From: Nitrosococcus wardiae
GTDB lineage: Bacteria > Pseudomonadota > Gammaproteobacteria > Nitrosococcales > Nitrosococcaceae
Length of the DNA stretch: 64,000 nt
Direction of reading: 5' to 3'
NCBI RefSeq assembly: GCF_004421105.1
Contig: NZ_CP038033.1
Location: 2,871,659 to 2,935,658 of the forward strand
Part shown: in pieces, positions 1 to 64,000 of the stretch
How positions within the stretch are numbered: the stretch's first letter is position 1
Layout of the letters: each line of letters opens with the position of its first letter
Made by a program: the position numbers and the translations under genes
Notes under the pieces: model-generated
Told to the model about the DNA's origin: nothing
Databases searched by the model: none
The model's input: only the letters and a program-made list of their open reading frames with translations

Positions 1-743
1 TTCGACAATTGTATGAACCCATTTCGAGCACCTATACTTATTTGCTGGGCTGTGAGGAGACTGGTTTGGCTGTCTTAGTAGATCCGGTCATCAATTCGTT
101 GGAGCGAGACCTAGCTGAGGTCAATAAGCTGGGGCTGACGCTAGCCTATACGCTGGACACACACATCCATGCTGATCACATCACCTCAGCGCTTCAGCTT
201 AAGCAAAAAGTCGGTAGCAAAATTGCGGCACCGGCGATTGATCGCTTGCCTTGTATTGATGTGGGCATTGAAGAAGGAAAACCGTTTCAAGTAGGCAGCT
301 TGACGTTTCAGCCACTTTATACGCCGGGCCACACGGACGGCCATTTCGCGTATATTTTTCAGAACCACGTCTTCACCGGTGATGCTCTTCTGATCGACGG
401 CTGCGGACGCACAGATTTCCAAAACGGCGACACGGACTCTCTTTATCATAGTGTCACTGATAAACTTTTCATACTTCCCGACGATTATCTCGTCTATCCA
501 GCCCATGATTACCATCACCGTCGCGTTTCAACGATTGCGCAAGAGAAAAACCGCAACCCACGCCTAGGCCAGGGCAAGAGTTTAGAACAATTCCGCGATA
601 TTATGCGCAACCTGGACTTGGCCTATCCCAAGTTCATTGATTATGCCGTCCCTGGCAACCGACAATGCGGAGTCTGCCCGGCTGATTTACCCGACCACCT
701 GCAAGAGTACTGCGAGCACATGGAACACAGCCAGCAAGGATAA
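1..743 (+). CDS. Persulfide dioxygenase, ETHE1-like MBL-fold protein (5' end outside window)
   Basis: Metallo-beta-lactamase fold protein of the ETHE1 group, which oxidises glutathione persulfide to sulfite with mononuclear iron. Seen: THIHADH metal motif, PGHT, and the ETHE1 signature GCGRTDFQ after GDALL. A TTG at position 9 could serve as a start, but the frame is open to the window edge and the preceding codons (R, Q) fit the usual ETHE1 beginning F-R-Q-L-x-E-P. The true start is therefore almost certainly a few codons upstream. The C-terminal tail has a C-x-x-C (CGVC). The gene is followed by convergent cbpA-cbpM. Family assignment is firm; the physiological substrate is inferred. Confidence 0.9.
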   Translation, partial: RQLYEPISSTYTYLLGCEETGLAVLVDPVINSLERDLAEVNKLGLTLAYTLDTHIHADHITSALQLKQKVGSKIAAPAIDRLPCIDVGIEEGKPFQVGSLTFQPLYTPGHTDGHFAYIFQNHVFTGDALLIDGCGRTDFQNGDTDSLYHSVTDKLFILPDDYLVYPAHDYHHRRVSTIAQEKNRNPRLGQGKSLEQFRDIMRNLDLAYPKFIDYAVPGNRQCGVCPADLPDHLQEYCEHMEHSQQG

Positions 744-812
744 AGAGGAAACAACTTAAGGTCATTCTCCCAATATGTTTTGATATTTTCCTATCCTATA
801 ACGCTCCCTTAA

Positions 813-1133
813 TCAACGGAGCAACGAGAGACGGTACTCTAACTCGCGGATCTGGGCCTGTAGCCGTTCTCGCTCTTCTAGCAATTCGACAGCCAATACC
901 GCCCCCGCCATATTAACCTCTAGATCCTGGGAAAGACGCAGTACTTGGCGTACACGACAGGCAGCGATACCAGGGAAAAGCCACCGCTCTGGCCGACTAC
1001 CTTGGGGGTTAAGCAAACCCAGCTCTACCATCTCGAAAACAGTTTCAGGAGTAATTCCGCAGATCTCAGTCAATTCCGTTAGGGTAAAGTGATCCTCATC
1101 AATCACTACGCCTGTCACAACTGAATTTTTCAT
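813..1133 (-). CDS. cbpM: Chaperone modulator CbpM
   Basis: A 106-residue protein of the CbpM/MerR-like family. It binds the J-domain of CbpA and inhibits its co-chaperone activity. The N-terminal half (FTLTELTEICGITPETVFEMVELGLL) has the MerR-like helix-turn-helix pattern, and the C-terminal third is a coiled-coil rich in E, R and L. It lies three bases downstream of cbpA on the same strand, the standard cbpA-cbpM arrangement, so co-translation is likely. It ends convergently with the upstream dioxygenase gene. Confidence 0.9.
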   Translation of the reverse strand: MKNSVVTGVVIDEDHFTLTELTEICGITPETVFEMVELGLLNPQGSRPERWLFPGIAACRVRQVLRLSQDLEVNMAGAVLAVELLEERERLQAQIRELEYRLSLLR

Positions 1134-1136
1134 GGG

Positions 1137-2084
1137 TTACATTCCCCACTTCTGACGAGGATTAAAAGGCATAGCTTTGGCAAGATGGCGATAAGCCTCC
1201 CGTGCCGCTTCGCTCTCCGCCTGGGGCAAAACCACGTGTAGCACCACATATTGATCACCAGGTGGGTTTCCTGGCAAACCCCGGCCCTTGAGCCGTAAGC
1301 GGTGACCGCTTTGAGAACCTGGAGGGATCTTCACTTTGACCTCACCGCCTAAGGTCGGCACGAAAAGATCTGCGCCCAAGGCAGCCTCCCAAGGGGCAAC
1401 AGGTAAATCCACATAAATATCCTTGCCCTCAGGGCGGTAGAGGGGATGAGGTTGAAACACCACCTCCAAGTAGAGATCCCCTGGGCGTCCCCCACCCATT
1501 CCTGGTGAGCCCTGGCCTGGTAACCGGATCTGCTGACCCTGGGTCACCCCTTTAGGGATCTTAACCCGCAAACTACGAGTACGGTTCACCACCTGCCCTT
1601 GGCGGCTGACTTCAGGGACTTCTAAGGTAATCGTGCGCGTCGCCCCCTGATAGCTATCTTCTAAGCTGACCTCTAACCGGGCGTGTTGGGATTCACCAGG
1701 CCTTGGAAATCCAGTTGTGGTCCGAGTCGTCCGGCGAAAGGGCGCACCACCAAAAAGAGATTCAAAGAATTCCCCTAAATCGGCAAAATCCGCTGCACCG
1801 AAACCGCCAGGGCCGGACCAATAGCGCTGTTCCCACTCCGGTGGTGGACGAAATTCCTCTCCCGTTCTCCACCCTGAGCCCAACTGATCGTAAGCAGCCC
1901 GTTTTTCCGGGTCTTTGAGCACCTCATAGGCTTCATTAATTTCCTTAAAATGCTCCTCAGCCTGAGGTTCCTTGCTGACATCCGGGTGATACTTGCGGGC
2001 CAAGCGCCGATAGGCCCGCTTAATTTCCTCCGGGGACGCAGTCCGAGGCAACCCCATGATTTTGTAATAATCCTTATATTCCAT
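1137..2084 (-). CDS. cbpA: DnaJ-class co-chaperone CbpA (curved DNA-binding protein)
   Basis: J-domain protein of 315 residues. The first 70 residues form the J-domain with the HPD motif (KYHPDVSK). A Gly/Phe-rich linker follows (FGAADFADLGEFFESLFGG), then the two beta-barrel substrate-binding domains of DnaJ type II. There is no zinc-finger domain, which separates CbpA from DnaJ. The start at 2084 (MEYKDYYKIMG) is preferred over an upstream in-frame start because it aligns with the family and begins just after the stop of the trkA remnant. It works with DnaK and is paired with the CbpM modulator. Confidence 0.92.
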   Translation of the reverse strand: MEYKDYYKIMGLPRTASPEEIKRAYRRLARKYHPDVSKEPQAEEHFKEINEAYEVLKDPEKRAAYDQLGSGWRTGEEFRPPPEWEQRYWSGPGGFGAADFADLGEFFESLFGGAPFRRTTRTTTGFPRPGESQHARLEVSLEDSYQGATRTITLEVPEVSRQGQVVNRTRSLRVKIPKGVTQGQQIRLPGQGSPGMGGGRPGDLYLEVVFQPHPLYRPEGKDIYVDLPVAPWEAALGADLFVPTLGGEVKVKIPPGSQSGHRLRLKGRGLPGNPPGDQYVVLHVVLPQAESEAAREAYRHLAKAMPFNPRQKWGM

Positions 2085-2086
2085 AG

Positions 2087-2613
2087 CTATTTTTGGAAAA
2101 CTTGAGAGGTGGATTGCTGCCGTTGAGGCGTCCAACGCTCCTCTAGCTTAGCCAAATTCTGCCGATGGGTGATAATCACCACTTCATCTTTGGCTTCCAG
2201 CAAAGTTTCCGGTTCCGGAATAAGAAATTCGTGATCCCGATAAATACAAATCACCCGACTGTTCTCAGGTAAATTAAGCATTTCAATGGATCCTTTATCC
2301 TGCTCCCGAACCACGAATGAAAATACCCGAGCTACATCCCGGATCATCGTGGTAAGCTCCAAAGGCTAGCGAGGATATTGGCCTGATCATTACCCGTCAG
2401 ACAATATAAAATATGCGTATCCGCTGGGTCAGCTTGGCGTAGGATAGCAGGTTTACTGCCATCGCCATGTAAAAACCCACAGTCAAGCTCTTCGGCCAAG
2501 GCATCGATTCGCTCCTTTCTGCGCTCAACAAAAATCACTTCATGTCCGCGCTTAAAAAGTAAGCGGGCTGTCATCACTGCCAAAGAACTTGCCCCAATAA
2601 AAACCGCTCGCAT
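2087..2613 (-). pseudogene. trkA-like K+ uptake regulator, internally deleted and frameshifted
   Basis: Two out-of-frame pieces of one short TrkA-type protein. The piece at 2344-2613 carries the Rossmann N-terminus (MRAVFIGASSLAVMTARLL, then a nucleotide-binding GDGSKPAIL) and breaks off after NILASL. The piece at 2087-2362 resumes in another frame at ELTTMIRD and carries a TrkA-C-like beta domain. The join lies near 2357-2365. Judged from the family, roughly 50 residues of the Rossmann domain are missing at the join, so this is a real deletion and not a one-base sequencing error. The adjacent trkH copy is also broken. Confidence 0.8.
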
Positions 2614-2662
2614 CGTTCAAGATCGCCTTCTTGATAATAATATAGCAAAGCGGCTGGCTATC

Positions 2663-4037
2663 TCACCGGGATTGAGTCCGCCGCCCTATCCAAGTACGAG
2701 GATAGCAGAGAACTAACAAGGCAATAATCTCCAACCGGCCGAGCAGCATATCGATACAAAGCAAGAGCTTTAAGAAAGGATGCAGCCCGGGGCCAGTAAT
2801 TCCCGTGGAAAGGCCCACCGTTCCCGTTGCCGATACCACTTCGAACAGCGCATTCAAGGAAGGCTCCCCCAAAAGCACAAACCCTAACCATGAAAACACC
2901 ACCACCAATCCGAATAGCATAATCAATAGCAGAATCTGCTGAATTTCCTCCTCCTGCAAAATTCTCCCCGCTAACCTAGGCTTGTGGACAGCTTGGGGAG
3001 GGAGGGCCGTACGCTGAATAAGCAGCTGAACCAAACGCAAAAAAATCAATAGCCGCAGTATCTTGATGCCACCAGCGGTAGAACCGATCCCCCCTCCCAC
3101 ACTCATCATCCCCATCAACAATAGTTTCGAAGCAGGATCCAGATCGGCTACCTCAAGGTTACTAAAACCGGCTGTGGTCAGCGCAGAAAAGCCAAGCAGC
3201 AAGCTCTGGGGAAGACTCTCCGCCCAAGATAACCCCACCAAGGCATGAAGGCGCCATGCCAGAATCCCTGCCCCAACCAACCCCATCAATAACTTGGCGC
3301 CAACCCAAGTGATAAATAAGGTAGTAAAGTGGTAGGGGTATGGCGCCCCCCAAAGCCAATAAGATCACCGCCCAGCGGGCAACGTCGGTATCTAATCCCA
3401 GCAAGCTTTCATCCGAAGGGGAAAATCCTCCCGTGGAAACGGCGGAGAGCCCGTAGATCAGAGCACTGAAAAAATCTCCCTGAATGGCCCACAGCACCCA
3501 CAACCCCCAACCAGTCAACACTCCATAGACCACCAACATCCGCCGAGCATGAGTCCTTGCCGTAGTGATCAGACCCTCAGCAATCAAACCCTCAGCCCTC
3601 CCAACGGGTTCAGTCAGGCGCCGGGCAGCCACATGCTGTCCCATGAGCAGAGCAGCAGAAAGCACGACAATCCCGAGCCCGCCGTACCATTGCATCCAAG
3701 CCCGGGCAAAGAGAAAGGTCTGGGATTTATCCTCAACGGTGGCTAAGGTGGACAATCCCGTCGTCGTGACCGCAGACACAGCCTCAAAGAGGGCATCCAC
3801 AAAGGAAAGGCCTTCACCCATGAGGGGAAAACTCATGAACAGAGGGGCTAGAATAAAAGTAAGGGCAACTACGACTAAAGCTTCATTGGTCTGGACCTGG
3901 GCCGGTACAGACAATCGTACCCAGGGAACGGCGAAGAAGCTTAGAACAAAGATAACAGCAAGATAACGAAAGCTGAGTTCATACTCACTGAAGATGACCG
4001 ATGCCCCGAGAGGAGGAAGGGTCAGAATCGCCAGCAT
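2663..4037 (-). pseudogene. trkH-like K+ transporter subunit, frameshifted
   Basis: The N-terminal piece (3162-4037) has pore-loop signatures of TrkH/KtrB (AVTTTGLST, AVSTGGFS). It loses the frame after LYYLIYHLGW near 3310. The C-terminal piece (2663-3289) continues in another frame with LTTAGFSN, GGGIGSTAGGIK and SATGTVGLSTG, so all four filter repeats are present but split. Some linker residues also seem to be lost at the junction. The frame is open upstream of the first ATG (4037) for about 27 codons behind a GGAGGAG, so the original start may lie further upstream. With the broken trkA downstream this is a dead Trk operon, unless the frameshift is an assembly error. Confidence 0.75.
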
Positions 4038-4200
4038 AGCGATTAACTGACCCAGGTACTTTGCAACTACCTGGCCGTGAACAGCATAGCTGAGAGTCGA
4101 GGTTCCTTCGTCCAGAGTCGCCTCTCCTCCAAACGATGACTAGACAGAAATCTGTTGTGGGAAAAAGGCAAAGTCCCCTCTGCTCCTTTGGCTACTTGCC

Positions 4201-4734
4201 TCACCCCACCAAACTAGAAGCCATGGGGCCACCCACTAGAAACACTAGCAACAGGTGCCCTAAAGATAGACCAAGAGCTGGCAGAAAATTCCAAGCCAAA
4301 GCAGTCTTTAGCAGAACGGTATTGATTAATATTTTCCACAGCAAAAGCGGGAGTGTTAAAAAAGTGACTACCCGAGAAAAACGTTCCTCAGGAAGGGGTA
4401 AATCGCTTAAAAGAAACAAAAGAAACAACTGGGCAAGACACACCACAAAGCCCGCGCTAGCCATCGCTGTCAACGTTTGCAGTATTCGATTATTGAATCT
4501 AAGTAGCATCAACGGCACACTAGCCACCAAAGCAAGCAGTATGGCATCGAATACTCCCAAAAACCCCGCGGCTGCTATTGAGTGATCAAACGTTTCTACC
4601 CACATCCGGCCCAAGATATAGGCTATCAAGCTCCCAGTAAGGAGCGCAGTTGAAGAAGGTACCTTCTGCGGTCCAGCCTCTAACCGACATATCACATATA
4701 ATGTCTTGACAAAATCAATCATTTTTGAGAACAT
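4201..4734 (-). CDS. Uncharacterised membrane protein (about five TM segments)
   Basis: A 177-residue hydrophobic protein that I do not recognise with confidence. A short soluble N-terminus (FVKTLYVICRLEAGPQKVP) is followed by about five transmembrane stretches. The layout resembles Yip1/DUF1282-type small permease-like proteins, but this is a guess. The ATG at 4734 is preferred over the upstream in-frame start because AAAGGTGGG sits six to eight bases ahead of it. It is transcribed in the same direction as the broken trkH and lies upstream of it. Function unknown. Confidence 0.6.
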   Translation of the reverse strand: MFSKMIDFVKTLYVICRLEAGPQKVPSSTALLTGSLIAYILGRMWVETFDHSIAAAGFLGVFDAILLALVASVPLMLLRFNNRILQTLTAMASAGFVVCLAQLFLLFLLSDLPLPEERFSRVVTFLTLPLLLWKILINTVLLKTALAWNFLPALGLSLGHLLLVFLVGGPMASSLVG

Positions 4735-5173
4735 TTTCGGCCCACCTTTCAAGGCACCATTAGAGGTGCGTTTTCTTATTTTTCCAAAGTGGTAACAACC
4801 CTTTCTGTCACTATAGCACTTCTCGTTTAAAGGCGTTTAGGGCAACGCGCTGACCCCAAGTCCAATGGAATTCTATCTAAATGGAAACCGCTATATCCCA
4901 CGCTTTTCGCCGTCTCTCCCGACCTTTCGTTCTCCCCTTGCCTATCCTCATCAGCGAGGAAATCCATCTCCCCTCAGGGTTTAAGGAAGAAGCGACTATA
5001 ACGCAATAACTTGCTTCGTGCCATATCATCCCATCAAAACATACTATTTTTTACTTTAAAATTAACTAATAAGTCACTGTTATGATTAACATTGTCACAA
5101 AAAACTATACTTCAATTAAAGGCCTAGGTAAAATTAAAAACAGATAATTATCTTTAAGTCTTCTTCACCCATC
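4735..5173. other. Intergenic region between divergent genes
   Basis: About 440 bases that should hold the promoters of the membrane protein (minus strand) and of yhbY (plus strand). The right third, from about 5030 to 5160, is A/T-rich with several TATAAT-like words, for example TATGAT near 5080. No convincing reading frame, RNA gene or repeat was seen. Confidence 0.4.
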
Positions 5174-5464
5174 ATGCCACTTACCAAAAATCAAGTACGC
5201 TACCTACGAGCTCTAGCCCATTCTCTAAAACCGGTGGTGATCATAGGCCAAAACGGAGTGACGGAAGCCGTGCTGGAAGAAATTAATAACGCCTTAGAGC
5301 ACCATGAGCTTATTAAGATCAAAATCCATGGTGCTGAACGGGAAGAACGCTCGGCAATGATTAAGTATATCCTCGAGGTGACTGAAGCAGAGTTGGTGCA
5401 AATTATTGGCAGGACTGGCGTATTTTACCGGCGTGGGGAAAAAGCCCGATTGGCCCTGCCTTAG
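5174..5464 (+). CDS. yhbY: YhbY-family ribosome-associated RNA-binding protein
   Basis: A 96-residue protein with a single CRM domain over its whole length. It shows the family motifs LTKNQVRYLRALAHSLKPVV, IGQNGVT (the GxxG-like loop) and RTGVFYRR near the C-terminus. YhbY associates with pre-50S ribosomal particles. Size and start agree with the family. The usual enterobacterial neighbours rlmE and ftsH are not in the window. Confidence 0.93.
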   Translation: MPLTKNQVRYLRALAHSLKPVVIIGQNGVTEAVLEEINNALEHHELIKIKIHGAEREERSAMIKYILEVTEAELVQIIGRTGVFYRRGEKARLALP

Positions 5465-5492
5465 CAGGTGATTCATCTAAAAATGCTGTGCC

Positions 5493-6872
5493 CTAAGCAG
5501 GAGCGTTTACTCCCCCATTTGTCTTCGACTTAACCTGAAATTTACCCCTTATTAAATCTTTTAAGGTGGCCTCCTTTAACGCCTGGTCCAAAGCCTGCTC
5601 AATTTTTTCTATTACCCCATCCACAGCGGGCATTTTAAGGGGCGCCTGTTCCAAGGGAAAATCCTGTTCTTCCATCCGCCGAATAATCTCCACTACTTTT
5701 CGTATAGTGACGGTATCTGGATCTTGGCTCAGCAAATAACCGGGAGGCTCATCACTAGTTTCTGTTATCCAATGCTCCTTTTCCAGGGATTCAAGAATTT
5801 CCTTCATTAAATAACCGGGAAGACCCAACCGCTCAATCAAGTTCTCTAGTGTAAGGGGGGAATGCCCCTGGTGGAATGCTTCTCCTACCTGAATCAGGAT
5901 AAGTAGCGCTACTTGCTCTTTAAGACGATTACTCAGGCGCAAAGACTCTTGCTTAGCCAAACTTATCATTTGAGGATATTGGTGGTAATACGCCACCTGC
6001 GCCCCTATCAACAGGATAAGCCAGCTAATATAGATCCAAATCATAACGAGAATCACAATGGCAAAACCGGAATAAATGGCATCGTATTTGGTAGAGGTGG
6101 CCACAAAAAAAGCGAAAAGGAGCCCCGTAGTCTCCCATAACACCCCGGCTACCGCTCCCCCCACCAAAGCGCTGCCTAACTTAACTTTAGTATTGGGGAG
6201 AAAGATATAAACAAAGGTAAAACCGCCGATGACGAGTAGGTAGGGCAGCAGTTGACTTATCGCCACTAAAACTCTACCCAAAAATTCCAACTCTAAGAGG
6301 GTTTGAATGAAACTAGTTTGCAAGACCGATACGGTCGCTCCTATCGCTGAAAATACTAGCACGGGGCCTATGAGTAGCACGCTAAGGTAATCACTAAAAC
6401 GCCGGAGAAAAGGGCGCTCTGCTTTAATCCGCCAGACCTGATTAAAGGCGCTTTCAATCTTCTGGATAAGAGAGATCACCGTGTAGAAAAGTAGTCCCAA
6501 TCCTATGGATCCCAGCACGCCGACATTCAAATTTTCCACGTACTGGATAATCTGAGTAGTAATCTCCTCACTCCGCGGCCCTAACGGCAGCAGAAAATGA
6601 TGCAGTACTGGCTTTATCTGATTATGGACACCAAAGGCTTTGAGCACCGAAAAACTGACTGCCAGCAAGGGGACCAGGGAGAGCAAAGTGGTATAAACTA
6701 AGCTAGTAGCCCACAAAGTAAGCTCTCCCTCAAGAATTTTCTGTGATATTACCTGGATGAGATTAAACTTTTGGCGCAAAAAAGCCCGCCACCCGCGGTC
6801 CTTTCCTCCTTCAGAAGGCTGCAATTCTTGCTTAAAACGCGACTTGGCTTCTTGCCAAAAGGTTCCCATCAT
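5493..6872 (-). CDS. YihY/UPF0761-family inner-membrane protein
   Basis: A 459-residue protein of the YihY/virulence factor BrkB family, historically misnamed RNase BN. The N-terminal 290 residues contain about six transmembrane segments with family features: LWATSLVYTTLLSLVPLLAV, RRFSDYLSVLL, then LLFAFFVATSTKYDAIYSGFA and WLILLIGAQVAYYHQ. About 150 cytoplasmic residues follow that resemble a winged-helix-like tail (EAFHQGHSPLTLENLIERLGLPG), a common extension in long members. Molecular function is unknown. It sits downstream of the nfeD-slipin pair on the same strand. Confidence 0.85.
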   Translation of the reverse strand: MMGTFWQEAKSRFKQELQPSEGGKDRGWRAFLRQKFNLIQVISQKILEGELTLWATSLVYTTLLSLVPLLAVSFSVLKAFGVHNQIKPVLHHFLLPLGPRSEEITTQIIQYVENLNVGVLGSIGLGLLFYTVISLIQKIESAFNQVWRIKAERPFLRRFSDYLSVLLIGPVLVFSAIGATVSVLQTSFIQTLLELEFLGRVLVAISQLLPYLLVIGGFTFVYIFLPNTKVKLGSALVGGAVAGVLWETTGLLFAFFVATSTKYDAIYSGFAIVILVMIWIYISWLILLIGAQVAYYHQYPQMISLAKQESLRLSNRLKEQVALLILIQVGEAFHQGHSPLTLENLIERLGLPGYLMKEILESLEKEHWITETSDEPPGYLLSQDPDTVTIRKVVEIIRRMEEQDFPLEQAPLKMPAVDGVIEKIEQALDQALKEATLKDLIRGKFQVKSKTNGGVNAPA

Positions 6873-6886
6873 AGGGCCTAGCTAAC

Positions 6887-7657
6887 CTATTCTCCTATTT
6901 TATTCTTGCGCTTAGTGGCAGTCTCCAATAAGGGCGAAATCAAATCAAGGGGTAAAGGAAACACTACAGTAGAACTTTGGTGGGTAGAAATATCTTTGAG
7001 CGTCTGCAGATAACGTAACTGGATCGCTCTGGGATCCGCCGACAAAATCTTAGCGGCCTCCAACAGCTTGTCGGCTGCTTGTTTCTCCCCTTCCGCATTG
7101 ATGATCTTAGCCCGCCGGGAACGCTCGGCTTCCGCTTGTTGAGCAATGGCACGGATCATGCTTTCATCAAGATCCACATGTTTAATCTCTACATTAGCCA
7201 CCTTGACTCCCCAGGCATCAGTTTGTTCATCCAAAATCTGTTGGATATCGTTATTGAGCTTATCCCGTTCAGCCAGCATCTCATCTAGATCATGCTGACC
7301 TAATACCGAACGTAAGGTGGTCTGGGACAATTGGCTAATAGCCGTATCGTAATCTTCTACTTGGATAATGGCATTCTCCGGGTCAACGACCCGGTAGTAG
7401 ATCACCGCATTGACCTTCACGGACACGTTGTCTCGGGAAATGACATCCTGGCTAGGCACATCCAACACCACAGTCCGCAACGCCACTCTCACCATCTGTT
7501 GAATGCCAGGGATAAGAATAATCAGTCCTGGCCCTTTTACTTTCCAAAACCGCCCCAGCATAAAAATAACGCCCCGCTCATACTCCCGCAGGATGCGGAT
7601 AGCGAGAACGAGAAAAGCAACAACCACTGCCAGCACATAATAGAGCGCCTCAATCAT
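6887..7657 (-). CDS. Slipin/stomatin-like SPFH (band 7) protein
   Basis: A 256-residue membrane-anchored SPFH protein. One N-terminal transmembrane helix ([19 protein letters not shown]) precedes the band 7 domain ([14 protein letters not shown], then [20 protein letters not shown]) and the alpha-helical [16 protein letters not shown] region used for oligomerisation. It overlaps the upstream nfeD gene by eight bases, the conserved NfeD-slipin operon. In that pair the NfeD protease cleaves the C-terminal region of the slipin. The role in membrane microdomain organisation is known for the family; a specific role here is unknown. Confidence 0.9.
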
Positions 7658-9011
7658 GATGATCTTCCTCCGGTTCCGGCCTTACTTTCAACATTAATCC
7701 CTCCAATCCCGTTACCCGTACCCGTTGGCCCAACGCTAACGGCTCAGCTGCCTGGGCCGACCATACCTCTCCGTGAAGGCGAACGGTCGCTGTGTCCCCC
7801 GATACCCCTATCACCTTACCCACCGCCCCTACCATCTGTTCCCGCCCACTCACCACCGGCCGCTGCTGGGAGCGGATCGCCAAGGACAGCACCACAAACA
7901 GAAAAGCCGCACTGGTCAAGGCCGCCGCAATAATCAAAGGCCAGGAAATCTCATAACCTGGCACATTGGTATCCAAGAGGATGACTGAACCAATCACAAA
8001 GGCAATAACCCCGCCCACCCCTAAGGCTCCAAAACTCGGCACAAATACTTCAGCCACCATAAAGGCGATCCCCAACACCATCAGCGCCAGCCCCGCAGAG
8101 CTGATGGGCAGAACCTGAAAGGCATAGAAAGCGAGCAAAAGAGAGATGGTCCCCACCACTCCCGGCAAGATAAAACCCGGATTGGCCAGTTCGAAAATCA
8201 GCCCATAAACCCCCACCAGCATTAAGATATAAGCCACATTAGGATTGGCAATGATCGCCAGTAGCCGATCCCGCCAGTTGGGCTCAACCCGACTAATGGT
8301 CATCCCGGTAGTACGTAAGGTGGTTTCACCCCCTGCCACACTCACGGTCCGTCCGTCAAGACGCTTGAGCAAAGTGGGGATATCCGCAGCAATGAGATCG
8401 ATAACTCCTAGCTCTAGGGCCTCTTGGGCCGAAAGGCTGGCAGCCTCCCGTACCGCCTGCTCTGCCCATTCCGCATTCCGGCCCCGCTGGGCGGCTAGCC
8501 CTTTGATATAGGCCACGGCATCATTGATCGCCTTATGGGCCATAGCCTCTTGGGATGACTGCCCCTCTTCTTTTCCCTCCCCTTCCTCTGGCGACGGCGG
8601 GGCCCCCATAGGAAGCTGTACAGGCGTTGCTGCTCCCAGATTAGTGGCGGGGGCCATAGCGGCGATATGACTGGCGTACATGATGTAGGTACCGGCACTG
8701 GCCGCCCGGGCCCCACTAGGGGCCACGTACCCCACCACGGGTACAGGGGAAGCCAAGATATCCCGGATGATATCCCGCATGGCCCTATCCAGCCCCCCCG
8801 GGGTGTCCATCCGCAAGATGATAAGCGCCGCCCCCTTATCTCCCCCTCTTTCCATTGCTCGCTGGACATAACCACTGACAGCGGGCCCGATCACACCTTG
8901 GATATCCAATAACAGGACCGTTCCCCTGGAGCCCTGATTTTGCTGCGCTGGCACCGATAATCCTATACAAAGACAGGCAATGAACCCCAAAACCCACAGA
9001 TAGCGTTTCAT
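7650..9011 (-). CDS. NfeD-family membrane serine protease (long form)
   Basis: A 453-residue protein with a signal peptide ([20 protein letters not shown]), a ClpP-like protease domain, four to five transmembrane segments and a C-terminal NfeD OB-fold ([17 protein letters not shown]). The catalytic serine is probably S105 in [12 protein letters not shown], with the partner lysine expected in the following segment. The ATG at 9011 is preferred over the TTG at 9020. It overlaps the slipin gene, its expected substrate partner. An insert of charged residues ([13 protein letters not shown]) follows the active-site region. Confidence 0.9.
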
Positions 9012-9096
9012 TGCGAACAAAGGTGCGGCTCCATTAAGAAATTGATTAATGACTATGTTTTAATAATAGACAACATTAGCTAGTAATCGCACCACG

Positions 9097-9327
9097 ATGG
9101 AAATTTTATTAAACGGCAAAACTCACCAGGTACCGGAAGGCTGCCTAGTCTCAGAGCTCATTATGCTATTGGAACTCCAGGGAAAACGGCTCGCAGTGGA
9201 GATCAACCAGGAAATCGTCCCCCGCAGCGAACATCCCCATTGGCGTCTGCAACCGGGCGATAAAGTGGAGATCGTCCATGCCATTGGCGGCGGTCAAACT
9301 CTAGACAGCGGCGATAACCGCCTTTAA
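9097..9327 (+). CDS. thiS: Sulfur carrier protein ThiS with C-terminal tail
   Basis: Beta-grasp sulfur carrier for thiazole synthesis: its C-terminal Gly is adenylated by ThiF and converted to a thiocarboxylate that donates sulfur to ThiG. Seen: MEILLNG start, VAVEIN-type strand, PGDKVEIVHAIGGG at residues 54-66. The protein continues for ten residues (QTLDSGDNRL) past the Gly-Gly-Gly, whereas ThiS normally ends there. Either the tail is removed by a protease or this form is unusual. thiG follows 45 bases downstream, as expected for a thiSG operon. Confidence 0.9.
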   Translation: MEILLNGKTHQVPEGCLVSELIMLLELQGKRLAVEINQEIVPRSEHPHWRLQPGDKVEIVHAIGGGQTLDSGDNRL

Positions 9328-9372
9328 TCGGTATAATAGGCCCCATGAGCAAATCCCAAGAGGGAAGATCAA

Positions 9373-10161
9373 ATGAGCACAGCTGATACTCCGTTAGCGG
9401 TCGCAGGCCAAACCTATCATTCCCGACTCCTGGTAGGGACCGGTAAATACCGGGACCTGAAGGAAACTCAGGCGGCCATTGAAGCCAGCGGTGCCGAGAT
9501 CGTCACTGTGGCGGTTCGCCGAAGCAACATTGGGCAAAATCCCGGTGAACCCAATCTGCTCGATGTCATTCCCCCCCATCGCTACACCCTTCTCCCCAAT
9601 ACCGCAGGCTGTTACAGTGCTGAAGATGCGGTGCGCACCTGCCGCTTAGCCCGGGAGCTACTAGACGGCCATGACTTGATGAAGCTGGAAGTCCTGGGAG
9701 ACGAAAAAACCCTTTTTCCCGATCTGGTAGAGACCTATAAGGCCGCTGAAGTGCTCATCAAGGAAGGCTTCCAAATTATGGTCTATACCAATGACGATCC
9801 GATTGCCGCTAAGCGCTTAGAAGAGATGGGCTGTATTGCAGTCATGCCCCTAGCAGCGCCCATCGGCTCCGGGCTGGGTATTCGGAATCCCTACAATATC
9901 CTGGAAATTATCCAGAACGCCACGGTGCCTATCCTGGTAGACGCGGGGGTGGGCACCGCTTCCGATGCGGCGGTTGCCATGGAGCTAGGCTGTGACGGGG
10001 TGCTCATGAATACCGCCATTGCCGGAGCTCAAGATCCCATTTTGATGGCCTCGGCGATGAAAAAAGCGGTGGAAGCAGGGCGCAAAGCCTACCTTGCCGG
10101 GCGTATTCCGCGGAAACGCTATGCCAGTGCCTCCTCCCCCCTGGAAGGCACTTTTTTCTAA
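9373..10161 (+). CDS. thiG: Thiazole synthase ThiG
   Basis: TIM-barrel enzyme of 262 residues that condenses 1-deoxy-D-xylulose 5-phosphate, dehydroglycine and ThiS-thiocarboxylate into the thiazole of thiamine. Seen: [10 protein letters not shown] near the N-terminus, the Schiff-base lysine K104 in [10 protein letters not shown], the [10 protein letters not shown] loop and the phosphate-binding [11 protein letters not shown]. The length is normal. It probably shares a transcript with thiS. An A/T-rich stretch follows, and then IS debris begins at about 10175. Confidence 0.95.
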
Positions 10162-10174
10162 AATTTTCAATGAA

Positions 10175-10396
10175 TTAATAAATTAACTCGACCCAGCGCC
10201 TCCCCCCAATGAGTAAGGCCTGCTCAACCGCCGGTGGTATAGCTCGGGCACGCCCATTGTACGCCGTCCCAAGCTCCAGCAAGCCTGCTAACCCGCGGGC
10301 CCGATACCCCTCCAACCAGGGATAAAGGGTGGAGGGATGGCGCCCTAGCACTTTCCCCAAGGCTTTGAGTTCGGTGACTTGCTCGCTCTTGAGCAA
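10175..10396 (-). pseudogene. Fragment of IS630-like helix-turn-helix transposase
   Basis: A 73-residue fragment with a helix-turn-helix of the kind found at the N-terminus of IS630-type transposases (LKALGKVLGRHPSTLYPWLEGYRARGLAGLLE). The catalytic DDE part is absent. It directly abuts the C-terminal end of an IS982-like fragment at about 10397, so two elements were joined by deletion or insertion. It does not look functional. Confidence 0.6.
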
Positions 10397-10399
10397 ATA

Positions 10400-10795
10400 T
10401 TAAGCGATCAGGGCAGCGACCCAATGGACCATAAAGTTAGCGATGCTGCGATGGCGGGTGTGCTCAATTTGGGAAATATTTTTGAATTGATCGTTGACCG
10501 TTTCAATGAGGGCCCGTTTTCGGGTGAGGATCTTATCGAACAGGGGTAGGAGTTTGTTTTTCATGTTTTTCTTGAGCTTAGTAATGAGTTGCAAGTCCCG
10601 CTCAAACAAGAGCTCGAAGAGGGGCTGAGAAATATACCCTTTATCCCCGAAGAGTTTTCCAAACCTCCCTCGGGTCATCTCGAGAACGGGTTGGCGGTCA
10701 TCGACATTCGCTGGGGTCAGCTTGAAGGCGAGCCGTTCCCCTTCATCGTTGATGATCATTCGATTGATGGCAAAACATTTTACATGGGAATTCAA
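10400..10795 (-). pseudogene. IS982-family transposase fragment
   Basis: A 131-residue C-terminal piece of an IS982-type DDE transposase, with the recognisable run LFGDKGYISQPLFE, LQLITKLKKNMKN and IETVNDQFKNISQIEHTRHRS. The N-terminal third with the first catalytic Asp is missing and no complete terminal repeats were identified. The stop after VAALIA comes just before the join with the IS630-like piece. Confidence 0.75.
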
Positions 10796-11050
10796 AAGCC
10801 CCTTATATCGGACCCTAGCAGGACTCTCATCCGTAGCATTGGAAAATAAAACTATCAGCCAGGATATTGTTAAGGATGCTCTGAAAGGCTGGGAAATTAT
10901 TGGCGATTAATTGGGAAAATTTCCCAGAGGGGGATTCTGCCCCCAAAACTATTAAAACTTCACCTCTTAGGGCCTGTAAATTCTTAATAAATTATTTGCT
11001 CCAACAACACACGGCAACCCGCCGCGTGACAGAAAAATTAGGAGCAATCT
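10796..11050. other. Remnant region downstream of the IS fragments
   Basis: A plus-strand frame ending at 10910 has a coding-like C-terminal stretch (LENKTISQDIVKDALKGWE) without a plausible beginning, which suggests the tail of a gene cut by the transposon debris. It is followed by an A/T-rich leader with AGGAG at about 11040, the ribosome site of the next small gene. Confidence 0.3.
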
Positions 11051-11287
11051 ATGTCCTCACAAAACCAAAAAGAATCTAAAAACTCACTCATCCCAGTCAC
11101 CAAGTGGAACGATCACCATCCATGGCCACCAATAGGTGGGCTCCGTCATCTCATATTTTTTTCTGAAACCAACGACTTTAAGTCGGCCTTTAAACGGGTA
11201 GGTCGCCGCGTTCTAGTGGATGAAGCAGAATTTTTTAGGTGTGTAGAGGCTCGCAATAACGAAGTGGCGTCGATCAGCACTGCCTAG
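11051..11287 (+). CDS. Small excisionase-like DNA-binding protein
   Basis: A 78-residue protein with the layout of small AlpA/excisionase-like helix-turn-helix proteins: WPPIGGLRHLIF, then FKRVGRRVLVDEAEFFRCVE, the pattern of a winged HTH with a final helix. A strong AGGAG lies about seven bases before the ATG, so it is probably translated. Such genes usually belong to integrated elements or their remnants. No integrase is adjacent. The DNA-binding function is inferred from the pattern only. Confidence 0.55.
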   Translation: MSSQNQKESKNSLIPVTKWNDHHPWPPIGGLRHLIFFSETNDFKSAFKRVGRRVLVDEAEFFRCVEARNNEVASISTA

Positions 11288-11497
11288 AGCGGTCTACACA
11301 AGTCATCTTTGACAAAAGCTTCTTCTATTCGGCTACGGACATTTCTTCAATCGCCTGTAAAATTTACTCTCTATCGTTGCCCCTTTAACCTGTATTTACC
11401 TCTATTTTTGGGCTAAGCCGACCTGGCACCCATTTTGCTTTTTGTAATGAGCACAAGGATACTCACTTTACCTTTCTTTAAGCTCTGGGAGCCTGCA

Positions 11498-11950
11498 ATG
11501 GATGCCATTCAGCTACTAAAAATTGATCATGACGCCGTCAAAGCGCTTCTCAATGAACTTGCCTCTACGACCAAACGTGCCGAGAAGAAACGTCAGGATT
11601 TGCTTGCGCGCATCGGCAAAGAAATTGAAATCCACACCCGGGTTGAGGAAGAAATCTTTTATCCCGCCATTAAAAAAGCAGGGAAAAAGGTGGAGGATGA
11701 AAGGCTGTACTTTGAAGCCCTTGAAGAGCACCGCGCGGTGGGAGAACTTGTTTTACCGGACCTGCAAGCAACCTCGCCCGCTACCGATCAATTCAGTGGC
11801 CGTGCCAAGGTACTCAAGGAACTCGTCGAGCACCACGCTGATGAGGAAGAAAAAAAGATGTTTCCACGTGCCAAAGAGCTGCTAAGCAAGGAAGACTTAG
11901 TAGAACTTGCTAAGCAGATACAAGCTCGAAAAGCTGAACTTGGCGCCTAG
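11498..11950 (+). CDS. Hemerythrin (HHE domain) protein
   Basis: A four-helix HHE cation-binding protein of about 150 residues. Expected di-iron ligands are visible: LLKIDHDAV, HTRVEEEIFYPA, LEEHRAV and LVEHHADEEEKKMFPRA. The ATG at 11498 (MDAIQLLKIDHD) is preferred over an in-frame start 63 bases upstream because GGGAG precedes it at good spacing and the family begins here. Roles known for the family are oxygen or iron binding and stress protection. It is monocistronic and convergent with the broken ZIP gene. Confidence 0.88.
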   Translation: MDAIQLLKIDHDAVKALLNELASTTKRAEKKRQDLLARIGKEIEIHTRVEEEIFYPAIKKAGKKVEDERLYFEALEEHRAVGELVLPDLQATSPATDQFSGRAKVLKELVEHHADEEEKKMFPRAKELLSKEDLVELAKQIQARKAELGA

Positions 11951-11971
11951 CGGTTGCATAACTTGCTGGCA

Positions 11972-12478
11972 CTACTCTAGCGTACGGGAGAAAATAGCGG
12001 CAAGAAAACCGAATAGCGTGGATAGCCCAACCACTGAGCCGCCTTTGGAGTAGGCTTCTGGCAGCATGGTTTCGGCGATCATTGTCAGCATAGCGCCCGC
12101 TGCTACCCCTTGCATGGCAGAGAAAACCGGCACCGGCAACCCCCCAAAGAACAGGCTGCCGAGAACAGCGCCAAAGCCCGTAAAAACCATCAAGGAACTC
12201 CACATAAAGAGGATTCTGGAAAAGGATAACCCTTGCTGGCGCATCCCCAGGGAGCTGGCAAGGGCCTCCGGATAATTAGACAAAAACAAGCCTGCAAGAA
12301 GATAAGCACAAACGCCGGGTTTTAGAACCCGGCGGCGGTATTTGCAAACCCAAACCACATGATATTGCAATCGGCAGGATACCCCCTGCACCACCCCTAC
12401 CACCATAGGCCCCGGATCTTCCAAAAATTTATTCCAGACATCAGCGGACTGGGAAGCATGATCCACATGGCAAATCAA
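11972..12478 (-). pseudogene. ZIP-type permease C-terminus fused to an IS200-like transposase fragment
   Basis: The downstream two thirds (LAGLFLSNYPEALASSLG, TGFGAVLGSL, QGVAAGAMLTMIAETMLPEA) match the last transmembrane segments of ZIP family metal permeases. They are preceded by a piece typical of the N-terminus of IS200/IS605 or REP-associated tyrosine transposases (LQYHVVWVCKYRRRVLKPGV). The first 35 residues are not recognised. The frame stays open across the joins by chance. The permease has lost its N-terminal half, so it is almost certainly nonfunctional. Confidence 0.7.
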
Positions 12479-12619
12479 TTGGGTATACCTTTCCGGAAAG
12501 GCTAGTTTGGGTCCAGCCGCAATACCTTTAAAAAGCAGGATTAATCTCTATAAAATAGATGCGTTGAGTGTCTATGCGGCCAAAAACGGCAGCAAGTAAG
12601 TAGATAGGAGATAACCCCC

Positions 12620-13480
12620 GTGAAACCCCATATACAGGCTTTCTTTGACTCTGGGACTTCAACCATTTCCTATGTGGTGCGGGCCCCAGGCGACCCGGCA
12701 TGTGCCCTAATCGATCCGGTTCTGGACTACAGCCCTAAGGCGGGCCGCACCAGCACCACATCGGCGGATCAACTGATTGACTACGTGCGCGAGAACGGGT
12801 TAAAAGTGGAATGGATTCTGGAAACCCATGCCCATGCCGACCACTTAAGTTCAGCCCATTATCTGAAGCAGCAACTCGGAGGACGCATTGGTATTGGCGA
12901 ACATATTACCCAGGTCCAAAAAAAATTTAGCCACCTGTTCAACCTAGGACCTGACTTCAAAACCGACGGCTCCCAATTTGATCACCTCTTTTCCGATGGC
13001 GAACGTTTTCAAATCGGCGCCCTTGAGGCCCACGTCCTTTATACCCCTGGACACACCCCTGCTTGTATCACCTACCTCATTGGCGAGGCGGCATTTGTGG
13101 GAGATACCCTATTTATGCCGGACTACGGCACCGCGCGAGCGGACTTTCCAGGGGGCGACGCCAGGGCCATGTACCGTTCAATCCAGCGTATCTACGAACT
13201 GCCCGACAAAACCCGGTTGTTTATGTGTCACGACTACCGGCCCGGTGGGCGCGAACCCCGTTGGGAAACCACCATTGCCGAAGAAAAGGCCCACAATCCT
13301 CTGGTTAAGGCCGGAATCAGTGAGGAAGAATTTATCCGCAAGCGAATCGAGAAAGACCGCAACTTGGCCCCACCGGTGCTGATCCTGCCTTCCCTGCAAA
13401 TCAATATTCGCGCAGGTGCACTCCCCCCACCGGAGGATAATGGCATCAGTTATTTGAAAATTCCCCTCAATCAGCTTTAG
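12620..13480 (+). CDS. MBL-fold persulfide dioxygenase, Blh-like type
   Basis: A 286-residue metallo-beta-lactamase fold protein. Seen: ETHAHADHLSSA metal motif, YTPGHTPACITY, GDTLFMPDYGTARADFPGG and MCHDYRPGGREP. The pattern DYGTARADFPGG separates it from the ETHE1 copy at the left edge and matches the Blh/type II persulfide dioxygenase group that oxidises persulfide to sulfite. It starts with GTG behind AGGAG. A strong double hairpin follows it. Confidence 0.87.
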   Translation: MKPHIQAFFDSGTSTISYVVRAPGDPACALIDPVLDYSPKAGRTSTTSADQLIDYVRENGLKVEWILETHAHADHLSSAHYLKQQLGGRIGIGEHITQVQKKFSHLFNLGPDFKTDGSQFDHLFSDGERFQIGALEAHVLYTPGHTPACITYLIGEAAFVGDTLFMPDYGTARADFPGGDARAMYRSIQRIYELPDKTRLFMCHDYRPGGREPRWETTIAEEKAHNPLVKAGISEEEFIRKRIEKDRNLAPPVLILPSLQINIRAGALPPPEDNGISYLKIPLNQL

Positions 13481-13501
13481 TTTTCAGCTTTAGTTTTTGG
13501 C

Positions 13502-13546
13502 GGTGCACAGCACCTCTGCTGTGCACCCTTCTCCATCCGGAGAAGG
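13502..13546. terminator. Double hairpin between convergent genes
   Basis: Two stems in tandem. The first is GGTGCACAGCA paired with TGCTGTGCACC around a CCTC loop (13502-13527). The second is CCTTCTCC paired with GGAGAAGG around ATCC (13527-13546). They lie between the stops of the dioxygenase (plus) and the sigma-54 activator (minus), where a bidirectional terminator is expected. There is no long T-run, so termination strength is uncertain. Confidence 0.6.
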
Positions 13547-13551
13547 GCCAT

Positions 13552-15096
13552 TTAGTCTTCCTTCGAAGCGCCGGCTTGAACATGTTTTTTCACCGTGCGG
13601 CGATCAAGAGCGGTGATGGTGGCGACAGCTTCATAGGTTCCGTGCCGTCGATACAGCATTTGGCAATAGGCAGCCAACAGTTGCGGCGCACTCAATTTAC
13701 CCTGGGTCGCCTGGCACAACCAAGATCCATGATCAGTCGGCGCTTCGGCTCCCTGGTAGTCTCCTTTGAGAATAATCCGCCGTACCGCCTGTTCTAACTC
13801 TCGCACATTGCCTGGCCAGGCGTAATCCGCCGGCAGGCATTTATTCAGGACTTGCAGGATTCGATCGATTAAATCCTCGGCGGCTTGGCCCGTAAGCCGC
13901 TTGGCCAATAATCCCACCAATTGCTTCAATTCGGCGGGAGATTCCTGAAGCCGTCTCCGCAAGGGCGGGACTTCAATGACATCCGATGAGAGACGGTAAT
14001 AAAAGTCATCACGAAACTGCCCCTCCCGACGCAGCGCTGGAAGGGAACGATGGGTGGCGGCAATCACCCGCCCGGCAAAACGGAGGGGGGAATGACTCCC
14101 TACCGGCGTGAATTGCCTTTCTTGCAGCACATTGAGCAGTTTGATCTGCACCGGTACCGAAACATCGCCAATTTCATCCAGGAATAAGGCCCCATGGGGA
14201 CTGCAACGCTGGAAAAGACCCTTATGGTTGTCAATGGCGCCGGTAAAGGCCCCCTTCCGGTGGCCAAACAGCTCCGATTCAATCAAGCTCTCCGGAAATT
14301 GAGATAAATTGATGGCGATGAAGGTTTCGGTAAAGCTATAGGTAAACCGTCGGCTCTTAAGATCAAAGGGGATTAATCCCGAGCGGCCAATAGCCGCCGC
14401 CGCTGACCCCTTACCGGTTCCAGTCTCCCCCAGCAGCAGGGTGGAGAAATCCTCCATCCGGTCCCAAAGGTGGTCCGCATAGAAACGGGCATCCGTAGTA
14501 AAGACGTTGTTCCACAGGGCATGGCGCAGACGGGTCATGGAGGGAGAATCCCCCACCAGGGCATGGGCAATAAAAAAATAGGCGCGGCGCAATTGATAAA
14601 ATAAGGCCAAATAACGCCCCGCCTCCTCAATAGAAAAGCCGCGATTTTGGAGTTTATCGATGAGTTCTTCGGCAAAAGGAACAGGTGCGGGGGCTGCCCC
14701 CTTGACCATTTGAGTTTGAATTAACTGATCCCATTGCGCCACATAGCGATCATAGAGCTGGAACAAAAAAGCATACTGGAGCAGCCGACGGTCCTGGAGT
14801 GGGACTGCCTGAATACGGCAAAGGCCGCGAGACTCCAAACGGGCCAGCCACTGTTCCAAAGGGGGAATCAGGGCACTATAGTGATGATCATCCGGTACTG
14901 GGGTAGGACCTTGGATTTGACTTCCCAGGGAAGCCAACCGGTCTTTTTGAAAGCTAAAGGGATTGGAGAAGATGACCTCGGTGAGCAGAGCAAAGAACTC
15001 CCGCTCTTCCGAAGTCAAAGGTTGCTGTTTGACCGTCACCGGTTGGGAGTAAAGGGGCAATAAAGGAACACCGATGTTCCCCCCACGGGGGGACAT
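13552..15096 (-). CDS. Sigma-54-dependent transcriptional activator (bEBP) of the PspA-like cassette
   Basis: AAA+ enhancer-binding protein with Walker A GETGTGKG (residues 223-230), the sigma-54 contact motif GAFTGA (282-287), Walker B GALFLDEIGD (302-311) and a C-terminal Fis-like HTH (ATITALDRRTVKKHVQ). The first 200 residues are an uncharacterised helical domain with no receiver, GAF or PAS signature. It is the third gene after the PspA-like protein and a membrane protein, so it probably controls that operon in the manner of PspF. The ATG at 15096 sits in a hairpin; a GTG at 15039 is an alternative start. Confidence 0.85.
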   Translation of the reverse strand: MSPRGGNIGVPLLPLYSQPVTVKQQPLTSEEREFFALLTEVIFSNPFSFQKDRLASLGSQIQGPTPVPDDHHYSALIPPLEQWLARLESRGLCRIQAVPLQDRRLLQYAFLFQLYDRYVAQWDQLIQTQMVKGAAPAPVPFAEELIDKLQNRGFSIEEAGRYLALFYQLRRAYFFIAHALVGDSPSMTRLRHALWNNVFTTDARFYADHLWDRMEDFSTLLLGETGTGKGSAAAAIGRSGLIPFDLKSRRFTYSFTETFIAINLSQFPESLIESELFGHRKGAFTGAIDNHKGLFQRCSPHGALFLDEIGDVSVPVQIKLLNVLQERQFTPVGSHSPLRFAGRVIAATHRSLPALRREGQFRDDFYYRLSSDVIEVPPLRRRLQESPAELKQLVGLLAKRLTGQAAEDLIDRILQVLNKCLPADYAWPGNVRELEQAVRRIILKGDYQGAEAPTDHGSWLCQATQGKLSAPQLLAAYCQMLYRRHGTYEAVATITALDRRTVKKHVQAGASKED

Positions 15097-15099
15097 CGG
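15071..15099. repeat. Strong inverted repeat over the annotated bEBP start
   Basis: The left arm CCGATGTTCCCCCC and right arm GGGGGGACATCGG pair around an AC loop with one bulged T. The structure covers the ATG at 15096 on the minus strand. No T-run follows, so it could be an attenuating or translation-limiting structure rather than a terminator. Confidence 0.65.
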
Positions 15100-15139
15100 T
15101 GCAGCAGGAAAGTCATCGGACTCAAAGTGATCCCCCCTC

Positions 15140-16492
15140 CTAATACTCCCAAGATTTAAATTGCTGCCCCCACTGGGTCAAACGGAGCTTCAGTTGGGGG
15201 CCACGGAGCTTCAGTTGGGGGCCATGGCGTTCAATCACCGACCCGGTGAGAATGGCGGCCACCCCTAGCACCGCCAAACTTCCCCAGCTTCCCAGGTCAA
15301 ACGCGGTGATAGCATATTGCACTTGGAAGCTAAGGCCGGCTATCAGCATTACCAAGCCCATGCCAAAGACCAACCGCTGCTCCATGAGATAACCACACAC
15401 CAGCACGCCCATCCCCATCAGCAGACACAAAATGGCAGCGGCAACCCCCTCATAGAGGACTAAATTAGCCAATAAGCCCACCGTCATCACCACGGCCGCC
15501 TTGCGGCGGTAACTAGCCCCACTGCCTGGGGTACGCAAACTGATTTCAAAAATCATGGCTGCCGCCGCCCAGGAGAACACCGCAAAGGCGTAGGCATCGC
15601 CTCCCTTGATGACCTTATCCACCACCGCCGCCAATCCCAATCCGGTGGTCAAGGCGGGGAGGATGGCCAATTGCTCGCTAAAACTGCGGAGCTTGGAGCG
15701 GCTATTCAGCTCCAGGGCCACCTGGCGCAACATAAGAAATGCCGTTACCGACATGGCGGTAAACAAAAAGGCGTCGGCGGTATAAAGCCAAACCGTGCGC
15801 CCAAACAATAGGGCCAGGGGCAAAAACTGCAATCCCCGCGCAAACGCTCCTTCCAGGGTTTTCATGGCGGTGTCACGGTGCCCGACACGGGCAGTCCACC
15901 AGAGCACAAAGACCGTCAATCCCAGCAATACCCAAGCCACAAACGTCTCTTCCCGCAAGGGAATCAGTAAGACCCCATTCGTGGCCAAAAAGAGTCCCGT
16001 CAAAGGCCCAGCGGAATGCCGGGCCAATACCCGAAAACCTAACCAGGCAACCGGCGCCAACACCAGGACGGCACCGGCAAGCAGCCCCCAGGTGACCGTA
16101 AAGCTTTCTGCCTGCCAGGTGGCAAAGACAGGATAGGCAGTACTATTGGCGTCAGAAGCGGAATAAACAAAGGCCCCCAGAATAGCGAAATTAGCCGGCA
16201 CCGAGACCAATGCCAACAGCAATAAAAGGCGGGCCCCCTTGCTTTCCCGCAGCCAGTGACCCGCGCCAAAGCCCATCACTGCCAAACCTGCGGTATGGGC
16301 GAGCAGCAGCAAATAACGGTAACTATCATTGCCGCTTTCCCAGCCCTGAAGCAAAAAAATAGAGAGAGAAGCCACCACAGCCACGGCCCCCACCCCCCGC
16401 AACAAGCGGGGTAAAAATTGAAAGTTAAAGCGGCTGACGGAGGGCTGTGACGCGGCAGGCTGCGCCACCTGGACTTGAGTTTCAGCATTCAT
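15140..16492 (-). CDS. Polytopic membrane protein of the PspA-like cassette
   Basis: A 450-residue protein with about eleven or twelve transmembrane segments after a soluble N-terminus of about 30 residues. I do not recognise a named family. No transporter motif is obvious. The gene begins inside the last codons of the pspA-like gene (11-base overlap), so the two are translationally coupled, and the sigma-54 activator gene follows. The context suggests a membrane sensor or effector in an envelope-stress operon. The C-terminus has a duplicated heptad (LKLRGPQ) from a 21-bp DNA duplication. Confidence 0.7.
   Translation of the reverse strand: MNAETQVQVAQPAASQPSVSRFNFQFLPRLLRGVGAVAVVASLSIFLLQGWESGNDSYRYLLLLAHTAGLAVMGFGAGHWLRESKGARLLLLLALVSVPANFAILGAFVYSASDANSTAYPVFATWQAESFTVTWGLLAGAVLVLAPVAWLGFRVLARHSAGPLTGLFLATNGVLLIPLREETFVAWVLLGLTVFVLWWTARVGHRDTAMKTLEGAFARGLQFLPLALLFGRTVWLYTADAFLFTAMSVTAFLMLRQVALELNSRSKLRSFSEQLAILPALTTGLGLAAVVDKVIKGGDAYAFAVFSWAAAAMIFEISLRTPGSGASYRRKAAVVMTVGLLANLVLYEGVAAAILCLLMGMGVLVCGYLMEQRLVFGMGLVMLIAGLSFQVQYAITAFDLGSWGSLAVLGVAAILTGSVIERHGPQLKLRGPQLKLRLTQWGQQFKSWEY
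15183..15224. repeat. Perfect 21-bp tandem duplication in a coding sequence
   Basis: Two identical 21-bp units, 15183-15203 and 15204-15224, lie in frame near the 3' end of the membrane protein gene and give a seven-residue duplication. They look like a recent replication-slippage product. Confidence 0.9.
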
Positions 16493-17141
16493 GATGGTTC
16501 TCCTCCTTCAACAAAAGTTCATCCAATTCGGCGCGCAGGGCGTCCTGTTCCTCGGCATCGGCAAAACGTTGTTCCAAGCTATCCAGAAAGTCTGCGGTGC
16601 CCGCCTCGTACTCGGCCTCGGTGATACGGACCTCCCACCGCTCAAAGGCATCGGCAACATCGCCATCCATACGGGAGTCCACACGGGTGATGGAATTGAG
16701 AGCCTCAGCCGCCGACTGGCGGGTACGCATCAAATGACGCTTCTGGGTCATGTCGGCAACCCGCTCTTCCGCTTCTCTTACATCCCCTACCAAACGAACC
16801 TCCCCCTGTTGGTGATTTTCCCGCGCCTTTTCCAATTGGACCCGCTGGCGTTGACATCCCCGGCGGCGGCGCAGGCATTCTAACGCCCTATTCTCATCCT
16901 CTTTGGCAATGCGCCTGGCCCGCTCCGACCATTTGATTTCAGCTTCTCGCAGCTCAGCGAGCTTGGTTTCCAACCGCTCACCATCACTGCGGACCCGGGC
17001 CAAGCGAACCTTGGCTTTGGCGGTAGCTTGGCGGGCCTCCCGAATAGCAGCCTCAATGATGGCATCGTGGTTCTCCATCTGAGCAACCACCTGGTCGATG
17101 CGGGCGGTTAAGCTGGCAGATAGGCGTCTAAAGAAAGACAT
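16482..17141 (-). CDS. PspA/IM30-family membrane-stress protein
   Basis: A 219-residue coiled-coil protein of the PspA/IM30 (ESCRT-III-like) family. The N-terminus MSFFRRLSASLTARIDQVVA is a typical amphipathic start, followed by the heptad-rich EAAIREARQATAKAKVRLARV region. The start at 17141 is supported by AGGAGG seven bases upstream; the longer in-frame form from 17222 is not. It is the first gene of an operon with a polytopic membrane protein and a sigma-54 activator. The role in membrane protection is family knowledge. Some acidic C-terminal residues differ from classic PspA. Confidence 0.85.
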   Translation of the reverse strand: MSFFRRLSASLTARIDQVVAQMENHDAIIEAAIREARQATAKAKVRLARVRSDGERLETKLAELREAEIKWSERARRIAKEDENRALECLRRRRGCQRQRVQLEKARENHQQGEVRLVGDVREAEERVADMTQKRHLMRTRQSAAEALNSITRVDSRMDGDVADAFERWEVRITEAEYEAGTADFLDSLEQRFADAEEQDALRAELDELLLKEENHHEC

Positions 17142-17527
17142 GATAACCTCCTCATGGTTTTTTCTTTCCCACGGAAGATAATCCAACTTCTGTGCCAGCC
17201 CGAACATTGACGACAAAAACATTAATAATTCAATAGCTTATTAAAAATAAAATACAAATAGGACTTTATTGGGAAATCAATAACAAGGGTGTAAATATAC
17301 ATATTTTGTGTATCTAAGTACATAAAATGTACTTTCTCGAACGGCTATCCTGCCACCTTTTGCTGGACCATATAGATTATTAGTGTTGCTACTGGATGAG
17401 GTTCAGCCTATCCTCAATATCAATGAGTCCTCGCCAATCACTTACCGCCAAGATTCGTAAGCTGGCCCAAGTCGCCAAAGCGCTCCGACAACTAGACCTT
17501 TAAAATTACCGCCACGACCCCAACCCC
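17142..17527. other. Intergenic region with promoters of divergent genes
   Basis: About 386 bases between the PspA-like gene (minus) and the FAD oxidoreductase (plus). The left part holds the sigma-54-like promoter at 17182-17197. An A/T-rich stretch spans 17215-17340. A 35-codon plus-strand frame (17396-17503) begins with ATG and contains the basic helix SLTAKIRKLAQVAKALRQL. It has no good ribosome site and is left as a doubtful small gene. Confidence 0.4.
17182..17197 (-). promoter_or_regulatory. Putative sigma-54 promoter of the PspA-like operon
   Basis: On the minus strand the bases read TGGCACAGAAGTTGGA, which fits TGGCAC-N5-TTGCW except that the -12 dinucleotide is GG instead of GC. 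The expected transcript start is about 30 bases before the ATG at 17141. The sigma-54 activator encoded two genes downstream makes this reading plausible. The mismatch at -12 lowers confidence. Confidence 0.5.
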
Positions 17528-18865
17528 ATGACCCAACCCGCTTACCAACAACGCCTGCAACAACTAAAATACGCCATTGGCCCCCCATCCCACCAGAAAA
17601 TTCGCATCAAAAAGCGCACCACTTCCAATTTATTCCGTTATCAAGGCCGACAACCGGAAGCCACCAAGGTGGTTTCACTCCAAGACTTTAATCATATTCT
17701 CCATCTTGACCGTCACGCCCAAACCTTGGAAGTGGAGGGCTTAACCACTTACGAGCAAATTGTGGATGAAACGCTAGCCCACGGTTTTTTACCCACCATT
17801 GCCCCCGAATTGAAACACATTACTATTGGGGGGGCCACGGTAGGCATTGGGATCGAATCGGCGGGTTATCGTTATGGCTTTGTCCATGACGGCCTTATGG
17901 AAGCCGATGTCCTCCTCCCCGAAGGCCGCATCATCACCTGTACCGCCGACAATGCCTATTCAGACTTATTTCACGCCCTGCCCAACTCCTATGGCACTCT
18001 CGGCTATATTTTGCGGGCTAAAATCAAGTTAATCCCGGCAAAACCTTATGTACAGATTCGCCATACCCAATTTAATCAGGTCCATGATTATTTAGAAGCC
18101 ATGAAAAAGGCGGTGGAGCTCGCCCAAGCGAATTTTATCGAAGGGCTTTTTTATAATCCCCACGAACTATATCTCACAGAAGCAAATTTTACTAAAAGTG
18201 CCCCTCAGCTTGACGATATTTATCAAAATATTTACTACAAAACGGCGCGACAGAAAGCCGAAATGTTTTTACCAACCAAGCAGTATATTTTCCGTTATGA
18301 TCCAGACTGGTTTTGGAATGTACCTGAAACGGGCTTTTATTGGCTATTTCGCAAGCTTGCTCCCTTAAAAATGCGCAGTTCCGGCTTTTATAACCGCTAT
18401 ACCACCTGGAAAAACAAACTTTATAAAATTTTGCACATTGATGCGGATGAGGGCACCGAACAGCTCATTCAAGACTGGGAAGTACCCTGGGAACAGGCAG
18501 AAAATTTAGTCCATTTTGCTTTGGAAAATGTCGACTTGCAGGATCAGCCTTGGGTGGCGTTACCCATTATCCCCTCCCAATCCCCCACCCTCTACCCCCT
18601 CCAGGCCCATACCCTCTATTTTAATCTGGGCTGCTACTGCCTCACGCCCAAACCCAGAGAAGACGAGGATTTCTACTACACCAAACGATTGGATCAGGAA
18701 TGCTTTCGCTTAGGGGGATTAAAAATGCTCTACTCTTCGACCTTTATAGATAAAAAAACCTTTGACTGCCTTTATAATGGTGCTGCCTATGACAGACTCA
18801 AACAAAAATATGATCCCCATCACTGTGCCCCCACTTTGTTTGATAAAGCGGTAGAAAACCAATAA
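17528..18865 (+). CDS. FAD-binding oxidoreductase, DHCR24/D-lactate dehydrogenase-like
   Basis: A 445-residue PCMH-type flavoprotein. The FAD-binding segment is visible as TTYEQIVDETLAHGFLPTIA, then IGGATVGIGIESAGYRYGFVHD and NSYGTLGYILRAKI. The C-terminal substrate domain resembles the DIMINUTO/DHCR24 group rather than glycolate oxidase. The substrate is unknown. A small membrane protein gene follows almost at once and may be co-transcribed. Confidence 0.75.
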   Translation: MTQPAYQQRLQQLKYAIGPPSHQKIRIKKRTTSNLFRYQGRQPEATKVVSLQDFNHILHLDRHAQTLEVEGLTTYEQIVDETLAHGFLPTIAPELKHITIGGATVGIGIESAGYRYGFVHDGLMEADVLLPEGRIITCTADNAYSDLFHALPNSYGTLGYILRAKIKLIPAKPYVQIRHTQFNQVHDYLEAMKKAVELAQANFIEGLFYNPHELYLTEANFTKSAPQLDDIYQNIYYKTARQKAEMFLPTKQYIFRYDPDWFWNVPETGFYWLFRKLAPLKMRSSGFYNRYTTWKNKLYKILHIDADEGTEQLIQDWEVPWEQAENLVHFALENVDLQDQPWVALPIIPSQSPTLYPLQAHTLYFNLGCYCLTPKPREDEDFYYTKRLDQECFRLGGLKMLYSSTFIDKKTFDCLYNGAAYDRLKQKYDPHHCAPTLFDKAVENQ

Positions 18866-18900
18866 TCTGGCAATCTATTCTCGCTTGGCTCCCCCTGGTA

Positions 18901-19248
18901 TTGATCGCCATTCTCAACGGGGCACTCCGCAAAGCCTGGTATGGCAAGCGTCTCAGCGAGCTACAGGCCCATCAAGTCTCTACCGTCAGCGGCCTCCTCC
19001 TGTTTAGCCTTTACATTTGGGCACTCCTCTGTCTGTGGCCCCTGGATTCCGCACAGCACGCATGGATCATGGGATTTACCTGGCTGGGGCTCACAGTGGG
19101 GTTTGAATTTCTCTTTGGGCACTACGTGGCAAAGCATTCCTGGAGACGACTTTTTCATGATTATAATGTCCTTGCTGGACGCCTATGGCTCCTGGTTCCG
19201 ATCTGGATTATGGTGGCCCCCTATGTCTTTTATCGGCTAGGAAGTTAA
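18901..19248 (+). CDS. Small integral membrane protein (start uncertain)
   Basis: At least 115 residues with three to four transmembrane helices, ending in RLWLLVPIWIMVAPYVFYRLG. The first usual start is TTG at 18901, but the frame is open back to about 18847 and the extra codons (QSILAWLPLVLIAILNG) complete the first helix. The true start probably lies upstream, perhaps at an unusual codon near the end of the FAD oxidoreductase gene. No named family recognised; the context suggests a membrane partner of that oxidoreductase. Confidence 0.6.
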   Translation: MIAILNGALRKAWYGKRLSELQAHQVSTVSGLLLFSLYIWALLCLWPLDSAQHAWIMGFTWLGLTVGFEFLFGHYVAKHSWRRLFHDYNVLAGRLWLLVPIWIMVAPYVFYRLGS

Positions 19249-19451
19249 TATAGATACCAATCCCTTAAAACTCCCGAGCCCAAAATGCTTGGGGAATGGG
19301 ATCATTAAGCAACGTCATGGCCTTTTATCGACCTTGATTTGATAAATGAAATAGGGCTATCAAAGGAGATGAATAATGCCCTATAGACTAATATGCTGCG
19401 CTCATCACCGCTATTCAGCCTTAAGATAGAACGGCATCTCTGCCCTTACCC

Positions 19452-20312
19452 ATGCCATCAGTCAACCAGGAAGTTATACAACAACTCAACGAGATCGCCG
19501 ATCTGCTGGAACAGCAGGGGGCGAATCCCTTCCGGGTGAGCGCCTACCGCAAGGCGGCAGACACAATCACCGGACTGAAGCATGGCGTGGAGCGCATCGT
19601 CGAGGAGGAGGGCATTGAGGGCCTCACGGCCCTGCCCGGAGTGGGTAGCGGCATTGCCCGGGCAATCTACGAGATTGTCGCCCGAGGTCGCTCGAGCCGG
19701 TTGGAGAGCTTACGCGGCGCCCTAGAACCGGAACAGGTATTTCAATCCATCCCCGGCATTGGTCCCAAGCTGGGCCAACGGATCCACGAGGCGCTCCAGG
19801 TGGACAGCCTAGAGGCGCTGGAAATCGCCGCCCACGATGGCCGCCTAGAACAGGTGGAGGGTGTAGGGCGCCGCCGGGCGGCGGCAATCCGCGCGGCGCT
19901 AGCCAGTATGCTCGGACGGCGGCCGCGGCGCCCGTCTAGCACTGGAGCTAAAGGTCCGCCGGTGGACATATTGCTGGATGTGGACCGGGAGTACCGGGAC
20001 AAGGCCGAAGCGGGCCGGCTGCCCACTATTGCGCCGCGGCGGTTCAATCCATCCGGCGAGGCTTGGCTGCCGGTGCTGCATACCCAACGGGGACAGTGGC
20101 ATTTCACTGCCCTGTATTCCAATACAGCCCGGGCCCATGAACTGGAGCGTACCCGGGATTGGGTCGTGCTGTACTTCTATGATGATCACCACTACGAGAA
20201 TCAGCACACGGTGGTGACCGAGACCCGAGGTTCCCTGGCCGGCCAGCGGGTGGTGCGGGGCCGGGAGGCGGCGTGCCAAGAGTACTACCGTCAGGTGGAG
20301 GAAAGTGCCTAG
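19452..20312 (+). CDS. Helix-hairpin-helix protein resembling the PolX N-terminus
   Basis: A 286-residue protein. Its first 70 residues (IADLLEQQGANPFRVSAYRKAADTI) closely resemble the 8-kDa DNA-binding domain of bacterial PolX, and three HhH motifs follow: LPGVGSGIARAIYEIV, IPGIGPKLGQRIHEAL and VEGVGRRRAAAIRAAL. In place of polymerase and PHP domains there is a C-terminal region with WLPVLHTQRGQWHFTALYSN and VVLYFYDDHHYENQ that I do not recognise. A full-length polX lies at 56.2 kb. DNA binding is likely; a DNA-repair role is a guess. Confidence 0.8.
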   Translation: MPSVNQEVIQQLNEIADLLEQQGANPFRVSAYRKAADTITGLKHGVERIVEEEGIEGLTALPGVGSGIARAIYEIVARGRSSRLESLRGALEPEQVFQSIPGIGPKLGQRIHEALQVDSLEALEIAAHDGRLEQVEGVGRRRAAAIRAALASMLGRRPRRPSSTGAKGPPVDILLDVDREYRDKAEAGRLPTIAPRRFNPSGEAWLPVLHTQRGQWHFTALYSNTARAHELERTRDWVVLYFYDDHHYENQHTVVTETRGSLAGQRVVRGREAACQEYYRQVEESA

Positions 20313-20418
20313 GGGGCGGGTTTCCCTTTACAATCCAGAGCGATCTATCTCTATCACATAAATCCATCAATGCTCTATTTTCGAAGGCTAAATAGGCGGT
20401 ACGCGAACCCTAGCTCAA

Positions 20419-20721
20419 TTATGTTTTGGCAGATTGGGAACCTTTCCTGTCCACATGGCCGAGATCCTTACCGGGAGCGATTTGGTCTCGGACCAATTGC
20501 TTGAGTTCAGTAATTTCAGGAAATCGCCCTGCTTCTTTCCGTGACCAAATGAGCTTGCCATTTGCCACCACCTCGAAAACGCCACCCGTTTCAGGCCGCA
20601 AGGTCAGTTCTGAGACTTCTTGATCAAAGGTGGTTAATAACTCCTGGGCCATCCAGGCAGCCCGCAGTAGCCAACGGCATTGAGTGCAGTAACGGATTTC
20701 GACTTTATTATTTTTCCTCAC
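20419..20721 (-). CDS. SelT/SelW/SelH (Rdx) family thioredoxin-like protein
   Basis: About 100 residues with the Rdx-family redox motif C-x-x-C (EIRYCTQCRWLLRAAW) near the N-terminus and the typical GVFEVVANGKLIWSRKEAGRFPE strand-turn. The GTG at 20721 is preferred over the TTG at 20736 because GGAAG lies eight bases before it. This member has Cys where some relatives carry selenocysteine. Function in the cell is not established. Confidence 0.85.
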   Translation of the reverse strand: MRKNNKVEIRYCTQCRWLLRAAWMAQELLTTFDQEVSELTLRPETGGVFEVVANGKLIWSRKEAGRFPEITELKQLVRDQIAPGKDLGHVDRKGSQSAKT

Positions 20722-20832
20722 AAATCTATCTTCCAATTACATCACACCTGGTAGTAGGGCTTCGTTGGGACAAATCCAATCGACTCATAGAGGACTATAG
20801 CTGCTTTCAGTGTTTATAACAAAGCTACCACA

Positions 20833-20894
20833 CAACAAACAATTTTCATTTATTGTTGCCATTAAACCAACTTTTCAACCCGCCTTATTCCATT
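20833..20894 (+). repeat. Left copy of imperfect 62-bp repeat (partner at 30185)
   Basis: Aligned without gaps to 30185-30246, 45 of 62 positions agree by hand count. The identity includes perfect blocks at 20849-20861 (TTTATTGTTGCCA) and 20864-20878 (AAACCAACTTTTCAA). It lies at the edge of the restriction island and in direct orientation with its partner. Confidence 0.7.
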
Positions 20895-20958
20895 GAACCA
20901 AGAAAAGACACCTAGAAAAAAAGACATAATATGGGCGGGTCTATCGTCTAATTCCCTT

Positions 20959-21025
20959 TCAATGTTCCCTTCCCTCCCCTCTCCCCTGGCGGGAGAAGGC
21001 GAGGATGAGGGGGAAAACCTGATGG
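20959..21025. repeat. REP-like palindrome
   Basis: A C-rich then G-rich palindromic unit (CTCTCCCCTGGCGGGAGAAG core). A related unit occurs in inverted orientation at 31146-31200, on the other side of the restriction island and the peptide genes. It overlaps the 3' end of the next gene. Confidence 0.6.
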
Positions 21026-21309
21026 AAGGGCATAGGGACTTCTGCTACCTTACCAGCATCAACCTGGAGGAGTCTCATGTTTTCCATTATCAAGATGAAC
21101 GATGCTGCTTTCATTTTTCCTGTGCGGCGCAATTGGTTAGCAGCCCAGCGCATATCGTATTGCCGCTTATAAAACAGATCTCCGGAAACTCTAAGCTCTG
21201 ATTCGTGATGCTCCCAAATGTATTTGGCAATATCTACTAGCCGAGCGCTGCCGCCTTGATGCTTTAGAGCTGCCTCTACCCAATCAGGTAAATCTTCTTT
21301 AGTGGCCAT
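20959..21309 (-). CDS. Small conserved winged-helix-like protein of the R-M island
   Basis: The ATG at 21309 follows AAGGAAAATT and opens MATKEDLPDWVEAALKHQGG, then RLVDIAKYIWEHHESEL and FYKRQYDMRWAANQLRRTG, a pattern seen in small proteins next to restriction genes and consistent with a winged helix. The frame runs on through a REP-like palindrome, so the last 15 or so residues derive from the repeat. It is the last gene of the hsdMS-fic-hsdR set, about 100 bases downstream of hsdR. Function unknown. Confidence 0.6.
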   Translation of the reverse strand: MATKEDLPDWVEAALKHQGGSARLVDIAKYIWEHHESELRVSGDLFYKRQYDMRWAANQLRRTGKMKAASFILIMENMRLLQVDAGKVAEVPMPFHQVFPLILAFSRQGRGEGREH

Positions 21310-21406
21310 AATTTTCCTTGTAGCACTTAACGCCGCGCTCTGCGGCAAATTTGGAGCTCAGCGGAAAAGTTGTCCGGAAGCAGCGCTTTGTTAGGCATTG
21401 TGAGCG

Positions 21407-24400
21407 CTATGCCGCCCAGCGCTGGTGGTTGATCGCCAGATCAAGCGTCAGCTCAAACACCCTGTCACGCTTGAGTAAAAACAGCTCTTTGTCATAGCTG
21501 TCTTCGGGAAGGTACTCATCCAGTACCGCACCCACTTCATCACGCACAGCAAGCCGTGTCTGGCTGTCTTTGTACCAGTCCTGCACCAACACTTTTGGCT
21601 TTTCTTCGGTCAGGCGTTTCAATAAGGCTCTGGCTGCCAAACGCACTTTCTTTTCCTCCGCCTTGGTCATGTTTTCCTTACATAACAAATCGTAGATTTC
21701 CAGCTCGTCCTCGCTCAAGCCTTCACGGATATGTCGATCTTCTTCTTGCTTGAGTGATTCGGCGAATTTAACCAGCTCGGTAAAGTCACTGTCCGCCGAA
21801 TTACTGCCCGCGTTATAGTTGTCGATGATTTCCTGTAGCCGTTCGGCAAAATCTCGTCGGGTGCGGTTTTTATTGAGCATGTCCTGCAGTTTCTTTTCCA
21901 GAAAGGCGCGCAAGTCGGCAATTTCGATGTTTTTGTACTTGGCCTGTTTGAAGTCTTCTTTCAGTTTGTCGAAGTCGATTTTGCTCAGATCCCATGTCTG
22001 GCCTTTCTGTTCAATCTTCCATCCGCCCGACTCCTCTTTGACCTGGCTGAATTTCTGATCATCCACAATCAGGCTTTCATCGAGCAACTCGTTAATTTTT
22101 TTGGTAGCAGGATCAATGTCCTGCTGCTGAATAATGCTGTCAAGCACGCCGCGTAGATATTGAAATAAAGCCACCTTGCGCACGACTGGATCACCCAGAA
22201 TCTCCGGCTTGCAGGCTTCATAAAGCGCGGTAATAGTATTCTCTAACACCTTGAAGGATTGCCGCCATTCATCTTTCGAGAGCAAGGTGTCTGCCCATTC
22301 TTCAAACAGGCTGACCTGCTTGAACACATCGTCTGCTGCCAGTGCCGCGTCGATAACAATCTCGCGCTCGGCACAGAAGAGGCGCGCCTGCTCAATGGCA
22401 TCGGCCAGCAAGCAAAACAGTTCCTCCTTATCCTTGACTGGTGGTTCATCTAGCCCGTCGTCACCCTGGCCGTAATCCTTAATTGCTTTCCTGAGGCGGC
22501 CGATGACGCCGTAATAATCGACGATTTCGCCGTTGGTCTTCTCCACACCGTTGATGCGATGCGAGCTCACCCGGTTGGCACGGGCGATGGTCTGCATCAG
22601 TGTGTGGTCTTTCTGTGGCTTATCGAGGTAGAGCGTTGAGACTGTCGGCGCATCAAATCCGGTCAGCCACATGGCGCACACGAACACCAGTTGCAGCGGG
22701 TGCTCCGGGTCTTTGTAGCTGTATTCCAGATCGTGGCCGTGGGCGTCCAGTTGAACCATGCGTTTGCGATGCGGGCGGATGTCCAGGCCCTGGGCGTCGA
22801 ATTTTTCTTCCTCGCCGTTCTCGGCACTGACCACCACCGCCATTTCCACCTTGCGCATCCAGTCGAGCTGCCTCTGCAAGCGCGCCTTGTGCACCTCGTC
22901 TACGCTTTTCTTGATCTCGCCGCGCAGCGATTTGATGTCCTCTTTCCACAGCCGTTGTACCTTGTCGTACATCTTCACGGCGGTGAACTTGTCCACGGCG
23001 ATCAGCATGCCCTTGCCAAGATAACCACGGCGCGGGAAGTGGTAGACCAGATCCCGGGCGATGGTCTCCAGCCGGTCATCGCGTTTGATCACTTGCAGTT
23101 CCGTGGCAAAACGACGCTCCAGCTTTTCCTGCTGCGCTTCGTCGAGGTTTTCGTCCTCCAGAATCTCGTAAAAATCGTCGCTTAGTTCCTCGTTCTGGTT
23201 CAAGACCTCCGGCACGCGTTTTTTGTAGAACAGCGGCACAGTGGCGCCATCGTCCATGGACTGGCTGAAGCTGTATTCCGATACATAATCACCAAACCAG
23301 TCGTTGGTCTTGCGCTCGCGCCCCAGCAGGGGCGTGCCGGTAAAGGCCAGGTACTGGGCATGGGGCAGGCCGGCGCGCATGTTCTCGGCCAGGGTCTTGT
23401 ACTGGGTCCGGTGTGCCTCATCCACAATCACAATAATGTCGTCGCGATCCGACAGCAGCGGGTAGCGCTTGCCCTTGGGCCAGCGGAATTTCTGAATCAG
23501 GGTAAACACCAGTTTCTTGTTCTGGCCGAGAAAGGCGCGCATTTGTTCGCTGTCTTTGGGCTGGGCGGCATCGGCCTTCTTGACGGTTTCGGTATTGAGG
23601 AAGTTGCGATAAATCTGCCGGTCGAGGTCGTCGCGGTCGGTCACCACCAAAAAGCTGTAATTGCCCGGCACCTTGCGGATGATCTTGCGCGCGTAGAAGA
23701 TCATCGAAAAACTCTTGCCCGAGCCCTGGGTATGCCAAAAGACGCCCAGCCTGTTGGCCTTGAACGGCGTCTTACCCTCACCCCCAGCCCCTCTCCCAGA
23801 GGGAGAGGGGCGGTTTTGCGGTTGGGGTTTGTTCGGCGTCGTGCGCTCGTCGGCCGCGCTTTCATCAGGAAGGGGGAGCTTTGCGGCGATTGATTCAAGC
23901 GCTGCTTCGGGATTATTGAGGATTAATTCGTTGGAGAGTTGGATAACCTGGAAACCCTGCCCTTCGAGTATCAATTGACGAGTTCTGTCATGCTGTGTTT
24001 TTTCTACCGTTGCATGGATACTGCCGTCCACTTCAACAACCAGCTTGTGCTCATCGCAGTAGAAATCGGCAATGAAATCTCCAAGCTGATGCTGTCTGCG
24101 AAATTTCAGGCCGAGGAATTGCCGGTTTCTCAGCAACTGCCATAGAACGTCCTCAGCAGGTGTCTGTCGTTGACGGAGTTCCCGGGCACGAGTTACCAGA
24201 CCCGAAAAGTCATACCCTGCCCGATAGTGAGCGCCTGTTTTCTCCCTCTCCCCCTGGGAGAGGGCCGGGGTGAGGGGTTCCTTGTCTGCTAAACCCTTCT
24301 GCTGTTCAAGCCACCCTCGCCGCTCAACAAATACCCTGAAAGCCCGATTAACGCCAAGGAACTGGTGGTTCTGGGCAATGATTTTCTGCGTGCCCTTGTG

Positions 24401-25207
24401 GTAAATGACAAAGTTTTCCACATAGTCCAGCAGTTTGTCTTTGGCGCACAGGCCCTGCAGAAAGCGCTCGCTACTGGTGCCCTGCTCGCGAATCTGCTCG
24501 CGACGTATTTTTTCCTTTTCGTCTTCCGGGCGCAGCCAATGGAAAAAGTGCTCCCACTCGGCACTCAGGCTGCCCAGGCGTGTTTCCAGGCCGTTACTGA
24601 ATACACAAAACACATTGGTGAGGAACAACTGTGGAATGTCGGCCTTGTAATTGGTCAAGTTGTCGTCGTAGGCACTACGCAGCTTGACGTTGGAGTTCTT
24701 CAACTCGATAAACACTAATGGCAGCCCATTGATATACAGCAGAATGTCCGGCCGCCGATAGCCCGCCTTGGCCGCCGCGCCGGTACTTTGAATCCATAGC
24801 TGAGTCACCGCGAGAAAGTGGTTATTCTCCGGCGCTTCAAAGTCAATCAGCTTGACCCGCTCTTTGCGGTTACGACCCTCACTGTCCTTGAACTCGACCC
24901 GCACACCATCCCGGATCAGGCTATCCAGCTCGCGGTTGGCCACCATGGTGGCCATGGCCTGGCGTTGGTCGCAGACCTGGTCCAGCGCATCGTCAATGGC
25001 GGCTTCGGGAATCTCCGGATTGAGGCGCACCGCTGCGGCTTTCAGACGATCACGCAAAATCACCTCGCGCTTGTCCGCGCGCTGTGAGCCGTCATTAAGG
25101 TCCGCGGCATCACTGGTGTAGCAATCCAGCACATCGTAGCCATACAGATGCTGCAAACGCTGCACCATGGCCTGTTCGATGTTGTCTTCAGACAGGAAGT
25201 TAGGCAT
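21407..25207 (-). CDS. hsdR: Type I restriction endonuclease subunit R with inserted DUF559 domain
   Basis: A 1266-residue motor-nuclease subunit. The N-terminal nuclease has the PD-(D/E)xK core RRPDILLY then FIELKNS (D154, E168, K170). The SF2 motor has Walker A HTQGSGKS ending at residue 499, VDEAHR at 595-600 and a helicase C part with TGFDAPTVSTLYLDKP. Between nuclease and motor, residues about 308-482 are extra: a complete DUF559 domain (about 338-445) bounded by repeat-derived peptides (PLTPALSQGERE, RPSPSGRGAGGEG). The frame is intact. Whether the enzyme still works is unknown. Confidence 0.93.
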   Translation of the reverse strand: MPNFLSEDNIEQAMVQRLQHLYGYDVLDCYTSDAADLNDGSQRADKREVILRDRLKAAAVRLNPEIPEAAIDDALDQVCDQRQAMATMVANRELDSLIRDGVRVEFKDSEGRNRKERVKLIDFEAPENNHFLAVTQLWIQSTGAAAKAGYRRPDILLYINGLPLVFIELKNSNVKLRSAYDDNLTNYKADIPQLFLTNVFCVFSNGLETRLGSLSAEWEHFFHWLRPEDEKEKIRREQIREQGTSSERFLQGLCAKDKLLDYVENFVIYHKGTQKIIAQNHQFLGVNRAFRVFVERRGWLEQQKGLADKEPLTPALSQGEREKTGAHYRAGYDFSGLVTRARELRQRQTPAEDVLWQLLRNRQFLGLKFRRQHQLGDFIADFYCDEHKLVVEVDGSIHATVEKTQHDRTRQLILEGQGFQVIQLSNELILNNPEAALESIAAKLPLPDESAADERTTPNKPQPQNRPSPSGRGAGGEGKTPFKANRLGVFWHTQGSGKSFSMIFYARKIIRKVPGNYSFLVVTDRDDLDRQIYRNFLNTETVKKADAAQPKDSEQMRAFLGQNKKLVFTLIQKFRWPKGKRYPLLSDRDDIIVIVDEAHRTQYKTLAENMRAGLPHAQYLAFTGTPLLGRERKTNDWFGDYVSEYSFSQSMDDGATVPLFYKKRVPEVLNQNEELSDDFYEILEDENLDEAQQEKLERRFATELQVIKRDDRLETIARDLVYHFPRRGYLGKGMLIAVDKFTAVKMYDKVQRLWKEDIKSLRGEIKKSVDEVHKARLQRQLDWMRKVEMAVVVSAENGEEEKFDAQGLDIRPHRKRMVQLDAHGHDLEYSYKDPEHPLQLVFVCAMWLTGFDAPTVSTLYLDKPQKDHTLMQTIARANRVSSHRINGVEKTNGEIVDYYGVIGRLRKAIKDYGQGDDGLDEPPVKDKEELFCLLADAIEQARLFCAEREIVIDAALAADDVFKQVSLFEEWADTLLSKDEWRQSFKVLENTITALYEACKPEILGDPVVRKVALFQYLRGVLDSIIQQQDIDPATKKINELLDESLIVDDQKFSQVKEESGGWKIEQKGQTWDLSKIDFDKLKEDFKQAKYKNIEIADLRAFLEKKLQDMLNKNRTRRDFAERLQEIIDNYNAGSNSADSDFTELVKFAESLKQEEDRHIREGLSEDELEIYDLLCKENMTKAEEKKVRLAARALLKRLTEEKPKVLVQDWYKDSQTRLAVRDEVGAVLDEYLPEDSYDKELFLLKRDRVFELTLDLAINHQRWAA
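23774..24277 (-). mobile_element. DUF559 cassette framed by inverted palindromes inside hsdR
   Basis: The ends are inverted copies of one palindromic unit. At 23774-23810 the order is CCCTCACCCCC then a perfect 10-bp stem (CCCCTCTCCC / GGGAGAGGGG). At 24244-24277 a 9-bp stem (CCCTCTCCC / GGGAGAGGG) is followed by GGGGTGAGGGG. Between them, in the hsdR frame, lies a VSR-like DUF559 nuclease domain (LWQLLRNRQFLGLKFRRQH, FIADFYC, KLVVEVDGSIH). The whole unit is about 500 bp and interrupts the conserved GVNRAF to GVFWHTQGSGKS linker of HsdR. Confidence 0.8.
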
Positions 25208-25210
25208 TGG

Positions 25211-26308
25211 CTAGTGCTCTGTGTTCATGTCCAAGGGCGGCAGGTTGAACAGCAGTTGCACCAGCTCCCGGTTGATATAGTAGTTTTCGCGTCCCAGTCG
25301 ATGCTTGTCGAGAATACCGCCCCGGTCAAGCTCATCCAGATAGCGGCTGGCGGTGGCGCGCGATACGCCCAGGTCCTGCTCGACAAAGGCCACCTTGGTA
25401 TAGGGATGGTAAAAAATATTGTTGATCAGATCCTGGCTGTAAAAGCGGTAATGGGCGCGAATGCCGTGCTTTTGCTTTTGCAGCAAGCGGGCGATCTGTT
25501 CCACCAGCGCGGTGGTGTGGCGCGCGGTCACCGCGATACCGCGCAGCAGGTAGAGCAGCCAGCCTTCCCATTCGCCGCTGTCGCGCACCTTCCGCAACCC
25601 GGCGTAATACTCCGCCTTGGTCTGGCTGATGTAGCGGCTCAGATACAGGATGGGTGAGTCCAGCAACCCGGCGCGCACCAGAAACAGGATATTGAGAATG
25701 CGCCCGGTGCGGCCATTGCCGTCATAGAAAGGATGGATGGTCTCGAATTGATGGTGCATCACGGCCATGCGCACCAGCGGGTCCAGCCCGTTTCCGGCAT
25801 CGGTATCGGCATGAATCCAGCTCACCAGCTCGTCCATCAGGGCGGGCAACTGTTCCGGCGACGGCGGTTCATACACCACCTCACCGCTGCGTTCGTTCTT
25901 CAGCACGGTGCCGGGGGTGCGACGCAAGCCGGCGTCGTTGCCCTCCAGCGTGGCCTGCACCTTGAGAATGGTGCTTAAGCGCAACAGCCCGGACGCACGC
26001 ACTTCCTGAAAACCGACCTCCAGACTCTGGGCATACCAGGCCACCTCCTTGCCGGCCGGGTCCACCGAGCCGGGTTGGACCTGATAGCGGTACAGCGCGT
26101 CCTGGGTGGTGATGATGTTCTCGATTTCCGAGCTGCTTTGCGCCTCCTGCAGTGACAGGGTGGACACCAGCAACCGCTCGTTGGGGATGCTGCGCGCCAC
26201 GCCTTTCAGCTCGGCTAGATGACGATGCGCCGCCACCAGCGCCCGCAACACCGCCGGGGTTTCCAGTAGCCCCTTGGGAGGAAAGTGTTCCCGGATGGTC
26301 AGCACCAT
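25211..26308 (-). CDS. Fic-domain protein (predicted AMP transferase) within the R-M operon
   Basis: A 365-residue protein with a Fic_N region, the active-site motif HPFYDGNGRTGR (residues 192-203) and a C-terminal winged helix (AFVEQDLGVSRATASRYLDEL). An inhibitory S-x-x-x-E-N motif is present at residues 59-64 (SSEIEN), as in class II Fic proteins that self-inhibit. The start at 26308 is preferred over the TTG at 26347. It sits between hsdS and hsdR with a three-base gap to hsdR, an arrangement seen in other type I loci. The target is unknown; the winged helix suggests autoregulation. Confidence 0.88.
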   Translation of the reverse strand: MVLTIREHFPPKGLLETPAVLRALVAAHRHLAELKGVARSIPNERLLVSTLSLQEAQSSSEIENIITTQDALYRYQVQPGSVDPAGKEVAWYAQSLEVGFQEVRASGLLRLSTILKVQATLEGNDAGLRRTPGTVLKNERSGEVVYEPPSPEQLPALMDELVSWIHADTDAGNGLDPLVRMAVMHHQFETIHPFYDGNGRTGRILNILFLVRAGLLDSPILYLSRYISQTKAEYYAGLRKVRDSGEWEGWLLYLLRGIAVTARHTTALVEQIARLLQKQKHGIRAHYRFYSQDLINNIFYHPYTKVAFVEQDLGVSRATASRYLDELDRGGILDKHRLGRENYYINRELVQLLFNLPPLDMNTEH

Positions 26309-26451
26309 AGCAAAGGTCCCTGCGGGTTGATGGGCGGACCTGCTCAAAAATAGCGATTTTTGAGAAAGTCATCCGGCATCTTCTCAGATTTGCGCTGTTT
26401 TGAACAGTCGCCGGGAACCTGGCGGCGTTCCGGCTATTGTTTATTGGCGCT

Positions 26452-27807
26452 TCAGGCATAGCGGGTCTCTGGTGAGGCCTCCTGTTCGGCTGGGGCGGCT
26501 GGCGTGTCTTCCTGCATGCTGGGCGGGAACTGGATGTCCAGGTCTTCCACTGAGAGCTTGCCGGAGATCAGGCGGGGAAGGAGGAGGTCGCGGGTTTTGG
26601 TGAGCACTCCATTCGCTTCCTCCAACGCATCTATTTCCTGGTAAAAAGGCTCAACAAGGTTAGAAAATTTATCTCGTAAGTCAGCAGGTGGGAAAAGTAA
26701 CTTTTGCTTTCCTATCAAGTCAGGCTTCAAATGGAGTACATTTGCGCCATTGGCGAACTCCTTAATGTAATTCGCAAACCCCGAATATCGCATATACGAG
26801 TAAAGAAATGTCGTTGACATCTTTTTAGGCATCAATCGAATAACGTCGAGTGAAATCACCGCTTTTTTTCCATACAAATTCGGTATACGGGCAACTTCAC
26901 CGACAACTGCGCGGTCTTGTGTCATATCGGTTACAGCCATAACCACGTCACCCGCCTCTACGCACTGACCTTCTTTATAAGAACCTGAAAAATATTTCAG
27001 TCCTTCCTTTCGGTAGCCGCCCCGACGATGAAAAGACTTCAGTGTAATAAAGAAGCAGGCGCCGTCTTCATCCGAAATCTCATGTGAAGCATATGACTTT
27101 CCTTTGATATGATCGAAGAAAACCGCGCCAACATCGAAAGGCCACCCCTCCGGCACACCTTTCACAAAACGGGTGTCCTGATAACCGGGAAAGCGCAGGC
27201 GCACAAACCATTCGCGGTAAAGTTCCTCGGCCATTTTTTCCAGCAGCGCGATGCGGCGCTTGTTGACTTCGATTAGATCGTCGTAGGCCGTCAGGATAGC
27301 GGCGATTTTGCGTTGGGTGGTGCGACTAGGAAGCGGTATCGCTATTCGTTTAACGATATCATGATTCAGTGATGCCATAGTCGCCCCAAAGGAGCACAGC
27401 GCCTGCATCCAGTCTTGGTGAGCGCGCGTTCTAAGGTAGTACGATGCATATCTTCCACAAATCGTAGTGCCGTTCAAACGTAATCGGAGACAATCCGAAC
27501 CTTGTACCCAGCCATCTTGCTTCGCGCCAATTAAAGCATGCCTCTCAACTGCTCCCTTCCTTCCAAAAACGATGTCACCTTTTTGCAGACGGTGGGCATT
27601 AAGCTTTTCAGCTTTGGCATTTGTGATGAACTCTAGGTCAGCGTCCCTTATATCCCCAAAGCCTACGTTTCGGACATTGATCACAGGTATGCCGCAATCG
27701 ACGTATTCGGAAGCCTTCAATTGGGTGCCAAAAGGCCCAGTTTGAATCTTTGCCTCCTTCTGTTCGACTAAGTCGCCAATCGTTATCATTGGAACAGACG
27801 TGTTCAT
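26452..27807 (-). CDS. hsdS: Type I restriction-modification specificity subunit S
   Basis: A 451-residue specificity subunit with two target-recognition domains. The first begins ITIGDLVEQKEAKIQTGPFG and ends with the conserved helix IPLPSRTTQRKIAAILTAYDDLIEVN. The second follows from about residue 205 and ends with LTKTRDLLLPRLISGKLSVEDL. The start overlaps the hsdM stop by four bases (ATGA). Both recognition domains are variable by nature, so the DNA target cannot be read from the sequence. The C-terminus carries a P/A/E-rich tail. Confidence 0.93.
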   Translation of the reverse strand: MNTSVPMITIGDLVEQKEAKIQTGPFGTQLKASEYVDCGIPVINVRNVGFGDIRDADLEFITNAKAEKLNAHRLQKGDIVFGRKGAVERHALIGAKQDGWVQGSDCLRLRLNGTTICGRYASYYLRTRAHQDWMQALCSFGATMASLNHDIVKRIAIPLPSRTTQRKIAAILTAYDDLIEVNKRRIALLEKMAEELYREWFVRLRFPGYQDTRFVKGVPEGWPFDVGAVFFDHIKGKSYASHEISDEDGACFFITLKSFHRRGGYRKEGLKYFSGSYKEGQCVEAGDVVMAVTDMTQDRAVVGEVARIPNLYGKKAVISLDVIRLMPKKMSTTFLYSYMRYSGFANYIKEFANGANVLHLKPDLIGKQKLLFPPADLRDKFSNLVEPFYQEIDALEEANGVLTKTRDLLLPRLISGKLSVEDLDIQFPPSMQEDTPAAPAEQEASPETRYA

Positions 27808-29900
27808 TCGCCTACAATTTTAGAAATATTCTGCGCTATGGTATTCTCGAGATGGGCTGATTGTTCAGTGAGCACGTTTAGCTGCTCCTGAAACGAAACC
27901 AAATCAGCAATAAACTCCTCCTCCGTCTTCCCATCTTCCTCAATCACCACACCCACATAACGCCCCGGATTCAGCGAATAGTCCTGCTCTTTCACTTCGG
28001 CCAGACTGGCCAGTTTGCACAGGCCGGTGACATCTTCGTATTTCGCTTCGGGGAAGCGTTCCTGCAACCAATGGATATGGCCGAAGCTGCTTTCGGCGTT
28101 TTTCACTTCCTTGTGCAATTCTTCCAACGCGGCTTTGAGTTGCCGGGTGACGCGGTCGGCGCTCTGGCGTTTGCCGGCCTGTTTGGCGGCTTCCGCCAGC
28201 GTTTTTTCGTGGCGGCGCACGGCCTTGTCGATCTGCTTGAGGCTGTCGTGCAGGGCGGTGAAAAACGGGTCGAAGGTGGCGCGCAGGGTTTGCTGGGCGC
28301 GGTTCTTTTTATCGACGGACGCCTTGCCAGTGTGTTTCTTCTGATAGTCGGCCCAGGCTTTTTCCAGGGGCGCGAGGCCGCCCCAGGTCTCCACCAGGCC
28401 GGCCACGGCTCTTTTACCGGCCTCGTCATCCAGCACCGCCAGCAGTTGTTCGGCCACCGGCTCCACCTGCCGGCGATTGTCCGCCAGCCGCGCCATGCCC
28501 TGCTCGAAATAGTGGTCGATAAGCGCGATGAATTCGTCGCGGCGGCCTTTGTGCAGGCGGCTGATGATGGCGATGTTCTGGATTTGCTCTTCCGAGAATT
28601 CGCGGTGGGCGCGGTCGATGGGGGTAAAGATATTGCGCGCATCGATAAACAGAATGCGCTCGTCCGTCTTGCCCTTGTCGAAGAACCACAGGGTGGCGGG
28701 CAGGGTGACGGTGTAGAACATATTCGACGGCAGGGTGAGCATGCCGTAGATGAGGTTGTTTTCGATTAGGGTCCGGCGGATGTCGGCCTCGGAGTGGCGC
28801 GCATCGGAGGCGGAGTTGGCCATGACCAGCGCGGCGCGCCCGCCGGGATGCTTGTCGTCGGGCTCACGGAGCGAGGTGGCGAACAGGTTGATCCACAGGT
28901 AGTTGGCGTTGGGCACCGTCTCCTTGCCCCGTTCGGATTTCTTCGCCTTGGTCTTTTTGCGCGGAATGCCGTAGGTGTTGAAGCGCGGGTCTTTTTCCAC
29001 CCCGGAGAGCGACACTTCATCCACGTTGAACGGCGGATTGGCCAGCACATAGTCGAACTTGCCGAAAGAGCCGAAGTGATCGTCGTAGTAGGAAATGCCC
29101 TGCAGGATCTGCCCGCGCAGGCCGTTGACGGCCAGGTTCATGCGCGCCAGCTTGACCGTTTCCGAGCTTTTTTCCTGCCCGGAGACGAACACGCTGGTGT
29201 CTTCGCCCCGGGCTTCAAACTCTTCACGGTGTCTTTCGATAAACTGCGCCGATTGCACGAACATGCCGCCGGAACCGCAGGCGGGATCGAACACCGTGCC
29301 GCCGTGGGGCTCGATGATCTCCACCATCAGCCGCACCACCGAGCGCGGGGTAAAGAACTCTCCGCCGCCCTGGCCTTCGGCAAGGGCGAATTTGCCAAGA
29401 AAATACTCGTAGATCTGGCCGAACACATCGCCGCCGGCGTCGTCCGGGATGTTGTCAAACTGACGCAGCAGGTCGAAGGGCAGTAGTTTGGTTTCCTGGG
29501 TGCGGGTCAGCCGGTAATACCCGTCCTTGGGCAGGCTGCCCTGGAGCTCGGGCTTATACTCCTCGATGGCTTCCATTGCCTTTTCAATGGCCTTGGCGAT
29601 GTCCCGGCTTTCGGGCAGGTTCAGCAGGTGGCTGTAACGGGCGTGATCCGGCAGGTAAAAGCCGCACTTGGCCACCGCGATTTCATTCAGCGATTTTTCC
29701 CGACGCCCGCCTTTGAGCTTTTGGTATTCCTTAAGAATAGCTGCCTCGTGTCGCCGGTAATTGATGTCGGCAAACTTGAGGAAGATCAGCCCCAGCACCG
29801 GGGTGCTGTATTCAGAGGCTTTGAGGTCGGAATTGGCGCGCAGGTTGTCGGCGGCCGACCAAAGATCGTCTTCCAGTTGTTTCAGTTGTTCTCTGTTCAA
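27804..29900 (-). CDS. hsdM: Type I restriction-modification methyltransferase subunit M
   Basis: A 698-residue N6-adenine methyltransferase. Seen: HsdM N-terminal domain (LKQLEDDLWSAADNLRAN), SAM-binding motif I DPACGSGGM (205-213), catalytic NPPF (288-291) and the EFFTPRSVVRLMVE segment. The C-terminal 250 residues are long and coiled-coil-like, as in larger HsdM forms. It is the first gene of the island operon. Long antisense frames over this gene are shadows of its codon bias. Confidence 0.95.
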   Translation of the reverse strand: MNREQLKQLEDDLWSAADNLRANSDLKASEYSTPVLGLIFLKFADINYRRHEAAILKEYQKLKGGRREKSLNEIAVAKCGFYLPDHARYSHLLNLPESRDIAKAIEKAMEAIEEYKPELQGSLPKDGYYRLTRTQETKLLPFDLLRQFDNIPDDAGGDVFGQIYEYFLGKFALAEGQGGGEFFTPRSVVRLMVEIIEPHGGTVFDPACGSGGMFVQSAQFIERHREEFEARGEDTSVFVSGQEKSSETVKLARMNLAVNGLRGQILQGISYYDDHFGSFGKFDYVLANPPFNVDEVSLSGVEKDPRFNTYGIPRKKTKAKKSERGKETVPNANYLWINLFATSLREPDDKHPGGRAALVMANSASDARHSEADIRRTLIENNLIYGMLTLPSNMFYTVTLPATLWFFDKGKTDERILFIDARNIFTPIDRAHREFSEEQIQNIAIISRLHKGRRDEFIALIDHYFEQGMARLADNRRQVEPVAEQLLAVLDDEAGKRAVAGLVETWGGLAPLEKAWADYQKKHTGKASVDKKNRAQQTLRATFDPFFTALHDSLKQIDKAVRRHEKTLAEAAKQAGKRQSADRVTRQLKAALEELHKEVKNAESSFGHIHWLQERFPEAKYEDVTGLCKLASLAEVKEQDYSLNPGRYVGVVIEEDGKTEEEFIADLVSFQEQLNVLTEQSAHLENTIAQNISKIVGE

Positions 29901-30184
29901 TTATTGACCTGCTTTTTTGGTTTTGGGGGATTGCCAAGCATCGGATAGATATAAAAAATCTATGTTATAACAGAAACTTTCTAGCCATAAGAAATTGGTA
30001 CTTTACTCAGTACGCCTTTAATTACCCAGTAATAACAATAAGTTATACAGAGAGCCACAATTTCTCTAGGATTGCTATGGATAAGCAAACGCCCCCCAAG
30101 CGGCGGGGACTTACTTCCCTGTCATCCCCCACCCACAACCCCTTTCCATATTTTCTTTGCCCTTTGCTCCCGAAAGCAACCCGC

Positions 30185-30246
30185 CAACAAACACCCCGTC
30201 TTTATTGTTGCCAACAAACCAACTTTTCAAATATTACTCTTCCATT
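30185..30246 (+). repeat. Right copy of 62-bp repeat, with an embedded inverted repeat
   Basis: The partner is at 20833-20894 (45 of 62 positions identical). This copy contains TTGTTG-C-CAACAA (30205-30217), a perfect six-base inverted repeat about 120 bp upstream of the sigma-54 promoter, where an enhancer-binding protein would be expected to bind. The left copy has lost the second arm. Confidence 0.6.
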
Positions 30247-30289
30247 AAGTCATCAGGCATATCCTGGATTAAAAATATAATCTATTTTA

Positions 30290-30302
30290 AATCAAAAACT
30301 TA
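30290..30302 (+). promoter_or_regulatory. IHF consensus site
   Basis: AATCAAAAACTTA matches WATCAANNNNTTR at every defined position. It lies about 30 bp upstream of the -24 element of the sigma-54 promoter and downstream of the candidate activator site, the usual place for an IHF bend. Confidence 0.6.
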
Positions 30303-30332
30303 AAAATATCACACCCTCCCAACCACCCGCTT

Positions 30333-30348
30333 GGCACGGCAACTGCAT
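30333..30348 (+). promoter_or_regulatory. Sigma-54 promoter of the double-glycine peptide genes
   Basis: TGGCACGGCAACTGCA matches TGGCACG-N4-TTGCW with a single difference (C for the first T of the -12 box); both GG and GC dinucleotides are in place with correct spacing. A transcript would start near 30360 and give a leader of about 75 bases before the first peptide gene. Confidence 0.8.
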
Positions 30349-30434
30349 TCTGTTGGGCAAGCACCGAAAAAATTTCGGTTCCCAATTTAAAGCTTAATGA
30401 ACGACTTAACTTTCAATTTAAAGGAGAACACACT

Positions 30435-30725
30435 ATGAGCACACTCTTTATCGCTGACTTGGCCGAGAGCAAAACCCTGGACCAGGACGCCATGACTTCC
30501 ATCCGCGGCGGTATGCGCGCCCTTAAAAGCCGCAGCCTGTACTGGGGACCCATGGGGGACCGCTTCGTTAGCGTCAATCCGGTCCAGTCCATCGACCAGT
30601 TCCAGGGCATTAATAATGCGGTGGGCAACAATGTGGCCAACTTCGGGTTCTCTGATGTGCGCAACACCAACACTCAGAACCAGCATGCCCAGAACAATGT
30701 GAATGTGGGTGGGTTTCTTCTCTAA
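30435..30725 (+). CDS. Double-glycine leader peptide 1, Asn/Gln-rich core
   Basis: A 96-residue protein with an AAAGGAG ribosome site. Residues 1-26 form a leader (IADLAESKTLDQDAMTSIRGG) with a Gly-Gly end of the type cut by C39 peptidases of ABC exporters. The 70-residue remainder is polar and rich in N, Q, G and V, with IDQFQGINNAVGNNVANFG and NTNTQNQHAQNNVNVGG. It has no cysteines, so neither disulfide nor lanthionine bridges are expected. A sigma-54 promoter lies upstream and a homologous gene follows. Similarity of the spaced N/Q/V/G pattern to curli-like strands is suggestive only. Exported peptide is the best call; activity unknown. Confidence 0.8.
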   Translation: MSTLFIADLAESKTLDQDAMTSIRGGMRALKSRSLYWGPMGDRFVSVNPVQSIDQFQGINNAVGNNVANFGFSDVRNTNTQNQHAQNNVNVGGFLL

Positions 30726-30749
30726 ACTCAACCCGGCCTAGATGAACGA

Positions 30750-30768
30750 GGGGGGCCAACGGCCCCCC
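30750..30768 (+). terminator. GC-rich hairpin between the two peptide genes
   Basis: GGGGGGCC and GGCCCCCC form an eight-base stem with an AAC loop, 25 bases after the first stop. There is no T-run. It may stabilise the first part of the transcript or reduce expression of the second gene. Confidence 0.6.
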
Positions 30769-30789
30769 CGCTTGACAGAGGAAAGTAAC

Positions 30790-31059
30790 ATGACGTCCAT
30801 TACCATTGCCGATTTAGCTGAAAACAGAACCCTGGACTCCCGGCAGATGTCCACCCTGCGGGGCGGGAAGGCCCTCGGACTTCCCGGCTTGAGTTTTGCC
30901 AATGTGGCCGTTGATATCGATCTGAACCAGGAGATTAATCAGTTCCAATCCCTGAATATCAATGCGGCCAATAACGTGGCCAACTTTGGCTTGTTTGCCC
31001 CCAACATCAGCCCCACGGTGAACCAGAATGCCCGCTTGGATGCAAACTTATTTAGCTAA
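30790..31059 (+). CDS. Double-glycine leader peptide 2, paralogue of peptide 1
   Basis: An 89-residue protein starting at 30790 (GAGGAAAG before the ATG); an earlier in-frame ATG at 30742 lies before the hairpin and is unlikely. The 26-residue leader (IADLAENRTLDSRQMSTLRGG) is nearly the same as that of peptide 1: residues 6-11, 14-16, 20 and 24-26 are identical and most others are conservative. The 63-residue core shares INQFQ and NNVANFG with its neighbour but differs elsewhere, with no cysteines. Conserved leader with diverging core is what one expects of exported peptides sharing a processing machinery. Confidence 0.8.
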   Translation: MTSITIADLAENRTLDSRQMSTLRGGKALGLPGLSFANVAVDIDLNQEINQFQSLNINAANNVANFGLFAPNISPTVNQNARLDANLFS

Positions 31060-31074
31060 AGCTCTTCACCACTA

Positions 31075-31092
31075 AGCCCCCTTCCGGGGGCT
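31075..31092 (+). terminator. Terminator after the peptide genes
   Basis: AGCCCCC pairs with GGGGGCT around TTCC, 16 bases after the second stop, followed by GGGTGTTTG. A probable end of the peptide transcript, although the T-run is weak. Confidence 0.65.
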
Positions 31093-31145
31093 GGGTGTTT
31101 GCAGCTGTTCTGAAAGTGCCAGTAGGGGAGGAAAAGCTTAGCAAT

Positions 31146-31200
31146 GAACTCTATTCCCCCTCATCCTACCCTTCTCCCGCCAGGGAAGAAGGAATGGAAA
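31146..31200. repeat. REP-like palindrome (inverted partner of the 20959 unit)
   Basis: The reverse complement reads through the same core (CCTGGCGGGAGAAGG, then GGATGAGGGGGAA) as the unit at 20959-21025. The pair lies on either side of the restriction island plus peptide genes in opposite orientation. Confidence 0.6.
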
Positions 31201-31258
31201 GAAACTTTTCGTGGGGCTTTATAACCGGATCATTTCACTAGCGTTGTTAATGATCCTT

Positions 31259-31630
31259 TCACACCGCACACCAAATAATCAGCCCGCCAAAGGCCACGGC
31301 GGCAAGCGCCCATAGTCTCAAGATGCTATTAGATTGGGTAAGCCACCACGCCGCCAGCCGATCAATCCGCTCCTTTCCGAGGAACAGGATCGTTATTCCC
31401 GCCGCAATGAACAGCACGCCCAAAGTGAGGATCAAGGTCGGCATTCGAGTTTCCGGGGCGGCAAGGATAAAGACCCCGCCGGTGATAATACGAATGGCGG
31501 CAACCCAGTAGAAATTTTTACGCTCTAGAAACCAATCCAGCAGCCACCGCAGCCGGGCCGGTGAGATCAAAACAGCCACCCCCATGCCGGTGATGAGTAT
31601 CCCTATCAGCAAAACAATCATGATCATCAT
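31259..31630 (-). CDS. Small four-TM membrane protein
   Basis: About 123 residues starting at 31630 behind GGGGAGGG; a longer in-frame form reaching into sbcC is unlikely. Four hydrophobic segments with WLLDWFLERKNFYWVAAIRIITGGVFILAAP between the first pairs. The look is that of small DUF2065-like membrane proteins, but no firm family is assigned. It follows sbcC on the same strand. Function unknown. Confidence 0.65.
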   Translation of the reverse strand: MMIMIVLLIGILITGMGVAVLISPARLRWLLDWFLERKNFYWVAAIRIITGGVFILAAPETRMPTLILTLGVLFIAAGITILFLGKERIDRLAAWWLTQSNSILRLWALAAVAFGGLIIWCAV

Positions 31631-31694
31631 AATCCCTCCCCTCACAGTTAGATCATTTCTTTCTGCGGCATTTTTCTCTTGCCCAAAAAAGGCC

Positions 31695-34600
31695 TCACCC
31701 AATTACAGCAAAACGTTTATCCAGCGTGCTATAGCCTAAGCCGTTTCCTTTTTTCACATTAATCTGGGTGGGAATACGCTCTTTAAGGGCCTCAATGTGG
31801 GAGATCACCCCAATCATCTTGCCACCGGCGTTCAGGTGGTCCAAAGCATCCAAGGCCGTTTCCAGGGTTTCCCCATCCAAGGCGCCAAAACCCTCGTCCA
31901 AGAATAAAGAATCAATACTGGTTTTATGACTGACCAGATCCGAGAGAGCCAAGGCCAAGGCCAAACTCACTAGAAAGCTTTCCCCCCCGGATAAGGTCTT
32001 GGTGTCCCGCACCACATCCGCTTGCCAAGTATCCACCACCTCCAAGGCCAGTTCTTCGCCCGCTTTACGATTCAGCAAATAACGGCCATATAGCCGTTCC
32101 AGTTGGCGATTAGCCAGATACACCAAGTGATCCAGGGTCAATCCCTGGGCAAAGCGGCGGAATTTATCTCCTTTTTGGGAACCAATTAGACTGCTTAACT
32201 GGGTCCAGAGATCATAGGTCTCTTGCTGCCGCTCAATCTCCATGAGATTTTTGTTCTGCGCCTCCCGTCGTCCCCGATCAGCGGTTAAGGTTTGTTTGAT
32301 CTCCCCCTGGCGCTTCATCAATTGGTGCAACTGCTGTTGGCGCTGCTCCAAATTTTCCCGGACCTGGGCAGGCGGTTGCGGGGTAAGCGGCGTTTGGCGT
32401 AATGACTGGAGTGTTTTTTCCGCTTTCTGATAGAGGACTTCAGCCTGGCCGGCTTCCCGGCTGAGTTGTTCTTTGAGTTGTGCGAGTCGATCATATTCCT
32501 CCGGCGGCAACAGGGCCTGCTCGAAACTTTCCTGATTGGGAAAGTGGCTTGCCTGCAAGGCCGCCTGCCATTCCTGCCGCGCTTTCTGGTAGTGGGTCTG
32601 TTGGGTTTGAATAGTATGCTTGAGGGTTTCAAGCGCTCCCTGTAATTGATTCATCTCAGCCTGTGCCCTTTCTTGCTGCTGCTTGCTCTGGGACAGCGCT
32701 TGTTCGGCAGTTGCCAGGGCTTCACGCCCTCGGCTTCTTTCTTCCGTCACGGTGCGATTGCCCAATAATTGCTGACGTTGTTTGATGTCTTGGGCAAGCC
32801 GGGTCTCCATCCGGCTGAGTTGTTCCGACAATTGATTTTTTTCTTTCTGATTCTGGTTTTGCTCCCGTTCCAGTTGAGTTTGTTCCATGTGCAGTTGAGT
32901 CAACTCGGTTTGCCGCTCCTGCCGTTGTTGCGCCATCCCCTGATAGGTCCGCCATAACCCTTGCTGCCGTGCTAGCCATTGGGTTTGAGTGTCCAAGGCA
33001 GGCAGCTCTCCCAAGGAGCCGGACAGTTTATTTTCCAGTTCTTGGAATTCTTTTTGTCTTCCCTTTAAATGCTGCTGCTGTTCTTGACAGGATTTCATCT
33101 GGGCGGTTTTTTGTTGCTCGACTAAAGCCTGCTGGTGTTGGACATCGGAAAGGGATTGGCGAGCCTGGATAAGGGCCTCCTTTTGCTCCCCCAATTGCTG
33201 ATCAAAATCATCCAGCCGGCCGATCAGTTGCTTAAGCTGCGCCGCTTCCTGCTCCCTTTGTGCTAACCACCGGGCAATGTCCTGGGGATGGTCGAGGCTC
33301 AAAGAGACTCCCAACGGGGCGGTGGTTTGCGTCCATTCTCCCTGTAGATTTTCCAGTACCTGATGACCTTCCTTTAAAGCCTGTTCCAAATGGCGACATT
33401 CATTTTCCCACTGTATAACGGCTGCTTTTTGTTGTTCCTCTTGGGCACGCAGGGATTCCAATTGCTGTTTCTGTTGCTGCTGGCGCTGTTGAGTGACAGA
33501 GAGATCGATCTGCTGATAGGCCGCCACCGCCGGATGTGCTTTGGAGCCGCATAGGGGACAGGCTTCCCCTTCTTGTAATTGGTCCCGGTGCTGCTCTAGG
33601 CTCACAATGCGTTGTTCCAGTTCCAACACGCGATGCAAATCATTGAGGCTTTGTTGTTCCCGGCAATAACACTGTTGTGTTTCTTCCAAGGCCGTTTGCT
33701 GGATTTTTAATTTCTGCTGACTCTCAACCAAGGTGGCTGCCTGTTGCCCTTGGCGTTCTTGTCTTTCCCGGTATTGGGAGTGAAGGGTGGTGAGCTTGAA
33801 ACGGTGGGGGGCGGCCTCCATCAATTGTTGCTGACGCTCCCGCCATTGGGCTTCTGGAGTGTGGTTTAAGAGACCGTTTTTATCCGCCAAGGTTTTTTGG
33901 TATTGAGCTTCTAGGGCTTTTAAGGCTTGTTCTCCTTGGTTTATCACTTCGGTCTGTTGTTGGATACGGACATCGCTTTTTAAAATTTCTTCTTGCTGAA
34001 TTTCAAGGGCAGCTTGAAGTTGTTGCTGTTGTTGAAACAACTGCTGCCGGCGATCGAATTGTTCCCGCCATAAGGGGAGCTGTTCTCCCAATTTCTCCTG
34101 TGAGGCGTGGGCTTGCAAATATTCTGTTGCCGTTTTTAAAGTCCTTTGGGTGTGGGCCTGTTGTTGCTGGAGTTTTTGGGCTTGTTCATCCAGGGCTGCT
34201 TGCCGGTCCGAGGTTTCTTTAATGCTCAGTTGAAGTTTATTTTTCTCCCGGTAAAGATCTGCAATCTGATTATCCAGAGGCACCACCTGTTCATTGAGCA
34301 AGTTTTCCGTTTTTTCCCATACCTCTCGCTGTTGTGCAAACCGGGTCTGTTGTTGCTGGACGTATTGTTTAATTGCAGCCAGTGCTCTGTCCTTTTTTGC
34401 CGCTTTTTGTTGTTCAACTTCCCGATTATGCTCTGCTTCCGCCAAGGCTTTTTGGCTAGCTTGCACTTCCAAATAGTGAGGCCTTAGCTTCAGGGCCGGC
34501 AGTGCCTGCTCCAAATTTTGCAATGCCCCTTGCTGGGCTTTGATCTTCTCCTGCACTCCTTGCCAATGACTCCGGGCTTGAACCCGTTGGGTTTCTGCCT

Positions 34601-35354
34601 CTTCTATTTTCTCTAGCCATTGTTTTTGTTCCGTCAATTGCTGCAAATCTTGCTTTAGTGTTTTTTCCTGCTCTTCGAGAGTGTGTTGCTCCCGCCTTAG
34701 GGTAGCGAGGGCTTCCTTGTCCAACAGTTCCACCCCCTCAATCTTTGCTTTTAGCACATTAAACCGCACTTCCTCCTGGCGCTTACGCTCATAAACCCGG
34801 CGGGAAATTTCGCCATAGATCTCAGTGCCGGTGAGTTCTTCCAAAAGTTCCGCCCGCTCATTGGGAATAGCGTTGAGAAAGGCGGCAAAGCCCCCCTGGG
34901 CGAGCAACATGGATTTGGTGAAACGGCCAAAATCCAATCCCGTAAGCTCGCTGATGAGATGAAGCTTTTCACCGATTTTATCAGCAATGATGGTCCCGTC
35001 GGCTTTGGCCAATTCCACTTGGGGAGATTGCAATTTGCCTTCCGGTTTATAGTGGGCCCGGCGCTGGCTCCAAAAAGCCCGATAGGCCTCCCCCTTGACT
35101 TCAAAGTCCACTTCGGCGAGGGCTTCCCCCGTATGTCGGGTCATCAGTTCATTACTCTCTCCTGATACCTTAAGGCGGGGGGTTTGATGATAGAGGGCCA
35201 AGCAAATAGCATCCAACAGGCTAGATTTCCCTGCCCCCGTCGGTCCGGTAATAGCAAAGAGGCCGTTGGCGGCAAATTCCGGTACCGTAAAATCGATTTT
35301 CCACTCCCCTTTGAGAGAATTAATATTTTTCAACCGCAGGCTCAGGATTTTCAT
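31695..35354 (-). CDS. sbcC: SbcC, ATPase subunit of the SbcCD nuclease
   Basis: A Rad50-like SMC protein of 1219 residues. Walker A is GPTGAGKS (37-44). Long heptad-rich coiled coils rich in Q flank the zinc hook C-P-L-C ([11 protein letters not shown]), and the C-terminal ATPase half has the TLSGGESF signature and Walker [14 protein letters not shown]. It forms the SbcCD complex with SbcD, which opens DNA hairpins and processes double-strand ends. The start overlaps the sbcD stop (ATGA), so the start at 35354 is firm. Confidence 0.95.
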
Positions 35355-36607
35355 AAGCGGCCCCACTTCTGGGAGTCTTCCCTAGCTGACTGGCCGGGCG
35401 CTAGTTCTGCTGCGATCTGTTGGAACGCAGTTTTCAGGTTAGCAACCAGGGCTTCATCCTGAAAATCTTCCAAGGATAACCGCCGCTCAAAAACCTCCTC
35501 GATAGTGAGCTCTGTTAAAGTCTCCTTGGCCTCTCGTCTCAGGGCCGCCGGCCGCCCCCGGCGCTGGCGCCGCACCCTGAGCAGATCAACGGGCTTGCCC
35601 TCGCACAAAGCCTGAACCCGATTTTGCAGATCACTGAGGTAATCATCCCCCGCCACCTCCACTTCCAACCATAGGCTTTCCTGGGGGGGCACCGAAGTCA
35701 TGAGTTCATTGAGCTGTTCTTCAATCTCCGACAAGCTCCCTTGCAGAATTTGCAGGTGTTGGAAGCGGGGCACTGGTAGCGGTTCCACTTGTTGCAATCT
35801 ACCTTGGGCAAAATCCGCCAAAAGCACCTGTTTAGGGCTCGCCGCCTCATCAAAGCTAAGGGGAATAGGAGAACCGGAATAACGAATATGATCGTGTTGG
35901 CCCACCCTTTGGGCTTGGTGCAAATGTCCTAGGGCAATATAATCGGCCGGGGGAAAGGCGCTAGCGGGAAACGCCTCCAAAGTCCCGATATAAATTTCCC
36001 GCACCGATTCTGATATTTCCCCTCCTACCGTGGTGAGGTGCCCGGTGGCAATAATGGGCAATTGTTCTCCCTGGCTATCCCGCTGTTCGCAAGCCAATTG
36101 ATAAAGACGGTCATAATGGACCTGGATGGCACTCTGCAGGGCTTGTCGTTTGTCTTGTCCACTTTCCCCAGCCTGACTGGTTAATACTTCCCGCGGACGG
36201 AGATAGGGAACAGCGCACAGCACGGCTCCCGGCTGACCATCACGCCGCTTCAAGACCCTCACCTGCTGCGCCAAAGACCCATCTATCCCCCCTACGACCT
36301 GGGCATTGAGGCACGCCAACAACTGCCGGGATTCATGCAGGGTAGCCACGGAATCATGATTGCCACCGATGACCACTAACTGACAACCCGTCGGTTGCAA
36401 AGAGACCACAAAATTATTGTACAGGGCCCGGGCATAACTAGGCGGCGTACCCGTATCGAAAATATCTCCGGCCACAATTAGAGCATCGACCCCCTGTTCT
36501 TTGATTTGCACCAGTAGCCAATCCAGAAAGGCCTGGTGTTCTTGTTCTCGGCTCTTTCCCATAAAATATTGCCCTAGATGCCAGTCGGAAGTGTGCATAA
36601 TCCGCAT
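35351..36607 (-). CDS. sbcD: SbcD, nuclease subunit of SbcCD
   Basis: Mre11-like metallophosphoesterase of 418 residues. It shows the five-motif set: HTSDWHLGQ at the N-terminus, [23 protein letters not shown] and ALGHLHQAQ. The ATG at 36607 ([12 protein letters not shown]) is preferred over the codon four residues upstream. sbcC follows with translational coupling. The divergent hybrid kinase gene starts 90 bases upstream on the other strand. Confidence 0.95.
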
Positions 36608-36697
36608 TGCTGAACCCATTTCCCCCTTAGGCTAATATTAGAATTCAAAGTAGTCTCAGAGGCAGTACCCAAAAAGATAGAATAACGGCACAATGAT

Positions 36698-39049
36698 ATG
36701 ATCGATACTACTAAAACGGGCTCAGTGAGCTGGAGTCAATCCTTTTTTCAGGGTGAGGACTATCGCACTGCTTTTGCTGCCTCAGGAATAGGCGTCTTTC
36801 GCTGGGATTTTCAAAGTGATCGGATGGAGTGGGATGAGACCCTCTATCAACTCTTTGGGCTCCCGACGGAACAACCCATTCACCACCTGGAAGAAGCCCT
36901 TAAATTCATTCATCCCCAAGATCAAAACAAAGTGCTGGCCACCGCTCAAGCGGCAGAGCAGGTCAAGGAAAGGGTGGAAGTACGGTTCCGCTGCCGATGG
37001 CCGGACGGTTCCACCCACTGGCTCCTGGCCCGAGGGAAAACCTTTTACCATCCAACGGGTGCACCCTGGTTTGTTGCTGGCACTTGCCAAGAGATCACCC
37101 AACAAGTGAAAGCTGAAGAAGCACTCCGTCGCAGCGAGGAGATGCTACAGCGGGTCACCGATGCGGCTTCGGTCCTGATCTCCTATTTAGATCGGAATCT
37201 GCGCTATCAATACGTCAGCTCCAGCTATGAGAAACGATTTCAACGGCCCCTGGAAGACATCCAGGGCCGATACATGTGGGAAATACTCGGGAAAAATGCC
37301 TTCGCTACCATAGAAGAACATGTGCAACGAGCCTTAAAGGGTGAAGTGGTGGTCTATACCAAGGAACTCCCCTATGATGAAATCGGATCTTGCTATGTGC
37401 ACGCCCAATATATCCCCGATATCATTGACGGCCATGTCTTAGGGTTCTCCGCTATCGTTATTGACCTCACCGAGCCTAGAAAACTCTCTGAACGTGCAGC
37501 GCAGCTATCGGCCATTGTCGAATCCTCTAGCGATGCCATTTTCAGCCAGGATCTCAATGGCATCATTCAGAGTTGGAATCAAGGTGCCGAGCACCTCTTC
37601 GGCTATAGAGCCGAAGAGGTGATTGGCCGGCCGATCACTCTCCTCATCCCCCCCCATCACAAGGAAGAAGAAATCCAGATGCGGGAGCACATCCAGCGCG
37701 GTGAACGAGTTGCTCCCTACGAGACAGTGCGCCTGCGCAAGGACGGCAGTGAAGCCACCATTTCACTCACTATCTCCCCCCTCCAAGATAGCCAAGGCCG
37801 GCTCATCGGCGCCTCGAAGATCGCCCGTGACATTACCGAATACAAGCACCAACAAGAGCAATTGCGCCAACAGGCGGAACTGCTCACAGAAACCGACCGG
37901 CGCAAGGATGAATTTCTCGCTACTCTAGCCCATGAGCTTCGCAATCCCCTCGCCCCCATTGCCACCTCCCTCCAAATTCTCAAGCAGGTAGGCAATAATC
38001 CCGAGGCCCTCGAGAAAGCGGTGTCCATTTCCGAACGGCAACTCCAACATTTGGTACATTTGGTGGAGGATCTGCTGGATGTCTCCCGCATTACCCGGGG
38101 CAAAATCCAGCTCCGCAAAGAACAAGTGACATTGGACACCATCATTAAAAGCGCCCTTGAGATCAGCCGCTCCCATATTAAAGCCGGCGAACATACCCTG
38201 CGTGTGGAGATGCCTGAAATGCCGATATTACTCCAAGCGGATTTGACCCGATTAGCGCAGGCAGTTTCAAACCTGCTTATCAATGCTGCCAAATACACCC
38301 CGCCAGGGGGTCACATTCAACTCACAGCCTGGTGTGAAAACCAGCAAGTGGTAATTACCGTACAAGATGATGGCATCGGCATCGAGCAGAAATTACTCCC
38401 TCGAATCTTCGATATGTTTGTCCAGGCTGAGCGCTCAGGAGGATATGCATCAGGAGGCTTGGGGATTGGTCTGCCGCTGGTAAAAGGCCTGGTAGAGTTA
38501 CATGGCGGCCAGGCAGAAGCGGCGAGCCCGGGTCTTGGTCAGGGCAGTACTTTTACGATACGACTCCCCCTAGCCTCAGAGGAAGCTACCGAGCAACCCT
38601 TGGAAAATTGGCCAAAGGAAACGGGAGAGGAACCCCTAGCACACCGGATCTTGGTAGTAGACGACAATGTAGATGCCGCCGATTCCATGGCAGAAGTGCT
38701 GCAGAATTTAGGCTATCAGGTACGCACGGCTTATCATGGGGAAGCTACCCTGGAGGCAGTCCGGGAATATGGACCCACCCTCATTCTATTAGATCTGGGA
38801 ATGCCGGGGATGAATGGTTATGAGGTGGCAAAGCGGCTGCAGCAATGGCCGAGGGAGGAACGACCAGTACTTATTGCCTTAACCGGCTGGGGCCAAGAGG
38901 CCGATCGACAACGCAGCCGCGAAGCGGGCTTCGATAATCACCTGGTCAAACCCGTTAATCTCCGGACTTTAATCCAGGTGCTAAATACCTCTAAACTATC
39001 CACCGGCTCACCTGAGGGTAACTCCAAGCCTAAACAAGGCAAGTTCTAA
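36698..39049 (+). CDS. PAS-rich hybrid sensor histidine kinase with receiver domain
   Basis: A 783-residue soluble protein with no transmembrane segments. Order: PAS/PAC 1 (about 25-142), PAS 2 (150-260), PAS 3 (265-385), HisKA with phospho-His H412 (LATLAHELRNPLAP), HATPase with NLLINAAKYTPPGG, DDGIGI and GGLGIGLPLVKGL, and a C-terminal receiver with acidic pair D655-D656 and phospho-Asp D699 (LLDLGMPGMNG). No output domain and no neighbouring response regulator, so the signalling partner is unknown. Confidence 0.92.
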   Translation: MIDTTKTGSVSWSQSFFQGEDYRTAFAASGIGVFRWDFQSDRMEWDETLYQLFGLPTEQPIHHLEEALKFIHPQDQNKVLATAQAAEQVKERVEVRFRCRWPDGSTHWLLARGKTFYHPTGAPWFVAGTCQEITQQVKAEEALRRSEEMLQRVTDAASVLISYLDRNLRYQYVSSSYEKRFQRPLEDIQGRYMWEILGKNAFATIEEHVQRALKGEVVVYTKELPYDEIGSCYVHAQYIPDIIDGHVLGFSAIVIDLTEPRKLSERAAQLSAIVESSSDAIFSQDLNGIIQSWNQGAEHLFGYRAEEVIGRPITLLIPPHHKEEEIQMREHIQRGERVAPYETVRLRKDGSEATISLTISPLQDSQGRLIGASKIARDITEYKHQQEQLRQQAELLTETDRRKDEFLATLAHELRNPLAPIATSLQILKQVGNNPEALEKAVSISERQLQHLVHLVEDLLDVSRITRGKIQLRKEQVTLDTIIKSALEISRSHIKAGEHTLRVEMPEMPILLQADLTRLAQAVSNLLINAAKYTPPGGHIQLTAWCENQQVVITVQDDGIGIEQKLLPRIFDMFVQAERSGGYASGGLGIGLPLVKGLVELHGGQAEAASPGLGQGSTFTIRLPLASEEATEQPLENWPKETGEEPLAHRILVVDDNVDAADSMAEVLQNLGYQVRTAYHGEATLEAVREYGPTLILLDLGMPGMNGYEVAKRLQQWPREERPVLIALTGWGQEADRQRSREAGFDNHLVKPVNLRTLIQVLNTSKLSTGSPEGNSKPKQGKF

Positions 39050-39060
39050 CTCAATGCTTC

Positions 39061-40503
39061 CTAAGCAGCCCCAAGGGAAACAGGAGCAGGCATAGAACAG
39101 CGCTCGATAAGATGCTCATGGAGATAAATGATCGCCGATTCATAATCTTTTTCATCCACCACAAACTGCATATCCACCTGCCGCATGGATTGATGCAGCG
39201 CCAATATATTAATACTCGCTTTGGCTAGAGCACTGGCAGCATTGGACAGCAGCCCAGGCACATTCATGTTAGAACCGATGGCCGAGATAAAGGCCACCTT
39301 GCACACCGAAACCGTGGCGGAAGGAAATCGCTCCTTCATCGCCTGGGTCGTGCGTTTGATTAATTCCAATGAGCCCGCCACAAAATGGGTGATGGTATTG
39401 GCATTGGTATCCTTAGCCAAGATCTTGAGTTTAAATTTCTCCAGGATATTAAGCAGTTGGGTATCATAGCCATAGCTTCCCACCATGTCCTGCTCAAAGA
39501 ATTCAATGGCAAAAACGCCTTTGCGACCGGCAATAATTTCCACACAAGGGGTATCGCTCTTATAATTGCCGTCAATGAGGGTACCCGCATGTTCTGGCTC
39601 AAAAGCATTTTTGACTCTGAGCGGAATATCCCGCTGGCGAAGGCCCTTGGCGGCCCGAGGGTGAATTGCTTCCATGCCTAGATTGGAGAGTTGGTCAGCC
39701 ACATCGTAGTTGGTGCGACCAATGGGCTCAACCTTATCCCTGCCCACCACCTTGGGATCAGCGCTGGAGAGATGATATTCCTTATGGATAATGGCCTCCC
39801 GGGCCTCAGTCAGCACCGCAACTTTGGAGAAGGTAATCTCCGAATAGCCCCGGTCATAAGTTTGCATAGTGCCTTCCTTGCATCGAGGGTAGCCCGTGAC
39901 GATAGGCAATTCCCGCTCCAGGTCAATGGAGCTGAAGGCCTGTTTGATACGCTCATCTAAAGTGAGATTGTCTAGTTCACGCCAACCGGTAAGGTCAATA
40001 AAGTGAGCATTGATGCCCTGCTGCTGTAACCGTAGCGCTGTATTAAAAGCGCTATGGGCCTCACCAATAGCGGCGAGCATCTCCCGTACCGTGATCAAAT
40101 GCTCATCCAACTGGAAATGACCATAAGAGCACAGCCGGTGCAAATCAATCAAGCAAGAGCGAACACCCTCAATACGCTCTCTGACAAACTGGTCGGCTTT
40201 TTGGCGGTTAAGATCATCCTCGAAAATGTCTGTATTGATCTCGCACATACGCTCGCCAACCTTATTCAGCAGGTCGCCCCAGGCCCAGTCCGACTCAGCC
40301 CCTGTGTAGAGCCCATAAACACCCGGAGAACCAGACTTTTTATGCTCTAGCAACATATCGGTGACGCCACCGTAGGCGGACACCACGAAGATTCGGTTAT
40401 AGAGTTCCTGGCCCTTGCGGTGACCAACCAGGATATTATCTAGCGCTTCTTGGAAACGTGACATGGAAGTCCCGCCAATCTTTTCTACCGTATGCCCATT
40501 CAT
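39061..40503 (-). CDS. Aspartate kinase of the ectoine pathway type (Ask_Ect)
   Basis: An aspartokinase whose gene lies directly behind ectC, as in ectABC-ask operons of halotolerant bacteria. Seen: VEKIGGTSMSRF near the N-terminus, the GYPRC segment, and C-terminal ACT-like regions (FISAIGSNMNVPGLLSNAASAL). The length from 40503 (480 residues) agrees with the family. Upstream in-frame starts at 40521 and 40572 exist, the last with GAGGAAGG too close to be ideal. Ask_Ect enzymes are usually less feedback inhibited, which is family knowledge. Confidence 0.85.
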   Translation of the reverse strand: MNGHTVEKIGGTSMSRFQEALDNILVGHRKGQELYNRIFVVSAYGGVTDMLLEHKKSGSPGVYGLYTGAESDWAWGDLLNKVGERMCEINTDIFEDDLNRQKADQFVRERIEGVRSCLIDLHRLCSYGHFQLDEHLITVREMLAAIGEAHSAFNTALRLQQQGINAHFIDLTGWRELDNLTLDERIKQAFSSIDLERELPIVTGYPRCKEGTMQTYDRGYSEITFSKVAVLTEAREAIIHKEYHLSSADPKVVGRDKVEPIGRTNYDVADQLSNLGMEAIHPRAAKGLRQRDIPLRVKNAFEPEHAGTLIDGNYKSDTPCVEIIAGRKGVFAIEFFEQDMVGSYGYDTQLLNILEKFKLKILAKDTNANTITHFVAGSLELIKRTTQAMKERFPSATVSVCKVAFISAIGSNMNVPGLLSNAASALAKASINILALHQSMRQVDMQFVVDEKDYESAIIYLHEHLIERCSMPAPVSLGAA

Positions 40504-40588
40504 GTCTCGATTATCAATCATTGCTGTGATCAGTGTTTGGAAATATTGCTGAAATCGTCGAAGGCCATCCAACCTTCCTCGATAGCCC

Positions 40589-40990
40589 CTAGTCGGCAGT
40601 AATCGCCTCGGCTTCCAAGGGATAAGCGCCGGAGGAATCGTGTACCTCTTTACCGGTCAGTGGCGGATTGAATACGCAGGCCATCTGCATTTCGGTTTTA
40701 GCACGCAAAATATGCCGGTCATGTTGGTCGAGGATGTAAATTACCCCCGGTCGGATGGGGTAAACTTTACCATCAGCCAAGGTCTCTATTTCCCCTTCGC
40801 CAGAAAGACAGTAGACCGACTCCAAATGGTGCTGATAGTGCATGGGAATCTCAGCACCTTCATAAATGGTAGTGATATGAAAGGAGAAGCCCATATTATC
40901 GTGCTTGAGCAACAACCGTACGCTCTCCCACTGAGTTGCCACTACCCGCCGGTCCGTTTCTTTGGCTTTGTTATAGTCTCTGACGATCAT
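40589..40990 (-). CDS. ectC: Ectoine synthase EctC
   Basis: A 133-residue cupin enzyme that cyclises N-gamma-acetyl-diaminobutyrate to ectoine. The iron ligands known for EctC fall at the canonical numbers: E57, Y85 and H93. Cupin signature [19 protein letters not shown] is clear. The gene has its own promoter with an EctR-like operator and is followed by ask. The genes for the preceding steps, ectB and ectA, are not beside it, and none occurs elsewhere in the window. Confidence 0.95.
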
Positions 40991-41048
40991 TCATTGAACC
41001 TCTCAAATCTCTAGTTGATGCGCAGGCCAACCTGCTTTCAATTTATAA

Positions 41049-41082
41049 AGCTTAGTGTACTAAATATATTTTTATTTGTAAA
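41049..41082 (-). promoter_or_regulatory. EctR-like operator overlapping the ectC promoter
   Basis: On the minus strand TATTTAGT-AC-ACTAAGCT (41066-41049) has two half-sites separated by 2 bp, close to the EctR operator described for Methylomicrobium alcaliphilum. TTTACA (41082-41077) and TACACT (41059-41054), 17 bp apart, form a -35/-10 pair whose -10 lies in the operator, so binding would block RNA polymerase. Confidence 0.7.
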
Positions 41083-41206
41083 ATAGCTTAACTTTCTAAT
41101 TACGTATAATTTATACTAACAAAAAGATATTAAATGCTTTAGTGTTATAAGTAATTAAGCTTCTCTAAACGATGAAATTTTTAACCCAACTGCGGCAATA
41201 GTCGTA

Positions 41207-41728
41207 ATGAAAGATACTAATGAAGTCCTCATCGCACTGCGGCGAATTATCCGGGCCACGGACCTTCACTCCAAAAAACTGAGTAAGGTTTCGGGGCTGA
41301 CAGCGCCTCAGCTTCTTATCATGCAAACTATCCGACGGATCGGCGAAGTTGCCATTGGCACCTTGGCCAAAGAGGTCAGCCTGAGCCAAGCCACGGTCAC
41401 CACCATTCTGGATCGTTTAGAAAAACGGGGTCTGATCTACCGCCAACGGGGCGAAACAGACAAGCGTAAGGTATACGCCCAACTCACCCCCACGGGTGAA
41501 GAAGTGATCCGAAAGTCCCCCGCGCCACTTCAAGCCAGCTTCATTAAACAATTTGAGAATTTGCAGGATTGGGAACAGCACATGATTATCTCAGCATTGC
41601 AACGGGTTGCCGAGATGATGAATGCAACGGATATAGAAGCTTCCCCCTATCTGGAAATCGGCGAACTGAGCGATCTCCAACAGGTGGAGGCCAATAAAGA
41701 ACCTTACAAAACCCGTGCTGCCGGTTGA
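41207..41728 (+). CDS. ectR: MarR-family regulator EctR
   Basis: A 173-residue MarR-type protein with the winged helix VAIGTLAKEVSLSQATVTTILDRLEKRGLIYRQRGETDKRKVYAQLT. It is divergent from ectC, with about 215 bases between them holding the TTAGT-GT-ACTAA operator. This arrangement is the one reported for EctR in halotolerant methanotrophs, where it represses ectoine genes. The C-terminus is longer than in typical MarR proteins (SPYLEIGELSDLQQVEAN). trmB follows closely on the same strand. Confidence 0.85.
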   Translation: MKDTNEVLIALRRIIRATDLHSKKLSKVSGLTAPQLLIMQTIRRIGEVAIGTLAKEVSLSQATVTTILDRLEKRGLIYRQRGETDKRKVYAQLTPTGEEVIRKSPAPLQASFIKQFENLQDWEQHMIISALQRVAEMMNATDIEASPYLEIGELSDLQQVEANKEPYKTRAAG

Positions 41729-41772
41729 CCCTACCGCCAGCCTACAGCACCCCCCTTTTCTCTCTGAATGTT

Positions 41773-42495
41773 ATGCCTACTTCAGCAAAAACCCAGCCAG
41801 AGGACATTTCTCAATGCCGTTCAATACAGAGCTTTGTGCGCCGGGAAGGCCGTATCACCCCGGCTCAAAAAAAGGCCTTGGCGCAATTGTGGCCTCATTA
41901 TGGAATAGATCTGGGAACGGAACCCTTAGAGCTAGAAGCAATCTTCAACCGGAACGCAGAGCGAATTCTGGAAATCGGGTTTGGTAATGGGGACTCCCTT
42001 ATCCAGCAGGCCCGCCTCGCTCCCGAGAAGGATTTTCTAGGCATTGAGGTCCATCGCCCAGGGGTAGGTCATCTGCTGTTATGCCTTGAAGCAGAGGGGT
42101 TGGAAAATATTCGGGTTATTGGTGACGATGCCTGGAAAGTCCTGCAACACCACCTTCCAGAACAATCTTTGCAGGGAGTCCAGATCTTCTTTCCCGATCC
42201 CTGGCCCAAAAAGCGACATCACAAACGAAGATTGATTCAACCCCCATTTGTGGACCTCCTATGGCATAAGCTTAAGCCCAATGGCTGGATTCATCTCGCC
42301 ACTGATTGGCAAAATTATGCCGATCAGATGATGAGGGTATTAAGCCAACATCCTGGCTTTGGCAACCTAGCCGGTGAAGGCCGCTTTGCCCAGGGTCCTG
42401 GCGAAAGACCCTCAACCAAATTTGAACGCCGAGGCCAACGGCAAGGACACCCAGTGTGGGACTTAAAGTTTACAAAACTGTTAGCCCCTTCTTAA
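41773..42495 (+). CDS. trmB: tRNA (guanine-N7-)-methyltransferase TrmB
   Basis: SAM-dependent enzyme that methylates G46 in the variable loop of tRNA. Seen: SFVRREGRITPAQK, motif I EIGFGNGDSL, FLGIEVHRPGVG, and the family block IFFPDPWPKKRHHKRRL. The start at 41773 (MPTSAKTQPE) is chosen because the family aligns from SFVRR shortly after it; an upstream in-frame start at 41725 would overlap ectR. The protein ends convergently with folC, 12 bases away. Confidence 0.93.
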   Translation: MPTSAKTQPEDISQCRSIQSFVRREGRITPAQKKALAQLWPHYGIDLGTEPLELEAIFNRNAERILEIGFGNGDSLIQQARLAPEKDFLGIEVHRPGVGHLLLCLEAEGLENIRVIGDDAWKVLQHHLPEQSLQGVQIFFPDPWPKKRHHKRRLIQPPFVDLLWHKLKPNGWIHLATDWQNYADQMMRVLSQHPGFGNLAGEGRFAQGPGERPSTKFERRGQRQGHPVWDLKFTKLLAPS

Positions 42496-42506
42496 CAAGC
42501 GCTCCC

Positions 42507-43814
42507 TCAAGCTGAGGCGTCGATGCAAAGCTCAGAATCAGAAGAAGAATCCAATCCCTCTAACCGCATCACCGCCTCCACCGTGTGGAAGGAACCCAAG
42601 ACGAGCACCCGATCACCTGGCTGGGCGACCGCTAAAGCAGCCTGGTAAGCCTCAGCTACAGTTTGATGAATATGAATGGCAAAGGGGGTCACATTGCCCA
42701 TTTGCTCGGCCAAAGCCTTGCCCGATAGCCCCCGCTCACCTTCAAGCCCGCCCACGAACCAAACATCGAGGGCATCCTCCAAACTGCCCACCACGCCTGC
42801 CACATCCTTGTCTGCCAGCATCCCTATGACCCCATAGGTCCGCCCATCGCTAGCCCTTTGGGCTAGAGAATGAGCCAACCAGCGGGCTCCCTGGGGATTA
42901 TGGGCCACATCAAAAATCCGTTCCACCGGACCTTGGAGGCACTGGAAACGCCCCGGCAGACAAACCGCATGCAAACCGCCTCGGATCGCAGCCTCTGAAA
43001 CAGGCAGCCGCTCCCCTAAAAGCTTCAACACCATCAACGCAGTGGCCGCATTCTGATGCTGGTAAACTCCCTTAAGGCTTGGGCAAGGCAAATCCGCGTA
43101 ATGGCTCCCATTACTTTGCCAGAGCCACTTCCCATCGCTCATTTGGTAATGAAAATCGCGGCCTATTTGATAAAGTGGGGTTGATAATCGCCTGGCATGG
43201 GCTGAGACACTTGCAGGAGGATCCAAATCACCACAAACGGCAGGACGACGGGGGCGAAAAATACCCGCTTTTTCAAATCCGATAGCCTCGCGATTATGCC
43301 CCAGTAGGTGGACATGATCCATATCCACCGTGGTAATGGCGGCCACATCCGCATCCAAGGCATTCACCGCATCCAGGCGCCCTCCCAAGCCAACCTCTAA
43401 CAGGACTATATCCAATTCCCTCTGATGAAAAATATCGATAGCTGCTAAAGTGCCAAATTCAAAATAAGTCAGGGAAACCTCTTGGCGAGCGGTATCGATG
43501 CGGGCAAAGGACTGGCAAATGGTCTCATCCTCCACCGCTTCCCCCTGCACTTTAATCCGCTCGTTATAGCGCAATAGGTGGGGGGAAGTATAGCTCCCAA
43601 CCCGGTAACCGGCTGCTAACAGGATGGCTTCTAGCATCGCCACCGTAGATCCCTTCCCATTAGTGCCCGCCACAGTCACTACCGGGAAAGACGGCTGGTG
43701 GAGTGCCATGCGTCGGAGCACGGTACTGGCTCGTATTAGGCCGGGATCAATCCGGGGCCAGTGGGCACTTTCCTGCCACGCCAGCCAATCTGGAAGTCGG
43801 GAGAAGCGGGCCAC
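42507..43814 (-). CDS. folC: Dihydrofolate/folylpolyglutamate synthase FolC
   Basis: Mur-ligase-like enzyme that adds glutamate to dihydropteroate and folates. Seen: PDWLAWQES at the N-terminus, P-loop VAGTNGKGSTVAML, SPHLLRYNERI, EVGLGGRLDAVN and the C-terminal DVAHNPQGARWL. An in-frame start at 43832 lies inside an inserted element, so the GTG at 43814 is preferred. Gene order accD-folC is the usual one, but a 175-bp element separates them here. Confidence 0.93.
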   Translation of the reverse strand: MARFSRLPDWLAWQESAHWPRIDPGLIRASTVLRRMALHQPSFPVVTVAGTNGKGSTVAMLEAILLAAGYRVGSYTSPHLLRYNERIKVQGEAVEDETICQSFARIDTARQEVSLTYFEFGTLAAIDIFHQRELDIVLLEVGLGGRLDAVNALDADVAAITTVDMDHVHLLGHNREAIGFEKAGIFRPRRPAVCGDLDPPASVSAHARRLSTPLYQIGRDFHYQMSDGKWLWQSNGSHYADLPCPSLKGVYQHQNAATALMVLKLLGERLPVSEAAIRGGLHAVCLPGRFQCLQGPVERIFDVAHNPQGARWLAHSLAQRASDGRTYGVIGMLADKDVAGVVGSLEDALDVWFVGGLEGERGLSGKALAEQMGNVTPFAIHIHQTVAEAYQAALAVAQPGDRVLVLGSFHTVEAVMRLEGLDSSSDSELCIDASA

Positions 43815-43816
43815 TC

Positions 43817-43992
43817 TAGGGCCTGTTAACACTCAATGAGCGACGAACAACGCTGAGTGGCGCTTTTTCAACCGCAACCCCCAGGGCCGGGGCCATTTTT
43901 CCGGCCAACGGCGTTATCACTCTTTCATATAGGCTCACTACACATCACTCCTTCTATCTTGCTGGCCGAAAAATGAGGTTAACAGACCCTAG
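43817..43992. mobile_element. MITE-like element between accD and folC
   Basis: Terminal inverted repeats TAGGGCCTGTTAAC (43817-43830) and GTTAACAGACCCTA (43978-43991), 13 of 14 paired, with CTAG at both outer ends that could be a target duplication. The ends resemble IS5-type termini. The inside has a minus-strand frame of about 40 codons beginning with GTG after AAGGAG, without known motifs, and no transposase. It touches the accD stop on one side and the folC start on the other. Confidence 0.75.
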
Positions 43993-44849
43993 ATAGAGGG
44001 TCGGTGAGTCAGTATAGCCAGCATCCTAGCTATGCGATCCGGGAGGTCACGTCGATCGACAATCATGTCAATGGCACCGTGTTCTAACAAAAACTCGCTC
44101 CGTTGAAAGCCCTCCGGCAATTTCTGGTGCACAGTCTGCTCAATCACACGGGGGCCAGCAAAACCAATCAAAGCACCCGGTTCGGCAATATTAATATCTC
44201 CCAACATGGCCAGACTAGCACTCACGCCCCCCATCGTGGGATCGGTAAGCACCGAAATAAAAGGAAGGCCTTGCTTGCTTAGGCGAGCAAGAGCAGCACT
44301 GGTCTTGCTCATTTGCATGAGTGAGAATAAGCCTTCCTGCATCCGGGCACCTCCACTGGCGGAAAAACACACCATCGGTATCCGTTGCTCAATGGCGGCT
44401 TCTACGCCCCGAACAAAGCGCTCCCCCACCACGGACCCCATAGACCCCCCCATAAAACTAAATTCAAAGGCAGCAGCCACTACCGGCAGCTCCCTGATCT
44501 GTCCTTCCATAACCACCAGGGAATCGCTTTCCTGAACGGCCTTTTGGGTTTGTGATAATCGGTCCTTGTACTTCTTGCTGTCCTTAAATTTGAGGGTATC
44601 CACCGGCTGCAAATTAGCACCAATTTCTTTTCGATATCCTTCATCAAGGAAGACATTTAAGCGCCGGCGAGCACTAATTCGTTTGTGGGCACCACACTTA
44701 GGACACACATCCATGTTACGTTCCAATTCCACACGGTACAGAATCGCATCACAGGCGTTGCACTTAGTCCACAAACCTTCCGGTACTGATTTACGTTTAG
44801 GCCCTTCGGTGCGGATTTTGGAGGGAAGAAGTTTGCCAAGCCAACTCAT
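43989..44849 (-). CDS. accD: Acetyl-CoA carboxylase carboxyltransferase subunit beta AccD
   Basis: A 286-residue carboxyltransferase beta subunit that with AccA moves the carboxyl group from biotin to acetyl-CoA. The N-terminal zinc finger CNAC...CPKC ([20 protein letters not shown]) and the crotonase-like part with [17 protein letters not shown] and [14 protein letters not shown] are clear. The TAG stop overlaps the outer edge of the MITE-like element. It lies ten bases downstream of trpA. Confidence 0.95.
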
Positions 44850-44858
44850 AATTTTCGG

Positions 44859-45674
44859 TTAAGCGCCCTCAATGGCATCAATAGCTTCACGCATCGCCCG
44901 CAATAGGGCGCCAATTTCCTCTGGAATCGCCTCAGGTTTGTCCTGGTGTTGCTCAATACGCTTAACCAGGGTACTGCCCACCACCACAGCATCGGCGATA
45001 GTTGCTATTTTGGACGCCGATTCAGCATCCCGAATGCCAAATCCCACCCCTACCGGCAAGGAAGTATGGCGCCGGATCATAGCCACGTGCTGACCCACAT
45101 CATCCACATCCAGGGTAAGGGCCCCCGTCACCCCTTTTAAAGAGACGTAGTAGACAAAGCCACTGCCCAAAGCGCAAATTTGTTTCATACGCTCAGAGGA
45201 GCTAGTGGGCGCCAACAAAAAAATCCGGTCTAGTCCTTGCTCCTGACAAGCCATAACCAACGGTTCGGCCTCCTCCGGTGGCATATCCACCGTCAGAACC
45301 CCATCAACTCCTTGGGCAGCCGCTTGTTGGGCAAAAGTTTGGTAGCCCATGATTTCAATAGGATTAAGGTAACCCATCAGCACCACCGGAGTATCCTGAT
45401 CCCTTTGACGAAACTCAGCTACCATGGCTAAGACATCCTCCAAGGAGGTCCCCGAAGCCAAAGCACGTTCACAGGCCTTTTGAATCACCGGGCCATCGGC
45501 CATCGGATCGGAAAAAGGAACCCCTAGTTCCAGGATATCAGCTCCAGCCGTCACCATGGCATGCATTAAAGGGACCGTGACTTGGGGGTTGGGATCACCG
45601 GCAGTAATATAAGGAATCAGCGCTTTTCTCCCCTGCTCTTGAAGAGCAGCAAAACACTCAGCAATCCGGCTCAC
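44859..45674 (-). CDS. trpA: Tryptophan synthase alpha subunit TrpA
   Basis: TIM-barrel subunit that cleaves indole-3-glycerol phosphate. Catalytic Glu in [17 protein letters not shown] and Asp in [10 protein letters not shown] are visible, as is the phosphate loop [12 protein letters not shown]. The start GTG overlaps the trpB stop (GTGA), indicating coupling. Length 271 residues is normal. Confidence 0.96.
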
Positions 45675-46903
45675 AGTGAGATCCCCTCAATCCGGGCAAC
45701 TGTATTGATATCCTTATCCCCTCGCCCTGAAAGGTTCACGATAATCCCCTGGTCCTGGGTCAGAGTCGGCGCCAATTGCATGGCGTAAGCCAAAGCATGG
45801 CAACTCTCCAAAGCAGGAATAATACCTTCAATTCGGGTCAGGGCACGGAATGCCGCCAAGGCTTCCTCGTCTCCGATGGCCACATAAGTGGCCCGCCCCA
45901 CATCCCTTAACCACGCATGCTCGGGACCTACCCCGGGATAATCAAGGCCGGCCGACAGGGAGTGGGTATCTAAAATCTGACCATGCTTATCTTCCATCAG
46001 ATAAGTCCGATTACCATGAAGAACACCCGGCTTGCCAGCACAGAGGGGAGCAGCATGCTGGCCGGTCTCCAATCCTAATCCTGCCGCCTCAACCCCATAG
46101 AGGGCAACCTGCTCATCTTTGAGAAAAGGATGGAATAAACCAATCGCGTTGGAACCTCCCCCCACGCAAGCGACTAAAGCATGGGGAAGGGCCCCCGTCT
46201 GCTCCAGAATTTGGGCTCGGGCCTCGCGCCCAATAATGGTCTGAAAATCCCGTACCATAGCGGGGTAGGGATGAGGACCCGCCACCGTCCCAATAACATA
46301 AAAGGTGTTATCCACATGAGTGACCCAATCGCGCATGGCCTCATTGAGGGCATCCTTTAAGGTCTGAGAGCCCGAGGTCACGGGCACCACCTCCGCCCCC
46401 AATAGGCGCATTCGGTAAACATTGGGGGCTTGCCGTTCCATATCCTCGGCCCCCATATAGATCACACATTCCAACCCAAAACGGGCGGCTACTGTAGCCG
46501 TAGCGACTCCATGTTGTCCTGCTCCCGTTTCAGCAATCAAGCGGGTTTTTCCCATCCGCCGAGCCAATAGGGCCTGCCCCACAGTATTATTGATCTTGTG
46601 GGCCCCGGTATGATTAAGGTCCTCTCGCTTCAGAAAGATGCGGGCACCTCCCAACTGCTCACTCCAACGCTTGGCAAAATACAGTGGTGTCGGCCGCCCC
46701 ACATAATGAGCGAGATCAGCTTCCAATTCAGCCTGAAAGTCCGGATCATTACGGTAACGTTCATAGGCTTGACGGAGCTCTTCAATGGGCCCCATCAAGG
46801 TTTCTGCCACAAAACGACCACCATAGGGACCAAAATGACCTTTTTCATCAGGCATTTGGTCATAATTTCTGCCGGCCGCTAAAGCCTGGGCTTCAATTGA
46901 CAC
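45671..46903 (-). CDS. trpB: Tryptophan synthase beta subunit TrpB
   Basis: PLP enzyme that joins indole and serine. The PLP lysine is in [10 protein letters not shown], and [12 protein letters not shown] and [10 protein letters not shown] bind cofactor and substrate. The GTG at 46903 is preferred since GAGGT precedes it by about seven bases; the longer frame from 46942 runs inside trpF. It overlaps trpF by 11 bases. The gene set trpF-trpB-trpA without trpE, D and C is usual for this lineage. Confidence 0.95.
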
Positions 46904-47513
46904 TGTATACACCTCGCATAAAGGCCGCCATTTTGGCGGCATCTTTCACGCCTTTAGTTTGTTCGACTCCGCCACTGACATCCACAGCATAGGGCCGTAC
47001 CTTCATCACCGCCTGGGCAACATTTTCGGGAGTTAAGCCCCCGGCTAAGATAATCCCCTTGGAAAGGCCCTCAGGAACGCGGCTCCAATCAAAGACCTGC
47101 CCCGTCCCCCCGGCCACCCCTACCTGATAGGTATCCAATAACAAGGCTGCAGCACTCCCATAGACCCGCTCCAGCCCCAAGAGATCCACTCCCTCCGCCA
47201 TCCGAATGGCCTTCACATAGGGCCGGCCATAACGACTGCATTCTTCAGGAGACTCCTCCCCATGGAACTGGAGGATATCGATCGGCACCCTAGCTAATAC
47301 CTGGTGAAGATAATCAGCAGCAGCGTTCACAAACAACCCGACCACCGTCACAAAAGGTGGCAATTCCCGCACAATTTGGCAAGCCTGCTGTGGACTAACC
47401 GCCCGTGGACTGTGGGGATAAAAAACTAAGCCAATGGCATCCGCACCTAAGCGAGTGGCATGGATAGCATCCTCTCTACGCGTAATGCCACAAAATTTTA
47501 CCCGTGTACGCAT
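46893..47513 (-). CDS. trpF: Phosphoribosylanthranilate isomerase TrpF
   Basis: TIM-barrel isomerase of tryptophan synthesis, 206 residues. Catalytic Cys in [13 protein letters not shown] and Asp in [17 protein letters not shown] are present, as is [13 protein letters not shown]. The ATG at 47513 ([10 protein letters not shown]) is preferred over an in-frame TTG three codons upstream. It lies between truA and trpB in one long minus-strand operon. Confidence 0.95.
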
Positions 47514-47533
47514 CCCCACCAAAATCTAAAAGG

Positions 47534-48313
47534 TTACCAAACCGTAATGGGACGTGAAAACCTAGGAAGGTTGAAATGATCGGGGTAATCCACGCCCACC
47601 AAGTACAAACCATCAGGCCGGGCAGTGACACTTCCCAAAGCACGGCAGCGGGCCTGTAAAACCTCCTCCACCCAATGGGGCGGCTGTTCCCCCCTCCCTA
47701 CGGCCATCAACGCCCCAACGATATTACGCACCATATGGTGCAGAAAAGCATTGGCCGAGATATCGATCACGATAAAATCCTCTTGCCGCCTCACCTCCAG
47801 GCGGTATACGTTCCTGACTGGGCTCTTAGCCTGGCAAGCCTTGGCCCGAAAGGAGGAGAAGTCATGCTCACCAATCAGATAGGCACCCGCTTCCCTCATC
47901 CTCGAGACAGATAATGGATGACAATACCATGTTACGCGGCGATTCGCGATAGCCGACCGTACCCTGCGATTAAGGATAACATATCGATAGTGTCGTGCTA
48001 CCGCCGAAAACCGGGCATGAAAAGTCTCACCCACAGGCTGGGCCCATAATACCACCACCTCCGGTGGTAGGTTTACATTGCATCCAAAAATCCAGTTATG
48101 CTCTAAACGGGAAGCCTTGGTATCAAAATGAACGACCTGTGCCGTGGCATGCACCCCTGCATCGGTGCGTCCTGCTGTGATGACAGTGACCGGCTCATCG
48201 GCCACTCTGGCAATAGCCTCTTCCAAGGTGGCCTGAACCGTAGGCGCCCCCCTTTGCGACTGCCAGCCGCAAAAGTTGGATCCTTCATACTCGACACCAA
48301 ACGCAATTCTCAT
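47534..48313 (-). CDS. truA: tRNA pseudouridine(38-40) synthase TruA
   Basis: Isomerises uridines 38-40 in the anticodon arm. Catalytic Asp in ITAGRTDAGVHATAQVVHFD is clear, as is FGVEYEGSNFCGWQ at the N-terminus. Start ATG at 48313. Located between fimV and trpF, as in Pseudomonas-like genomes; a 340-bp gap with a dispersed repeat separates it from fimV. Confidence 0.95.
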   Translation of the reverse strand: MRIAFGVEYEGSNFCGWQSQRGAPTVQATLEEAIARVADEPVTVITAGRTDAGVHATAQVVHFDTKASRLEHNWIFGCNVNLPPEVVVLWAQPVGETFHARFSAVARHYRYVILNRRVRSAIANRRVTWYCHPLSVSRMREAGAYLIGEHDFSSFRAKACQAKSPVRNVYRLEVRRQEDFIVIDISANAFLHHMVRNIVGALMAVGRGEQPPHWVEEVLQARCRALGSVTARPDGLYLVGVDYPDHFNLPRFSRPITVW

Positions 48314-48653
48314 CAAATTTAAATAGGGAAGGGAAAGCCCTCAAGGCCTGAAATTCCATAGAGTACCTTCTCGCTTCAGGTATTGTCTAATATCAAGCAA
48401 GGAGAATGGCGACCACAACAATACTCCTTGTTATCAAAACTCGCCGGGTAAAAAATTCTTTATGGAAAGATAGATTGAGAATTATGAAGTATTTTAGGAG
48501 TGAGTCGGTGATGTTCCGCAAGCCTGTTTTTCCTCCCTGAAAAAGGGTTTGATGCGCGCCCTCCCTGGCGCGCTCCCTGAGGGTACCCTCTGGATGTACC
48601 GATTTACTCCCGGCAAATCAGTGTGGGGACTTCCCTATCCGTTTTAAACTCGT
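48314..48653. repeat. Gap between fimV and truA holding a dispersed palindromic element
   Basis: The stretch 48483 to about 48640 is a copy of the repeat family also found at 55468-55769 and 59066-59135. It shares GAAGTATTTTAGGAG, TTTTTCCTCCCTGAAAAAG and GCGCGCCCTCCCTGGCGCGC. Its right terminal repeat is missing. The remainder (48314-48482) shows nothing recognisable. Confidence 0.7.
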
Positions 48654-51374
48654 TTAAGAAGCTTTCGCGAGCTCAGTAAGTAGTTCCTGGCCTGTATTCC
48701 GCTGCTGTTCATTGCCAGCGACTACAACTTCTTCTAGGATACTACGAGCCCCGTCAGCATCCCCCATGTCCATATAGGCTCGTGCCAAATCCAACTTGAT
48801 TTCCATCTCGTCAAGATCCTCCATCAGCGTCTTTCCGGGGGAAAACTCCTCACTCTCCTCCCGACTGTCATCCCCTAAGGGAGCTACAGGGGTAAAATCA
48901 TCCGCTTCCAAGGAGGGGGACTCCTTATCGCCAGTGTCGATTCCTTGCACCAGTGATTCAGGGGCGTTTTCCGGGGACTCAAATTCGGGGAAATTAGGGG
49001 ACAAGGCTTCCAGCGACTCTCCTAAGTTCTCTTCTATCCCAAGCGGGGAGAAAGAGTCCTCAAGCGTGAACTCTATTCCGCCCTCTTCCCCCTCAGCTTC
49101 CACAGACCTATCCGCCGTTCCATCGGCTAAGGTATTAGGCTCGGCTAATGTCATCCCTCCTAGATCAAATTCCAGGCCTACATCCTCTAGGTAAGATGTC
49201 TCATCCCCGGCTTGAGAGAGCTGCACCTCTGGTGTCTTTTCCTCAGAGGGAGAAAATAATGCTGTCGTATCTTCATCAGAGGTAAGAGACCAGGGGCTTA
49301 GGTCCGATGAATTCTCAGATGAATCCTCATCGGAAGTTATTTCCAAGACCTCGTGATAGGTAATTTCTAAATTTTCTTCATTATCCTGTGGTGAGCTTGC
49401 AAAGAGAGGATGGCTAGGATTCAAATCCCTTCCCATTGCCATCAAATCAGCCCACAGGGGATCGTCTTTATCTTGGCTCGGGGCCCATTCCTCAACTAAC
49501 GCGGCAAAGGCGTTCCCATTACCCGCCGCATGGTAAACTTCGGCCAGTTTTAGCTTTAGATCCTGGCGATGGGGCTCCTCAATTAAAGCCTCCTTGAGCA
49601 CCTTTGCTGCCTTGTGATGGCGCCCGGAAGCAAGGTACCCATCAGCCTCGGCCATAGCCTCGTGATTCTCTATCGGTGCCGAAGCTGGAGAAGCCGGGAC
49701 ATCATCTCTATCGACCGCTTCCTGCTCTAATGGAGATACTTGTTCCATTTTTTCAGCAAAGACTTGGACAGGCTCATCCTCCTCCATTTCTTGGCCAGCC
49801 ATGGCAGGGGTCGGCTCTTCAGTGGTTTTGCGTTTGCGCAAGCGCAAAACAGCTAAGGCCAAGAGCAGCACGCTGCTGCCACCGAGCAAAAGGAGATTTT
49901 TCAGATTCATCCAGGTGCTGAAGACACCCTCGAGCTTGCTTTCCTTTTCCTCAGAAAGGACTTCCCCGGCAAGCTTGGCCTCCTGAGGCGCTTGGTTGGC
50001 TACGACTTCCCGGGCCGATAGAGAATCAAGAGAATCAGAAGAAACAACAGGCGCTGTCTCGGGAAGTTCTCCCCCAGAGGGGGGAGATGCTACATCCCCA
50101 GAAGAAGGCGAGGCTGAATTCTCTAATTCCTCAGCCGAAAGGGTCAAGGCATCAATCAACTCAAGCTCCCCTCCTTGTACCGCTAAGCTTTGCGCTTCCT
50201 GGATCATCTCTTCTGGGGTTTCCTCCAACTCTGCTAGCTGAGCATCCTTCGCCGCTAACAGTTGCTGCAGGGTTTTCACCTGGGCTTCCAATTCCTGGAG
50301 ACGAACTTGCAGCCCTTCGTTTTCCTGGGTCCGAGTCTCAAGAGTTTCCTGGGCTAAAGCCAACTGTGTCTGCAAATGGGCAATCTCACCGCCTTCTTGG
50401 GCCTTCGGCACTCCCTCCTGGAGCTGAAAAGGAGATGCCGAGGTAGCTAAAATCTTGACTTCACCCTCTGACATACTCCCCTGGGCATCCCTCTCTTTAG
50501 GACCTGCTGCCTCGGAGGCTTGAAGCTCGCTTTCTAGTGCTGCCTCTTTCTCCAAAAGCGTTGCCCAGACTTCATTTTGCTGTTGTACTTGATTTACTGC
50601 CTCTGCGGGGGTGAACTCTAGCACTTCCTCCTCTATCGGTACTTTGAGCACCTGACCGACTTTCAAGCCATTGATATTATTTTGCAGGAAAGCATCCGGG
50701 TTAGCCCGCTGCAGGGCCAGCATCATCTGTTGAGGGGTAAGGGAGGAACTGGGCCGCACCTGTTGCGCAATGGGCCACAATGTCTCAGCTGACTGAGTAG
50801 GCCCATAGGTAGAAAAACCCGCCTCAGCCGTTGAAGAAGCTCTGACGGGCTCAGCATTTGGCTCTGAGGTCTGGGCCATTAGGGGGGGAGCTGCCTTCTG
50901 CGGTACAGCCGCCTCTTCTGGAGTCTGGCCACTGGCAGCGGAGCTGGCAATAGAAGGCCCTGGCTCTAGCAGGAAGGGAGGATCCAAGAGCACGGTGTAT
51001 TCCCGCAGTAGCTGGCCCTGCGGCCAAGCCACAGCGAGCAAGAAATTAAGAAAGGGCTCGCGAATAGGACCCTGCGAAGTCACTTCAACAACAATATCCC
51101 CCGTCTCTTTACGTAACGGGCGAAAACGGAGCGTGCTCAGCACCAAAGCACGATCGAGTCCTGCCCGAAAAAAATCTTCACTGGACGCCAGTTTTACATT
51201 AATATCCTCTAAGGATGTATCCCGCACCGCATGCAGCGCAATCTCTGCTCTAAACCGCTGATTAAGCCCTGATTTCAGCTCGATTCCCCCTAACCCCAGA
51301 GAATAAGCCTCCCAGGGTGAAGAGGCCGCTAACAACCCCGCTACCGATACGCTGACGATCGTCTTCCGCACCAT
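48654..51374 (-). CDS. fimV: FimV-like pilus assembly/polar hub protein
   Basis: A 906-residue protein. A signal-like N-terminus is followed by the FimV N-terminal domain (LGLGGIELKSGLNQRFRAEI), a LysM-like segment (LALQRANPDAFLQNNINGLKVGQVLKVP), a coiled coil (about 320-400), one transmembrane helix (LKNLLLLGGSSVLLLALAVLRLRKRK), long acidic repeats, and the C-terminal conserved helices with LDEMEIKLDLARAYMDMGDADGARSILEEV. In Pseudomonas this protein supports type IV pili and polar localisation. It is placed between asd and truA, as expected. Confidence 0.92.
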   Translation of the reverse strand: MVRKTIVSVSVAGLLAASSPWEAYSLGLGGIELKSGLNQRFRAEIALHAVRDTSLEDINVKLASSEDFFRAGLDRALVLSTLRFRPLRKETGDIVVEVTSQGPIREPFLNFLLAVAWPQGQLLREYTVLLDPPFLLEPGPSIASSAASGQTPEEAAVPQKAAPPLMAQTSEPNAEPVRASSTAEAGFSTYGPTQSAETLWPIAQQVRPSSSLTPQQMMLALQRANPDAFLQNNINGLKVGQVLKVPIEEEVLEFTPAEAVNQVQQQNEVWATLLEKEAALESELQASEAAGPKERDAQGSMSEGEVKILATSASPFQLQEGVPKAQEGGEIAHLQTQLALAQETLETRTQENEGLQVRLQELEAQVKTLQQLLAAKDAQLAELEETPEEMIQEAQSLAVQGGELELIDALTLSAEELENSASPSSGDVASPPSGGELPETAPVVSSDSLDSLSAREVVANQAPQEAKLAGEVLSEEKESKLEGVFSTWMNLKNLLLLGGSSVLLLALAVLRLRKRKTTEEPTPAMAGQEMEEDEPVQVFAEKMEQVSPLEQEAVDRDDVPASPASAPIENHEAMAEADGYLASGRHHKAAKVLKEALIEEPHRQDLKLKLAEVYHAAGNGNAFAALVEEWAPSQDKDDPLWADLMAMGRDLNPSHPLFASSPQDNEENLEITYHEVLEITSDEDSSENSSDLSPWSLTSDEDTTALFSPSEEKTPEVQLSQAGDETSYLEDVGLEFDLGGMTLAEPNTLADGTADRSVEAEGEEGGIEFTLEDSFSPLGIEENLGESLEALSPNFPEFESPENAPESLVQGIDTGDKESPSLEADDFTPVAPLGDDSREESEEFSPGKTLMEDLDEMEIKLDLARAYMDMGDADGARSILEEVVVAGNEQQRNTGQELLTELAKAS

Positions 51375-51475
51375 TCACTTGCTCCCCATCTACAATCCAG
51401 AGCTCCGATCTAGAACCGCGCGGCGATCGCATCAGGACCTAATTGACTTAGGCCAAGCGTTTTTATTACAAAGGG

Positions 51476-52498
51476 TTATAGGTAATCTTTAATTAGCAAT
51501 TCCGCGATTTGGATGCTATTTAACGCCGCGCCCTTGCGGACGTTATCGGCCACAATCCACAGGTCTATACCCCTGGGGTGGGAAATATCTTCCCGAATGC
51601 GTCCCACAAAGACAGGATCCTTGCCCGAAGCCTCGGTGACCGCAGTGGGATACCCTCCATTTTTGTGCTCATCAAAAACTACAATACCCGGTGCTTTCTG
51701 CAACAGAGATTTAACCTCGGGCGCTGTAATTTTGGTCCGGGTCTCCAAGTGCACGGCTTCGGAATGGCCATAAAAAACGGGTACCCGCACTGCAGTTGGA
51801 TTCAGCAAAATTGACTTATTATCAAGGATTTTTTGTGTCTCCCACATCATTTTCATCTCTTCCCGGGTATAACCGTTGTCCTGAAATGCGTCGATGTGGG
51901 GCAATACATTAAAGGCTATTTGCTTGGGATAAGCTTTTGGCGAAATGGGGCGCCCATTCAGTAATGCGGAAGTTTGCTGTGCCAACTCCTCAATGGCTTC
52001 TTTGCCAGTGCCAGAAACCGCTTGGTAGGTGGCCACATTAATGCGTTCAATACCCACCGCATCATAAATAGGCTTTAGAGCCACCACCATTTGGATAGTC
52101 GAACAATTGGGATTGGCAATAATTCCATGGTCCTTATAACCTTCAATGGCCTGAGGATTAACCTCGGGGACCACTAAGGGAATCTCGTCGTCATAGCGAA
52201 ACTGAGAGGTGTTATCCACCACAACGCAACCTGCAGCAGCAGCTTTAGGAGCATACTCGGCTGAGACTTTAGCACCCGCAGAAAACAAGCCAATCTGAAC
52301 CTTAGAAAAGTCAAAGTCAGCCAGATTCTCCACGACCACTTTTTTCCGGCCAAATGACAACTCTTCACCCGCAGAGCGCTCGCTCGCCAAAGGGTAAAGC
52401 GTACGGATGGGAAAATCCCGCTGATCCAGGATCTCCATCATGGCCTGTCCCACAGCTCCAGTTGCCCCGACGACTGCCACATCAAATGTTCTACTCAT
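51476..52498 (-). CDS. asd: Aspartate-semialdehyde dehydrogenase
   Basis: NADPH enzyme converting aspartyl phosphate to the semialdehyde, the branch point to lysine, threonine and methionine and, in ectoine producers, to ectoine. Seen: VGATGAVGQAMMEIL, catalytic Cys in IANPNCSTIQM, YQAVSGTGKEA and the His in GHSEAVHLET. Length 340 is normal. The product would supply the same pool that the ask-ectC genes at 39-41 kb use. Confidence 0.95.
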   Translation of the reverse strand: MSRTFDVAVVGATGAVGQAMMEILDQRDFPIRTLYPLASERSAGEELSFGRKKVVVENLADFDFSKVQIGLFSAGAKVSAEYAPKAAAAGCVVVDNTSQFRYDDEIPLVVPEVNPQAIEGYKDHGIIANPNCSTIQMVVALKPIYDAVGIERINVATYQAVSGTGKEAIEELAQQTSALLNGRPISPKAYPKQIAFNVLPHIDAFQDNGYTREEMKMMWETQKILDNKSILLNPTAVRVPVFYGHSEAVHLETRTKITAPEVKSLLQKAPGIVVFDEHKNGGYPTAVTEASGKDPVFVGRIREDISHPRGIDLWIVADNVRKGAALNSIQIAELLIKDYL

Positions 52499-52541
52499 AC
52501 AAACTCCGTTTTTAGGTTAATGTTAATACTCCACATTAAAA

Positions 52542-53630
52542 TTAATCAGGCGTGTTAATTAAGGCTTCCACGACAGCATCCCCCATAGCCCCGGTGCTCA
52601 CCTGGCTCATTCCTGGAGAATAAATATCGGGGGTTCGCAACCCGCGGTCTAGCACGGTACCCACAGCCTTTTCGAGGCATGTGGCAGGGGCGGACTCATT
52701 GAGAGAATAGCGCAACATCATCGCCACAGAGAGAATAGTCGCCAGGGGATTGGCGATCCCTTGACCGGCGATATCCGGCGCGGAGCCGTGGATGGGCTCA
52801 TACATTCCCTTCCCGCTCTGATCCAGGGAGGCGGAAGGCAACATCCCAATTGATCCCGTCAACATTGCGGCGCAATCTGACAGAATATCCCCAAACATAT
52901 TCGTGGTCACCAGGACATCAAATTGTTTGGGGGCCCGAACGAGCTGCATGGCAGCATTGTCCACATACATATGGCTCAGCTCCACCTCAGGGAACTCTTT
53001 AGCCACCTCATTCACCACCTCACGCCACAGCTCGGTAGATTCAAGCACATTGGCTTTGTCTACGGAGCAAACCCGACGCCCCCGTTTCATAGCGATAGTA
53101 AAGGCGACCTGGGCAATGCGACGGATTTCCGATTCTTTGTAAACCAAGGTATTAAATCCCTCCCGCTCGCCATTTTCAAGGCGTTGCACCCCCCGGGGTT
53201 GCCCAAAATAGATTCCACCGGTCAATTCCCGCACTATCATTATATCCAACCCTGACACCACTTCCGGCTTAAGGGTGGAGGCCCCAACCAGCTGCGGATA
53301 AAGGATAGCGGGACGCAGATTAGCAAAAAGCTGAAGCGCAGAACGAATACCGAGTAACCCCTTTTCAGGGCGTATACTGATATCTAAAGTTTCCCACTTT
53401 GGCCCCCCCACCGCTCCCAGCAAGATCGCATCCGAATCCTGGGCCAGAGCAAGGGTATCATCAGGCAGAGGGGTCCCGGTGGCGTCATAGGCGGCACCAC
53501 CGATCAGACCCGACTCCATAACCCAATCTAGTCCCCAGTGCTCCTGCAGTGCTGTCAATACTTTGACCGCTTCGGCGGTGATCTCGGGGCCAATCCCATC
53601 GCCAGCTAAAATGGCTACTTTTTTTCTCAT
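52542..53630 (-). CDS. leuB: 3-isopropylmalate dehydrogenase LeuB
   Basis: NAD-dependent decarboxylating dehydrogenase of leucine synthesis, 362 residues. Seen: [50 protein letters not shown] and [20 protein letters not shown]. It follows leuD with no gap. Confidence 0.96.
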
Positions 53631-54281
53631 TTAAAATCTTTTCTCTTCAAATAACCATGGTGCTTCTACCCGCCGCCGCTCTTCATAAGCACGAATCTCA
53701 TCCACATACTGCAAGGTCAAACCAATCTCGTCCAACCCTTCGATAAGACAATGCTTGCGGAATTCATCAATAGCAAAGGAAATCACCTTCCCTTCAGGGG
53801 TGGTCACTTCCTGGGCGGGTAAATCGACTCGTAGGCGGTAACCCGGGGTGGCTTCGACCTGATTAAACAGATCATCCACAACCCCCTCATCTAGGGTAAT
53901 CGGCAGGAGACCATTTTTAAACGCATTGTTATGGAAAATATCCGCAAAACTTGGGGCAATCACGACTCGAAAGCCATAATCCACCAATGCCCAGACGGCA
54001 TGTTCCCGGCTTGATCCACAACCAAAATTATTTCTTGCAAGCAAAATACTTGCTTCCTGATAACGAGGCTGATTAAGGACGAATTCCGGATTGATAGGCC
54101 GGTTGCGACAGTCCTTTCCAGGTTCTCCATGATCTAAATAACGCCATTCATCGAACAGGTTGGGACCAAACCCAGTGCGTTTGATCGACTTTAGAAATTG
54201 CTTTGGAATAATCGCATCGGTATCGACATTGGCCCGATTGAAGGGGACCACCACACCTTTTACTACAGTAAACGATTCCAT
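53631..54281 (-). CDS. leuD: 3-isopropylmalate dehydratase small subunit LeuD
   Basis: Aconitase swivel-domain subunit, 216 residues. Seen: [37 protein letters not shown] and [17 protein letters not shown]. It normally pairs with LeuC, whose gene usually lies just upstream, but here upstream DNA is noncoding and then a divergent gene. leuC must be elsewhere. Confidence 0.95.
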
Positions 54282-54527
54282 AGTGAAGCACTCTTAAAGA
54301 GTATAATTTTACCTTAAACCTCATCTCTCACGCACTTTTCACAATCCCGAATCTATAGAGATTCAGTAGATCTTAGCTTGGATAATCAATATAAATAACG
54401 AATTAAGACGAGCGCAACAATTTCTTTGTACTGGAAATTAGGGATAACCCTTATTGTAAACCCTCCCCTCTAAGCACTTCACTAGGATAGGTGCTCAGTA
54501 CTCTATGCCCTATCTAGGAGAGAAATA

Positions 54528-54923
54528 ATGAATGTTAATGATTTTTTGCAAGCTCACCCTCGATCCCTTTCTAATATAGAGAAAGTAACCGCCTGCGTTA
54601 AGGCTTGCTACGCCTGCTCGGAGGCTTGCACTCTTTGTGCCGATGCCTGTTTAGCTGAACAAGAGGTAGCCGACCTCCAACGCTGCATTCGGATATGTCT
54701 TGATTGCGCTGCTATTTGCGAAACGACTGGACAAGTCGTGGCCCGACAAACCGAAACAGACTATGGGCTGTTGCGCCCGCAGTTAGAAGCCTGTGTCGCC
54801 GCTTGCAATATTTGCGCGAAGGAGTGCGAGAACCATGCTGGAAAGCATAAACATTGTCAACTGTGTGCCACATCTTGCAGCGCCTGTGAAAAGGCGTGCC
54901 AGGAACTCTTAGCCGCCCTCTAA
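54528..54923 (+). CDS. Cytosolic copper-storage-like four-helix protein (Csp3 type)
   Basis: A 131-residue DUF326 protein with 19 cysteines placed on helices in C-x-x-x-C and C-x-x-C spacings (ACVKACYACSEACTLC, CIRICLDCAAIC, ACVAACNICAKEC, CQLCATSCSACEKAC). Csp proteins bind many Cu(I) ions inside a four-helix bundle. No signal peptide, so it is the cytosolic Csp3 kind. An AGGAGAG ribosome site precedes the ATG. It is convergent with a Met/Gly-rich exported protein. Confidence 0.9.
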   Translation: MNVNDFLQAHPRSLSNIEKVTACVKACYACSEACTLCADACLAEQEVADLQRCIRICLDCAAICETTGQVVARQTETDYGLLRPQLEACVAACNICAKECENHAGKHKHCQLCATSCSACEKACQELLAAL

Positions 54924-54966
54924 CCTCGTATCTCCGTCGGCTTTTTTTCAGGATACCAAAAGAGGA

Positions 54967-54991
54967 GGAGCCGGCGCGACCTGCCGGCTCC
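54967..54991. terminator. Hairpin after the copper-storage gene
   Basis: GGAGCCGGC pairs with GCCGGCTCC around a seven-base loop, between the stops of the convergent genes. A bidirectional terminator is likely. Confidence 0.7.
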
Positions 54992-55047
54992 AGTTAACCT
55001 TCAAAGTACACTACTGCCCACTTGAGACTACGTGGGGGTGGGTATGA

Positions 55048-55407
55048 TTAGTCTTTTTCTTTCTCTAGTAAATCGCTATGACCCCCGCTTTCACTTTCAC
55101 TTTGACCTTGGCCACCCATCATACCGCCACGACCACCACCTTCTCTCTGGCCGCCCATCATGCCGCCGCGACCACCGCCTTCTCTCTGGCCGCCCATCAT
55201 GCCGCCGCGACCACCGCCTTCTCTCTGGCCGCCCATCATGCCGCCGCGACCACCGCCTTCTCTCTGGCCGCCCATCATGCCGCCGCGACCGTCGCGTTCC
55301 TCCATTTGGGTACCACCTGATCCAGCCAAGTCCTCACGTTCTTCCGCCTGAGCAATGGTCCCTACTAGGGCAACTAAAACACCCGCTGCAACAAGATGTG
55401 GTTTCAT
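55048..55407 (-). CDS. Exported Met/Gly-rich tandem-repeat protein
   Basis: A 119-residue protein starting at 55407 behind AGGAGA. A cleavable signal peptide is visible (MKPHLVAAGVLVALVGTIAQA), followed by five units of about 13 residues with consensus GGRGGMMGGQREG, then a short acidic tail. The repeats are Met-, Gly- and Arg-rich. Paired methionines can bind Cu(I), and the neighbour is a copper-storage-like protein, so a periplasmic copper role is possible but only inferred. The 55032-55436 plus-strand frame is a shadow. Confidence 0.65.
   Translation of the reverse strand: MKPHLVAAGVLVALVGTIAQAEEREDLAGSGGTQMEERDGRGGMMGGQREGGGRGGMMGGQREGGGRGGMMGGQREGGGRGGMMGGQREGGGRGGMMGGQGQSESESGGHSDLLEKEKD
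55110..55304. repeat. 39-bp tandem repeat, five units
   Basis: Units start at 55110, 55149, 55188, 55227 and 55266. The middle three are identical, while the first and last diverge. Unit length is a multiple of three, so copy number can change without breaking the gene. Confidence 0.9.
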
Positions 55408-55467
55408 TGATGCTTCTCCTAAAAATTCAAACATAAGAGTTTGTTTAAGTACCTATGAATAAAATAT

Positions 55468-55769
55468 GAGGTATTTTAGGAGCGAGCCGGTGGCATTCCG
55501 CAACCCCGTTTTTCCTCCCTGAAAAAAGGGTTTGATACCAATTTAACAAAAGAATGCAATTTATTAAGAAAGAATGCAATTTATTAAGGTTGTAAGTGTT
55601 TGTTTACATTAGATCTATACAGTGCAAAATTACATGAAATTGGTATGAGGCGCGCCCTCCCTGGCGCGCCCCCTGAGGGGCCTCCTCCGGATGTCCCGAT
55701 TCGCTCCCGGCGAATCGGTGCGGGGACTTCCCTGTCCCCACGCCACCGGCTCGCTCCAGGAATACTTCA
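55468..55769. mobile_element. MITE-like dispersed element with 28-bp inverted ends
   Basis: The left end at 55468-55495 and right end at 55742-55769 are inverted copies differing at about four of 28 positions (shared GGAGCGAGCCGGTGGC). The inside has GCGCGCCCTCCCTGGCGCGC and CCCGATTCGCTCCCGGCGAATCGG palindromes that recur at 48.5 and 59.1 kb. No transposase. Confidence 0.75.
55535..55646. mobile_element. Nested small element with perfect 10-bp inverted ends
   Basis: ATACCAATTT (55535-55544) and AAATTGGTAT (55637-55646) are exact inverted repeats with TA at the tips. Relative to the 48.5-kb copy, the host repeat is interrupted here (TTTGAT ... then GCGCGCC resumes), so a TA-targeting insertion is likely. 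It contains a short direct repeat of AAAGAATGCAATTTATTAAG. Confidence 0.7.
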
Positions 55770-55861
55770 AAACTTTCACTGAGGTACTTATTTATAAAAG
55801 ATAGTTCAAAGCCAATTATAAGAAAATACGGTGCTGATTGATCTGAATTTTCCTCACTCTC

Positions 55862-56104
55862 TCAGGGCTCTACTTCCTTGGGTTCTATTTCTTTAGTGGT
55901 CTCAACCTGCATCGGAGAAACCGGAGCACCCTCTTTTGTGGTTAACCCTTCAGCAGTGGCAGGCTCCTTGGTAGCGTCATCCACTTCTTCCGTAATCTCT
56001 ACTTGAACCGGGGATACCGGCATGCCCTCCTCTGTCGTCCTCTGGGGAGACTCTTTTGGCTCAACACCCATTAGGTAACCAAATTTGAGATCTGCTATCT
56101 TCAA
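55862..56104 (-). CDS. Doubtful small acidic protein with internal repeat
   Basis: Up to 80 residues, with two copies of a unit EG-x-PVSP-x-QVE-x-T (EGMPVSPVQVEITEE and EGAPVSPMQVETTKE). There is a TTG start at 56104 or an ATG at 56071, and neither has a good ribosome site. The internal protein-level repeat is the only support. Not recognised. Confidence 0.35.
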   Translation of the reverse strand: MKIADLKFGYLMGVEPKESPQRTTEEGMPVSPVQVEITEEVDDATKEPATAEGLTTKEGAPVSPMQVETTKEIEPKEVEP

Positions 56105-56180
56105 AAGAGGAGACCGGTAATATCCCTACTCCCCCAGCAATAAAAAGCCTCTTCTTAGCTTGCTACCAAGACCTGCTTTC

Positions 56181-57902
56181 ATGGCCATACCCAATACTGA
56201 CATTGCTGAAATTTTTAACAAATTAGCAGATCTGCTTGAAATCGAAGGCGCCAATCCCTTCCGGGTGCGCGCTTACCGCAATGGGGCCCGCACCGTAGGA
56301 GGACTTTCTCAAAACATTCCTACCCTCCTTAAAGAAGGAAAGGATCTGACTGAGCTGCCCCATATTGGCCCCGATCTGGCAGATAAGATTCAGACCATTG
56401 CAGACACAGGCCGATTGCCCCTCCTAGAGGAGGTCGAGCAGCGCACCCCTGAGGCCCTCAGCAAGCTCATGGCTATCCCTGGCCTTGGCGCCAAGCGGAT
56501 CGCTGCCCTGCATCGAGAGCTCCAGGTCGACAGCCTAGAGGATCTAAAACGGGTAGTACGGATGGGCAAGGTCCGGGAGCTAGAAGGGTTTGGCAAGAAA
56601 ACAGAAGAGTTAATCAAAACAGGGATCGAGCGCATTGAAAACAGTGAAAAGCGCTTCTCCTTGCTGCAAGCCGAGTCCATTGTCAAGCCGCTACTTGCCT
56701 ATCTCGCAACCATTGAAGGGGGCAAGGATGTTGAAGTTGCCGGCAGTTACCGACGCAGGAAAGAAACAGTGGGGGATCTGGATATCCTGATCACCTGCAA
56801 GCAGGGTTCTCCTGTTATGGAAGGCTTTGTAAACTATGAGGAAATAAAAAAGGTACTTTCCCAGGGGGAGACCCGGGCCACCGTCATCCTGCGCACAGGA
56901 ATCCAGGTCGACCTGCGGCTGGTCCCTCAAGTTAGTTATGGTGCCGCCCTGCACTATTTCACTGGCTCCCAGGCCCATAACATCGCCGTACGTCAGATAG
57001 GCATCAAAAAAAATCTAAAAATCAACGAATATGGCGTATTCAAAGGAGAGCAGCGGGTGGGGGGAAAAACCGAACAAGAAATATTTGAGCAAGTGGGTCT
57101 TCCCTATATTGAACCAGAGCTGCGTGAGGATCGGGGAGAAATCGAGGCCGCATTACAAGGCACCTTGCCTCGGCTCATTACCCTAGAGGATATTCGTGGC
57201 GATCTCCATAGTCATACTAAAGCCACGGATGGCAGTAACAGTCTAGAAGAGATGGCCCAGGCTGCTGCCGAGCGCGGCTATGAGTACCTAGCCATTACTG
57301 ATCACTCCAAGCGCGTCTCTGTAGCCCATGGTTTGAATGAGAAGCAGCTCGCGCGCCACATTAAAGAAGTTGATCGTCTCAATGAAAAACTTGACGGCAT
57401 TGTCCTATTAAAATCCATTGAGTTAGACATTCTGGAAGATGGCTCCCTTGATCTTCCCGATGCCATCCTCAAGGAACTTGACCTGACGGTCTGTGCAATC
57501 CATTACCCATTGGGTTTATCCCGTAAGAAACAAACAGAACGTATCCTGCGAGCTATGGATAACCCTTATTTTAATATCCTGGCTCATCCTTCTGGCCGAC
57601 TTATCAATGAACGCGAACCTTACCCCATTGATCTAGAAAGAATTATGATGGGAGCCAAGGAGCGCGGTTGTTTCTTAGAGGTCAATGCCCAACCTGCCCG
57701 CCTTGATCTCACCGATATTCACTGCAAGACAGCAAAAGACCTAGGGCTGAAAGTCGTTATCTCCACCGATGCTCACAGCATCACCCACTTGGATTATATG
57801 CGGTTGGGTATTGGCCAAGCGCGCCGAGGATGGTTAGAGCCCGAAGATGTGCTGAACACACGTCCTCTTAGTGAGCTAAAAAAGCTGCTGGAACGGGACT
57901 AG
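56181..57902 (+). CDS. polX: DNA polymerase X family protein with PHP domain
   Basis: A 573-residue bacterial PolX. Order: 8-kDa DNA-binding domain (IFNKLADLLEIEGANPFRVRAYRNGA), HhH motifs (LPHIGPDLADKIQTI, IPGLGAKRIAALHREL), nucleotidyltransferase palm with VGDLDILI at about residue 199, and a C-terminal PHP phosphoesterase from about 340 (RGDLHSHTKATDGSNS, ITDHSKRV, STDAHSITHL). The start at 56181 is preferred over 56160 since the family begins MAIPN-like. Role in gap-filling repair is family knowledge. Confidence 0.93.
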   Translation: MAIPNTDIAEIFNKLADLLEIEGANPFRVRAYRNGARTVGGLSQNIPTLLKEGKDLTELPHIGPDLADKIQTIADTGRLPLLEEVEQRTPEALSKLMAIPGLGAKRIAALHRELQVDSLEDLKRVVRMGKVRELEGFGKKTEELIKTGIERIENSEKRFSLLQAESIVKPLLAYLATIEGGKDVEVAGSYRRRKETVGDLDILITCKQGSPVMEGFVNYEEIKKVLSQGETRATVILRTGIQVDLRLVPQVSYGAALHYFTGSQAHNIAVRQIGIKKNLKINEYGVFKGEQRVGGKTEQEIFEQVGLPYIEPELREDRGEIEAALQGTLPRLITLEDIRGDLHSHTKATDGSNSLEEMAQAAAERGYEYLAITDHSKRVSVAHGLNEKQLARHIKEVDRLNEKLDGIVLLKSIELDILEDGSLDLPDAILKELDLTVCAIHYPLGLSRKKQTERILRAMDNPYFNILAHPSGRLINEREPYPIDLERIMMGAKERGCFLEVNAQPARLDLTDIHCKTAKDLGLKVVISTDAHSITHLDYMRLGIGQARRGWLEPEDVLNTRPLSELKKLLERD

Positions 57903-58035
57903 GATGCCAGCGTTAGCCGAGGTCGAAACCTTCAAATAGTGCTTGTTTCTGCCCCCCTATTAATCTCTACCGGGCCTCTAATCAAGCAAGACCTATTTCT
58001 TTTATTTTAAAAATTAGGCGATTTTCAACTATTTT

Positions 58036-59094
58036 ATGTCTGATCAAAGCATCCGGGAGAGAGCCCTAACCGTGGATATTGAGGCCAAGGTTGCCTTTTT
58101 AAGACAACCGGAAAACTATCCGGAGCAGCCGCTCCGCGTAGAGGTGGTGGAGACCCACATGTCCTGGGTCTTCATCACTCCCCATCGGGTCTATAAGCTC
58201 AAAAAACCGGTCTGTTACGAGTTTCTCGATTTCAGCACCGTTGCTGCCCGCCATCGGGACTGCCTAGAGGAAATTCGATTAAACCGCCGCCTAGCTGGTG
58301 ATGTCTATCTTGGCATTATCCCCCTTACTGTGGATGCCCAAGGAAACCTACAGTTAGGAAAAGACAGCTTTCCCGTAGACTGGTTGGTTCAGATGCGTCG
58401 CCTGCCCGCAGATCGTATGCTCGATAATGCACTCCAAAAACAGACCGTCCAAGAAAGGGACATCCGCAGATTTACCCAGAAACTGGCGAACTTCTACCGC
58501 CATGCCGACCCCATACCCATCACTCCCTGGCAATATCGGCAGCGCTTCAAACGGGATATCAAAGCCAACCAAGAGGCATTATCCCATCCCGACTTCAAGC
58601 TAGCCTTGGATCAAGTTAGGACCATTACCCAGGCGCAACTCCAACTTTTAGAACAAGCTCCTGAGCTGTTCGACCAGCGGGTTAATCAGAAAAAAATCAT
58701 CGAGGCCCATGGCGACCTCCGGCCAGAACATATTTGTCTCACCCCCGAGCCAGTCTTTATTGATTGCTTGGAATTCAAGCGGGAATTCCGTCTTCTGGAC
58801 CCGGTGGACGAACTCAGTTTTTTGGCCATCGAATGCGAACATGCCGGAGCCGGCTTTGTGGGCGATATTGTTTTTAATACTTATCAACACGTAACCCACG
58901 ACTACCCTGCCGAAGAATTGATCCGCTTCTATAAGAGCTACCGGGCCTCCCTCCGGGCCAAATTGGCCATCTGGCATCTAAAAGACTCTGCGGTCCGACA
59001 GCAGTCTAAATGGACCCGCCGGGCTAAGGAATACCTCCAACTTGCAGGAAAATATTCCCTTCTTGATGCGCGCTTTCCCTCGCGCGTCCCCTGA
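58036..59094 (+). CDS. COG2187-like kinase-fold protein
   Basis: A 352-residue protein like the N-terminal half of COG2187 proteins, related to aminoglycoside phosphotransferases. Seen: TPHRVYKLKKPVCYEFLDFST near the N-terminus, HGDLRPEHICL (catalytic loop) and FIDCLEFKREFRLLDPVDEL (metal site). The second half of many family members, a P-loop kinase, is absent. The last ten residues (LDARFPSRVP) are read from a dispersed repeat that supplies the stop codon. Substrate unknown. Confidence 0.8.
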   Translation: MSDQSIRERALTVDIEAKVAFLRQPENYPEQPLRVEVVETHMSWVFITPHRVYKLKKPVCYEFLDFSTVAARHRDCLEEIRLNRRLAGDVYLGIIPLTVDAQGNLQLGKDSFPVDWLVQMRRLPADRMLDNALQKQTVQERDIRRFTQKLANFYRHADPIPITPWQYRQRFKRDIKANQEALSHPDFKLALDQVRTITQAQLQLLEQAPELFDQRVNQKKIIEAHGDLRPEHICLTPEPVFIDCLEFKREFRLLDPVDELSFLAIECEHAGAGFVGDIVFNTYQHVTHDYPAEELIRFYKSYRASLRAKLAIWHLKDSAVRQQSKWTRRAKEYLQLAGKYSLLDARFPSRVP

Positions 59095-59135
59095 GGGCAT
59101 CCTTCGGGTGTCCCGACTCGCTCCCAGCAAGTCGG
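59066..59135. repeat. Partial copy of the dispersed palindromic element
   Basis: Shares GATGCGCGC, the CCCTGAGGGCATCC segment and CCCGACTCGCTCCCAGCAAGTCGG with copies at 48.5 and 55.6 kb. It forms the 3' end of the kinase-fold gene. Confidence 0.65.
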
Positions 59136-59259
59136 TAATGAACTAAGCTATTAATAGAAGGTTTAAAAAGTAAATCACAAGGAGCACTTCAACATTTCAG
59201 AGAAGGGGGAGTGTAACTATGCCCTTCCAACACATCCACTATCAGAAAGGAGGTTTAAA

Positions 59260-60474
59260 ATGCCCAGTGGAATTCGCATTGGCCGCATTGCTGGAATTAA
59301 TATTTATCTTGATTGGAGCCTCTCGATTATATTCTTGTTGCTCACCTTTAGCCTGGCTATGGGCGTGTTCCCCCGCTGGCATCCGGATTGGACCCCAGGG
59401 GTGACCTGGGGGACCGCTGTTGCAGCAGCTATACTTTTTCTCGCCTCAGTTTTTACCCACGAACTTTCCCATGCCCTCGTAGGCCGCGCCTATGGTGTTG
59501 AAATCAAACGTATTACCCTTTTTATCTTTGGCGGCATCGCACAGCTGGAAAAAGAACCTGGGGCCTGGCGCGCTGAACTTTGGATGGCCATTGCCGGCCC
59601 CATTACCAGTCTCCTTCTAGGTTTGATATTTCTCTTCCTAGCTGGACTCACTGCAGGCCCCCTGGAAGTCGAACCAGAAAATCCTGCGGAACTTTTTGCA
59701 GCGTTAAGTCCCCTATCGACATTGTTGCTATGGTTAGGTCCAGTCAACATTATTCTAGGACTTTTTAATTTAGTCCCCGGATTTCCCTTAGACGGGGGCC
59801 GGGTCCTGCGGGCAATCATGTGGGGAATCACCGGCAACCTTCGGCAGGCGACCCGTTGGGCTTCCGGGGCTGGACAGGCCTTTGCTTGGATGCTCATTAT
59901 CGCTGGCTTTGCCATGATGTTGGGCTTTCAGGTCCCTTTCTTTGGAACCGGTCTCGTGGGTGGGTTGTGGCTGGCCTTCATTGGTTGGTTCTTAAATAAT
60001 GCTGCCCTTGTCAGCTACCGGCAATTGCTAGTACGGGAAGTTCTAGAAGATGTTCCAGTATCTCAAATTATGCAAACCGATTTTATCAAGGTAACCCCCG
60101 AGATGCAGGTCAGTACTTTTGTGGACGAACATCTGATGCGCACCGATCAGCGCGCCTTTCCTGTGGAGGAAAATAACCGTCTCGCCGGTATGGTCTGCCT
60201 TCCAGACGTCCGCAAGATTAGCCGGGAAGTTTGGACAAGCACTACTATTCGTGACATTATGACGCCAGCGAGCGAAATCGCCTTAATCTCACCGGAGAAA
60301 GATGCAGCAGAGGCCCTCTTCACCTTGGCCCATCGCAATGTAAATCAACTGCCCGTGGTTGAAAGGGATAGGATCCGCGGGCTTATTCGGCGGGAAGACC
60401 TGCTCAAATGGCTCTCTATCTATGGCAAGCAACACCTTGAAGAGTTGGAAAGCAAACAGGCTTTTCCTGGATAA
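59260..60474 (+). CDS. Site-2-type zinc metalloprotease (M50) with CBS domains
   Basis: A 404-residue membrane protease of the SpoIVFB/Rip-like type. HExxH is THELSHAL (H67, E68, H71) and the second metal site is NLVPGFPLDGGRVLRA. The C-terminal 140 residues hold a CBS pair (VSQIMQTDFIKVTPEM, IRDIMTPASEIALISPEKDAAEAL). AAGGAGG precedes the ATG. The substrate is unknown. CBS domains suggest regulation by adenosine nucleotides, as for related proteases. Confidence 0.9.
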   Translation: MPSGIRIGRIAGINIYLDWSLSIIFLLLTFSLAMGVFPRWHPDWTPGVTWGTAVAAAILFLASVFTHELSHALVGRAYGVEIKRITLFIFGGIAQLEKEPGAWRAELWMAIAGPITSLLLGLIFLFLAGLTAGPLEVEPENPAELFAALSPLSTLLLWLGPVNIILGLFNLVPGFPLDGGRVLRAIMWGITGNLRQATRWASGAGQAFAWMLIIAGFAMMLGFQVPFFGTGLVGGLWLAFIGWFLNNAALVSYRQLLVREVLEDVPVSQIMQTDFIKVTPEMQVSTFVDEHLMRTDQRAFPVEENNRLAGMVCLPDVRKISREVWTSTTIRDIMTPASEIALISPEKDAAEALFTLAHRNVNQLPVVERDRIRGLIRREDLLKWLSIYGKQHLEELESKQAFPG

Positions 60475-60524
60475 AAACCGAACCAGAATTAGTCTCGAAT
60501 TGACAAAAATTTAAAAAAAAAATA

Positions 60525-61808
60525 ATGGAACAATGTGCCCGTTCAACCCCCGTCTCTAAAGCTGGCCTGGTCTCCTGGGCCTTATATGATTGGGCCAATA
60601 GCGCCTTTGCGGCCGTGATTACCACGTTTGTGTTCGCTGCCTACTTTACCCGGCAAGTGGCAGAAAATGAGACCCTCGGTAGCGCCCAATGGGGCTACAT
60701 GCTAGCTATCGCTGGATTTATTATTGCCATCGGGGGACCTATCTTAGGGGCCGTGGCTGACCAAGGGGGCCGCCGCAAACCCTGGATTATCCTCTTCACT
60801 CTGCTATGCGTAACGGCCACGGCGCTTCTATGGCTTATCAAACCTGCATCCAGTTATGTCTGGTTGGCGCTGCTGCTCGTCGGCTTAGGCACGCTGGGTT
60901 CTGAGTTTGCCTTCATCTTTTACAATGCCATGCTGCCTGGATTGGCCGGGCCAAAGTATGTGGGGCGATGGTCCGGCTGGGGCTGGAGTATTGGTTATGC
61001 AGGCGGGGTCGTCTGTCTGATCATTGCCCTTCTCGCTTTTATTCAGGGAGGCAACCATTGGCTTGGGTTGGATCCCGCTTCCGCTGAGCCCGTCCGCGCT
61101 ACTTTTCCATTAGTTTCTGTGTGGTATTTGCTATTTGCCATCCCTCTATTTCTTATTACCCCAGACACCCGGGGCACTGGCAAATCCCTATGGCGGGCGG
61201 TGCCGGACGGAATGCGACAACTCTATGATTCCATTCGCCATGTACGCCATTACAGCCATATTGTACGCTTTCTCATCGCACGCATGTTTTATATCGATGG
61301 CCTAGCGACCCTATTTGCTTTTGGTGGCGTCTATGCTGCCGGAACCTTCGATATGAACGAGCAGGAAATCCTCCTCTTTGGAATTACCCTAAACATCACA
61401 GCCGGCCTGGGTGCTGCGGCTTTTGCCTGGGTGGATGATTGGATTGGCAGCAAACAGACCATCTTGCTGTCCCTTACCGGCTTAATCCTACTAGGAACCA
61501 TGGTCTTGGTCGTAGAGACTTCAACTGCCTTTTGGAGCTTTGGACTCCTGCTGGGGATATTTGTGGGCCCGGCACAGGCCGCCAGCCGATCTTATCTAGC
61601 ACGTGCGGCTCCCGAATCCTTGCGGAATGAAATGTTCGGGCTGTTCGCTCTTTCCGGTAAGGTAACTTCCTTTCTCGGCCCCCTCTTGGTGGGTTGGGGG
61701 ACTTACCTATCGGGCAGTCAACGAATGGGCATGAGTACCATCGTCATTTTTTTTCTCATCGGTTTTGCATTAATGCTGAGCGTCCCAGCCGCTAAAAAAC
61801 AAGGATAA
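60525..61808 (+). CDS. MFS transporter, Atg22-like UMF1 type
   Basis: A 427-residue permease with twelve predicted helices. Seen: LVSWALYDWANSAFAAVITTFVFAAYF at the N-terminus, the hallmark of the UMF1/Atg22 family, GPILGAVADQGGRRKPW in loop 2-3 and ASRSYLARAAPESLRNEMFGLFALSGK near helix 10. The exported substrate is unknown; amino-acid efflux is known for the yeast relative. The ribosome site is weak. Convergent with nhaA. Confidence 0.88.
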   Translation: MEQCARSTPVSKAGLVSWALYDWANSAFAAVITTFVFAAYFTRQVAENETLGSAQWGYMLAIAGFIIAIGGPILGAVADQGGRRKPWIILFTLLCVTATALLWLIKPASSYVWLALLLVGLGTLGSEFAFIFYNAMLPGLAGPKYVGRWSGWGWSIGYAGGVVCLIIALLAFIQGGNHWLGLDPASAEPVRATFPLVSVWYLLFAIPLFLITPDTRGTGKSLWRAVPDGMRQLYDSIRHVRHYSHIVRFLIARMFYIDGLATLFAFGGVYAAGTFDMNEQEILLFGITLNITAGLGAAAFAWVDDWIGSKQTILLSLTGLILLGTMVLVVETSTAFWSFGLLLGIFVGPAQAASRSYLARAAPESLRNEMFGLFALSGKVTSFLGPLLVGWGTYLSGSQRMGMSTIVIFFLIGFALMLSVPAAKKQG

Positions 61809-61849
61809 AACCGTCGATGAACCGTTTAGCTTTCGCGGTAACGGTCGAG

Positions 61850-63280
61850 TCACTTCCTCGCACATAAACGAGACAAAATAATAGCCCACACAGTCCTTTT
61901 TTGCTTGTCATCAAGTTCCTGTTCCTGGAGAGGGGGTCTAGTCCCGTAAAGGAGAAGAAAAAAATAGCCCAATAAGCCAGCCGTGATAGAGGCTATAAAA
62001 ATACCCACTCTCGCCTCGCTGACCAAGGAAACAGCTTCAACCGCTAAGCTGGTGATAAACAAGGCCACTGTAAAACCCATGCCCCCTAGCAGTGCTACTC
62101 CGGTTATATGGGACCAGCTCACCTGGGGAGGTAAAACCGCCAACTTTAAACGAACGGCTAGCCAGCTACCCCCCAAAATACCCATAGGCTTACCGACTAT
62201 CAGTGCAACCAAAATACCTAGGGCCAGCGGACTTCCCAGCGCTGCTTCAACTCCTTCTATTGACAACACAATTCCCGCATTTGCAAGAGCAAAAATAGGC
62301 AGTACACAGTAGCTCACCCAGGGGCGTATCAGTCGCTCCAAACGCTCCACTGACTCTTCTGTATATCGAGTGAGTTCTTCCAATTGTCCGAGTAACATGG
62401 ACGTTCGTTCGTGCTCACCTTGCTGGATAGCACCCCGAGCCTCTTCAACAAGGCGCCCCGCATAGTAAGTAAACTCTTCATATCGATAATAGCGGTGCGC
62501 CGGCGTGAGAAGGCCAATAATGACTCCAACAATGGTTGGGTGGATGCCCGATTTGAGCACTGCAAGCCAAAGTAAAATAGCGATGAGGACGTAAATACCA
62601 CGATTTTGTATCTCAAATCGCCGCAATCCCAACCAGAAAACAATCAGAACTAACGCCGCACCTATCGCCCATAGGGAAAGTTCCCTAGTATAGAAGAGAG
62701 CAATAACAAGAACTCCTCCTATATCATCCGCAACAGCAAAGGCAAGCAGAAAAATTTTGAGTTCCCTCGGAATTCGGCTTCCCAGCAACGCCAATAATCC
62801 CAAGGCAAAAGCAATGTCGGTTGCAATGGGAATACCCCACGCTGTGGCTCCTTCGCTATTCCAAGTGAAAGCCAAATAAATCAAGGTGGGAAGAATCATT
62901 CCCCCCACGGCGGCAATAGCAGGCAAAGCAGCTTGACGCCAGATAGAGAGTTGGCCATGCACAAGTTCTCGTTTGATCTCCAAGCCCATAAGAAAAAAAA
63001 ATAAAACCATTAGGCCCTTATTAACCCAATGGTGGGCATCCAACGAGATTTGAAGCACATTCAGATCAATGGTGAGTACCGTCCCCCAAAGCTGATGATA
63101 AACATGAGCCCAAGGTGAATTAACCCAAATCAACGCGACCACTGTCCCAATTAGCAGCGACAAGCCACTAGCCTGCTCAGCATACATAAGCTGTTGAATG
63201 GGAATTGAATATTTACGTGTAGGCGTAGAAATCTCCGACCGCACATAGGCTTTGCCTTGTGCTCTTGGGGGGATAGGCAT
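61850..63280 (-). CDS. nhaA: Na+/H+ antiporter NhaA
   Basis: A 476-residue antiporter. The ion-binding pair appears as LLAFAVADDIGGVLVIALFY, with ATDIAFALGLLALLGSRIP before it. There is an extra soluble segment (about 60 residues, ending EELTRYTEESVERLERLIRPW) in the middle, as in long NhaA forms. It lies three bases downstream of a hydrogenase maturation protease gene, so they share a transcript. With an N-type ATPase upstream in the other direction the locus suggests sodium handling. Confidence 0.95.
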   Translation of the reverse strand: MPIPPRAQGKAYVRSEISTPTRKYSIPIQQLMYAEQASGLSLLIGTVVALIWVNSPWAHVYHQLWGTVLTIDLNVLQISLDAHHWVNKGLMVLFFFLMGLEIKRELVHGQLSIWRQAALPAIAAVGGMILPTLIYLAFTWNSEGATAWGIPIATDIAFALGLLALLGSRIPRELKIFLLAFAVADDIGGVLVIALFYTRELSLWAIGAALVLIVFWLGLRRFEIQNRGIYVLIAILLWLAVLKSGIHPTIVGVIIGLLTPAHRYYRYEEFTYYAGRLVEEARGAIQQGEHERTSMLLGQLEELTRYTEESVERLERLIRPWVSYCVLPIFALANAGIVLSIEGVEAALGSPLALGILVALIVGKPMGILGGSWLAVRLKLAVLPPQVSWSHITGVALLGGMGFTVALFITSLAVEAVSLVSEARVGIFIASITAGLLGYFFLLLYGTRPPLQEQELDDKQKRTVWAIILSRLCARK

Positions 63281-63283
63281 AAG

Positions 63284-63793
63284 TCAACCTTTTTGTGCTT
63301 TTAAAAAGGGGCGTTGGCAAAAAACTTTTAAGGTATTTTCAATATTCGTGATTAATTTTGGCATTGCTACGGCTAGAGTTGGATTAGGAGCGATGTTTTG
63401 TAAGCTAACTGTGGGCGGCTCAATCTCGATGCCATAAATAAAGAGCTGGTGGGGCAATTCTCCCAAGGCTGCTCCTAAAGCCAATGTGGAGGCCAAATCA
63501 AATCCGTGAGTCGAATAGGGACTTTCCAGCATCGAAAGGGAGTCGAACTGGACACATTTGAGGGTGCCAGGAGTAGCGCCAGACACCATGGCATCAATAA
63601 TAATGCCTAGTTCTGCCCCCTTTAAAATTTCTAGCAATCGGGGACCAGGGCGATCACAAAGGTAAGTCATAGCCGTGCCCGCAGGCAGGACCTCTAATAC
63701 TTTAGACCGTTTTAGAGCCTCAACGGCCTGCCAACCGATCTGATCATCTCCAAAGGGAGAACCCACTCCACAAATGCGTATTGGCGTTGCCAT
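63284..63793 (-). CDS. Hydrogenase maturation protease (HyaD/HoxW type)
   Basis: A 169-residue endopeptidase that trims the C-terminus of a [NiFe] hydrogenase large subunit once Ni is inserted. Nickel-sensing residues fit: acidic pair in GSPFGDDQIGW (D16), DAMVSG, and His in STHGFDLAS. No hydrogenase structural genes are in the window. The pairing with nhaA is unusual. Confidence 0.85.
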   Translation of the reverse strand: MATPIRICGVGSPFGDDQIGWQAVEALKRSKVLEVLPAGTAMTYLCDRPGPRLLEILKGAELGIIIDAMVSGATPGTLKCVQFDSLSMLESPYSTHGFDLASTLALGAALGELPHQLFIYGIEIEPPTVSLQNIAPNPTLAVAMPKLITNIENTLKVFCQRPFLKAQKG

Positions 63794-63864
63794 GACTCAA
63801 TAATTCTTCTACCCCAGTTAGATTGAAATAGACGGTTCCTTAAATATATTCTAGTTACTTAGAT

Positions 63865-64000
63865 ATGCCTTTAGAGCCGAGTAATTCCTGCTGTCAACCT
63901 AAAGAGTCCACAGTGTCGCAACCATTCTCACTAAAAAAATCAGCCACTAACCCTGGGCAGGTCGTTGCCGTGCGAGGAAATGTGGTCGATGTCCAATTCT
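63865..64000 (+). CDS. atpD: F-type (probably Na+ N-ATPase) ATP synthase beta subunit, 5' end
   Basis: 45 codons at the window edge. After a 30-residue nonconserved start the sequence GQVVAVRGNVVDVQF matches the first strand of F1 beta. A beta gene as the first gene of an operon, and the longer N-terminus, fit the alternate N-ATPase operon type rather than the standard atp operon, but the rest lies outside. Divergent from the hydrogenase protease and nhaA. Confidence 0.75.
   Translation, partial: MPLEPSNSCCQPKESTVSQPFSLKKSATNPGQVVAVRGNVVDVQF

Follow-up and report, generated by a model that had tools for sequence, protein, structure and literature searches.

Homologous double-glycine leader peptides in Nitrosococcus wardiae, their sigma-54-type promoter and a candidate C39 export system

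Results and discussion

The A/B gene pair

Nitrosococcus wardiae is a marine ammonia-oxidising bacterium, and the AMO family was found in all six genomes of its taxonomic family that were searched. These are strain D1FHS (G000), from which the stretch of 64 kb analysed here (the window) originates, Nitrosococcus halophilus (G001) and four other family members (G002–G005). The window contains two small adjacent genes, here called A and B, with the following features:

30332..30347, + strand: sigma-54-type −24/−12 promoter, 11 of 12 consensus positions, 103 bases 5' of A
30435..30725, + strand: type A Gly-Gly precursor, 96 aa (leader 1–26, core 27–96)
30435..30512, + strand: leader of A, with RGG at its end
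30750..30769, + strand: strong hairpin without a T run in the A-B spacer (64-base spacer, −22.4 kcal/mol)
30790..31059, + strand: type B Gly-Gly precursor, 89 aa counted from the ATG at 30790
30790..30867, + strand: leader of B, with RGG at its end
31076..31092, + strand: GC-rich hairpin 3' of B, possible transcription end (60 bases, −22.9 kcal/mol)

Both open reading frames were confirmed where the initial annotation had placed them, as were the leader pattern and the motifs I[DN]QFQ and NNVANFG, which are common to A and B. Three findings go beyond that annotation, namely the promoter, the relatedness of the A and B cores and a conserved hairpin in the spacer. The longest open reading frame of B starts at 30742 and comprises 105 aa. 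An alternative start, the ATG at 30790, is preceded by GAGGAAAG and is the likely start of B (89 aa), since the resulting 26-residue leader aligns with that of A. By eye, genes resembling a type I restriction-modification system adjoin the pair on one side (26452–29900) and a large SMC-like nuclease pair flanks it on the other (31695–36619).

Leaders and cores

Double-glycine leaders of the C39 type end in GG and carry hydrophobic residues at positions −4, −7 and −12. This leader type was found in A and B, both of which have I or L at −4, M at −7, L at −12 and a GG end. The cores (63–70 residues) had been described as rich in Asn and Gln and free of cysteine, which proved correct: N+Q amounts to 26% and 25%, a content reached by 0.55% of 4686 70-residue segments of other ORFs. 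They had also been described as diverging apart from the two motifs. Instead, alignment of the core alignments with hhalign yielded an E-value of 1.8e-9 with 40% identity over 53 columns, so that the cores of A and B are homologous as judged by sequence comparison. In a search of its own genome B matched A with an E-value of 5e-11. Together with the copies under purifying selection in two species, this match places the likeness of A and B beyond chance.

Searches of A, B and their relatives against Pfam and NCBIfam revealed no curated family above cut-off. PF10439 matched one beta B-like peptide below its cut-off (E 0.045), and the curlin repeat of Pfam gave no match at E-values up to 10. AlphaFold models, with mean pLDDT values of 33.6 and 44.6, were too poor to be of use. 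Used as a single-protein query against the genome contigs, B retrieved no relatives, the family being too divergent for such a search.

Promoter and RNA hairpins

Of the 13 full-length A genes of the two Nitrosococcus species, 12 have a −24/−12 element 98–105 bases 5' of the start; it is missing from one A copy (h_A_2069) and from X_50k/h_X_834. None of the B genes has such a site, as expected for the second gene of a pair. Sites of this type also precede Gly-Gly genes with other cores, including genes of other genera. A site within 300 bases that matches at least 9 of 12 consensus positions of the element (GG and GC spaced 10 bases apart) is present in 33 of 58 Gly-Gly genes, gathered by leader profile from the examined loci. 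Among other ORFs of N. wardiae with at least 150 aa, 12 of 158 have one (Fisher p 9e-14, a value that overstates independence because the 58 genes include orthologues, paralogues and operon-internal genes). Outside Nitrosococcus, 13 of 26 Gly-Gly genes have a site of this quality. The −24/−12 element that marks a sigma-54 regulon is thus present, and judged from these sites the pair is quite probably under sigma-54 control.

Each of the six further A-B spacers of Nitrosococcus that were folded likewise has a predicted hairpin (−13.8 to −59.7 kcal/mol), with sequences that differ in some cases. As a guess, the spacer hairpin may set the ratio of A to B. The hairpin 3' of B was not called by the terminator scan, and the scan for TGA-type sigma-70 promoters and terminators performed at chance level.

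Copies and selection in Nitrosococcus

A check for paralogues sharing the leader, proposed in the initial annotation, revealed seven A loci, of which one is truncated, and four B loci, of which one has decayed, in N. wardiae. N. halophilus has seven A and three B loci. Copies of A or B were not found in G002–G005; the leader profile matched nothing in G002, G004 and G005, and its single match in G003 was at chance level (E 1.98).

Comparison of eight A or B pairs between N. wardiae and N. halophilus resulted in dN/dS values of 0.05–0.21, and values of 0.04–0.18 were obtained for three other Gly-Gly genes. Summed across all copies, pN/pS is 0.27 for the core and 0.35 for the leader of A, and 0.19 and 0.26, respectively, for B. 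From these values, the A and B genes are constrained, the cores at least as strongly as the leaders.

Small genes that by eye resemble HicA/HicB adjoin an orthologous A-B pair in both species (L051:17826-18292, L062:11287-11654). Tandem Gly-Gly genes were observed at L056:9803-10210 and L136:8571-9066; one of the cores is glycine-rich and bacteriocin-like, the other contains PGPTFP repeats, with N. wardiae and N. halophilus differing in repeat number.

The C39 exporter and its gene cluster

A search for C39 domains within the window gave no match, in agreement with the earlier statement that no exporter is nearby. The C39 family occurs at two places in the genome of N. wardiae, a disrupted ABC exporter gene at around 36–39 kb and a gene for a 243-aa protein at around 1.04 Mb. 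Both loci are present in N. halophilus, in which the exporter is intact (1016 aa). A C39-domain ABC transporter, which the initial annotation had suggested looking for, is hence encoded in both genomes, in disrupted form in N. wardiae. The accompanying claim that export must act in trans holds insofar as the gene lies elsewhere in the genome. In relatives, however, such peptides adjoin the exporter cluster, so that the arrangement reflects dispersal within Nitrosococcus.

Pfam assigns two cNMP domains, a C39 domain, an ABC membrane domain and an ABC ATPase domain to the exporter. This two-cNMP type, clustered with PpiC and a sigma-54 activator, was the only C39-ABC exporter found. Its neighbours in N. 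halophilus encode an outer-membrane efflux protein (OMF), an FHA protein, HlyD, a PpiC-type protein, a sigma-54 activator and PP2C; the order of these neighbours places the activator gene immediately 3' of the exporter gene. Further genes of the cluster code for a caspase-like protein, a VWA-FHA protein, a Ser/Thr-kinase-like protein (named by eye) and others. The PpiC-type protein is related to TIGR04500 (82 bits, cut-off 180). Scores of the N. halophilus exporter remained below the curated cut-offs both for NHLP bacteriocin export (TIGR03796, 551 bits, cut-off 853) and for the HlyB type (TIGR01846, 628 bits, cut-off 726); the leader type of these systems differs from that of the Gly-Gly pair. 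No RiPP-modifying enzyme was detected among 10 distinct cluster proteins scanned.

Relatives in other genera

A search of named genomes with the PpiC alignment yielded six loci, which are given here together with genome G256:

L148, Noviherbaspirillum sp. Root189: cluster present, five Gly-Gly genes beside it
L149, Noviherbaspirillum aerium: cluster present, four Gly-Gly genes beside it
L150, Thiogranum MAG: cluster present, three Gly-Gly genes beside it
L151, Thiotrichales MAG (contig identical to that of G223): cluster present, no Gly-Gly genes on the short contig
L152, Noviherbaspirillum malthae: cluster present, no Gly-Gly genes on the short contig
L153, Oxalobacteraceae MAG: half-length PpiC, exporter not found on the locus, six Gly-Gly genes nearby
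G256: cluster present, two Gly-Gly genes beside the PP2C gene

PpiC, the C39-ABC exporter and the sigma-54 activator occur together in G001, G223 (= L151), G256, L148, L149, L150 and L152, and homologous peptides adjoin the cluster at two of the three Noviherbaspirillum loci. Relatives of OMF, FHA and HlyD were found in G001, G223/L151, G256 and L150, and not within the Noviherbaspirillum stretches examined.

Among the six genomes of the family, peptides and C39 exporter are both present in G000 and G001 and both absent from G002–G005. At class level (369 genomes), the leader profile matched four genomes at E ≤ 0.001 (G000, G223, G256 and G265), so the homologous leaders that the initial annotation expected elsewhere do exist, other genera included. 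PpiC matched seven genomes at E ≤ 1e-20, three of them strongly (E ≤ 1e-139; G000, G223 and G256), which means that three of the four leader-bearing genomes have a strong PpiC. The PpiC and leader profiles included genomes that were counted later; an earlier leader profile built from Nitrosococcus alone already found G223, G256 and G265. G265 has leader genes (L132:990-1338, one with a sigma-54 site), yet no C39 match. In G194, G293, G306 and G390 (L164–L167), which had no leader match, PpiC has distant relatives (E 1e-22 to 1e-26), perhaps a sign of related systems that use other peptides.

For a comparison of cores only, leaders were removed from 54 peptides and each core was shuffled 50 times as a control, since biased composition can inflate such scores; four peptides were excluded because their core had at most 25 residues or no cut site was recognised in them. 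The Nitrosococcus B model matched B-like cores of Noviherbaspirillum (E 3e-6 and 2e-5) and that of L153 (0.0043; best shuffle 0.011). The Nitrosococcus A model matched cores of L153 (E 6e-4, 0.0028, 0.014 and 0.019) and one of L148 (0.016; best shuffle 0.042), the other A-like cores of L148 and L149 scoring no better than shuffles. With the beta A model, the top Nitrosococcus match was B (E 1.3e-5), followed by A (1.5e-4; best shuffle 0.086), and the assignment to A or B is therefore not clean across genera. A model of a further type, C, linked L148/L149 to L057 and L067 (3.6e-9, in Nitrosococcus, and 1.3e-8) and to L134 (2.6e-5; best shuffle 0.0075); a D type (L051, L061, L130 and L153) was recognised by eye only. 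The A-like cores of Oxalobacteraceae contain merely 15–18% N+Q. By these scores the cores, stripped of their leaders, are homologous across genera.

Disruption of the exporter operon in N. wardiae

Comparison of N. wardiae ORFs of at least 100 aa with their N. halophilus orthologues revealed internal breaks in five of nine cluster genes (C39-ABC, PpiC, HlyD, VWA-FHA and caspase-like) and in none of 76 genes elsewhere. The uncorrected mechanical tally was 6/9 versus 7/76, from which stops preceding a later Met or located within the last 12 codons were discounted as non-internal (one of the six in the cluster, all seven of the others). Two frameshifts and one stop interrupt the C39-ABC gene, and a single stop is present in each of PpiC and HlyD; on the neighbouring stretch, two frame breaks occur in the FHA gene. 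The reading frames of OMF, both activators and PP2C remain open.

The dN/dS values of C39-ABC, PpiC and HlyD (0.04–0.10) are still low, which indicates either a recent loss or an assembly fault. If the breaks were assembly errors, the exporter would be intact and the pair in the window still exported, and two of the breaks, being one-base length changes of which one lies at a C run, would fit. This reading appears rather improbable in view of substitution stops in three adjacent genes, frame breaks in further cluster genes and the lack of any internal break in the 76 genes elsewhere in the assembly. In addition, the cut site has lost its second Gly in two A copies of N. wardiae, a residue that their N. 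halophilus counterparts retain. The exporter operon of N. wardiae thus looks recently inactivated, while the system of N. halophilus looks intact. With its exporter operon disrupted, the pair in the window is probably stranded and perhaps no longer exported.

Proposed function

We propose that A and B form one sigma-54-driven unit encoding two homologous precursors, which the linked activator would switch on together with sigma-54. The two-cNMP C39-ABC exporter would cut each leader after GG and export the core; a HlyD adaptor and an outer-membrane factor of the TolC type would complete the route. Outside the cell, A and B would work jointly as small proteins that self-associate at the surface or in a matrix. 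Export by this class of exporter is very probable. For the whole explanation, sigma-54-controlled C39 export of co-acting surface or matrix peptides, we regard the chances as evenly balanced, and the structural role taken by itself as plausible but slightly on the doubtful side. The many near-identical copies, their low dN/dS and the fixed order of A before B speak for a structural product rather than a bacteriocin or a signal, but fall short of proof.

Bacteriocins classically have Gly-Gly leaders and C39 exporters, and other Gly-Gly genes with the same leader have cores of the GxxxG type (L056:9803-10006). A and B could accordingly be a two-peptide bacteriocin, similar to class II microcins and exported against competitors. 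We consider this unlikely: no bacteriocin family scored above cut-off, a candidate immunity gene recurring beside A-B pairs was not seen by eye, near-identical copies number up to ten per genome, and the cores are conserved across distant genera instead of diversifying. The Ser/Thr-kinase-like protein, PP2C, FHA proteins and sigma-54 activators of the cluster would suit extracellular signals that are sensed back through its FHA, PP2C and kinase genes. Usual peptide signals are much shorter than 63–70 residues, though, the many identical copies fit a bulk product and a peptide receptor was not identified, so a signalling role seems improbable as well.

Following the structural reading, the cluster might represent, though less likely than not, an undescribed surface-fibre or matrix system of Proteobacteria. 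Sigma-54 and a dedicated activator would co-switch peptide types A, B, C and probably D under control by nucleotides and phosphorylation; a cNMP-C39 type I exporter with its own PpiC would release them for co-assembly outside the cell. In Nitrosococcus the peptide genes would have spread over the chromosome as copies, and loss of the exporter in one species would have left them stranded there. Within the terms and open-access papers searched, no description of the cluster with its peptides was found. If true, the system joins sigma-54 control, a nucleotide-gated C39 exporter and defined N/Q-rich substrates, provides candidate substrates for the cNMP-C39 exporter class and hints at a protein matrix in marine nitrifiers, with N. 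wardiae and N. halophilus as a natural experiment without and with the exporter.

Comparison with known systems

HetC of Nostoc PCC 7120 is the best-studied cNMP-C39 exporter, without a known substrate, and its cNMP domain is required and binds ppGpp in vitro (PMC10986499). Like the exporter described here, HetC combines cNMP, C39 and ABC domains within one protein; a gene for a membrane fusion protein is not near hetC (PMC10986499), whereas candidate substrates are linked in the present cluster, as are OMF and HlyD in gammaproteobacteria. In Synechococcus elongatus, the small Gly-Gly proteins EbfG1-4 are exported with the C39 transporter PteB and needed for biofilm; EbfG1-3 form amyloid, and a matrix role of EbfG was proposed (PMC4997328, PMC9981879). 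By these descriptions, several small Gly-Gly proteins, a C39 exporter and cores without known domains are shared with the present system, whose exporter differs in having two cNMP domains and linkage to PpiC, PP2C and a sigma-54 activator. We regard EbfG/PteB as the nearest precedent for the way in which the present system would work, a likeness drawn from description.

The subunits of curli (CsgA/CsgB) and of Pseudomonas Fap are secreted, rich in N and Q, and produced as a pair or a set. In contrast to these, A and B have a Gly-Gly leader instead of a Sec signal, and no curlin match. Near 1.04 Mb in N. wardiae (L049:8555-12204), the 243-aa C39 protein has a signal-like N-terminus and is located beside a possible barrel protein; Pfam detected C39 only in this region, plus a weak barrel family. 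Three small proteins encoded there have a signal-like start followed by an LSxxxMDxVTAG-like stretch, and the locus is one that we take to resemble the Fap type.
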